From contig WBUG01000033.1 of assembly GCA_008933835.1 (NCBI GenBank), positions 1 to 36,665 on the forward strand: 36,665 bases of DNA, written 5' to 3'. How positions within the stretch are numbered: the stretch's first letter is position 1; each line of letters begins with the position of its first letter. Under the pieces are notes generated by a model. That model ran no database searches. It had not been told where the DNA came from and was given only the letters and a program-made list of their open reading frames with translations. The stretch is from Bacteroidota bacterium (GTDB lineage Bacteria; Bacteroidota; Ignavibacteria; UBA10030; UBA8401). The translations under genes and the position numbers were made by a program. Below are positions 1-36,665 of this stretch, in pieces.

Positions 1-5
1 AACAG

Positions 6-30
6 CGAACCCCGGCAAAGCCGGGGTTCG
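6..30 (-). terminator. hairpin terminator after the lipoprotein gene
   Basis: A perfect 11-bp stem (CGAACCCCGGC / GCCGGGGTTCG) with an AAA loop lies 7 bases past the stop codon of the lipoprotein gene. Only five bases remain before the window edge on the minus-strand exit side (CTGTT), so the U-tract cannot be judged. The stem could also serve a convergent gene to the left. Confidence 0.7.
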
Positions 31-36
31 TCGTTC

Positions 37-606
37 TCACTGCACCTTCACCGGAAACGTCTGGTCGATGTCGGTGTCGTACGTCGTGCTCGTCTTCGGC
101 TCCGTCCCATAATGACGGAGCAGGATGCGCAGCCCCCCCGTCGCGGCGCCGGTTCCGCTCACCGCCGCGGAGAAGGTCAGACCGAAATCCTGTCCCTTCG
201 AATCCTTGCTCAGGCTCGAGACGGTCAACCGTCCGTTCGCGCCGCCGGTGGCGGTGAAGACGAACAGGTGCGCGTCCTGGTCCTCCACGATCTCATGCGT
301 CGCGTCCTCACGCGGCGTCTTCGATTCGTCGTACAGCACGATGTATCCGGTGTAGCTCTTGCCGGAGGCGACGCGCAGCGTGTCCTCGACGCGCGCCTTC
401 CCCTTCACGACGGAGGTGTCGCGCACCAGCGACATCGTCGAATCGCTCTTCCCGATCTCCTTCAGCACCACGACCATCGTGGTCGGCGGCGCATGCTCAT
501 CGTCCGCCGGCGGCGTGACGGGATCCTCTTCCTCTTTACAGCCGGCCAACAACAGGGCGAACAACCCCAACAGACCGAGCGACCGAAGCAGACTGCTTTT
601 CATCAT
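37..606 (-). CDS. outer-membrane lipoprotein, partner of a TonB receptor
   Basis: A 189-aa lipoprotein. It has a short hydrophobic signal and a lipobox LLAGC with the acylated Cys at residue 23, followed by an acidic and Pro-rich linker (EEEDPVTPPADDEHAPP). The rest looks like a single beta-rich domain. From memory it resembles a Bacteroidota lipoprotein family that sits next to one class of TonB receptor, with a THEIVEDQDAHLF segment in the middle, an LLRHYG segment and a terminal DTDIDQTF. The first two contain His, Glu and Asp residues that could bind metal. The start is supported by GGAGGAG six bases upstream; a second ATG follows directly. It lies 58 bp behind the TonB receptor on the same strand, so it is probably cotranscribed and may work at the cell surface as a ligand-binding or plug-associated accessory protein. 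The substrate is unknown. Confidence 0.8.
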   Translation of the reverse strand: MMKSSLLRSLGLLGLFALLLAGCKEEEDPVTPPADDEHAPPTTMVVVLKEIGKSDSTMSLVRDTSVVKGKARVEDTLRVASGKSYTGYIVLYDESKTPREDATHEIVEDQDAHLFVFTATGGANGRLTVSSLSKDSKGQDFGLTFSAAVSGTGAATGGLRILLRHYGTEPKTSTTYDTDIDQTFPVKVQ

Positions 607-664
607 GATGACTCCTCCTGGTGTGTAGTGATGGATGAATGGGAACTGCGGGACCGCCGGACCG

Positions 665-2980
665 TCACTCCGGTTCCGGCCGTGTCGTGCGCCCGAACGG
701 AATGTGCATCCGGACGACGATGTCCCTCCCGGGATTGTCGATGAAGTACCGGAAGCGGCTGAGGTAGTCCCGGTACGGCGTGTTAAAGATGTTCTGAACG
801 GAGATATTGAACCGGACCATGTGCGGTCCCATCACGAACTCCCCGCCGTACTCGATGTCGTACAACGCATACCCGGGAGGAGCCGGGGTGTAGTCCGCGT
901 TCGGTGGAACGCGGGTCTGCCGCGCCACGCCGGTGCCGGTCACCTCGACATAGGCCTCTTCGAGGCCCAGATGCCTCGGAAGGTGATAGTGGAGCCAGAG
1001 CCGCACCCGGTCCGACGGCATCTGGAAGAGCGGCTGGTCCGCCGCCATGTCGTCGCCGCGCACGACGGAGAGCGACGCGCCGCCCCGAAGGTCATCCGTC
1101 AGGTCGGTCTCATAGGAAAGGTCCGCACCGGTCATGAGCACGTCGGACTGACGGTAGATCATCGTCGGGAAGATGCCGCGCAGCGTCAACGTGGGCTGCA
1201 GGCTCGGGAACGCGAAGATGAAATCGTCCATGCGGTTCACATACAGCGAGATCTCCGCGAGGGACGATTCGCTCCGGTGTTTGAACGTCACGTCCGCGCT
1301 CACGCTCCGTTCCGGCGTGAGCCCCGGATCGCCGATCTCGAACTGCGCCGTACCGTGGTGCACACCGTAACTATAGAGTTCGTTCACCGACGGCGGGCGC
1401 CAGCCGGTGCCGAGATTGAGGTTGAGCGACCATTCCGGCTGGAACTGCCAGATGACCCCTGCCGCGCCGGAGGCGCTCGTGTACTCATGGGTCGCGTTCG
1501 GAATGGAGCGCGACGGATAGGCGTACACCTGCAGTGACTGCATGTCGACCCGACCGCCGGCGCTCAGGGTCCAGACCCCTTCCGTGAACGTTTCGAGCAT
1601 ATAAGCGCCGCCGATGTACGAGCGGAAATTGGGGATGAGAAAGCTCAATCCCTGTCCCACGTTCCCCTGCCGCATGCCGCTCACGCCGACGGTCCCGTAC
1701 AGGCCGCCGATGGGAGCATGACGGAGTTTCACGTCCGCGCTGTACGTGGTGAGGGTGAGGTCGAAGTTCGCCCGGCCGCGTGAACGGGCATGTCCGTCGT
1801 ACTCTTCGCGCCCGTTGCTCTGCCAGCCGTACTGCATCTCGAACTCCCCCACTCCCCGAACGGGATACGACGCGTGCACCGACCAAAGGTCATGCGTGAT
1901 GACCTGCTTCGGCGGCTGGATGTCGTACGTGAAGGGATACTCCTGCAGCGGCCGTCCCGCTTCGATGGCGCGGTTGAGGTCGTCCAGATTGCCGAGGTGG
2001 GAACCGCGGTAGATGCCGAGCTCCGTTCCGAAGTGACTGTAGTATGCGGTCAGCGAAAGGTCCGACAGCGTGTACCCGAACGCCGCGGAACCGTCGAACT
2101 CCCGGAATCCCGAATTACCGATGACGTAATCCGGCGCCGATGAGTTCCCCGCCTGCCGTCCGCTCGCCTGCAGCCGCCAGGTGAGTCCGCCGAGCAGACC
2201 CGGTCCTCCTTCCACGAGGGCCGAACCGGCCGCCTGACGGTTGTTCATGAATCCGTTGAGCGACACCTCGCCGCCGATGCCGGGCGACGTGCGCATCTCG
2301 CGCGGTTCGAGACGGATGACGCCGCCGATGGCACCCGCGCCGTACTCCACGCCGGCGACCCCCTTCAACACCTCGATGCGTGCCGGCGCGAACGGATCGA
2401 TCTCCGGCGCGTGCTCGCCCCCCCACTGCTGTCCCTCCTGCGGCACTCCGGCGTTGAGCACCCGCACGCGCTGACTGTGGAGTCCGCGCAGCACCGGTTT
2501 GGCGATGGAGGGACCGGTGGTGAGGACGGTGACGCCGGTGATGCTCTCCAGCGCCTTGCCGAGCGTCTGTCCGCGGTGCCGGTCCACCTCTTGCGGCGTC
2601 ATGACGATGACCGACTGCGACGTAGCGGTGAGTCCTGCCCGGTCCAGGTTCGCGGAGACGCGCACTTCGGAGAGTTCGATGTCCGACGGCGAGAGACGGA
2701 AGATGCGGTGCAGGTCCTTCGTCAGCGTGAGCACGGAGGTCTGGTCCGAATAGCCCAGCAGCCGGCAGATGACGGTGTACCGTCCCTCCGGCAGCGTCAC
2801 GGAGAATCCGCCGCGGTGGTCTGTGGAAACACCGGCGTTCCGCTCGACGATGAAGATGGTGGCGTTCTCCAGCACGGTGTTCGTGGTGCTGTCCACGACG
2901 GAACCGGAGAAGGTCACCGTCTGGGCCTGCACCGTATGGAACAGCGCGAAGAGCGCCAGGATGGTCGCTCGCACAGCCAT
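665..2980 (-). CDS. TonB-dependent outer-membrane receptor (metal-type)
   Basis: A 771-aa receptor. It has a signal peptide (about 1-20, ending VQAQ), a carboxypeptidase-regulatory-like beta-sandwich (about 22-100), a plug domain (about 115-230) and a 22-strand barrel to the C-terminus. The plug carries LGKALESITGV, an LRGLHSQRVRVL segment, QQWGGEHAPEIDPF and RIEVLKGVAGVEYGAGAIGG. The QWGGEHAPEID stretch and the C-terminal RYFIDNPGRDI resemble, from memory, the ZnuD-like/metal class of TonB receptors rather than SusC-type glycan receptors. There is no SusD partner. The upstream neighbour is a small His/Cys membrane protein and the downstream one a lipoprotein with possible metal ligands, so transition-metal uptake (zinc is a guess) is the best inference. 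There is no clear Shine-Dalgarno site before the ATG. Confidence 0.9.
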   Translation of the reverse strand: MAVRATILALFALFHTVQAQTVTFSGSVVDSTTNTVLENATIFIVERNAGVSTDHRGGFSVTLPEGRYTVICRLLGYSDQTSVLTLTKDLHRIFRLSPSDIELSEVRVSANLDRAGLTATSQSVIVMTPQEVDRHRGQTLGKALESITGVTVLTTGPSIAKPVLRGLHSQRVRVLNAGVPQEGQQWGGEHAPEIDPFAPARIEVLKGVAGVEYGAGAIGGVIRLEPREMRTSPGIGGEVSLNGFMNNRQAAGSALVEGGPGLLGGLTWRLQASGRQAGNSSAPDYVIGNSGFREFDGSAAFGYTLSDLSLTAYYSHFGTELGIYRGSHLGNLDDLNRAIEAGRPLQEYPFTYDIQPPKQVITHDLWSVHASYPVRGVGEFEMQYGWQSNGREEYDGHARSRGRANFDLTLTTYSADVKLRHAPIGGLYGTVGVSGMRQGNVGQGLSFLIPNFRSYIGGAYMLETFTEGVWTLSAGGRVDMQSLQVYAYPSRSIPNATHEYTSASGAAGVIWQFQPEWSLNLNLGTGWRPPSVNELYSYGVHHGTAQFEIGDPGLTPERSVSADVTFKHRSESSLAEISLYVNRMDDFIFAFPSLQPTLTLRGIFPTMIYRQSDVLMTGADLSYETDLTDDLRGGASLSVVRGDDMAADQPLFQMPSDRVRLWLHYHLPRHLGLEEAYVEVTGTGVARQTRVPPNADYTPAPPGYALYDIEYGGEFVMGPHMVRFNISVQNIFNTPYRDYLSRFRYFIDNPGRDIVVRMHIPFGRTTRPEPE

Positions 2981-3002
2981 AGAGTCTCGGAATGGAATGA
3001 AG

Positions 3003-3033
3003 GAAAAAAGGACCGGTGTCCGGAGGTCCGGAC
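3003..3033 (-). terminator. weak terminator-like hairpin before the TonB receptor gene
   Basis: Between the small Cys/His protein gene and the TonB receptor gene (81 bp apart) the minus strand can fold GTCCGG/CCGGAC, or GGACC/GGTCC, and then reads TCCTTTTTTCC. The stem is short, so this may be only a partial terminator separating the ribosomal-protein operon from the receptor genes. No TAnnTTTG promoter was seen directly before the receptor. Confidence 0.35.
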
Positions 3034-3061
3034 GGGCGTTCAGGAATTCAGGAACGGAGGA

Positions 3062-3376
3062 TTACGAGCGGGCGACGGGAGGTCCGCGGTGCGGAGCGGT
3101 GATGACCGCGCCGGCGGAGACGGGAGCATCGGAGACGACGGCCAGCGGACGTTCGTCCGCATGGTCCGGAGCGGCCGCGACCGGAGCGGGTACGTCGACG
3201 GCCGAGTTGGAAGAGAAGGTGCAGACCGCGCAGTCGCCGCCGTGATGGGACGATGCGTGGAGCGCGGGAGAATCCTCGTACGACAGGGCATGATGGTGCA
3301 GCGGCACCGCGACGAGCGTCAGGGCGCCGTAGACCGTCAGGAAGAGCAGTGAGAGTATCGAGGAATGCCGGGACAT
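3062..3376 (-). CDS. small His/Cys-rich membrane protein (DUF2946-like)
   Basis: A 104-aa protein with one N-terminal hydrophobic segment (about residues 7-25), directly followed by HHH (27-29) and then the cluster SSHHGGDCAVCTF (His44-His45, Cys49, Cys52). The remainder is Ala/Pro-rich with no visible fold. Small proteins with one membrane segment and a D-C-x-x-C motif are commonly found beside metal TonB receptors and are often annotated DUF2946-like; the match here is by pattern only. The chosen ATG lies four bases after the bL28 stop. A start seven codons further upstream would overlap bL28. The protein may handle metal in the periplasm or act as a sensor; function is unknown. Confidence 0.6.
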   Translation of the reverse strand: MSRHSSILSLLFLTVYGALTLVAVPLHHHALSYEDSPALHASSHHGGDCAVCTFSSNSAVDVPAPVAAAPDHADERPLAVVSDAPVSAGAVITAPHRGPPVARS

Positions 3377-3380
3377 CGGC

Positions 3381-3611
3381 TCAGATCTTGCCCGCACGCA
3401 CCATGTTCGCCAGTTCCGCCGTGCCGTTCTTGGTGAGCGACTTCAGCGCCTTGGCGGTGAGCTTCACGTTGACGTACCGCTTCAGCTCCGGGACCCAGAT
3501 ACGCTTGCTCTGGATGTTCGGCATGAACCGGCGGTTCGTGCGGTTGTTCGCGTGCGAGACGTTGTGGCCGGACATCGGGCCGGTGCCGGAGACTTCACAT
3601 CGTTTGGACAT
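3381..3611 (-). CDS. rpmB: 50S ribosomal protein bL28
   Basis: A 76-aa protein with the bL28 pattern: N-terminal CEVSGTGPMSGHNVSHANNR, then RRFMPN, KRIWVPE and a basic C-terminal half (YVNVKLTAKALKSLTKNG). It is a component of the large ribosomal subunit near the exit-site tRNA region. It has only one cysteine, so it is the non-zinc (C-minus) form. An AAGGA lies before the ATG, and the gene is 26 bp behind the bL38-like gene, forming a short ribosomal operon. The usual Bacteroidota neighbour bL33 is not between them. Confidence 0.97.
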   Translation of the reverse strand: MSKRCEVSGTGPMSGHNVSHANNRTNRRFMPNIQSKRIWVPELKRYVNVKLTAKALKSLTKNGTAELANMVRAGKI

Positions 3612-3637
3612 TGTCGGTGTTCCTTGTGATAGAAAGA

Positions 3638-3841
3638 TTACTTGGCTTCCGCGACCATGCGCTGGTATTCGGCTTCGAGCGTCGCTTCTTCGGCCTTCTC
3701 GTCGCGGATCTTCACGAGCTTCTGGTTGAACCGGTAGGTCCCTTTGCCCGTCTTCACGGCCGCCACGAACTTGATGGTCTTCGCGCCGCCTTCTTTGGCC
3801 TGTTTCTTTACTTTATCGCCGAATGACTGTTGTTTTGCCAT
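3638..3841 (-). CDS. small basic protein resembling DUF4295 / ribosomal protein bL38
   Basis: A 67-aa, Lys-rich protein starting MAKQQSFGDKVKKQ, with a core KTIKFVAAVKTGKGTYRF and an acidic/basic helical tail. In Bacteroidota the rpmB region carries a roughly 50-aa DUF4295 protein whose core reads like K-x-V-K-S-P-K-T-G-x-Y-x-F; this family has been described as a Bacteroidota-specific large-subunit protein (bL38). The core matches that pattern and the position beside bL28 matches too, but the protein is longer at both ends. AAGGAG stands eight bases before the ATG. Ribosome association is inferred from pattern and context. Confidence 0.7.
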   Translation of the reverse strand: MAKQQSFGDKVKKQAKEGGAKTIKFVAAVKTGKGTYRFNQKLVKIRDEKAEEATLEAEYQRMVAEAK

Positions 3842-4047
3842 TTCAGACTCTCCTTGCTCTGAACTTTTGGTCTATAGGGATTTCAAATATACAAAAAATC
3901 GGACAAAAAGGAACGAATAATTTTGAAAAATCATCCAACCCCATCAGTGAAGCAGGGAAACGACGATTTCGTACGGAATGCGACTTCTCGTTTGCATCAG
4001 AAAATCGCGGTAAAACGGGAAGATTGCCGAATTTCAGCCCTCGTGAC
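3842..4047 (-). promoter_or_regulatory. intergenic region with promoter of the bL38-like/bL28 operon
   Basis: This 206-bp gap is markedly more AT-rich than its surroundings. On the minus strand it contains TATATTTG (plus-strand positions 3884-3891), an exact match to the Bacteroidota minus-7 consensus TAnnTTTG, 43 bases before the start codon, in a T-rich context. The minus-33 element is poor (TTC at 19 bases' spacing). A good Shine-Dalgarno (AAGGAG) follows. No hairpin terminator for the upstream CocE-type hydrolase gene was seen, and no gene. Confidence 0.7.
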
Positions 4048-5889
4048 CTACTTTTTCTCCATAACGCCGAACTCCACATGCGACGGATGGAGGCGGTTCC
4101 GCTGCACCGTATGGACGGCGCGGACGAAGTCCGTATCGTGTGCGGTGTAGATGTTGACGAACCGCTGCGGGTTCCGGTCCACCAGCGGGAACCACGAACT
4201 CTGCACCTGCACCATCATCCGGTGCCCCTTCCGGAAGGTATGGTGGAAGTCCGGCAGCGCGTAGCGGACCGGCGTCACCGCTCCGGGCGCGAGGGGTTCG
4301 GGACGTTCGAAGCTGTTCCGGTACCGCAGCCGCATCACCTCGCCCCGCACCAGCATCTGATATCCCCCCATCTTGATATGCTTCGCATTGAGCGTGTCGT
4401 CCTTCGCGTCGTCCGGATAGACGTCGATGACCTTCACCACGACGTCCGCATCGCTCTGCGTCGACGAGAAGAAGAGTTCGACGTTCGCCGGACCGGCGAC
4501 CGAGAGGTCCTCCGTGAGCACCGGCGTCTCGTAGGAGAGGACGTCCGGACGCTGCCAGGCGAACCGCTGGTCCTCGGTCATGTACTCCCTCCCCCGCCCG
4601 TCGGTGATATGGTTCGTGTAGGGAACGGGCCGCATCGGATCGCTCACGTACTCGTCCGCTCCGGCGCCCGAGGCCGGTGCGTCGAACGAGAGCCTTCCGC
4701 CTTCACGCAGGTACACCTTCTTCTTCGCCGCTTCCTTCAGCGGCCACGACTCGTACGTCCGCCAGACGTTCGCACCGGTCTCGAAGTACGACACCTCCGG
4801 AAGCTCCGGCGCCGCCGCCCCTTTCAGGTGATGGGCGAAGAAGGCGCGGATGACGCGGTCGTACCGCTCCGAACTCTTCACGCCGCCGAACGCGATGTCG
4901 CCGAGCCGGCTGCCGTCCGAGCGGACCCAGCCGCCGTGGAACCACGGTCCCACCATCAGCGCCGACCGGTTCTTCGGATCGTTCCGCTCCACCGCGGCGT
5001 ACAGCTTGAGCGGACCCGGCAGGTCCTCCGCATCGAACGAGCCTCCGACGAAGAGCACGGCGGGGCGGATGTTCTTCATGTGCTGCGGCAGACTGCGCAC
5101 CCTCCAGAATTCGTCGTAGTCCGGATGCGCGAAGACGTCGTTCCAGAACTTCGCCGTATCGCCGTAGAACCTCCGCTTGATGGAGGCGAGCGGACCCGCA
5201 TCGAGCAGGAATCGGTACGCGTCCGGCGACGGTGACGGAAAGCCCGGCGGCCATGCGGTGGTGAGGGCGGGACGAGGCTTGCCGAACGAACGGTAGAAGT
5301 TGAACGCGTCGATGAGCATCACCGCGCCGTTGTGGTGGAAGTCGTCGCCGAGGAACCAGTCCGCGATGGGGGCCTGCGGCGAGACCGCCTTCAGCGCCGG
5401 GTGGGCGTCGATCATCCCCATGGCGGCGTAGTAACCGGGATACGAGATGCCGATCATACCGGCCTTCCCGTTATGATGGCGCAGGTTCTTCAGCAGCCAT
5501 TCGATGGTGTCGTACGCGTCGCTGCTCTCGTCCGTCTCCTTCTTCGACCGCTTGTCCGGGATGTACGGCCGGATGTCCTCGTACTCCCCTTCGGACATGA
5601 AGCGACCCCGCACGTCCTGGAACACCATGATGTACCCCTCCTGCGCCATCCAGTGGTTGTTCCCTCCGGCCTTCAGGTATTCATCCCCGTACGGAGCCAC
5701 GGTGTACGGCGTGCGGCCGAGCATGATGGGCCACCGTTTCGCCGTGTCCTTCGGGGTGTACACGATGGTGTGCAGTCGGACGCCGTCCCGCATCGGGATG
5801 CGGTATTCGCGTTTGACGTACTCTTTGGCAAGGTCGATATCCTGACCGAGCAGCAGGACGGGAACGAGGAGCACAAGGATGCGAATCAT
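4048..5889 (-). CDS. secreted CocE/NonD family alpha/beta hydrolase (X-Pro dipeptidyl-peptidase-like)
   Basis: A 613-aa serine hydrolase. Residues 1-16 (MIRILVLLVPVLLLGQ) form a signal peptide, which is why this start is preferred over one 22 codons upstream whose extension is charged and unrelated. The S15 alpha/beta-hydrolase domain follows: IPMRDGVRLH near 31-40, the nucleophile Ser149 in GISYPG, an Asp in GGSFDAEDLPG and a His in WFHGGW. The C-terminal jelly-roll (X-Pro dipeptidyl-peptidase C-terminal domain) ends with VDRNPQRFVNIYTA. Family members hydrolyse X-Pro dipeptides, acyl esters or N-acyl bonds of beta-lactams and glutaryl compounds, and the substrate here cannot be fixed. It is the last gene of the TonB/secreted protein/PorV/amidohydrolase string, but a hairpin lies between it and the amidohydrolase. 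No Shine-Dalgarno is visible. Confidence 0.9.
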   Translation of the reverse strand: MIRILVLLVPVLLLGQDIDLAKEYVKREYRIPMRDGVRLHTIVYTPKDTAKRWPIMLGRTPYTVAPYGDEYLKAGGNNHWMAQEGYIMVFQDVRGRFMSEGEYEDIRPYIPDKRSKKETDESSDAYDTIEWLLKNLRHHNGKAGMIGISYPGYYAAMGMIDAHPALKAVSPQAPIADWFLGDDFHHNGAVMLIDAFNFYRSFGKPRPALTTAWPPGFPSPSPDAYRFLLDAGPLASIKRRFYGDTAKFWNDVFAHPDYDEFWRVRSLPQHMKNIRPAVLFVGGSFDAEDLPGPLKLYAAVERNDPKNRSALMVGPWFHGGWVRSDGSRLGDIAFGGVKSSERYDRVIRAFFAHHLKGAAAPELPEVSYFETGANVWRTYESWPLKEAAKKKVYLREGGRLSFDAPASGAGADEYVSDPMRPVPYTNHITDGRGREYMTEDQRFAWQRPDVLSYETPVLTEDLSVAGPANVELFFSSTQSDADVVVKVIDVYPDDAKDDTLNAKHIKMGGYQMLVRGEVMRLRYRNSFERPEPLAPGAVTPVRYALPDFHHTFRKGHRMMVQVQSSWFPLVDRNPQRFVNIYTAHDTDFVRAVHTVQRNRLHPSHVEFGVMEKK

Positions 5890-5921
5890 ACGGTTCACGA
5901 GTGTTGGTTGAAATGAAAGGA

Positions 5922-5950
5922 CCTTCGCACGGCAGTCCGCCGTGCGAAGG
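5922..5950 (-). terminator. 12-bp hairpin between amidohydrolase and CocE-type hydrolase
   Basis: A perfect 12-bp stem (CCTTCGCACGGC / GCCGTGCGAAGG) with a 5-base loop lies 10 bases past the amidohydrolase stop and ends 32 bases before the hydrolase start. On the minus strand it is followed by TCCTTTCATTTC, a moderate U-rich tract. It may be a partial terminator or an mRNA processing/stability element that lowers expression of the last gene. Confidence 0.6.
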
Positions 5951-5960
5951 TGCATGACGG

Positions 5961-7613
5961 TCAGGAAGCGGTGAGCGTGCTGCGCAGGACCTGTCCGGCG
6001 AGACGCCCGGTGATGCGGTCATTGTCCACCGCCGCGACGCCGTTCACGAAGACGAACGGGATGCCGGTCGGGAACTGGTGCGGATTCAGGAAGGTGGCGT
6101 TGTCCCGGATGGTCTCGTAGTCGAAGATGACGATGTCGGCCGCCTTCCCCGGAGCGAGCACTCCGCGGTCCTTCAGCCGCAGCTTTTCGGCGGGCATCGA
6201 GGTCATCTTCCGGATCATCTCCGGCAGCGAGCAGACCTTCCGTTCCTTCTGGTAGTACGCGATGGCGCGCGGGAAGGTGCCGTACGTGCGCGGGTGCGGA
6301 TTGGAGCGGGAAGCGGGAGAGTACGCACCGCCGTCCGACGAGACCATCGTGTTCTTCCATCCCAGCGTCAGTTCGGTCCCCGGTTCGTCCATGCCGAACC
6401 CGACGATGCCGACCGAGCCGTTCTCGCGTATCATCAGGTCCACCACGAAGTCGAACGGGTCCGCCTTCAGCGCGGTGGTGACGGCGAGGACGGTCTTGCC
6501 GACGTAGGGTTTGGACTCCTCGTTCCGGGTGGAGGTGATCATGACGGCGTCCCACGAACTGAGTCCCGCCACCTTCCGTTCCGTCTCCGGCCGTATCTTG
6601 GCGAGCTGCGACGGGTCCTTGAGCCGTTCGATGAACTTCTCCGTGCCGCCGTCGCGGCACCAGAGCGGGAAGAGGTTCGCCATTCCGGTCTGGAACGCGA
6701 GGTACGGATACCGGTCGCAATGGACCTCGATCCCTTCGGCGAGGGCCGCCTCCATCATGCGCAGGGTGATCTCCGGTTTGTGCCAGTTGGAGGCGTTCTG
6801 CGCTTTCAGGTGCGAGATCTGCAGGCGGGCGCCGGCATGACGGCCGATACGGATGGCCTCGTCCAGCGCTTCGAGAAGCCGGTTATCCTCGTTGCGCATG
6901 TGAGAGGCGTAGAGCCGGTACGGTTCGGGGGCCGCCTTCGTCAGCTCCCACAGTTCCTCGGTGGCGGCGAAACTGCCGGGCGTGTACTCGAGTCCGGTCG
7001 AAACGCCGACGCAACCCTGTTCGATGGCCTTCCGCACTTCGCGCTTCATCGCCTCCATCTCTTCCGGGGTCGCCGGCCGGTTGTCCTCCCCCATCACCAC
7101 CTCGCGGACGGTGCCGAGTCCGATCATGGTCGCGAAGTTCTGCGCGCATCCCTGCTTCTGCAGCGTGGTCAGGAACCCGTCGATGTCGGAATAGAGCGGG
7201 TCGTCCGCCTCGTCCTCCTCCGTCCGCCGTTTGCGCGGTGCGCGTGAACTTCCGTCCGCCCCGCCGACCTCCGTCGTCACCCCCTGCCGCAGTTTGCTGT
7301 CGGCGGTGGGGAGGCGCAGGATGGCGCCGTCCGTGTGCGAGTGGATGTCCACGAAGCCCGGCACCACCATGCGGCCGCGGGCGTCGACGATGCGGTCCGC
7401 CGAATCGCCGTCGATGCGGCCGAGCGCGGTGATGACGCCGTCGCGCACGCCGACGTCCGCCGCGAACCCGCCGGCGCCGGTGCCGTCGATGACCGTGCCG
7501 TTGCGGATGATGAGGTCGAAGCGGTTGCGCATCGCGAGGGTGGGTGCCGCACAGCCGGCGAGGTATCCCGTGGCCGCGAAGGATGTCGCGGTGAGGAAGG
7601 TGCGTCGTTTCAT
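5961..7613 (-). CDS. N-acyl-D-amino-acid deacylase-like amidohydrolase, Tat lipoprotein
   Basis: A 550-aa metal-dependent amidohydrolase of the D-aminoacylase family, which removes acyl groups from N-acyl-D-amino acids. Start chosen at the ATG giving MKRRTFLTAT..., a twin-arginine signal with a lipobox-like YLAGC (Cys21), so it should be exported folded and lipidated. A longer frame upstream only overlaps the PorV gene. Visible motifs: VDIHSHTDG (His91, His93), GVSTGLEYTPG near 203-213, His238 in ASHMRNED, His268 in ISHLK, and Asp427 in VSSDGG. The usual N-C-G metal-ligand cysteine is replaced by Asp120 in GGADGSS. The C-terminal GVLAPGKAADIVIFD is typical of the family. It follows the PorV-like gene by 17 bp. 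D-peptide or N-acyl-D-amino acid cleavage is inferred; a dihydroorotase-like or other amidase role is possible. Confidence 0.85.
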   Translation of the reverse strand: MKRRTFLTATSFAATGYLAGCAAPTLAMRNRFDLIIRNGTVIDGTGAGGFAADVGVRDGVITALGRIDGDSADRIVDARGRMVVPGFVDIHSHTDGAILRLPTADSKLRQGVTTEVGGADGSSRAPRKRRTEEDEADDPLYSDIDGFLTTLQKQGCAQNFATMIGLGTVREVVMGEDNRPATPEEMEAMKREVRKAIEQGCVGVSTGLEYTPGSFAATEELWELTKAAPEPYRLYASHMRNEDNRLLEALDEAIRIGRHAGARLQISHLKAQNASNWHKPEITLRMMEAALAEGIEVHCDRYPYLAFQTGMANLFPLWCRDGGTEKFIERLKDPSQLAKIRPETERKVAGLSSWDAVMITSTRNEESKPYVGKTVLAVTTALKADPFDFVVDLMIRENGSVGIVGFGMDEPGTELTLGWKNTMVSSDGGAYSPASRSNPHPRTYGTFPRAIAYYQKERKVCSLPEMIRKMTSMPAEKLRLKDRGVLAPGKAADIVIFDYETIRDNATFLNPHQFPTGIPFVFVNGVAAVDNDRITGRLAGQVLRSTLTAS

Positions 7614-7630
7614 GGGGTGGTCCGTTCGGG

Positions 7631-8662
7631 TCAGAAATCGATGAGCATGGTGATCATCTGCGTTCCGGTGAAGAACCGCATCTGCTGATACGCATAGTCG
7701 AAATGGACGGCCAGACCGGTCGCGGGGATGCCGTACGCGACGCCCGCACCGGCGGACCAGAGGTACACCTCCTCCAGTTCCGCCGTGCCGTTCACCACGG
7801 AACTGACGACGCGGTTGCGCAGACCCGCGCGGAGGAAGAGCATCTCTTCGAACGCGAACTCGGCTCCGACGTGCATCTGCGGCCGGTAGTCGCGCTCGTC
7901 GCGGTAGTCCATCGTGCCGGTGAACCGCACCATGTCGGTGCGGAGCGGCGTCACCGCGAAGCCGAGCTGGAAGACGACCGGGAGCGCCCACTCCTGCGTC
8001 TCGAGATTGGCGACGACGTCCGACGGATTGGAACCGACGTCCGGCAGCGGATCGATGCGCACCTGCAGGTCACGGCCGGCGATGGCGGCGGCGGGACCGA
8101 AGTTCTGGATGGACATGCCGACCCGGAGCCAGCCGATATCGTACTGGCTGCCGACGTCCACCGCGAAGGTGTTGGCGGAGGAGTTGGAGATGGTCTCGTT
8201 GAGGTACTTCAGGTGGACCCCGACCTTGAACCGGTCGTTCATCTGCCGGGCCCACCCGATGCCGATGGCGGTGCTGTGCGACGAGAAGATCTCGCCGGTG
8301 CCGGCGGTGGCGTCCCAGCTGGTCACCTTCATATCGCCCATGCTGAGGTACGACACGCTCACGCCGAGGACGCCGAACTCCCCCACGGGGGCGGCGACCG
8401 CCACGAAGTTGTGCGCGATGTCGGCGATCCAGTTATTGTTGGACAGGAGCACCTGGTTGCCGGTGAGATTGGCGATGCCCGACGGGTTCCAATAAAGGGC
8501 CGACGCGTCGCTCGCCACTGCCACCTGGGACGAGCCCATGGCGAGCGCGCGGGCGCCGACGCCGATCTTCAGGAAGTTCATCGCCGACGTGCCGGCGTTG
8601 TCGAACTGTGCGGAGGCGGGGAGGGCCGCCGCGAGGAGCATGAGGACCACAGATCGTTTCAT
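7631..8662 (-). CDS. PorV/PorQ (UPF0164) family outer-membrane beta-barrel protein
   Basis: A 343-aa protein with a signal peptide ending PASAQF, then the family hallmark: FLKIGVGARALAMGSS followed by ASDASALYWNPSGIANL. The remainder alternates as expected for a FadL-like beta-barrel and ends in ITMLIDF with terminal Phe. PorV-type proteins shuttle or anchor type IX secretion substrates at the outer membrane, and PorQ-like paralogues are widespread in the FCB group. It lies 36 bp behind a large secreted protein whose tail looks like a type IX sorting signal, which supports a shuttle or anchor role for that neighbour. ATG at 8662 is preferred (CGGAG just upstream); a GTG two codons earlier is possible. 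The general secretion-system genes are not in this window. Confidence 0.85.
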   Translation of the reverse strand: MKRSVVLMLLAAALPASAQFDNAGTSAMNFLKIGVGARALAMGSSQVAVASDASALYWNPSGIANLTGNQVLLSNNNWIADIAHNFVAVAAPVGEFGVLGVSVSYLSMGDMKVTSWDATAGTGEIFSSHSTAIGIGWARQMNDRFKVGVHLKYLNETISNSSANTFAVDVGSQYDIGWLRVGMSIQNFGPAAAIAGRDLQVRIDPLPDVGSNPSDVVANLETQEWALPVVFQLGFAVTPLRTDMVRFTGTMDYRDERDYRPQMHVGAEFAFEEMLFLRAGLRNRVVSSVVNGTAELEEVYLWSAGAGVAYGIPATGLAVHFDYAYQQMRFFTGTQMITMLIDF

Positions 8663-8698
8663 ACGCACTCCGAAGTCATGAGAGGTTCGCCGCGGTCA

Positions 8699-11692
8699 TC
8701 ATTTGATGAGGGCGAGCTTGCCGATGTACTCGCCCACGCCGTCCACCTCCACGTGGTAGATGTAGATGCCGTACGACACCTCCTGGCCGTTGTAGCTCTG
8801 CAGGTCCCAGGCGGCGATGGTCGGCTGCGCCGCGCGCGCCGCATCGTGCACGATGGTGCGCACCAGGTCCCCCGCCACGTTGAAGATGCGGATGGTGCAC
8901 CGCGGCGGCAGGTGGTGGAACTGCACCTCCTTCTGGATGCCGAACTTGTTCGTCTCATAGTACGAACTGACGACGAACGGATTGGGGACCGCGGTGATCG
9001 CCAGGTCGCTCTTCGTGATGGTGGCGGTGCTGTACGGTACGGTCTGGAACTCGAACACGTCCTCGGACGTGAGCGGGTGATTGGTGACGAGCTGTAGTTT
9101 GTCCCCCGGCGATGCGACGGACGAGGAATCGAAGAAAAGGTAATAGTTGAAGGTCGTCTTCGGCGCCTTCACGCCCGGAAGGAATCCGGTCAGCCGGATG
9201 TTCGTGACGGTGTCGTACAGGGCGTTGCAGATGATGAGTCCGTCCCCGTTCGCGATGTCGAACGTACTGTCCCCCGCCGCGGTGTTGAGGATGGGGATGA
9301 TTCGGTTGCCCGTGGTGATGTTGCGCAGGTACAGCGGAATGCGGTAGATCCTGTTCATGTTCGAGTCGCGTGCGGTGTAGCTCCAGAGCGTGTCGTACAC
9401 GGCCGGGTCAGCGACGATGATCTCGTAGTCGTCGGAGAGCCCGCTTCCGGACGAATCTTCGAAATAGTACTGCCAGCGGTCGAGCTTCGCCTTCTTCGCG
9501 GCGGAGGGAAGCACCTGGCGGAGGTCGTAGACGCCGACGGGAATGTCGCGCACTTCCACCCCGAGTCCGTCGAAGAGCGCGATGTTCTCCCGGTCCGGTG
9601 AAAAGAGGGGCTTCCGGACGATGGAATCGGACGCGATGCCGACGGAACCGGTGACGGGCGTCGACGTGCCGCTGTAGCGGATGGTGTACCGTTTGTCCGA
9701 CGGAACGGACGCGTCGTACGAGACGGTGTAGGAGCGCCCGGTGACCTTCTTCGGATCGAGCACCTTCACCGAGGGGACCGCCTGTGAACGGCCCGCTTTC
9801 AGCACCGGCTGACCTTTCGTCGCCCCTCCGGAGACCCCCTTCGGCGGCGCCGCGGGGATGACCGCGACGGTGTTGCCGCCGAGCTGCTGACGGCTCGCCT
9901 TGATGGAGTTGATCAGCGGCGGGATGGCACCGTCGTCGCCGTCATAGGCGCAGACGGCGTACCAGTACTCGTATCCGTTGGAGACGTTCCGGTCGGTGAA
10001 CGTGTGCTTCAGACCGGTGTCGTCGCCGAGCCAGAAGTAGCGGCCCAGTTCGAGCTTGCTCTCGCCGGTGACGCCGTCCTTCGCATCGTACTGCGCGAGC
10101 GGCTTCCAGTACTTGAATCCCCCTTTGATGTCGGCGATCTTCTCCCCCCACGTGATGCCGCGGTCGGTGCTCTTGAAGATCATGTATCCCTGGAACGCAT
10201 TGGTGGTGGTGAGTCGGTCGTTGACGTGGTCCACCGAACCGTCCGCCTTATAATAGATGCCGCGTTCCGAACGGTCGTCCCAGTACAGCGTCACTTCGCG
10301 GTCGCCGACCACGGTCTGGACGGCCGGCTCCGGGGGCGGTTCCGCCGCCTGATAGTTGGAATTATAGAGGAGCTGGCAGAAGATGGCGTTGTTGAACAGG
10401 TCGCTCTTGTTCGCCGCATGGACGGTGGCGAACGCGAAGTTGAGCTGCTGTCCCGGCACGAGCGTGAACGGTCCGCTTCCCACCACGTACGTGATGTCCG
10501 GACCGTACGAGTTCGGCGTCTGCGTCCAGTCGCGCTGGTGCGGCGTGACGTTCACCGGCGCCATCAGCCCTGCCGCCAGCTGGTCGTACTCGGTCACTTC
10601 GGACTGCGGCGCGGCGGAGTACTCGAACACCTGGAACGTGGAGATGCCCCTCGGCCGTCCGGTGTTCGGGTCGTTCGGGGTCTCAAGGAACTTCAGTCCG
10701 ACCCAGCCCACGTTCTTGGCGATGAGACCTTCGACCTTGTCGTCGCCGTCCCACAGGTAGGTGAAGTTCCACAGCAGGGAGTCCTGCTTCGGCGCGTATC
10801 CCGCCACGTCGGTCCCCGGCGGGATGAAGGCGGCGAAATCGTCGGTCCACTCCGCGCCCCCCTGCTCGGGACAGTCGGGATCGTCGTGCATGCCGATGTA
10901 CACGTCGTGGAGCGTGTCGGTACCGACGTTGGTGAGCAGCATCTTGTACACGATGAAGTTCTGGTTCAGGATGTCGTCCCACTGCAGCGCCCACATGTCC
11001 ACCCGCACGTCCATCGGCGACGGTTTATTGCCGTCCACCGTATCGTTGTCCGTCACGACGAAGTACGCTTCGCGCGTTGCGCGGACGCCGCCGTTGACGA
11101 TGCCGGGGAAACCGGAGGGGCCGACGGCGGGCTGGGTGTACGAAAGACCGTTCTGTGTCAGCTTCCGGGCGTACGACGGGAGTTCGGAGAGGGGCCGGGT
11201 GTTGGGCCACACGGACGGCCAGCTCGCCGGTTTGTCGCTGAAGGCGATGCCGATGTTCGCCTTCTCGTCCTCCACTCCCGCATCGAACCCTTTCAGCGGC
11301 TGGAACTCCTCTTCGCTGAACCGGGCCGCGCCGCGGGTTCCGCTCGCGACGAACTTGGCGCCGGAGGATTTCCGGGCGCCGATGAGCGGCGCCATGGTCC
11401 AGCGGTACGTGTAGCCCGACTTCGCCGGATATTCGTAACAGAGTCCCCACCGGTCGTAGCCGAGGGTCGCCGCATTGGAGATGCGGGCCCAGACGTTGCC
11501 GACGTCGAGGATGGAGAGCTTGCGGTCCGCCACGAGGGACGGCTTCAAGAGCGACGGCGGCGGAAGGGGTTTGTACCCGCGCGCCGGGGCGAGCACGGTG
11601 TTATAGTACTCGTACTTCGTCATCTTCCCTGGATCCTGTCCGAAGAGGAGGAGCGGGAGGGCGAGCACGGCGATGAGGCGGTTCATGGTCAT
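8699..11692 (-). CDS. large secreted surface protein with FN3-like region and type IX-like C-terminal tail
   Basis: A 997-aa protein. It has a signal peptide (MTMNRLIAVLALPLLLFGQ). A roughly 480-residue N-terminal domain of unknown fold is rich in Trp, Asp and Gly (MDVRVDMWALQWDD, YIGMHDDPDCPEQGG). A fibronectin-III-like segment starts near EPAVQTVVGDREVTLYWDD and runs through YEYWYAVCAYDGDD. A linker and a beta-rich stretch follow, then a C-terminal FlgD/type A sorting-like domain (AVPNPF, IRIFNVAGDLVRTIVHD, GIYIYHVEVDG) ending GKLALIK. The start overlaps the TonB receptor stop as ATGA, implying translational coupling. It is probably exported by type IX secretion and displayed with the downstream PorV-like protein. 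I recall similar proteins beside TonB receptors in other FCB genomes, but know of no assigned function. Substrate capture for the receptor is an inference. Confidence 0.8.
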   Translation of the reverse strand: MTMNRLIAVLALPLLLFGQDPGKMTKYEYYNTVLAPARGYKPLPPPSLLKPSLVADRKLSILDVGNVWARISNAATLGYDRWGLCYEYPAKSGYTYRWTMAPLIGARKSSGAKFVASGTRGAARFSEEEFQPLKGFDAGVEDEKANIGIAFSDKPASWPSVWPNTRPLSELPSYARKLTQNGLSYTQPAVGPSGFPGIVNGGVRATREAYFVVTDNDTVDGNKPSPMDVRVDMWALQWDDILNQNFIVYKMLLTNVGTDTLHDVYIGMHDDPDCPEQGGAEWTDDFAAFIPPGTDVAGYAPKQDSLLWNFTYLWDGDDKVEGLIAKNVGWVGLKFLETPNDPNTGRPRGISTFQVFEYSAAPQSEVTEYDQLAAGLMAPVNVTPHQRDWTQTPNSYGPDITYVVGSGPFTLVPGQQLNFAFATVHAANKSDLFNNAIFCQLLYNSNYQAAEPPPEPAVQTVVGDREVTLYWDDRSERGIYYKADGSVDHVNDRLTTTNAFQGYMIFKSTDRGITWGEKIADIKGGFKYWKPLAQYDAKDGVTGESKLELGRYFWLGDDTGLKHTFTDRNVSNGYEYWYAVCAYDGDDGAIPPLINSIKASRQQLGGNTVAVIPAAPPKGVSGGATKGQPVLKAGRSQAVPSVKVLDPKKVTGRSYTVSYDASVPSDKRYTIRYSGTSTPVTGSVGIASDSIVRKPLFSPDRENIALFDGLGVEVRDIPVGVYDLRQVLPSAAKKAKLDRWQYYFEDSSGSGLSDDYEIIVADPAVYDTLWSYTARDSNMNRIYRIPLYLRNITTGNRIIPILNTAAGDSTFDIANGDGLIICNALYDTVTNIRLTGFLPGVKAPKTTFNYYLFFDSSSVASPGDKLQLVTNHPLTSEDVFEFQTVPYSTATITKSDLAITAVPNPFVVSSYYETNKFGIQKEVQFHHLPPRCTIRIFNVAGDLVRTIVHDAARAAQPTIAAWDLQSYNGQEVSYGIYIYHVEVDGVGEYIGKLALIK

Positions 11693-14514
11693 TGTCCTTC
11701 CCGGTACGTCTTGTCGAAATTGATCTCGACGCCGAGCTCCACGTGGCGCGGCGGTCCGAACCAGTTCGGGATGTGGCTCGCCTCGATGCTGGTGTTCGGG
11801 TTCGCGGAGTAGTCCGGCCGGCCGGTGGAACTGAAGACGTTGTACACGTTCCGCCGGTTGAGCAGGTTGTCGATGTCGATGTAGAAGAGGAGCCCGACGG
11901 GGTCCATCCCCCATTCATAGTACACGCGGGTGTCGACGGAGCCGGTCCAAGGCTGCCGGTCGCTGTTGCGTTCGCCGATGGGTTTTCCGCGGGCATCGGC
12001 CGGGGTGTACGGCAGTCCGCTGCCGAACTGGCCGATGACGCTCGCGCCCCAGGAGGGGTAGGCGACGCTGGCGGTGAAGTTGAGCGTGTGCGGCTGGTCC
12101 CAGCCGAGCGTGACGGTCTTCTTCGGCGCCACGATGCCGTAGACGGAGGCGAGGTACGCCTCGTCCGCGTGGCTCTGCCAGTAGTCGGCGTTCCCCTCGG
12201 CGCGGGAGTAGGTGTAGTTCACCTGGAAGGAGTAGTGGTCCGCCAGCCGTTTTCGCAGCGAGAGTTCGACGCCGCGGGAGTTGGCGTAGTCCAGGTTCAC
12301 GATCTGGGTGTACGCGTACGGCCGCACGTCGATGCGGGCGGTGGAGATGTAGTCGTAGGTGTCCTTGTAGAACAGGGTCACGCTGCCGGTGACGTTCTCC
12401 GCCACTTCGAACTCGCCGCCGAACTCGTACGCGTGGGTCACTTCGGGCTTCAGGTTCGGGTTGCCGATGGAAGGCTCGTACCCCTGGCCGAGGTTCGGCT
12501 GCGGATACTGCGGGTCGATCTGGTTGAAGCGCCGGTACAGGAAGTTGAAGTCCGGATACTGGTAGAACTGTCCGTACGAGAAGCGGAACTTGATGCGGTC
12601 CGTGATGGGATGGGCGAACCCGATGCGGGGACTGACGTGCATCTTCGGCTTCACCGCGGCGTCGGGGAGCGCGGTGTTGGACGGGTCATTGATGATGGAG
12701 TAGATGTCGGGCGCCTTGCTGTCCAGGTAGTCGAACCGGAGGCCGAGGTTGAGGATGATGTCGTCGTACTCGAGCTTGTCCTGCACGTAAGCGGAGAGCT
12801 GCATGGGACTGAACTCGTACGACGTCACCTCGGAATGCCGCTTCCAGAAGGCGTACGACGGATCGATATGGTCCCAGTAGCTGTTGATGCCGCTGATCCA
12901 GAAGTTGTTGACGGTGTGGAACTTCACTTCGAACCCCGCCTTCACGAGATTGTTCTTGTCCACCTGGCTCGTGATGTTGCCGATGAGGGTGCGGGTCGTG
13001 GTCTTGCTGTCCTCGAAGAAGTTGTCGACCGAGGGGACCATCACGATGGCGCGGTCGATCCCCTGCGCGGTGAGCTGGGCGATGAGACCGTCGGACAGCA
13101 CCGTCCCCTTCGACGCCACCACGGCACCGGAGGAGTCCGTGAGGTCCGCACCGAGCGTGCGGTGGCCGTACGCGGCGATGTCGGTGAAGAGGAGCGGCTG
13201 CGCGTAGTATCCGGCGAACTCGTAGTTGGAGGTGGAATCGAACGCGACCGCATCGCTCACGGGATAGAAGATGCGCCGGAACCGCTGCTCGAGCGGACCG
13301 TCCAGGTCCTCCTCGTACGTGAACGTGTTACCGTGCTTGCTGAAGTACGAGAACTTCAGTTCATAGAAAGCGGTGGTACTGAGGGTGTGCGTGAGCGCCA
13401 CGGAGTAGAGCTGGCTCTCGAGCCGCTGCTGGTCGTTGAACTCGGGATACTGCTTGTAGTACTGGTCGTAGTCGCGCCACTTCCGCAGCGAGTAGGAGAA
13501 GGCCGCGTTCACTTTCAGGTCGGACGCGGGACGTGAGGTCACCTTGCCCGTGATGCGGTCCTTCCGGTCGAACAGCCCGAAATCGAACTCGCGCTGCACG
13601 GGGCGCCCGCCGCGCGATTCGTACGACGGTCCGGTCACCTTGTTGAGGTACGTCTGCGTGGAGAGACGGTCGCCGCTCACGAAAAGGGTGAGCGCCTCGG
13701 GGTCCGTGAAGAGGAACGGGACCGGACCGCTGAGCGTCACTTCCTTACGGACGGTGTTCCAGTCGTTCGATGCGACGCCGAAACCGTCCGTGCCGAACCG
13801 CACGGAGCCCTGATAGTGGCGCCCCCCTTCCGGCGTGGTGATGTTGACGACGCCGGACTGCGCCTGTCCGTACTCGGCATTGAACGTTCCGCTCATCACG
13901 GTGAGGGACGAGACGCCGGTGCGCGGCAGGTCGATGGCCAGACCGCCGTAGATGGGGTCGTCCACCCGTACGCCGTCCACGAGGTACGTCACCTCACCGG
14001 ACCGGCCGCCGCGCAGATGGATGCCGTCGTCGCCGCTGCCGTTGTTGCTGCTGACGAATCCGGTCACCAGGACCAGCGCCTGGGTGAACGTGTTGATGGG
14101 CAGCGAACGGATCTGCTGTTCGTCCACCGTAGTGAGGGTGGCGGTGGCGTCCTTCTGGAACGCCTTCCGCTCCGCGGTGATGGTCACTTCCCCCATCTCG
14201 ATCCCTTCGGAGACGAGCGCCGCGTCCATTTCGGTGGTGAGGTCCGGCGTCACGACGACGTTGGTCACCGTCAGGGAGCGGTATCCGAGGAACGAGAAGC
14301 GGAGCGAATAGACGCCGGCCGGGATGTTCAGCATGAGGTAATCGCCGCCGACGTCCGTGACGGCGCCGTACGATGTTCCGATGACGGCCACGGTCGCGTT
14401 CGGCAGCGCTTCGCCGGACGAACGGTCCGTGACATGTCCTTTGATCTTTCCGGTGACGCCGGCCGCGGCGGCCGAAGCGAAGATGAGGGTGAGCAGAACG
14501 AGGCGATGTATCAT
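11689..14514 (-). CDS. TonB-dependent receptor with N-terminal carboxypeptidase-regulatory-like domain
   Basis: A 941-aa receptor. It has a signal peptide (residues 1-18), a beta-sandwich (about 24-105; IKGHVTDRSSGEALPNATV, then FSFLGYRSLTV), a plug with SLPINTFTQALVLVTGFV, GIHLRGGRSGEVTYLVDGV and LTVMSGTFNAEYGQAQSGV, and a large barrel ending VELGVEINFD plus a short charged tail. This plug type (LRGGRxGEVxYLVDGV) is common in FCB genomes for receptors without SusD. It is the first gene of the string that continues with the secreted 997-aa protein, the PorV-like protein and two hydrolases. It has a promoter of the local type 44 bases upstream and an AAGGGGGG ribosome site. Substrate unknown; peptides or acylated amino acids are suggested only by the downstream enzymes. 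Confidence 0.93.
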   Translation of the reverse strand: MIHRLVLLTLIFASAAAAGVTGKIKGHVTDRSSGEALPNATVAVIGTSYGAVTDVGGDYLMLNIPAGVYSLRFSFLGYRSLTVTNVVVTPDLTTEMDAALVSEGIEMGEVTITAERKAFQKDATATLTTVDEQQIRSLPINTFTQALVLVTGFVSSNNGSGDDGIHLRGGRSGEVTYLVDGVRVDDPIYGGLAIDLPRTGVSSLTVMSGTFNAEYGQAQSGVVNITTPEGGRHYQGSVRFGTDGFGVASNDWNTVRKEVTLSGPVPFLFTDPEALTLFVSGDRLSTQTYLNKVTGPSYESRGGRPVQREFDFGLFDRKDRITGKVTSRPASDLKVNAAFSYSLRKWRDYDQYYKQYPEFNDQQRLESQLYSVALTHTLSTTAFYELKFSYFSKHGNTFTYEEDLDGPLEQRFRRIFYPVSDAVAFDSTSNYEFAGYYAQPLLFTDIAAYGHRTLGADLTDSSGAVVASKGTVLSDGLIAQLTAQGIDRAIVMVPSVDNFFEDSKTTTRTLIGNITSQVDKNNLVKAGFEVKFHTVNNFWISGINSYWDHIDPSYAFWKRHSEVTSYEFSPMQLSAYVQDKLEYDDIILNLGLRFDYLDSKAPDIYSIINDPSNTALPDAAVKPKMHVSPRIGFAHPITDRIKFRFSYGQFYQYPDFNFLYRRFNQIDPQYPQPNLGQGYEPSIGNPNLKPEVTHAYEFGGEFEVAENVTGSVTLFYKDTYDYISTARIDVRPYAYTQIVNLDYANSRGVELSLRKRLADHYSFQVNYTYSRAEGNADYWQSHADEAYLASVYGIVAPKKTVTLGWDQPHTLNFTASVAYPSWGASVIGQFGSGLPYTPADARGKPIGERNSDRQPWTGSVDTRVYYEWGMDPVGLLFYIDIDNLLNRRNVYNVFSSTGRPDYSANPNTSIEASHIPNWFGPPRHVELGVEINFDKTYREGQ

Positions 14515-14557
14515 ACATCCCCCCTTATAAAGGTGAGCGACAGGCTGGATTCCTGAG

Positions 14558-14588
14558 GTAAAGTAGCGAGTTTGGCGGAGACAAGCAA
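14558..14588 (-). promoter_or_regulatory. promoter of the TonB/secreted protein/PorV gene string
   Basis: On the minus strand TTG (plus 14586-14588), exactly 20 bases, then TACTTTAC (plus 14558-14565), close to the Bacteroidota TTTG-N19-21-TAnnTTTG pattern. The minus-7 box ends 44 bases before the TonB receptor start, the same distance as for the bL38-like gene. The minus-33 element falls inside the loop of the hairpin that follows phoH. Confidence 0.6.
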
Positions 14589-14600
14589 CATGTCTCCGCC
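14574..14600 (-). terminator. hairpin after the PhoH gene
   Basis: A perfect 10-bp stem (GGCGGAGACA / TGTCTCCGCC) with a 7-base loop, 15 bases beyond the phoH stop. No U-tract follows on the minus strand (AAACTCG), so termination may be inefficient. The structure overlaps the promoter of the next gene. Confidence 0.55.
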
Positions 14601-14615
14601 TCGCTGCCGGAGGGT

Positions 14616-15944
14616 TCAGAGCAGGTTGCTGGCCAGTTCGGCGAGCTTGGAGCGCTCTCCTTTCTCGAGATTGATGTGGGCGTAGAGCTTCTGTCCCTGC
14701 ATCTTGGCGATGAGGTAGCTCAGGCCGTTGGACTGGCTGTCCAGGTACGGATGGTCGATCTGGTAGATGTCCCCGGTCAGCACGATCTTCGTCCCCTCGC
14801 CCGCCCGGGTGATGATGGTCTTCACTTCGTGGGGGGTGAGGTTCTGGGCCTCGTCAACGATGAAGTAGATCTTCACCAGACTCCGCCCTCTGATATAGGA
14901 GAGGGGCTCGATGACGAGCTTTTCGTCCTGCATCATCTGGGTGATTCTGGTGAAGTTCTGGTCGTTCTCGGGATACTGGTTCTTGATGACCCCCAGGTTA
15001 TCGAACAGCGGCTGCATGTAGGGGTCGAGCTTGGACTGGATGTCGCCCGGAAGGTAGCCGATGTCCTTGTTGGAGAGGGGAACGATGGGCCGGGCCATGA
15101 AGATCTGACGGTACAGTTTCCGCCGTTCCAGGGCCGCCGCCAGCGCCAGCAGTGTCTTACCGGTCCCCGCCTTTCCCGAGACGGTGACGAGCTGGATGTC
15201 CGGGTTCAGGAGGGCGTTCAGCGCGAAGATCTGCTCGGCGTTGTGCGGCGCGATGCCGTAGGCGACGGTCTTTTCGATCTTCGCGATGCGCTGCTGTTCG
15301 GCGTCATAGGTGGCGAGGGCGGACTGCTTCCCGTTCCGGAGGATCATGTACTCGTTCGGGACGAAATGGTTGGTCGGAAGGTCCTGCGGCCGCACTTCGT
15401 AGGGATTGGCATGGAGGCGCTGGATGACCCTTTCGTCCACGTTCTCCACCGTGCGGTGACCGGTGTACAGCTCGGTCAGGTTCTGCACCTGGTCGTTCTT
15501 GTAGTCCTGCGCGGGGATGCCGACCGCTTTCGCCTTCATACGGAGGTTCACATCCTTGGAGACGAGGATGACCTCGCGGGATGGATTCTCCTTGGCGATG
15601 CAGTAGGCGCAGTTGAGGATCTGGTGGTCCGGCTTGTTGGGAGAGAAGACGGAATGCAGGTCCTTGTGCAGGTTCTGGTCCAGCCGGACGGTGATCTTGC
15701 CGAGCCCCTTGCCGATGCGGACGCCGCCGTTGAAGATATGGTCGCCGCTCATCGCATCCACGTTCCGTGCGAACTCGCGGGCGTGGAAATTGATGGATTC
15801 GTTCCCCTTTTTGAAGGCGTCGAGCTCCTCCAGCAGGGTCACCGGTATGACGACATCGTGCTCCTTGAATTGATAGATGCTGGCACTGTCGTGCAATACC
15901 ACGTTGGTATCGAGAACGAATAGTTTGGTCTTTTTCTTCGCCAT
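14616..15944 (-). CDS. phoH: PhoH-family ATPase with N-terminal PIN domain (PhoH2 type)
   Basis: A 442-aa cytoplasmic protein. The PIN RNase-like domain (1-150) has the acidic active-site residues Asp12 in VLDTNVVLHD and Glu39/Glu40 in LLEELD, with further Asp near 106 and 131. The PhoH ATPase domain has Walker A GKAGTGKT at 257-264 and Walker B FIVDEAQNL at 361-369, followed by ITRAGEGTKIVLTGD. Family members couple RNA unwinding with RNA cleavage and may act in RNA turnover or as toxin-antitoxin-like regulators. It is monocistronic: a promoter with a long leader upstream, a hairpin downstream. No good Shine-Dalgarno stands near the ATG; a GAGG sits 14 bases upstream within a small hairpin. 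Confidence 0.96.
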   Translation of the reverse strand: MAKKKTKLFVLDTNVVLHDSASIYQFKEHDVVIPVTLLEELDAFKKGNESINFHAREFARNVDAMSGDHIFNGGVRIGKGLGKITVRLDQNLHKDLHSVFSPNKPDHQILNCAYCIAKENPSREVILVSKDVNLRMKAKAVGIPAQDYKNDQVQNLTELYTGHRTVENVDERVIQRLHANPYEVRPQDLPTNHFVPNEYMILRNGKQSALATYDAEQQRIAKIEKTVAYGIAPHNAEQIFALNALLNPDIQLVTVSGKAGTGKTLLALAAALERRKLYRQIFMARPIVPLSNKDIGYLPGDIQSKLDPYMQPLFDNLGVIKNQYPENDQNFTRITQMMQDEKLVIEPLSYIRGRSLVKIYFIVDEAQNLTPHEVKTIITRAGEGTKIVLTGDIYQIDHPYLDSQSNGLSYLIAKMQGQKLYAHINLEKGERSKLAELASNLL

Positions 15945-16252
15945 TGTGTCGTTACGACCTCACATAGTGAGCGGAAAAAGGAGTTGATTCGTGCGACAGG
16001 AAAGAATGGAGACAACAATGCTATGGGACCGGGAGCAGAGGGAAAACGTGTGGGGTGCAGGTGTATGGGCAAGAGGTGCTCTGTTAAAAGAACAACTTTA
16101 ATCAAACGTAACAATCCGCTCATTCAGACGCAAGTGGTGGTATCATTAAATTTTTCGAATGAGGTGACGGGGATAACATACGGCGGGACCGTGAACTAGA
16201 CGGGGATGAAAACGACTGTGCCGGGTGATGGCCCGGCACAGTGTCGAAGTGC
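15945..16252 (-). promoter_or_regulatory. intergenic region with phoH promoter and long leader
   Basis: The 308-bp gap is AT-richer than its neighbours. On the minus strand TTG (plus 16131-16133), exactly 20 bases, then TACGTTTG (plus 16103-16110), a full match to TTG-N20-TAnnTTTG. The predicted transcript has a leader of roughly 150 bases before the phoH ATG, against about 35 bases at other promoters here. The leader ends in two small adjacent hairpins, CTCAC-TAT-GTGAG (plus 15959-15971) and GTCG-TAA-CGAC, directly before the start. The rest of the gap holds only the terminator of the prolyl oligopeptidase gene; no credible small gene. Confidence 0.75.
16215..16242 (-). terminator. terminator of the prolyl oligopeptidase operon
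   Basis: A perfect 11-bp stem (ACTGTGCCGGG / CCCGGCACAGT) with a 6-base loop, 10 bases beyond the stop. The minus strand then reads CGTTTTCATC, a short U-tract. Confidence 0.8.
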
Positions 16253-18370
16253 TTATTCTTTCAATAGGTACCGGGGTGTCAGCCCCATGTTCCACCAGGT
16301 GAAGGAGTAGATATCCGACCACTCTTCGAGGATCTTGGAGGTCGGTTTTCCGGCGCCGTGTCCGGCGGAGGTCTCGATGCGGATGAGGACCGGATTCGGT
16401 CCCTTATACTTCTCCTGCAGCGTGGAGATGTATTTGAAGGAATGGGCCGGTACCACCCGGTCGTCGTGGTCCGCCGTGGTGACCAGCACCGCGGGATACT
16501 CCACTCCTTCACGGATGTTATGCACCGGAGAGTACTTCAGCAGGTTGGTGAAGTGAACGGAGTCGTCGCTGGAGCCGTAGTCGTTCACCCACGCCCATCC
16601 GATGGTGAACGTGTGGTAGCGGAGCATGTCCATCACCCCCACCGCCGGCAGCGCTACCTTGAAGAGGTCCGGCCGCTGATTGGTGACCGCGCCGACCAGC
16701 AGTCCGCCGTTCGAGCCTCCCTGCACCGCGAGGCGCGACGGGCTCGTGTACCGCTCCTTCACCAGGTATTCGCCGGCGGCGATGAAGTCGTCGAAGACGT
16801 TCTGTTTGTTGAGCTTCATCCCGGCCTGATGCCATTGTTCGCCGTACTCGCCGCCGCCGCGGAGATTGGCCTGGGCGTACACCCCGCCCTGCTCCAGCCA
16901 CGCGAGCCGGATGGCGCTGAACGACGGCATGAGCGAGACGTTGAATCCGCCGTACCCGTAGAGCAGCGTCGGGTTGGTGCCGTCGAGCACGAGCCCCTTC
17001 TTATGCACGATGAACATCGGGATCTTCGTGCCGTCCTTGCCCGGATAGAAGACCTGCTTCGTCTCGTACTTCTCCGGATCGAAATCGATCTCGGTCCGCT
17101 GATAGAGCGACGAGGTGCGCGACGCGAAGTCGTACCGGTACACCGAGGCGGGAGAGGTGAAGGAGGTGAGCGTGTAGAAGGTGAACGCGTCACCCCGTTC
17201 TCCGCCGAACCCGCCGACGGTGCCGTACGAGGAGAGCGGGATCTCGTTCTCCAGCTTCCCCTTCAGGTCGTACACGTACACGCGGTGCGAGACGTCCTTG
17301 GTGTAGACGGCGATGAGCTTGCCCCCCACCACCGAAACGGCGTTGAGCACTTCGGGCCTCTCCGGCAGCACGTCGGTCCAGTGCTTCTCCGCCGGCCGGG
17401 CCGGGTCGAAGAGCACGACGCGGCCGTTCGGTGCGCTGCGGTTGGTCGAGAGCAGCAGTTTGTCGCCGACGTTGTCCACGATGGAGATGTCGTCGTCGAA
17501 CGTCTCAAGGATGGGAAGGAACGCGGTCCGTTTCCGCAGGTCACGGTAGTACAGCGCGTTGCCGTTCGAGCCGCGCTGGGAGGCCGAGAGCTGGATGAAG
17601 CGCTGGTCCTCGGTCAATCCGACACCGAAGAGCCGCTGCGGGTGCTCCTTGTCCTGGTACACCAGCATGTCCTTCGCTTGCGGCGTGCCGAGGATGTGAT
17701 AGTACACTTTATGGTACGCGTTCGAGGTGGAGAGTTTCGAGGCGGTGTCCTTCGGGGCGTCGTACCCCGAATAGTAGAAGCCGTTCCCGTACCAGGAGAC
17801 TCCCGTGAACTTCGCCCATTCGATGCGGTCCGCCAACCGCTTTCCGGTGCGGACGTCCACCACGAAGATCTCGCGCCAGTCCGAACCTGCTTTGGAGACG
17901 GAATAGGCGGCGTACTTCCCCTGCTTGTCGAACGCCAGTCCCGCGAGCGAGGTCGTGCCGTCCGCGGAGAAGGTGTTCGGATCGAGGAACACCTTCGGTT
18001 CCGCATCCAGCGAGCCGCGGCGGATGTAGAGCACGGACTGGTTCTGGAGTCCGTCGTTCTTATAGAAGAACCAGTTCTTCCCGGCCCGGAACGGCGCGGA
18101 CTGCTTCGGATAATTATAGAGCTTCGTCAGCCGTTCCAGCACCGCGTTCCGGAACGGGATCCGGTCCAGGTAACCGAACGTGACCGCGTTCTGTCCCTGC
18201 ACCCATTGTTTCACCGCCGCGGCGGTGTCCTGTTCGAGCCACCGGTACGGGTCGTGCACCACGGTGCCGTGGTAGGTGTCCGCCTGCTCCGTCTTCGCGG
18301 TCTTCGGATACGGCAGCTGACCGTACGCGGCGACCGCCGCGAACAGCAGGGTGACGATGATCCGGTTCAT
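16253..18370 (-). CDS. prolyl oligopeptidase (S9A), secreted
   Basis: A 705-aa serine peptidase that cleaves short peptides after proline. A signal peptide (1-17, ending AAYGQ) places it in the periplasm. The N-terminal seven-bladed propeller starts after YPKTAKTEQADTYHGTVVHDPYRWLEQD, a diagnostic stretch of the family (split here: YHGTVVHDPYRWLE is the core). The catalytic domain has Ser553 in QGGSNGG, Asp636/637 in ADHDDRVVP and His671 in SAGHGAGKP, nearly the same numbering as porcine enzyme (Ser554, Asp641, His680). Length is normal. It is the last of three genes, 12 bp behind an M14 carboxypeptidase, and is closed by a terminator. It probably feeds on imported peptides. Confidence 0.97.
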   Translation of the reverse strand: MNRIIVTLLFAAVAAYGQLPYPKTAKTEQADTYHGTVVHDPYRWLEQDTAAAVKQWVQGQNAVTFGYLDRIPFRNAVLERLTKLYNYPKQSAPFRAGKNWFFYKNDGLQNQSVLYIRRGSLDAEPKVFLDPNTFSADGTTSLAGLAFDKQGKYAAYSVSKAGSDWREIFVVDVRTGKRLADRIEWAKFTGVSWYGNGFYYSGYDAPKDTASKLSTSNAYHKVYYHILGTPQAKDMLVYQDKEHPQRLFGVGLTEDQRFIQLSASQRGSNGNALYYRDLRKRTAFLPILETFDDDISIVDNVGDKLLLSTNRSAPNGRVVLFDPARPAEKHWTDVLPERPEVLNAVSVVGGKLIAVYTKDVSHRVYVYDLKGKLENEIPLSSYGTVGGFGGERGDAFTFYTLTSFTSPASVYRYDFASRTSSLYQRTEIDFDPEKYETKQVFYPGKDGTKIPMFIVHKKGLVLDGTNPTLLYGYGGFNVSLMPSFSAIRLAWLEQGGVYAQANLRGGGEYGEQWHQAGMKLNKQNVFDDFIAAGEYLVKERYTSPSRLAVQGGSNGGLLVGAVTNQRPDLFKVALPAVGVMDMLRYHTFTIGWAWVNDYGSSDDSVHFTNLLKYSPVHNIREGVEYPAVLVTTADHDDRVVPAHSFKYISTLQEKYKGPNPVLIRIETSAGHGAGKPTSKILEEWSDIYSFTWWNMGLTPRYLLKE

Positions 18371-18382
18371 GGGGCTCTCCTT

Positions 18383-19969
18383 CTATCGTTTCGGGATGAT
18401 GGTGACGATGGAATAGACGCTGCCGTTCCCCCGGTACCGGTCCATGACGTTCCAGGCGACGACGCCGTCCTCGGATTCGGGTTCGAGGAGCTGCATCGCC
18501 AGCCGCGACAGCGGCTGGTCGAGCGGAACGAACAGGGTTCCGGCCGGCACGTCGAGCGTGACGGTCTCGTACCGTCCCTCGACGGTCCGCATCCGGTGCT
18601 TCTGGAACTCCCGCTCGGACAGACGGTCGGCAGTGATGAGGAAACGTCCGGCGGTGACCGTGCGGCGCTGCTGCACCGTATCGATGCGGATGCCGTGGTC
18701 CCGCAGCAGGTCCGCGACGGCGCGGAGGGAATCGGGGATGAGGTACCCCTCCGGAACGGCGGCGGAACGGAGCGCGCGCGTGCCGTAGAACTCCGCCGTG
18801 ACGACGGTGCGGAGGCTCTCCTCCTTCATCAGGTACATCGTCTGGCCGGAGTACGGATTGCGCACCTCGCGCACCGGAGCGAGCAGCAGCGATTCGGCGG
18901 GGGACGATTCGACGATCTCGCCGCGGACGGCGAGGGAGTCGGTCGTCGGCAGCTGCACGGCCCGCTCGTCCGCCGCGGCGACCGCCGCACGGATGGCGCG
19001 CGAGTTCGCGTTCGCTTCGTCCAGCACCGCTTCGACGAGCGCTTTGGTCGCATCGATACGGGTGCGGAAGGTGACGTACGAGTACGCTTCGCTCAGGACG
19101 GCGATGCGGTTCCGGAGACCGACGTAGTTGCTGTTGTACCGCGGCTCATGCGCCCAGTAGAAGTAGCCCGGTTTCCCGGCGGGGGTCCGCTCCAGATAGT
19201 CTCCGTAGCGGTGGACGCGCCACTTGCGCGCTGTCATCCGCTTGTGGACGGCCGGAAAGAACGACGTGCGCTGAAAGGCGTCGAGCGGTCCGTCCAGCGC
19301 GGGATGGAGCGCGTGACTGTAGGTGATGTGGTACCCGTGGAACGAACCGTTGGTCGTGTGCAGGTCCACCACGATGTGGGGATCGTACCGGTCCAGCAGC
19401 GACACGAAGGCGCGGACCTCGGGCGATTCGAGCTTCGTATGGTCGCGGTTCAGGTCGAGTCCCTGTCCGTTCGCCCGCTGTCCCATCCCCGCGACCGGGC
19501 CGTACTGGTAGGGACGGTTGAAGAGGGAGATGTTCTCGTTCCCGTCCGCGTTGAAGATCGGCACGATGATGACGATGAGGCGCCGCCGCCATTCCGCATG
19601 TCCGCCGCGGGCCAGCTCGCGCAGCAGCTCGAGCATCGCCTCCTTCCCCTCCACTTCTCCCGCATGGATGTTCCCCTGCACGTAGACCACCAGCTTGCCG
19701 GAGCGGCGGACCGTTTCGGGACGGATGTCCGGCACGTCGCCGTACACCGCCATCGGCAGACGCCGGCCCGCCGGAGAGTAACCGAGCCAGCCGAACTTCA
19801 GGACGGAGGGGTTCGGCGGGAGCGAATCGAGGAACGCGATGACGTCCTCATACCGCGAGGTCTCCTCGTCGTTCGTCCGTTCCGGACGGGTGAGCTGCGC
19901 CGCGGCAGCGGAGAGCAGGGTGAGAACGAGACAGCAGAGCGTTATCCAGCGTCGAAACATGCGGTGCAT
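18383..19969 (-). CDS. secreted M14-family zinc carboxypeptidase
   Basis: A 528-aa metallopeptidase with a signal peptide (LCCLVLTLLSAAAAQ). M14 motifs: zinc ligands His102 and Glu105 in NIHAGEVEGKE, His204 in DLHTTNG; substrate-binding Asn174-Arg175 in LDLNRDHTK; a likely catalytic Glu294 in VLSEAYSY. The C-terminal 200 residues form an extension beyond the catalytic domain, with no identified fold. It removes C-terminal residues from peptides; whether it prefers peptidoglycan, basic or hydrophobic ends cannot be told. Two ATGs three codons apart could start it. It stands 19 bp behind the prolyl-tRNA deacylase-like gene and 12 bp before the prolyl oligopeptidase, so all three probably share an mRNA. 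Confidence 0.92.
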   Translation of the reverse strand: MHRMFRRWITLCCLVLTLLSAAAAQLTRPERTNDEETSRYEDVIAFLDSLPPNPSVLKFGWLGYSPAGRRLPMAVYGDVPDIRPETVRRSGKLVVYVQGNIHAGEVEGKEAMLELLRELARGGHAEWRRRLIVIIVPIFNADGNENISLFNRPYQYGPVAGMGQRANGQGLDLNRDHTKLESPEVRAFVSLLDRYDPHIVVDLHTTNGSFHGYHITYSHALHPALDGPLDAFQRTSFFPAVHKRMTARKWRVHRYGDYLERTPAGKPGYFYWAHEPRYNSNYVGLRNRIAVLSEAYSYVTFRTRIDATKALVEAVLDEANANSRAIRAAVAAADERAVQLPTTDSLAVRGEIVESSPAESLLLAPVREVRNPYSGQTMYLMKEESLRTVVTAEFYGTRALRSAAVPEGYLIPDSLRAVADLLRDHGIRIDTVQQRRTVTAGRFLITADRLSEREFQKHRMRTVEGRYETVTLDVPAGTLFVPLDQPLSRLAMQLLEPESEDGVVAWNVMDRYRGNGSVYSIVTIIPKR

Positions 19970-19988
19970 CCGTACGGTTGGTGGTCGG

Positions 19989-20480
19989 TCAGGTTCGGGA
20001 GAGGTCCGCCGGCACCGCTCCGGTGACCCGGCGGTATTCGCCGATGCTCATGATGACGGAGTCGGTCAGCGACCCGGCGTTGAACGCGATGCGGTCGTTG
20101 CGGAACACCGAGGCGTCCACCGTCAATTCCAGGTCAAGAACGGGGCGGCCGAACGGCGGCACCGAACCGGGGACGAGACCGGTGAGGGCCAGGAGCTCTT
20201 CACTCGTCGCGAACCGGACATTCTTCACGCCGAAGAGCTCCTTCACCTTTTTCGAATCGACCTTGCATGCGGCGCTGAGGACCACAATGCGGAACGTTTC
20301 GTCCGTTTTCAGTACGATGGCCTTCCCTCCCACCGCAACATCCTCCCCTCTCGCTCTGGCCGATTCTTCGGAGGTGTAGGTCGGTTCATGACGGACCGTA
20401 CGGTACACCGCCCCCTGCCCGTCGAGCCAGGCGCAGAGACGGCGGAAGAGCGAAGCGGTATCGTCGGTCGGTGCGGACAT
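19989..20480 (-). CDS. YbaK/ProX-type aminoacyl-tRNA deacylase
   Basis: A 163-aa YbaK/aaRS-associated domain protein: Thr-rich start of the fold (TVRHEPTYTSEES), then VGGKAIVLKTDE with the conserved lysine, LSAACKVDSKKVKELFG, the PFGRPV stretch and a late FNAGSLTDSVIMS. Members hydrolyse mischarged Ala- or Cys-tRNAPro in the cytoplasm. The ATG at 20480 is chosen because AAGGAG stands nine bases upstream; a TTG six codons earlier would place that site inside the gene. It is the first gene of an operon with two peptidases, one proline-specific, and is divergent from a P-loop protein gene. Confidence 0.9.
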   Translation of the reverse strand: MSAPTDDTASLFRRLCAWLDGQGAVYRTVRHEPTYTSEESARARGEDVAVGGKAIVLKTDETFRIVVLSAACKVDSKKVKELFGVKNVRFATSEELLALTGLVPGSVPPFGRPVLDLELTVDASVFRNDRIAFNAGSLTDSVIMSIGEYRRVTGAVPADLSRT

Positions 20481-20567
20481 GCCTCTTTTCTCCTTCAAAA
20501 TAAAGTTTTTCTTCGTATCTTCCTATCCGTTCGACCGCATATCATGACCATTGTCAAGGAGTCCACT
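20481..20567. promoter_or_regulatory. divergent intergenic region
   Basis: This 87-bp AT-rich stretch separates two divergent genes and must hold both promoters. No full TTG-N20-TAnnTTTG is seen on either strand. The minus strand has TATTTTG about 20 bases before its ATG, and the plus strand has TATCTTCC or TATCCGTT as weak candidates. Both genes have strong AAGGAG ribosome sites. Confidence 0.45.
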
Positions 20568-21281
20568 ATGAGCAACCAGCATTTCCCCATCCTCATCATC
20601 ACCGGGCGTCCGGCCGCCGGCAAATCGGAAGTGATCGACTTCCTGAAGAAGTGCGATCCCATCGTCCGCCTGGAGAAGTTCCACATCGCCAATTTCGAGG
20701 AACTGGACGACTTCCTCTACGTGTGGGAGACCTTCGAACTGGACGACCTGATGACGCAGATGGGGAAACCGCGGGTGTGGAGCGACGAGAAGTACTGGTT
20801 CAAGGACCAGTACATCTGGGACCTCTATATGAAGCGGCTGGCGCTCGACTACAAGAAGAAAGTGCTGAAGGAGCCCGATTATCACCAGCGGATGACCACC
20901 GTCGTGGAGTTCGCGCGCGGCGGGGAGAACGGGATCCGGAACGCCATGTCGTTCCTGACGGACGAGATGCTCTCCAAGGCGTCGCTGCTCTATATCAAGG
21001 TGCCGTACGAGGAATCGGTACGGAAGAACCGGAAACGGGCGCGGCCGGGGCAGGAGGATTCCATCCTCTACCATTCCCTGCCGGACGAGAAGATGGAGTT
21101 CTATTATAAGACGAACGACTGGGAGGCCATCGAGGCGAAGGATCCGCAGTACATCGAGGTGCGCGGCATCAAGGTTCCGTACGTCGTCTTCGAGAACATG
21201 CCGGAGAAGACGCACGACGTGAAGCTGATCGAGCAGGAGCTCGAACGGGCCACGAAGAAGCTGTGGGAGATCAAGCGGTAA
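20568..21281 (+). CDS. P-loop NTPase/kinase-like protein, function unknown
   Basis: A 237-aa cytoplasmic protein. It has a Walker A motif GRPAAGKS at 13-20 after a beta-strand (FPILIIT), as in small-molecule or nucleotide kinases. A central region is rich in Trp, Tyr and Asp (YVWETFELDDLM, WSDEKYWFKDQYIWDLYMKRL). Then come VEFARGGENG (possible kinase Walker-B-like strand), a basic RKNRKRARPGQED that could be a lid, and a C-terminal helical tail. I do not recognise a characterised family. The ATG is fixed by AAGGAG seven bases upstream; an ATG eight codons earlier is less likely. It is the only gene of its transcription unit and ends at a bidirectional terminator. Confidence 0.85.
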   Translation: MSNQHFPILIITGRPAAGKSEVIDFLKKCDPIVRLEKFHIANFEELDDFLYVWETFELDDLMTQMGKPRVWSDEKYWFKDQYIWDLYMKRLALDYKKKVLKEPDYHQRMTTVVEFARGGENGIRNAMSFLTDEMLSKASLLYIKVPYEESVRKNRKRARPGQEDSILYHSLPDEKMEFYYKTNDWEAIEAKDPQYIEVRGIKVPYVVFENMPEKTHDVKLIEQELERATKKLWEIKR

Positions 21282-21346
21282 GGTGATCACGGCGGGGCGC
21301 CGCGACCGGTGAGCTGGGCGCTTCCGTTCCGGAGTTCGTACAAAGC

Positions 21347-21381
21347 AAGAGTCCGTATCCGCGGGGCGGGTACGGACTCTT
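21347..21381. terminator. bidirectional terminator between convergent genes
   Basis: Perfect 11-bp stem (AAGAGTCCGTA / TACGGACTCTT) with a 13-base GC-rich loop, followed on the plus strand by CGTTTTCC. It lies 65 bases past the P-loop gene stop and 24 bases past the MFS transporter stop on the other strand. Confidence 0.85.
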
Positions 21382-21404
21382 CGTTTTCCTGCCGTGCCGT
21401 CCGC

Positions 21405-22715
21405 TCAGTGCGCCCGGACCCCTTTGGGGACGGTGTTCCAGAGCTTCAGCATGAGCACCGCTCCGATGACCGCGAACCCGATCATGCTCGGACCCCACGT
21501 CCCCCATCCGAACGTCTCCAGCATCCATCCCATCCCCGTGCCGACCGCCGCTCCGCCGACGTACTGCATGCCGTCGAACAGTCCGGTGGCCGAGGCCGCC
21601 GCCTTCTGTCCGCCGAAGTCCATGGAGGCGGTGCCGGAGAGCATCGAATGCACCACGCTGATGGCGAACGAGTTCACGACGAACGCCCCGATGATCCACT
21701 CGATGCCCGGCGCCATCCAGATGACCGCCAGACAGGCGATCTGCAGCGCGTAGCCGATGAACGCCACCGGTGGCCGGCGCGACTTGAAGAGGAAGTCCGA
21801 GATGGTCCCGGCGGCGAACGCGCCGAGGATGCCGGCGATGACGACGCTGAGCGCCCCCTTCTGGAAGACGTCCGAATCCAGCGCCAGATGCTGCGCCTCC
21901 TGCATGTAGCGGGGGAACCACTGTTCGAAACCGTGACGCACGAAACCGGTGCAGAACTCCGCCGCCGCGATGGTGAGGGTGACGGGGTTCGTGAAGACCT
22001 TCTTGGTGATGTACTTCAGGTCCACCTTCTCCGTGTCGCCGCTCGTGGCGTCCGCCGTGTCGAAGTTCTCGAAGCCCGCGTCCTTCGGCTGGTCCCGCAC
22101 GAAGAGCGCCGTGAGGACCCCCATGGTGAGCATGATGCCGGCGGGGATGAAGAAGACCCACTGCCATGGGAGCAGCGCCACCGCGATGCCGCCGACCACG
22201 AAGATGAGGGCGCGGCCGCTCTGGATCATGGAGCCGAAGATGGCGGAGAAGACGCCGCGTTCGCGCACATGGAACCAGCCGGAGTTCACCTTGATGAGGG
22301 CGAGGGCGCTGTAGGACTGGAAGTACATGTTCATGGACCACACGGTGGCGAAGTAGGCCAGGAGCAGCGGACCGGTGCCGAGCACGCCGAGGTAGGCGCC
22401 GAAGCCGAAGGCGAGATTGAAGACCACAGCGCCGAATACGCCGATCATCATCGCCTTGCGGCCGCCGATCTTGTCCGCCACCGGCCCGTTGAAGAGCGCG
22501 GAGATGCCGTAGATGGTCAGCGCGGCGGTGATGATGGTGCCGATCTGCGTCTTGTCCCACCCGTAGGTGTCGGAGAGGGCCTTGTTGGCGAAGGAGAGGT
22601 TGTACCGGCCCATGTACATGGCGGCGTAGGTGAAACCGAGCGTGAGCCAGTTGAGCGCGCGGCGCTTCCGGAACTCGATGGAATGGACGGGGCGTCCGGC
22701 GGGTGCGTTGACCAT
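21405..22715 (-). CDS. MFS transporter, organophosphate:phosphate antiporter (GlpT/UhpT-like) type
   Basis: A 436-aa inner-membrane protein with about 12 membrane segments in two halves. Family-like marks are the first segment with YMGRYNLSFANKAL, the loop-2/3 signature DKIGGRKAMM, WQWVFFIPAGIM before an RDQP cytoplasmic loop, and a matching second half. GlpT/UhpT-type proteins exchange sugar- or glycerol-phosphates for phosphate; the actual substrate is not deducible. It lies 137 bp behind the S66 peptidase gene on the same strand, with an inverted repeat between, so it may be a separate unit. AGGA stands 11 bases before the ATG. Confidence 0.88.
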   Translation of the reverse strand: MVNAPAGRPVHSIEFRKRRALNWLTLGFTYAAMYMGRYNLSFANKALSDTYGWDKTQIGTIITAALTIYGISALFNGPVADKIGGRKAMMIGVFGAVVFNLAFGFGAYLGVLGTGPLLLAYFATVWSMNMYFQSYSALALIKVNSGWFHVRERGVFSAIFGSMIQSGRALIFVVGGIAVALLPWQWVFFIPAGIMLTMGVLTALFVRDQPKDAGFENFDTADATSGDTEKVDLKYITKKVFTNPVTLTIAAAEFCTGFVRHGFEQWFPRYMQEAQHLALDSDVFQKGALSVVIAGILGAFAAGTISDFLFKSRRPPVAFIGYALQIACLAVIWMAPGIEWIIGAFVVNSFAISVVHSMLSGTASMDFGGQKAAASATGLFDGMQYVGGAAVGTGMGWMLETFGWGTWGPSMIGFAVIGAVLMLKLWNTVPKGVRAH

Positions 22716-22745
22716 GGCGATGCGTTCCTGTCAGTGGGTGGGAAC

Positions 22746-22772
22746 CACCGGCGGCACGGAACACCGCCGGTG
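22746..22772 (-). repeat. inverted repeat upstream of the MFS gene
   Basis: A 9-bp perfect stem (CACCGGCGG / CCGCCGGTG) with a 9-base loop between the S66 peptidase stop and the MFS start. No U-tract follows on the minus strand. It could be a weak terminator, an operator-like site or a leader structure. Confidence 0.4.
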
Positions 22773-22852
22773 CGCGATTCGTGACGAAGATAGGGAAATG
22801 CGGAGAGAGAAGAAAGCGCCAACGCCGACCGGTGTATCCGCTTTCCGCCGCG

Positions 22853-23932
22853 TCAGGAGACGGCGCTCTCCAGCAGCGTCACCGTCTTCGCGTCCGCGTT
22901 CAGTTCGGCGGTGACGCCGACGGGGAGCGGGATGTGGTCCCGGATGTGACCGAACGAGAGTCCGGCGAGGCACGGCTTGCCGAGCGGCGCGAAGCGGGTG
23001 CGGAACAGTTCGTAGAGCGTGAGGGACCCGACGGCTCCGCCCCCTTTCGGTTCGCAGTCGCGGAACCTGCCGAGGATGACGCCGGCGACGTCGTTCAGCA
23101 CGCCGCTCAGATGGAGATGCGTGAGCATGCGGTCGATGCGGTACGGCTCCTCCCCCACGTCCTCGATGAAGAGCAGTTTCCCTCTCAGGTCCACCTCGAA
23201 CGGCGTTCCGAGCGTGGTGACGAGGAGCGACAGGTTCCCGCCCACGAGCGGACCGCGGGCCGTTCCCCCGGCGATGGTGACGAGCCGGTTCTCGCGTTCG
23301 ACGGTCTCGCCCGCCGGCAGCGGCGGCTGGCGGAGCTGTCCGAGCGGTTCGACGGACATCAGCGTGCGCGTGTAGTAGTCCCGCACGTACGGATTGAAGG
23401 AGTACAGGACGTTCGGCCCGTGCACGGTGACGAGTCCCGCGAACTTGTAGAACGCGAGCAGCAGCGTGGTGATGTCGCTGAATCCGACGAACACTTTAGG
23501 GTTCTTCCGGACCAGGTCGAAGTCGATATGCGGAAGCACCCGCATGCTCCCCCAGCCTCCCTGGATGGGGAGCACGCCGTCGATGTCCCTCCGCCGGAAC
23601 ATCTCGTTGATGTCCTCCGCCCTCTCCTTGTCGCTGCCGCCGAGGTATCCGTACCGCTTTCCGGCGTTCCGTCCGACGACGACGTTGAAACCCAGCGATG
23701 CGGCGATGTCCGTCGCCAGCGCGATGGTCTCGGGGTCCTCCACCGCGGTGGCAGGGGCGACGAGCCCGACGGTGTCGCCCGGCTTGAGCGCCTTCGGTCT
23801 GATGAGCGGAAGCGGTCCGGTCTGCTTCGACTGTGTAGAGAGGAACGAAAGGAACTCGGGGGGATAGATGGCCGCCAGAGTGGTGGCGGAGACGCCGGTG
23901 AGGAAGTTCCGGCGGGAGAGCGCGTTCGTCAT
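22853..23932 (-). CDS. S66 LD-carboxypeptidase-like protein with Tat signal
   Basis: A 359-aa serine peptidase of the muramoyltetrapeptide LD-carboxypeptidase family, which removes the terminal D-Ala from murein tetrapeptides. Residues 1-25 contain a twin-arginine motif (SRRNFLTG) and a hydrophobic stretch, so it is predicted to be exported, unlike the cytoplasmic E. coli LdcA. Family marks: VGLVAPATA near 55, QGGWGSMRVLPHIDFD, probable nucleophile Ser152 in GFSDITTLL, Glu257 in LLFIEDVGE and His329 in LSFGHIRDH. It lies 61 bp behind asd at the end of a lysine/diaminopimelate gene group. GGAG stands before the ATG. The family also includes microcin-immunity proteins, a less likely role here. 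Confidence 0.9.
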   Translation of the reverse strand: MTNALSRRNFLTGVSATTLAAIYPPEFLSFLSTQSKQTGPLPLIRPKALKPGDTVGLVAPATAVEDPETIALATDIAASLGFNVVVGRNAGKRYGYLGGSDKERAEDINEMFRRRDIDGVLPIQGGWGSMRVLPHIDFDLVRKNPKVFVGFSDITTLLLAFYKFAGLVTVHGPNVLYSFNPYVRDYYTRTLMSVEPLGQLRQPPLPAGETVERENRLVTIAGGTARGPLVGGNLSLLVTTLGTPFEVDLRGKLLFIEDVGEEPYRIDRMLTHLHLSGVLNDVAGVILGRFRDCEPKGGGAVGSLTLYELFRTRFAPLGKPCLAGLSFGHIRDHIPLPVGVTAELNADAKTVTLLESAVS

Positions 23933-23993
23933 GAAGGCTCCGTCGTTGGATGGAATCGCGCCGGCCCGCGGACCGGCGCGTACCGCGTTCGGG

Positions 23994-24995
23994 TCAGCGT
24001 CCCTTGATCCACTCCTCCGCGATCTGGACGGCGTTGGTGGCCGCCCCTTTGCGGATGTTGTCCGAGACGATCCACAGGTTCAGTCCGTTCGGTACGGAGG
24101 GGTCCCGCCGGATGCGGCCGACGAAGGTCTCGTCCCGGTCGTGCGCGTGGATGGGCATCGGGTACTTCTTGTTCGCCGGATCGTCCACGACAACGACGCC
24201 CGGCGCCTTCGCCAGCATCGCCACGGCCTCCGCCAGTTCGAACGGCCGCTCGAACTCGATGTTCACCGATTCGCTGTGCCCGCCGATGGAGGGGACGCGC
24301 ACGCAGGTGGGCGACACCTGGATGGAGTCGTCCCCCATGATCTTCTTCGTCTCGTTCACCATCTTGAGCTCCTCCTTCGTGTAGCCGCTCTCGGTGAACT
24401 CGTCGATGTGCGGGAGGCAGTTGAAGGCGATCTGGTACGGGAACTTCGGATGCGCGACCGTCTCCTCCTTCCACTCCTTCATCAGCTGGTCGTACCCCTT
24501 CTGGCCGGCCCCTGTCACGGACTGGTACGTCGAGACCACCACGCGGCGGATGCGGAACGCGTCGTGCAGCGGCTTGAGCACCACCACCATCTGGATGGTG
24601 GAGCAATTGGGATTGGCGATGATGCGGCCCGGTCCGAAGATGGCGGCGCGGTTCACCTCCGGCACCACCAGCGGCACCGCGGGGTCCATGCGCCAGGCGC
24701 TGCTGTTGTCGATGACGGTGATGCCGTATCCGGCGCAGATCGGTGCGAACTCGCGGCTCACCGAACCGCCGGCGGAGAAGAGCGCGAGCTCGGCGCCGCT
24801 GCTGCGGATGTTCGTCTCGCTGAGCTCCTGCACTTTCCACGGACGGCCGTTGAAGGTGACGTTGAGCCCTTCGGAACGTTTGGAGGCGAGCGGCACGAGG
24901 CGCTCGACGGGGAAGGCGCGCTCTTCGAGCACCTGGACCATTTTGCGGCCCACCATTCCGGTGGCGCCGGCGACGATGACGGTATAGCGTTTCAT
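23994..24995 (-). CDS. asd: aspartate-semialdehyde dehydrogenase
   Basis: A 333-aa cytoplasmic enzyme making aspartate-4-semialdehyde from aspartyl phosphate with NADPH, the second step toward lysine, diaminopimelate, threonine and methionine. The NADP-binding GATGMVG stands at 10-16, the catalytic Cys131 in NPNCSTIQ, SVTGAGQKG near 159-167, and the active-site His240 in IGGHSESVN. Length is normal. It follows lysA by 31 bp and precedes the S66 peptidase gene by 61 bp. No Shine-Dalgarno is visible, suggesting translation by another route or coupling. Confidence 0.97.
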   Translation of the reverse strand: MKRYTVIVAGATGMVGRKMVQVLEERAFPVERLVPLASKRSEGLNVTFNGRPWKVQELSETNIRSSGAELALFSAGGSVSREFAPICAGYGITVIDNSSAWRMDPAVPLVVPEVNRAAIFGPGRIIANPNCSTIQMVVVLKPLHDAFRIRRVVVSTYQSVTGAGQKGYDQLMKEWKEETVAHPKFPYQIAFNCLPHIDEFTESGYTKEELKMVNETKKIMGDDSIQVSPTCVRVPSIGGHSESVNIEFERPFELAEAVAMLAKAPGVVVVDDPANKKYPMPIHAHDRDETFVGRIRRDPSVPNGLNLWIVSDNIRKGAATNAVQIAEEWIKGR

Positions 24996-25026
24996 GGGCG
25001 TTCGGTCGTTGTTGTTCCGGGTTCGT

Positions 25027-26295
25027 TCAGAGGTCGTCGAACGTCTCGCGTTCGCCGACCACCCGCACCTTCTCGCCGTTCACGAGCACTTCGGCCGGAC
25101 GGAGGCGGGCGTTGTAATGGGAAGCGTTGACGATGCCGTAAGCGCCGGCGGTGAGCACCGCCAGGTACTCGCCTCGTTCCACCTCCGGCAGCATCCGTTC
25201 GCGGGCGAAGAAATCGCCCGTCTCGCAGACCGGACCCACCACGTCCACCGCATCCGCCTCGCGCTGCCGGAGCGTGAGCGGGACGATCTGATGGTAGGCG
25301 TTGTAGAGGCTCGGCCGGATGAGGTCGTTCATCCCCGCGTCCACGATGACGAACTTCTTCACCCCGTTGTCCTTGCGGTAGAGCACCTTCGTCACGAGGA
25401 GGCCGGTGTCGGCGACGATGGAGCGGCCCGGTTCGATGACGAGCGTGCAGCCCGCCTCCTTCAGCACCGGGAGCACCGCCGCGATGAAGGCGTCGTTCGG
25501 GGGAGCTTCGTCCGCCGGGTTCACCGCCTCGTGCGGGAGGAGCGGATGCCGCAGGGCGTTGCGGTAGGTGACGCCGAAGCCGCCGCCGAAGTCGATGTGG
25601 TGGATGCCGATGCCGGCGCTCCGCAGTTCGCGGACGAGGTGCACCACCGTGCGGGCGGTCTGTTCGAACGGTTCGAGCTTCAGGATCTGCGAACCGATGT
25701 GCGTATGGATCCCCTCCACCCGCAGGTGCGGGAGCGACGCGGCGTACCGGAACGCCTCGACCGCCACCGAGATGTCGATGCCGAACTTGTTCGTCTTGAG
25801 CCCGGTGGAGATGTACGGATGGGTCGACGCGTCGATGTCCGGATTGACCCGCAGCGCCACGCGCGCCGGAACGCCGACGCGGCCCGCGATGCCGTTGATG
25901 ACCTCCAGTTCCTGGAGCGATTCCACGTTGAACGCGAAGATCCCCTTCCCGAGCGCGTACTCGATCTCGTCGTCCCGTTTCCCCACGCCGGCGAACGTGA
26001 CCTTCGCCGGATCGAACCCGGCGCGGAGGGCGAGATGGATCTCGCCGGCGGAGACGGCGTCCGCCCCCGCCCCTTCGGAGGCGAGCGTGCGGAGGATGGT
26101 GTGGTTGCTGTTCGCCTTCAGTGCGTAGCAGGTCACGTGGTCCGTGCCGGCGAACGCCCCGTCGATGCGGCGGAAGTTCTCGACGAGCTGCTGTTTGGAG
26201 TAGACGTAGAGCGGCGTGCCGAACTCCTCGGCCAGCTCCTGCACCGGCACTCCTTCGCAGTGCAGCGCGTCGTCGATGAACCGGAAATGGGTCAT
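25027..26295 (-). CDS. lysA: diaminopimelate decarboxylase
   Basis: A 422-aa PLP enzyme that decarboxylates meso-diaminopimelate to L-lysine. PLP-lysine Lys60 in YALKANSN; the barrel carries HIDFGGGFGVTY and EPGRSIVAD (phosphate-binding glycines); CETGDFFARERMLPE is the substrate/dimer Cys-Glu motif, and AYGIVNASHYN completes the active site. Length is normal. It starts 11 bp after lysC with GAGAGGA before the ATG. The order lysC-lysA-asd gives a compact lysine/cell-wall unit. Confidence 0.97.
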   Translation of the reverse strand: MTHFRFIDDALHCEGVPVQELAEEFGTPLYVYSKQQLVENFRRIDGAFAGTDHVTCYALKANSNHTILRTLASEGAGADAVSAGEIHLALRAGFDPAKVTFAGVGKRDDEIEYALGKGIFAFNVESLQELEVINGIAGRVGVPARVALRVNPDIDASTHPYISTGLKTNKFGIDISVAVEAFRYAASLPHLRVEGIHTHIGSQILKLEPFEQTARTVVHLVRELRSAGIGIHHIDFGGGFGVTYRNALRHPLLPHEAVNPADEAPPNDAFIAAVLPVLKEAGCTLVIEPGRSIVADTGLLVTKVLYRKDNGVKKFVIVDAGMNDLIRPSLYNAYHQIVPLTLRQREADAVDVVGPVCETGDFFARERMLPEVERGEYLAVLTAGAYGIVNASHYNARLRPAEVLVNGEKVRVVGERETFDDL

Positions 26296-26306
26296 GGGTC
26301 CTCTCG

Positions 26307-27689
26307 TTATTCGAACACTTCGGGGAACCGCTCGGCGTTCGCGAACAGCTCCGCGTGCAGCCGCCGCACCGCCTCGTCCACATGCTCCTCATCGATGACG
26401 AACGAGAGGTTGATCTCGGACGCCCCCTGCGAGATCATGTTGATGTTGATGTCGCTGACGGGAGTGAGCATCCGCACCGCCAGGCCGGGACTGTTGCGGA
26501 GGTTGTCCCCCACGATGCAGACGATGGCCTTCCGCTCCGCGGTGGTGACCGATGCGAAGTGCTTCAGCTCGCGGACGATGTGCGGCAGGTTCTTCACGGT
26601 GTCCACGGTGGCGGTGACGCTGACCTCGGAGGTGGCCACGGTGTGCACCACGGTCTCGTACTTGTGGAACACGTCGAAGATGTTCTCCAGGAAGCCGTGC
26701 GCGAGGAACATGCGCGACGAGACGATGGTGATGAGGGTGATCCCCTCCTTGTAGGCGATGGACTTCACCACGCACCGTTTGTCGGTCCGCGCCTTCGCCG
26801 CGATGACGGTGCCGCTGGAGCGCGGGTTCTTCGAGTTCAGCACCCGCACCGGGATGTTCTTCCGCACCGCCGGCAGGATGGTCTCGGGATGGAGCACGCG
26901 GGCGCCGAAGTACGCGAGCTCCGACGCTTCGGCGAACGACATCACCTTGATACGGCGGGCGTCCTTCACCACCGTTGGGTCCGCCGTCAGGATGCCGTCC
27001 ACGTCGGTCCAGATCTGGATGTCCTCGGCGTCGAGCAGCGCGCCGATGATGGCGGCCGAGAGGTCCGACCCCCCGCGTCCGATGGTGGTCGTCACCCCCG
27101 CGGCGGTCGCGCCGATGAATCCCTGCGTCATCACGATGTAGCCGTTGTCGAGCTTCGGCCGGACGACCTCGCGCAGCCGCTGCTCCGTCACGTCGAACTG
27201 GACGGAGGCCTTGGTGAACCGGTCGTCGGTGCGCATGAAGGTCCGGGCGTCGGTCCAGAACGACTTCATCCGCTGCGATTCGAAGTAGTGGTGGATGATG
27301 AAGGAGGACATCAGTTCGCCGTACGAGGCGAACGTGTCGAGCGACCGGGGGGTGAGCTCCCCGAGCACCGCCACGCCGTTGACGAGCGCGGCGAGGTCCT
27401 CCGCCAGCGCGGCGAAGTGGCGGTACAGGAACTTCTGCGTCTCGCCGTCGAACAGCTCCTTCACGATGCGTTTGTGCCGCGCCTCGATGGCGGTCACGCC
27501 GGCGAGCGCCTCCTCCTTCTTCCCCTGCGCGGCGAGCTGCGCGGCGGCGAGGAGCTGGTTGGTGACGCCGGCGCACGCCGACACGACCACGACGGGCCGG
27601 CGCGGCGTCTCTTTCCGGACGAGTTCGGTGAGATTACGGATGGCGGCGGCGTCCTCCACGGAGGTACCGCCGAACTTCATGACGATCAT
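26307..27689 (-). CDS. lysC: aspartokinase (monofunctional, lysine-sensitive type)
   Basis: A 460-aa enzyme phosphorylating L-aspartate, the first step of the aspartate pathway. The start is fixed by MIVMKFGGTSVEDAA; frames upstream are unrelated leader sequence. The amino-acid kinase domain includes FGGTSV, a GFIGAT and TTIGRGGSD stretch for substrate/ATP, and WTDVDGILTADP. Two C-terminal ACT domains (about 310-460; ITLITIVSSRMF, then IVCIVGDNLRNSPG with DININMISQG) should bind an effector, probably lysine. No homoserine dehydrogenase domain is fused. Two hairpins directly precede the gene and may control it. No Shine-Dalgarno is visible. Confidence 0.97.
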   Translation of the reverse strand: MIVMKFGGTSVEDAAAIRNLTELVRKETPRRPVVVVSACAGVTNQLLAAAQLAAQGKKEEALAGVTAIEARHKRIVKELFDGETQKFLYRHFAALAEDLAALVNGVAVLGELTPRSLDTFASYGELMSSFIIHHYFESQRMKSFWTDARTFMRTDDRFTKASVQFDVTEQRLREVVRPKLDNGYIVMTQGFIGATAAGVTTTIGRGGSDLSAAIIGALLDAEDIQIWTDVDGILTADPTVVKDARRIKVMSFAEASELAYFGARVLHPETILPAVRKNIPVRVLNSKNPRSSGTVIAAKARTDKRCVVKSIAYKEGITLITIVSSRMFLAHGFLENIFDVFHKYETVVHTVATSEVSVTATVDTVKNLPHIVRELKHFASVTTAERKAIVCIVGDNLRNSPGLAVRMLTPVSDININMISQGASEINLSFVIDEEHVDEAVRRLHAELFANAERFPEVFE

Positions 27690-27713
27690 ACGGACAGCGA
27701 TTTCAGAAAGAAA

Positions 27714-27763
27714 GAACCCGAGCCGCGGCTCGGGAGTTCGGAGTGGGGAACGGGCTTGTTCCC
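27714..27763 (-). promoter_or_regulatory. lysC leader with two tandem hairpins (possible attenuator)
   Basis: On the minus strand, after the terminator of the preceding operon, the leader folds GGGAAC-AAGCCC-GTTCCC (plus 27746-27763), then an 18-base perfect palindrome CCCGAGCCGCGGCTCGGG (plus 27717-27734), which can be extended by GAA/TTC. The palindrome is followed by TTCTTTCTTTCT and stands 28 bases before the lysC ATG. The second hairpin thus looks like an intrinsic terminator inside the leader. No lysine-rich leader peptide and no clear promoter were found in the 83-bp interval between the T-run and the ATG, which is too short for a known lysine riboswitch. Confidence 0.5.
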
Positions 27764-27772
27764 TTGTATGAT

Positions 27773-27808
27773 AAAAAAAATCCCGCACAGTTGAAAGACG
27801 GTGCGGGA
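27773..27808 (-). terminator. strong intrinsic terminator after the DgcN gene
   Basis: On the minus strand TCCCGCAC / GTGCGGGA (8-bp stem, 12-base loop) followed at once by eight T. It ends the operon that begins with the HD phosphohydrolase gene, 22 bases past the last stop codon. Confidence 0.95.
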
Positions 27809-27830
27809 AATTCCTTGCAGCACGGCGGAC

Positions 27831-28877
27831 TCACCCGGCCTTGAAATGCTCCAGCAGTGCGTCCGCCAGTTTCCCGCCGCCGAACCGGAACGCATCGGCC
27901 GCCGGAAGTCCGGTCCGGTCCTCCAGTTTCTTCGCCTCGTCCCTGCTCTGCGCATCGGTCAGACCGATGGAATTGACCCCGATGCCCACGACCCTGGAGG
28001 GACGGAAGAATCCCACCGCCTCTTCGTGGAACCGGACGAGCCGTCCGATGTCCGGAATGGGGAGCCCGTAATCGTCCACCGTGCGGGTGGGCTGGACGCA
28101 GAGGACCATCGCATCCGGCATGGTACCGTGGATGAGCCCTAGGGTGACGCCGCTGTACCCGGGATGGGTGAGCGCCCCCTGTCCCTCCACGAAGATGTAC
28201 TCGTGCCCCTCCGCCGCGGAGGCGTCGATGCACCGTTCGATGGAGCCGGCGATGTAGTCGCTGATGATGGCGTCCACCGCCACCCCTTTCCCGGCGATCA
28301 TGATGCCGGTCTGTCCGGTGCCGATGAAATCGCTCTTCAGTCCCCGTCTCCGGAACTCGGCGTGCACCTGCAGCGAGGTGGTCATCTTCCCGATGTTGCA
28401 GTCCGCCCCCACCGTCAGGACGGTGCGTGCGGTGCGGGTGCGGTAGCTTCCTCTGGACACGACCTCGTACTCCGGAGCGATGCGCCGCCAGTCGGTGATG
28501 GTGACGCCGTGCTCCGCGGCGGCGCGGACGAACTCGGCATCGTCGGAGAGGATGGTGTGGAGTCCGCTGAGCACATGCAGGCGGTTCCGGAGAGCGGTGA
28601 GGATCCATCCCCGCCACGTCTCCGGCAGCCGTCCGCCGGACGGAGCGATGCCGATGAGCAGGTGCGTCGGGGCGAACGGCATACCCTCTTCCACGCTCCC
28701 CACCACCGGAATCGTTCCGCCGTAGCCGAGCACCTCCTGCGCGGTCATCCCGCTCTTCGTGCTGTCGATGACCGCGACGACCTCATCCTTTAAATAGACG
28801 ATGGCGCCGTTGGCGGTCTTGGAGCGGAGAGGGCTGAACCTCCCTTCCGCCAGTGCGAGGATCCTTCGTTGCGTCAT
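27831..28877 (-). CDS. dgcN: DUF1611 family protein (D-glutamate N-acetyltransferase DgcN-like)
   Basis: A 348-aa protein with the two-part DUF1611 architecture: an N-terminal Rossmann-like domain (1-145) and a P-loop-like domain starting TVGADCNIGKMTTSLQ (about 155-171), with GTGQTGIMIAGKGVAVDAI and IFVEGQGALTHPGYSGVTLG. Members were first unassigned; DgcN of this family is reported to acetylate D-glutamate in a D-Glu catabolic route together with a racemase (DgcA), which is absent here. The ATG is supported by AAGGA seven bases upstream, and the gene begins 10 bp after the methyltransferase. Function in this organism is inferred from family only; a link to D-amino acids is suggested by other window genes. 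Confidence 0.85.
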   Translation of the reverse strand: MTQRRILALAEGRFSPLRSKTANGAIVYLKDEVVAVIDSTKSGMTAQEVLGYGGTIPVVGSVEEGMPFAPTHLLIGIAPSGGRLPETWRGWILTALRNRLHVLSGLHTILSDDAEFVRAAAEHGVTITDWRRIAPEYEVVSRGSYRTRTARTVLTVGADCNIGKMTTSLQVHAEFRRRGLKSDFIGTGQTGIMIAGKGVAVDAIISDYIAGSIERCIDASAAEGHEYIFVEGQGALTHPGYSGVTLGLIHGTMPDAMVLCVQPTRTVDDYGLPIPDIGRLVRFHEEAVGFFRPSRVVGIGVNSIGLTDAQSRDEAKKLEDRTGLPAADAFRFGGGKLADALLEHFKAG

Positions 28878-28887
28878 GCGTGTTCCT

Positions 28888-29808
28888 TCAGCGTGAATTT
28901 CGTTCCCAGAAGACGCCGTCACGGAATCCCTGGATCTCATCCCCCCGTTCCGCCGCCGCGAGCCGTTTCTCCGCCAGACAGGCGTACGTCTCGTCCCGCT
29001 CGATGCCGATGAAGCGGCGTCCCAGCTTCTTCGCCGCCACGGAGGTGGTGCCGGAACCGAGAAACGGATCGAGCACGACGTCCCCCGGCCGCGAACTGGC
29101 GAGGATGAGCTTGGCGGCGAGCTTCTCCGGCTTCTGCGTCGGATGGTCGGTGTTCTCGGGCATGGACCAGAACGGAACGGTGAGGTCGGTCCAGAGGTTC
29201 GACGGATGCGTCAGGCGGAAGTCGCCGTCGTCCGTCCGCTTCCAATCCTTCGGAGCGCCGTGCGCCGTGTACGGCGCGAGCACGCGCCGTTTCATCTTCA
29301 CCGCCTCCACGTCGAACGTGTAGCGGCCGGAAACGGTGCAGAACCAGATGTCCTCCGACGCGTTCTTCCAGTTCGCCGCGGCGCCGCGTCCCTTCTCCCG
29401 TTCCCACGTGATGCGGTTGCGGACGATGAGATGCCGTCCCGCCACCCGTTCGACGGCCGCGGAGGAACGCCAGTCGCCGCAGATGTACACCGACGCCGTC
29501 GGTTTGAGAAGGCGGAGCATCGCCGGGAACCACGTTTCCATCCACTCCTCGTACGCGGCGGAGGAGCGGGCGGTGAAGCGGGAGGAACCGAACTCCTTCG
29601 TCAGGTTGTACGGCGGGTCGAGGATGAGCAGGTCCGCGCAGCGGGCCGGCAGCAGCGCCGCCGCTTCGGCGGCGTCCTGCAGGATGGTGCGTCCGACCAC
29701 GCGCCGGAGCGCGGCGGGTCCGGTGAGCGTGAGCAGTCTCCGACGGTACCGCAGCCGGTCGGCGCGGCCGAGCGTGATGGTCCGGTTCCGGGGAGCGCGG
29801 GCGGTCAT
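28888..29808 (-). CDS. orphan beta-class DNA methyltransferase (N4/N6-type)
   Basis: A 306-aa site-specific DNA methyltransferase. The catalytic DPPYN lies at 64-68 and the AdoMet-binding DPFLGSGTT at 247-255, i.e. motif IV before motif I with a roughly 180-residue middle region: the beta-class order, as in CcrM and HinfI methylases. The middle contains WEREKGRGAAANWKN and DHPTQKPEKLAAK, both common in this class. The modified base is probably adenine N6 or cytosine N4; the recognition site cannot be read. It overlaps the Xer recombinase by ATGA and no restriction endonuclease is nearby, so it acts alone, perhaps in cell-cycle or epigenetic control. Confidence 0.92.
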   Translation of the reverse strand: MTARAPRNRTITLGRADRLRYRRRLLTLTGPAALRRVVGRTILQDAAEAAALLPARCADLLILDPPYNLTKEFGSSRFTARSSAAYEEWMETWFPAMLRLLKPTASVYICGDWRSSAAVERVAGRHLIVRNRITWEREKGRGAAANWKNASEDIWFCTVSGRYTFDVEAVKMKRRVLAPYTAHGAPKDWKRTDDGDFRLTHPSNLWTDLTVPFWSMPENTDHPTQKPEKLAAKLILASSRPGDVVLDPFLGSGTTSVAAKKLGRRFIGIERDETYACLAEKRLAAAERGDEIQGFRDGVFWERNSR

Positions 29809-30707
29809 GCGCGGGGATGGAACTGCCGGTGCTGCTGCTTCAGCACTTCCCGGTCGATGTGAGTGTAGATCTGCGTGGTGGCGATGTCCGCATGGCCGAG
29901 CATCTCCTGCACGGCGCGGAGGTCCGCCCCTCCCTCCAGCAGGTGTGTGGCGAACGAATGCCGGAAGGTGTGCGGATGGATCCGCTTCCGGATGCCGGCG
30001 CGGCGCGTGTACCCGGTGACGATGGTCCAGACCGACACGCGGGAGATGGGCGTTCCCCGGGCGTTCAGGAAGAGCGCGTCGTTGGTCCGTTTCCGTTCCG
30101 CCAGACGGACGCGGATGCGGCGGGTGTACTCCCCGATCCACTCCAGCGCCGGTTCGCCGATGGGGACGAGGCGTTCCTTCGAACCTTTGCCGAAGACCCT
30201 CACCAGCTGCTGCTCCGCGAGCACGTTGGACTGCGTCAGTCCCGTCAGTTCCGACACCCGCATGCCGGTGGCGTAGAGCGTCTCCAGGATGGCGCGGTCG
30301 CGCCACACCATCGGCACGGCGGACGCTGCGGCGGGGTCCGCGGCGCCGAGGATGGCGGAGACCTCGCCGAAACTCAGCACGTCGGGAAGATGCTTGCCGG
30401 TCCGGGGGAGTTCGAGGTTCCCGGTCGGGTCGCGGCGGGTGATGCGTTCCGCCGCGAGGTACTTGTGCAGTCCCTTGACCGCTGAAACGGAGCGCGCGAC
30501 GCTCTTGGGCGAGAGGCCGACGTCGCGGAGCGTGCGGAGGAACCGGGAGAGCAGGTCGTCCGATACGTCGTCGAACGACCGGCACGACGCGTCGCCCAAA
30601 AAACCGACGTACCGCACCAGGTCCCGCTCGTACGCAGCGACGGAGTTCGAGGCGAGCGATTTTTCCAGCTGAAGGAACCGGAGGTATGCCCGGAGTTCGT
30701 GCGTCAT
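29805..30707 (-). CDS. xerD: Xer-type tyrosine recombinase
   Basis: A 300-aa recombinase that resolves chromosome dimers at dif together with a partner. The N-terminal SAM-like core-binding domain is residues 1-90. The catalytic domain has Arg150 in ATGMRVSEL, a beta-hairpin Lys in KGSKERLVP (174-182), His246-x-x-Arg249 in HPHTFRH, His272 in LGHADI and the nucleophile Tyr281 in QIYTHID. The end (LKQQHRQFHPRA) matches the XerD pattern more than XerC. Full length and intact. It overlaps the HD protein stop by ATGA and the methyltransferase start by ATGA, so it sits within a housekeeping-looking operon rather than an integron or phage. Confidence 0.93.
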   Translation of the reverse strand: MTHELRAYLRFLQLEKSLASNSVAAYERDLVRYVGFLGDASCRSFDDVSDDLLSRFLRTLRDVGLSPKSVARSVSAVKGLHKYLAAERITRRDPTGNLELPRTGKHLPDVLSFGEVSAILGAADPAAASAVPMVWRDRAILETLYATGMRVSELTGLTQSNVLAEQQLVRVFGKGSKERLVPIGEPALEWIGEYTRRIRVRLAERKRTNDALFLNARGTPISRVSVWTIVTGYTRRAGIRKRIHPHTFRHSFATHLLEGGADLRAVQEMLGHADIATTQIYTHIDREVLKQQHRQFHPRA

Positions 30708-33037
30708 TTCCGGTCGATGGTGTCGATGGTCCTCCGCAGACGTGTGTCCGGGTCCGGTGCAGGGGACGGCGGCGTCCGGCGGCGTTTCGGCGCGGGGGGC
30801 GGCTCGGCGGCGGCGGGTTCCGGCGGAGCGGCCTGCTCGGGATATCGGAGCCGAGAGTGGTGGATGCCGACCAGGATCTTGAGGAAGCTCTCTTTGATGC
30901 GCGTCAGGTCCCGCAGGTGGAGCGGGCTCTCGTCCAGCTCCCCTTCGAGCAGACGGAGTTTGATGATGGAGTCGATGTTCGCTTCGATCTTCTCGACGGT
31001 CGGCTCGTCGATGGCGCGCGTGGAGGCCTCGATGCCGTCCGCCAGCAGCACGATGCCGGTCTCTTTCGTGTTCGGTTTCGGTCCCGGGTACCGGTAATCG
31101 TTCTCGTCGATCTCCCCCTTGTACTTCTTCGTCCGGAGCGCCTTCTCGTAGAAGAAGCCGATGCGCATGGTGCCGTGATGCATGCGGATGAAGTCGACGA
31201 CCCCCTCCGGCAGGGCGTGGGTCCGGCCGAGGTTCACGCCGTCCTCGATGTGCGACGCGATGATGCGGGCGCTCTTACGGGGGCTCAACGTACGGTGGCG
31301 GTTCTCCGAACCGATCTGGTTCTCGTAGAAGAGCTCCGGGCTGAGCGTCTTGCCGATGTCGTGGTAGAGCGCGCCGACGCGGGCGAGGGTCGAGTTGGCG
31401 CCGACCGCTTCGGCCGCGGTGGCGGCGAGGGTGGCCACGGTGACGCTGTGATGGAACGTGCCCGGGGCCTTGTGCGCCAGTTCCTTCAGCAGCGGATGGT
31501 TCAGGTCCGACAGCTCCACGAGGGTGAGTTCGGTCGAGATCTTGAAGATGCGCTCCACGAAGATCAGCACGCCGTACGTGAGCACGGGCGAGAGCACCGC
31601 GTTGAAGGACGCCGCGAGCAGCTGTCCGCCGATGACGTCCGCCGTCTCGTACCGCTCGAGGCCGAGCGCGAGGATGGGGACGGCGTACCCGACGAAGATG
31701 TAGATGATGGAACGGAAGATCTGCGTCCGTTTCTTGATGTCCCGCGCCGTGTAGATGGCGAACGAGCCGGCGACGAGCGAAGCGAACGCCAGGCCGTAAT
31801 CGTTCCCCCGGATGCCGGCGATGAGGAACGACGAGACGACGGTGCTGTAGAACGCCACGCGCGAATCGAAGATGATGCCGATGAGCATCGCCATCGCCGG
31901 GACGATGACGGCGAAGCGGAGGGGCACCGGGGAGGGGAAGAGCACGGTGAGGTACGCGAGGGTGCAGACGGCGAGGAACCCCGCGCCGATGAGGACGAGC
32001 TTCACGTTGTCGTGGTAGATGCGCTTGCGGAAGAGGAAGAGGTACATCGCGAACATCCAGAGCACCGCGAAGACGTGCAGCGCCTTCCCCACGTACGTGA
32101 TGTAGGCATTGATGCCCGCGCCGCGCTCCTCCTTCGCCTTCTTCAGCGAGTCGAGCTTCCGTTTGATCTCCTGCGTCACCCGCTCCTTCCGCGCGATGAT
32201 GCGCTCCCCCTCGCTCACCGCCCCCACCGTGCGGGGGACGAGGTCCACGGCGAAGCGCACCTCGCGGTCCGTCTGCTCCTTCTGGTACAGCACGTTCGGC
32301 GTCAGGAACGAGAGCGCGATCTTGGTCGCCACCGAGACGGTGTCGTCCTCCCCGCCGTAGCCCGTGATGAACGTCTGCTGCACGATACGGCCCAGCTCCA
32401 CCGTGTCGTGGAATTTGTTCACCGGAATGATCTGCTCGACGGTCTTCCGCCGTTTGGCGATGAGTTCGCTCTCCTTCAGCTGCGACTTCCGCAGGTCGAT
32501 GATCCCCTGCAGGTAGACCCCGTTCACCACCAGCATCACGTCCTTCCGCAGCTTGGCGAACGAGTACTTGGGGGGCGTCCCCCGCTTCCGGTCCGCGGTG
32601 CGCAGATGCCACAGGGTCCGCCATTCGCTCTCGCGCAGTTCCAGCGGGAAGTTGGCGAGGACGACCTCGATCTCGGGCAGGTCCTCCGCGCGCCGGTCGA
32701 TCACCTTCTCCAGCATGTCGAAGAAGCGCTGGAGGGAGTCGATGCTGGTCTGGACGACCGCCGGGTCCTCCTCGAACACCTTGTACACCTTCGCCGCCGC
32801 CAGTTCCCGCTCCCGTTCGTACTCCCGCTCGTTCTTGTAGATGGGGAAGGCGAAGGGCGCGTAGAGGTCCGTGTCGGTCCAGATGATGCCGACGGCATAA
32901 TCGGACTCCACCGAGAGCCCCTGAGGGTACATCAGCGCGATGAGGAGCACCAGCAGGAGGAAGACGGTCCATTTGACGGCGAGACTGTCGCGCGTCAGGA
33001 GCCGGACGGCATGGGAGAAGAGACGTCGGAGTCGCAT
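30704..33037 (-). CDS. pgpH: 7TM HD-domain phosphohydrolase (c-di-AMP phosphodiesterase, PgpH-like)
   Basis: A 777-aa inner-membrane protein. One membrane segment (about 22-38) is followed by a long extracytoplasmic domain (about 40-310, the 7TM-HD extracellular region) and about seven membrane segments (315-495). The cytoplasmic HD domain has HHSVT at 529-533, the catalytic YHDIGK at 558-563, His596 in ASHIEDG and MHHGT near 619-623. A Pro-rich, basic C-terminal tail (735-777) is extra. Members hydrolyse c-di-AMP to pApA. The ATG at 33037 is chosen; a GTG five codons earlier is the only alternative. It heads an operon with Xer, methyltransferase and DgcN genes and is divergent from ksgA. Confidence 0.93.
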   Translation of the reverse strand: MRLRRLFSHAVRLLTRDSLAVKWTVFLLLVLLIALMYPQGLSVESDYAVGIIWTDTDLYAPFAFPIYKNEREYERERELAAAKVYKVFEEDPAVVQTSIDSLQRFFDMLEKVIDRRAEDLPEIEVVLANFPLELRESEWRTLWHLRTADRKRGTPPKYSFAKLRKDVMLVVNGVYLQGIIDLRKSQLKESELIAKRRKTVEQIIPVNKFHDTVELGRIVQQTFITGYGGEDDTVSVATKIALSFLTPNVLYQKEQTDREVRFAVDLVPRTVGAVSEGERIIARKERVTQEIKRKLDSLKKAKEERGAGINAYITYVGKALHVFAVLWMFAMYLFLFRKRIYHDNVKLVLIGAGFLAVCTLAYLTVLFPSPVPLRFAVIVPAMAMLIGIIFDSRVAFYSTVVSSFLIAGIRGNDYGLAFASLVAGSFAIYTARDIKKRTQIFRSIIYIFVGYAVPILALGLERYETADVIGGQLLAASFNAVLSPVLTYGVLIFVERIFKISTELTLVELSDLNHPLLKELAHKAPGTFHHSVTVATLAATAAEAVGANSTLARVGALYHDIGKTLSPELFYENQIGSENRHRTLSPRKSARIIASHIEDGVNLGRTHALPEGVVDFIRMHHGTMRIGFFYEKALRTKKYKGEIDENDYRYPGPKPNTKETGIVLLADGIEASTRAIDEPTVEKIEANIDSIIKLRLLEGELDESPLHLRDLTRIKESFLKILVGIHHSRLRYPEQAAPPEPAAAEPPPAPKRRRTPPSPAPDPDTRLRRTIDTIDRK

Positions 33038-33077
33038 GGAAGAATATTGCACAAAAAAGCCCCAGAGGCAAATACCG

Positions 33078-33108
33078 TTGATATCCGCAGCGTCATTGCG
33101 TATATTCT
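33078..33108 (+). promoter_or_regulatory. promoter of ksgA-mgtE-PAP2 operon
   Basis: TTG (33078-33080), exactly 20 bases, then TATATTCT (33101-33108), close to TTG-N20-TAnnTTTG, 31 bases before the GTG start of ksgA. The spacing is the same as at phoH and the TonB receptor. The 102-bp divergent gap must also hold the promoter of the HD protein gene; only a partial box (TATTTG on the minus strand, plus 33069-33074) was seen for it. Confidence 0.65.
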
Positions 33109-33139
33109 GCAGTCATCACCCGTTCATTGGAAGACCGCC

Positions 33140-33958
33140 GTGCACCGTCCTAAAAAATCGCTCGGACAGAATTTCCTTCAGGATGCCAACGTCGCGCAGA
33201 AGATCGTGCGGCTGTTCGATCCGAAACCTGCGGACACCGTCGTCGAGATCGGTCCCGGCAAAGGGGCCCTCACGGCGCTGCTGCTCTCGCACGTGCCGCA
33301 CATGACCGTCGTCGAACTGGACGATGCGCTGGCCGCCGGACTCGCCGAGCAGTACCCCGGACAGCTCACCGTGCTGCATTCCGACATCCTCGACGTGGAC
33401 CTCTCCGCCCTCGCGCCCGCGGGGGGCGCGCTCCGGCTCATCGGCAACATCCCGTACAACATCACCACCCCCATCCTCTTCCATGTGATCGGCCACCGCC
33501 GCGCGGTGCGCGATTTCTCCGTGATGATGCAGACCGAGGTGGCGCAGCGCATCGCCGCGAAGCCCCGCACCAAGGAGTACGGCATCCTCTCGGTGTTCCT
33601 GCAGTACTACTGCACGGCACGCATCCAGTTCCAGGTGTCGAAGAACTCCTTCTTCCCCGTGCCGTCCGTCTCCTCCACCGTCGTTCATCTGGACTTCACC
33701 GCCCCGTTCCCGCAGACCGCGGCGAACGACGCCCTCTTCCGGCGGGTGGTGCGGGGGACCTTCGGCGTGCGGCGCAAGACGCTGCGGAACGGACTGCGCA
33801 CCATCGGCGTCCCGCCCGCCATGTTCGACCGCCTGTCGGTGGACCTCGAACTCCGTCCGGAGGAGCTGACCACGGCCGACTTCGTCCGGCTCGCCGGCGA
33901 ACTGGAACCGGCCGCCTCCGCCGTCCTGAACACCGTCGCGGAGGGGGGCGATGAGTGA
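33140..33958 (+). CDS. rsmA: 16S rRNA (adenine(1518)-N6/adenine(1519)-N6)-dimethyltransferase
   Basis: A 272-aa enzyme (KsgA) that dimethylates two adjacent adenines near the 3' end of 16S rRNA during 30S maturation. It opens with PKKSLGQNFLQD (Leu8-Leu13 signature), has the AdoMet site EIGPGKG at 36-42, the target-adenine motif NIPYN at 103-107 and a C-terminal helical domain (FGVRRKTLRNGL). There is no in-frame ATG before the conserved start, so GTG at 33140 is chosen, with GGAAGA about six bases upstream. It overlaps mgtE by eight bases. Confidence 0.96.
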   Translation: MHRPKKSLGQNFLQDANVAQKIVRLFDPKPADTVVEIGPGKGALTALLLSHVPHMTVVELDDALAAGLAEQYPGQLTVLHSDILDVDLSALAPAGGALRLIGNIPYNITTPILFHVIGHRRAVRDFSVMMQTEVAQRIAAKPRTKEYGILSVFLQYYCTARIQFQVSKNSFFPVPSVSSTVVHLDFTAPFPQTAANDALFRRVVRGTFGVRRKTLRNGLRTIGVPPAMFDRLSVDLELRPEELTTADFVRLAGELEPAASAVLNTVAEGGDE

Positions 33959-35339
33959 CGACCGGTACGTGCCGCAGGACCTCATCGAGGTCGACGACGA
34001 ACTGATGGCGGACATCGGCGAACTCATCGCCTCGAAGTCCGACTTCCTCATCAAGAACATCCTCAGCGACCTCCACCCGGCGGACATCGCGCACATCATC
34101 AACCGCCTCGAGTTCGGGCAGGGCGAATACCTCTTCTCCCTCCTCGGCGTCGAGGACCAGAGCCGCGTCATCGTCGAACTGGATGACGACCACCGCGAAC
34201 ACTTCCTCGCCTCGCTGAAGAGCGACACGCTGACGGACATCGTCGAAGAACTTCCGACCGACGAGGCGACCGACCTCGTGGCGGACCTCCCGAGGGAGAA
34301 GGCGGAGGAGGTGCTGGAGGAACTGAGCGCCGAGGACTCCTCCGAACTGCAGGAACTGCTGCAGTACGGCGAACACACCGCCGGCGGCCTGATGCAGAAG
34401 GAGTTCATCACCGTCAACCGGAAGGAGACGGTGAAGAAGGCGGTGCAGGCGGTCCGGAAGGCGGCGAAGGAGAATCCGGGGGAGCAGATCTACGCGGTGT
34501 ACGTGGTGGACGACGAGGACGTGCTCGTGGGGAGCCTCTCCGTATCGAACCTCATCCTCCTCTCCCCGCTGAAGCGCATCTACAAGGTGATGGACGCGGA
34601 CATCATCAGCGTGAAGACGAACGTGGACCAGGAGGAGGTCGCGAACATCTTCAAGAAGTACGACATCGTCTCGCTGCCGGTCACGGACTTCGCGGGGAAG
34701 ATCGTCGGCCGCATCACGGTGGACGACATCGTGGACGTCATCACGGAGGAGGCGTCCGAAGACATCCTGCGTCTGGGCGGCGTCGCGGAGGACGAGCGCG
34801 TCACCACGCCGCCGCTGCAGTCGCTCCGCCGGCGCGTTCCCTGGCTGGCGGTGTACCTCATCACCGGGCTCATCACCTCGAGCATCGTCAACCTCTTCCA
34901 CGAGACCATCCAGTCCTTCGTCGTGCTCGCCGCGCTCATGCCCATCGTCGCCGGCATGGGGGGCAACGCCGGCACCCAGGCCATCACGCTCATGGTGCGC
35001 AGCATCGCCCTCGGCGAGATCGACATGGCGGCGGCGCGCAAGGCGCTCATCAAGGAGGTCACCGTCGGCCTGCTCAACGGGGCGCTCGTCGGCTTCCTGG
35101 CCGGCACCGTCATCGCCGTCGCCTACGGCAACGTGATGCTCGGCGTGGTGATGTGCCTGGCGATGATCACGAACCTCTTCATCGCGGGGCTGATGGGGAC
35201 CCTCATCCCGCTGCTGCTGAAGTGGGCGAAGCTCGACCCGGCGCTGGCGTCGGCGGTCCTCGTGACCACCTGCACGGACGCGTTCGGATTCATCTCGTTC
35301 CTCGGCTTCGCCACCCTCTTCCTTTCGCTGCTCGTGTAG
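33951..35339 (+). CDS. mgtE: magnesium transporter MgtE
   Basis: A 462-aa inner-membrane magnesium channel/transporter. The acidic N domain (1-130) has LHPADIAHIINRL and ELPTDEATDLVADLP helical repeats. Two CBS domains (about 135-255) follow; the second includes GRITVDDIVDVITEEASEDI. After PWLAVYLITGLITS come five membrane segments, with PIVAGMGGNAGTQ and a late TTCTDAFGF holding the conserved Asp of the ion pore. Cytoplasmic domains gate the pore by binding magnesium. It overlaps the end of rsmA, an order common in the FCB group, and precedes a PAP2 gene by 8 bp. Confidence 0.97.
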   Translation: MSDDRYVPQDLIEVDDELMADIGELIASKSDFLIKNILSDLHPADIAHIINRLEFGQGEYLFSLLGVEDQSRVIVELDDDHREHFLASLKSDTLTDIVEELPTDEATDLVADLPREKAEEVLEELSAEDSSELQELLQYGEHTAGGLMQKEFITVNRKETVKKAVQAVRKAAKENPGEQIYAVYVVDDEDVLVGSLSVSNLILLSPLKRIYKVMDADIISVKTNVDQEEVANIFKKYDIVSLPVTDFAGKIVGRITVDDIVDVITEEASEDILRLGGVAEDERVTTPPLQSLRRRVPWLAVYLITGLITSSIVNLFHETIQSFVVLAALMPIVAGMGGNAGTQAITLMVRSIALGEIDMAAARKALIKEVTVGLLNGALVGFLAGTVIAVAYGNVMLGVVMCLAMITNLFIAGLMGTLIPLLLKWAKLDPALASAVLVTTCTDAFGFISFLGFATLFLSLLV

Positions 35340-35347
35340 GCCGCCGC

Positions 35348-36274
35348 ATGCGGAACTCCCTGCGCTTCCTCACCTCGGCGGACCTCGTCACCGTCGTGTT
35401 TCTTCTCCTCCTCTCCGCGCTCGAATGCGTCTTCGCCTCCCGCGTTCCGGGTTGGACACAGCTCGTCGCGCAGAACCTGGGCATCGCCGCCCTCATCGCC
35501 GGGCTCGCCCTCACCGTGCACCGGCGCGGAACCTCCGCACCCGCCGCGGTGCGGTTCGCCCGCGACTGGTACCTCGTGCCGATCATCCTCTATATCTATA
35601 CCCAGGCCTCCTCCATCGCGTTTCCGCTGCACGGACGCGACTACGACCAGGCGCTCATAGCCGCGGACCGCTTCCTCTTCGGCGGCGACCCGACGGTCTG
35701 GGCGTTCCGGTTCGCCCACCCGGCCCTGACGGAACTGCTGCAGCTCGCGTATTCGTCCTACTACCTCTTCTTCATCGCGCTCATCGCCGAGTTCTCGCGC
35801 CGGCCGGACCGCCGGGCGTTCGAGACCGGCGCGTTCCTCATCGTATACGGTTTCTACCTCTCCTACGTCGGCTACCTGCTGGTCCCCGCCGTGGGACCCC
35901 GATTCACCCTTCACGATTTCGCCGCCACGGACGCCGAACTCCCCGGTCTGCTCCTCACGCCGTACCTGCGCGACATCATCAACGCCGGCGGTGGAGCGCC
36001 GGCGGGCAGCGCGGACCCGCTCGCCGCCGTGCACCGTGACGCGTTCCCGAGCGGACACACGCAGCTCACCCTCACCGCCATGTACATCGCCTTCCGGATG
36101 CGCTCCCTGCACCGGTGGTGGCTCCTCGCCGTCGGCTCGCTGCTCATCGTCTCCACCATCTACATGCGCTACCATTACGGCATCGACGTGCTCGCCGGCG
36201 TTCTCTTCTTCATCGCCGCCGTGGCCAGCGGTACCGCGCTGGACCGATGGTGGCGGCGCGCGTCCGGCCGATAG
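35348..36274 (+). CDS. PAP2_3-type membrane phosphatase/phosphotransferase
   Basis: A 308-aa inner-membrane protein with about six to seven hydrophobic segments. The PAP2 active site is visible as FPSGHT (233-238, His237) and MRYHYGID (273-280, His276, Asp280). A preceding GYLLVPAVGPRF (175-186) resembles the PAP2_3/Aur1 (inositolphosphotransferase-like) branch. Such proteins dephosphorylate lipid phosphates or transfer lipid head groups. The substrate here, possibly a phosphosphingolipid or undecaprenyl/phosphatidate lipid, is unknown. The ATG lies 8 bp after mgtE and the gene ends just before the operon terminator. Confidence 0.88.
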   Translation: MRNSLRFLTSADLVTVVFLLLLSALECVFASRVPGWTQLVAQNLGIAALIAGLALTVHRRGTSAPAAVRFARDWYLVPIILYIYTQASSIAFPLHGRDYDQALIAADRFLFGGDPTVWAFRFAHPALTELLQLAYSSYYLFFIALIAEFSRRPDRRAFETGAFLIVYGFYLSYVGYLLVPAVGPRFTLHDFAATDAELPGLLLTPYLRDIINAGGGAPAGSADPLAAVHRDAFPSGHTQLTLTAMYIAFRMRSLHRWWLLAVGSLLIVSTIYMRYHYGIDVLAGVLFFIAAVASGTALDRWWRRASGR

Positions 36275-36308
36275 AATGAAAAACCCCGCCGCAGCGGGGT
36301 TTTTCATT
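36275..36308. terminator. bidirectional intrinsic terminator
   Basis: Perfect 15-bp stem (AATGAAAAACCCCGC / GCGGGGTTTTTCATT) with loop CGCA. The A/T runs on both arms give a U-tract in both directions, so it ends the plus-strand operon one base after the PAP2 stop and the minus-strand partial gene at the right edge. Confidence 0.95.
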
Positions 36309-36324
36309 GCACCCGGTCCGAGTC

Positions 36325-36665
36325 TCAGAACGTCATCGTCAGCCGCAGCGCCGGCATCACCTGAGGAGCGGGAGCGCCGTACCGGTCCATCGCCGCATGC
36401 GCGAGCAGCACCGCCGGACCGAACTGCCATGCTCCCGACGCGCTCCCCCGCTGTGCGGCCACGTCGGCATACCGGGAATACATCATCCCGTACCCGAACG
36501 CGGCACCGAGTCCGCTCGCCACCACGCTCACCTTGGTGTCGGCTCCGGCCAGCACCGGCACGCTGGCCGCGAGCAGTCCGCCGCCGAGCACACCGGAGAC
36601 GATGAGCACCCCTTCCTGCGACGTGAACCGTTTCCCTTGGATGAGACCGTTGCCGAGTACGGAAC
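36325..36665 (-). CDS. C-terminal part of a Gly/Ala-rich membrane protein, partial
   Basis: An open frame continues to the window edge; the first visible residues read SVLGNGLIQGKRFT, and no ATG occurs before the edge (a GTG lies at 36609). The start is therefore outside. The visible 113 residues are Gly/Ala/Val-rich (GVLGGGLLAASVPVLAG, ASGLGAAFGYGMMY), with a final stretch PALRLTMTF ending in Phe. The pattern suits an outer-membrane or integral membrane protein. No family is recognised. Confidence 0.6.
   Translation of the reverse strand, partial: SVLGNGLIQGKRFTSQEGVLIVSGVLGGGLLAASVPVLAGADTKVSVVASGLGAAFGYGMMYSRYADVAAQRGSASGAWQFGPAVLLAHAAMDRYGAPAPQVMPALRLTMTF

Follow-up and report, generated by a model that had tools for sequence, protein, structure and literature searches.

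What does a TonB-dependent receptor do in a tight run of genes with a large secreted protein, a barrel of the PorV/PorQ family and an amidohydrolase? SusCD is the textbook model of Bacteroidota glycan uptake. The question came up in the window, the whole stretch of 36,665 nucleotides analysed here (contig WBUG01000033.1, from an Ignavibacteria member of the Bacteroidota), where a sequence-only reading had singled out four genes as a candidate uptake system. The features concerned are the following, the 997-aa secreted protein being called P.

11689..14514, minus strand: TonB-dependent receptor, 941 aa, with Plug, CarboxypepD_reg and TonB barrel
8699..11692, minus strand: P protein (997-aa secreted protein), with signal peptide, supersandwich, Fn3/Ig-like domains and T9SS-type C-terminal domain
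8699..9001, minus strand: C-terminal domain (CTD) of P (~residues 898-997 plus stop), with the end GKLALIK
7631..8662, minus strand: outer-membrane barrel of the PorV/PorQ family, 343 aa, proposed to anchor or shuttle P
5961..7613, minus strand: D-aminoacylase-like amidohydrolase, 550 aa, fourth gene of the run
5921..5951, minus strand: terminator-like hairpin after the amidohydrolase, with a stem of 13-14 bp and -26 kcal/mol
~14550..14590 (limits approximate), minus strand: hairpin at the upstream edge of the unit, lying between TonB and a phoH2-like gene
5889-4048: S15/CocE-NonD peptidase, directly beyond the terminator-like hairpin

The coordinates, the minus strand and the spacing of the four genes are all as had been claimed: the TonB stop and the P start overlap in an ATGA, while gaps of 36 bp and 17 bp separate P from PorV and PorV from the amidohydrolase. 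No SusD partner had been seen, and indeed there is none near the four genes. The single promoter placed in front of them found no backing, as a sigma-70 search and a strict FCB-type pattern both gave 0 matches. Strong hairpins stand at both borders, which gives the set the look of a single transcription unit; the S15 peptidase gene beyond was absent from the first account. Elsewhere in the window a second TonB receptor, of the heme/ZnuD-like type (665-2980, minus strand), has just upstream of it a small secreted His/Cys protein with a CAVC motif (3062-3397, minus strand), possibly making a metal-uptake pair.

Is the arrangement found again elsewhere? Searches of the source genome, one with P and one with the family model of PorV/PorQ, and a reading of the surroundings gave 12 triads associating a TonB receptor, a P protein and a PorV-family barrel. 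The order is TonB-P-PorV in 11 of them (one with a small gene between P and PorV) and P-PorV-TonB in the last, L046. Triads hold 12 of the 17 PorV-family genes of this genome that score above cut-off, and 11 of its 30 TonB plug matches, plus one triad receptor that the plug search missed. In other genomes, loci were picked by P similarity alone. The family is present in 38 of 41 genomes of the same order, with TonB directly upstream of 51 of 56 P genes and PorV directly downstream of 53 of the 56 (median gaps 26 bp for TonB-P, 17 bp for P-PorV). As these genes were picked on P alone, yet are nearly all flanked by TonB and PorV, this is not chance.

A wider scan of 84,980 species genomes, with a query made from a tight nine-sequence P alignment, yielded 80 loci in about ten lineages of the FCB group (Calditrichota, Neomarinimicrobiota, Ignavibacteria, Melioribacteraceae, KSB1, Gemmatimonadetes, WOR-3/Stahlbacteria, Eisenbacteria, Fermentibacteria, Rhodothermales and others). 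Where the contig permits the test, TonB lies upstream in 71 of 75 loci, PorV downstream in 63 of 70, and both are in place in 58 of 65. The triad as a gene unit is therefore close to certain. The earlier proposal that receptor, 997-aa protein and PorV make one system came with a test, the conservation of this neighbourhood: the arrangement is kept far beyond the source genome, P rarely occurs without receptor or PorV, and the idea survived. We did not find a description of the triad in the open-access literature, subscription papers and preprints being outside that scope.

Exceptions exist, with P doubled in L103 and L137 and PorV missing in L144 and L195. The second P-like protein of L137 (10505-13333, plus strand), beside the triad, has a type A tail, a possible tail swap. 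L173 and L175 show the order TonB-PorV-P instead of TonB-P-PorV. L036 (7431-13052, minus strand) holds a TonB-PorV pair without P, possibly a variant with another surface partner; the pair is preceded by a putative lipoprotein of 572 aa that has no Pfam family above cut-off. Finally, the TonB receptor of L214 (G000:C6), sister to that of L046, is apparently without P or PorV, a contig end adjoining it.

The three partners have co-diversified. Pairwise distances among the 12 paralogous triads of the source genome are correlated (Mantel r 0.72-0.76, p <= 0.001), and such a correlation is informative because species history cannot produce it among the paralogues of a single genome. In a tree of the TonB receptors of this genome all triad members, with those of L036 and L214, make one clade (support 0.999); over the tree, adjacency to PorV switches state 2 times, where shuffles give 10.6. 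Triad PorVs, with that of L036, are likewise set apart from the PorU-linked core PorV and from others (support 0.93). At the level of the order, TonB distance follows the N-terminal part of P (partial r 0.69) more closely than the tail (0.20). PorV distance, at the same level, correlates with the tail of P (partial r 0.30) not more than with the rest of P (0.51), and we rejected tail-PorV covariation as a sign of contact on this ground.

The triads lie in carbohydrate loci. Many have as neighbours GH94 phosphorylases, GH2, GH3, GH16, GH13 and putative glucoamylases, and also CBM20 proteins, LacI regulators and sugar ABC components, in counts that are merely descriptive since the loci are not independent. 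In the source genome this gives GH2/GH16 at L034, LacI/GH3/GH94/glucoamylase at L035, LacI/GH13 at L041 and an RpiR regulator at L039, while L037 reads GntR-triad-SDR-PL17-like lyase-cupin-MFS, an alginate-type locus; in typical alginate loci a SusC/D pair holds the position of the triad (PMC12323373). Most triad copies thus look carbohydrate-related, and the uptake role first suggested agrees with this setting, which is one of nutrient uptake.

How does SusD itself fit into this picture? The source genome has 0 matches to SusD_RagB (PF07980), P shows no SusD match, and SusD occurs in 3 of 41 relatives of the same order. Among those of 80 phylum genomes that have either, P and SusD counts vary in opposite directions (Spearman -0.65, kinship ignored): none of the 12 genomes with at least seven SusD has P, while 21 genomes have P alongside a few SusD. 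In short, the triad appears to replace the SusCD pair.

We regard it as probable that the triad forms an uptake complex comparable to SusCD, in which the partner at the surface gets there by type IX secretion and is tethered by a PorV paralogue of its own. Sec would carry P to the periplasm and the type IX translocon would move it across the outer membrane, where the PorV paralogue proper to it would collect it via its C-terminal domain. The tail would be kept bound and uncleaved, as PorV does for PorU and PorQ for PorZ, so that P would stay anchored beside or over the TonB receptor. Its supersandwich and Fn3/Ig-like domains might then bind the substrate and pass it to the receptor, which would import it with TonB energy. 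P would in this way do the work of SusD, but as a type IX export product moored to a barrel, not as a lipoprotein. We infer the physical complex, the anchoring by an uncleaved tail, the binding and import of substrate, and the ligand. A more ambitious statement would be that evolution came to a second, independent SusCD solution, with three-part TonB transporters across the superphylum, their type-IX-exported binder, which bears a supersandwich, being permanently docked next to the receptor on a dedicated PorV via its uncleaved CTD; for this we see the chances as evenly balanced.

P and its PorV could also be a mere surface-display pair (adhesin, scaffold or enzyme), co-regulated with a receptor that works alone, with no three-way complex. 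Receptor-free pairs of type B cargo and SprF are known (PMC12618676; PMC9143113), modular proteins rich in Fn3 are often scaffolds, and at L045 (4593-7949, minus strand) a P-like cargo is followed by two PorV-type genes with no TonB receptor nearby. We nevertheless find this account rather unlikely: the receptor adjoins P in the 51 of 56 and 71 of 75 cases given above, its clade is specific to triad loci and co-diversifies with the N-terminal part of P, and SusD, the usual partner, is missing.

To return to the uptake complex and its parts, the receptor scores 107.3 bits with TIGR04056 (SusC/RagA), under the cut-off of 368.25. The barrel passes the PorV-family models (NF033709, 184.8 bits for a cut-off of 90; PF19572, 43.4 for 27), and stays under cut-off with the core PorV, PorQ and PorV2 equivalogs (NF033710, 70.9/250; NF033711, 96.5/220; NF052325, 89.8/325); it has no match to the PorP/SprF family. 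Judged by these scores it is a member of the PorV/PorQ family, not a core PorV, PorQ or PorV2. The best structural match of its model is PorV of the Flavobacterium johnsoniae T9SS translocon (Z 33). As for the secretion machinery, the source genome (a 3.57-Mb assembly) has SprA, 132 Por_Secre_tail matches and, at L033, a PorU-like/PorV pair, in which our reading as PorU is based on length, tail and position beside PorV; taken together these indicate that a type IX system is present.

Known systems offer precedents for the proposed anchoring. PorU and PorZ of Porphyromonas gingivalis keep their CTDs, held by PorV and PorQ respectively (PMC7463736; PMC10202324), and it has been suggested that cognate PorV-like barrels shield a CTD from cleavage (PMC10202324). 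In F. johnsoniae, type B cargo depends on an SprF-like barrel of its own, the gene for which usually comes directly after (PMC12618676; PMC9143113). We had considered RemZ as an analogue of a PorV-like barrel and rejected it, RemZ being a cargo.

What kind of protein is P? In its AlphaFold model (mean pLDDT 78), residues ~49-449 are predicted to make a supersandwich like the one at the N terminus of GH15, GH94 and GH116 enzymes (best match Z 19.3, 253 residues, rmsd 3.1); no catalytic barrel is apparent behind it in the model. The modelled supersandwich is a common fold, and is no proof of sugar binding or of function. Structure comparison likens the remainder of P to strings of Fn3/Ig-like domains, and its end to PorZ and PorU. 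A PDB sequence search with P alone gave no match, one with a profile of the family gave weak CTD/Fn3 matches only, and a viral structure library gave only partial Fn3 and GH65-like matches. The N terminus, MTMNRLIAVLALPLLLFGQDPGK, has by eye no lipobox cysteine.

The tail had been called type IX-like at the outset, a claim that held in part. The tails of the family share homology with type A domains (a profile-profile comparison gives a probability of 96.5% and E 8e-10), but the Pfam and NCBIfam models of types A and B do not recognize them: P has no match at E 0.1 to the type A models PF18962/TIGR04183 and none to the type B model TIGR04131, and among 38 family members none matches the NCBIfam type A model at 0.001. 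The sole T9SS models that match members of the family are those of PorZ (8 of 38) and PorU (3 of 38), a weak likeness to the CTDs of these two proteins as far as sequence can tell. With profiles trained on half of the tails and scored on held-out ones, 66 of the 69 P tails and all 39 type A tails were sorted correctly (median scores 162 vs 14 bits and 131 vs 11), two of the three mis-sorted P tails being cut by contig ends. By this sorting, P tails are a class separate from type A tails. A subgroup (L044, L046, L115, L116) has a few extra residues past the usual tail end, for example ...LAVIQPEERPAR; many P proteins, such as those of L080, L092 and L095, carry long Asp-rich D-x-D-x-D insertions, calcium-binding by their look, not present in that of the window. 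That the 997-aa protein is displayed by the type IX route, as first proposed, fits with its C-terminal domain, its PorV partner and the presence of SprA.

It is on the fate of this tail that another account differs. The PorV paralogue may be a shuttle only, PorU cleaving the tail of P, which would end up on LPS or be released as an ordinary binder or enzyme. PorV does bring type A cargo to PorU, where it is cleaved (PMC7463736), and the source genome has the PorU-PorV pair of L033. We deem this improbable: in this genome the general cargo carries the usual type A tail and for the most part lacks a PorV partner, whereas P tails form their own class, with one PorV each.

We come now to the fourth gene. 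The amidohydrolase matches Amidohydro_3 (87.3 bits for a cut-off of 29.7); of the NCBIfam models listed, the best is PRK09061 (201/340), and none reaches its cut-off. Its start, MKRRTFLTATSFAATGYLAGC, displays by eye a twin-arginine motif and a lipobox. Its place in the system, as first proposed, is not borne out: it follows the triad in the same-genus orthologue L077 only, whereas more distant orthologous triads are followed by a protein with a MetH-activation domain at L078 and by one of the MFS type at L079; the leading families of triad neighbours do not include it. The D-aminoacylase-like enzyme lies outside the module; trailing the triad only within the genus, it is a local accessory at most. 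That all four genes, the set put forward by the sequence-only reading, would be a single dedicated system for uptake and processing of peptides or D-amino acids, we take as very unlikely, for while they stand in a tight run with hairpins at both borders, kept in order at L077 and with S15, S9 and M14 peptidase genes nearby, the amidohydrolase is missing at L078 and L079 and outside the leading neighbour families.

The substrate of the window copy is another matter. Upstream of phoH2 lie a prolyl oligopeptidase (S9; 16253-18370, minus strand) and an M14 carboxypeptidase (18383-19969, minus strand); with the S15 peptidase on the other side, peptidases bracket the triad, and a peptide substrate is possible for this copy. 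Our guess, from the nearby peptidases and the putative aminoacylase, would be peptides or N-acyl-amino acids, noting that same-genus upstream synteny does not prove the function of this copy.

How does the triad compare with known systems? Like SusCD, it joins a TonB receptor to an adjacent gene for a surface partner and has many paralogous copies, every one of them in a separate carbohydrate locus equipped with a regulator and enzymes. Unlike SusCD, its partner is not SusD and has no lipobox by eye, being of the beta-supersandwich/Fn3 type with a T9SS-type tail and a dedicated PorV barrel, and its receptor falls under the SusC cut-off. PorU-PorV and PorZ-PorQ likewise pair a surface protein having an Ig-like CTD with a PorV/PorQ-family barrel, on which the CTD is retained in the known cases; P, however, is neither sortase nor PorZ, and the P-PorV pair occurs in multiple copies and goes together with a TonB receptor. 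In SprB-SprF (type B cargo and PorP/SprF shuttle), too, every secreted protein has a FadL-like barrel of its own encoded after it, but the type B CTD and PorP/SprF models do not match the triad, and such pairs are not described as including a TonB receptor. BtuB-BtuG and similar Bacteroides pairs associate a TonB receptor with a surface ligand-binding protein (PMC10404256); BtuG differs in being a surface lipoprotein, with no barrel anchor known. In the Bacteroidota BAM, finally, a FadL-type barrel beside BamA holds an extracellular protein (PMC12578637). BamA-BamG-BamH is thus a precedent for the geometry proposed for the triad, although it serves outer-membrane protein assembly, not uptake, and BamH is a lipoprotein.

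Many relatives with polymer-degrading loci (Ignavibacteria, Calditrichota, Neomarinimicrobiota, Gemmatimonadota, KSB1 and others) have SusD scarce or absent in the genomes examined, and the triad is a concrete candidate for polymer uptake in such SusD-poor lineages. It also offers a function for many unassigned genes of the PorV/PorQ family, and would add a further kind of cargo/shuttle pairing to the type IX system. As a marker, the TonB-P-PorV arrangement may point to uptake loci overlooked by searches based on SusCD.
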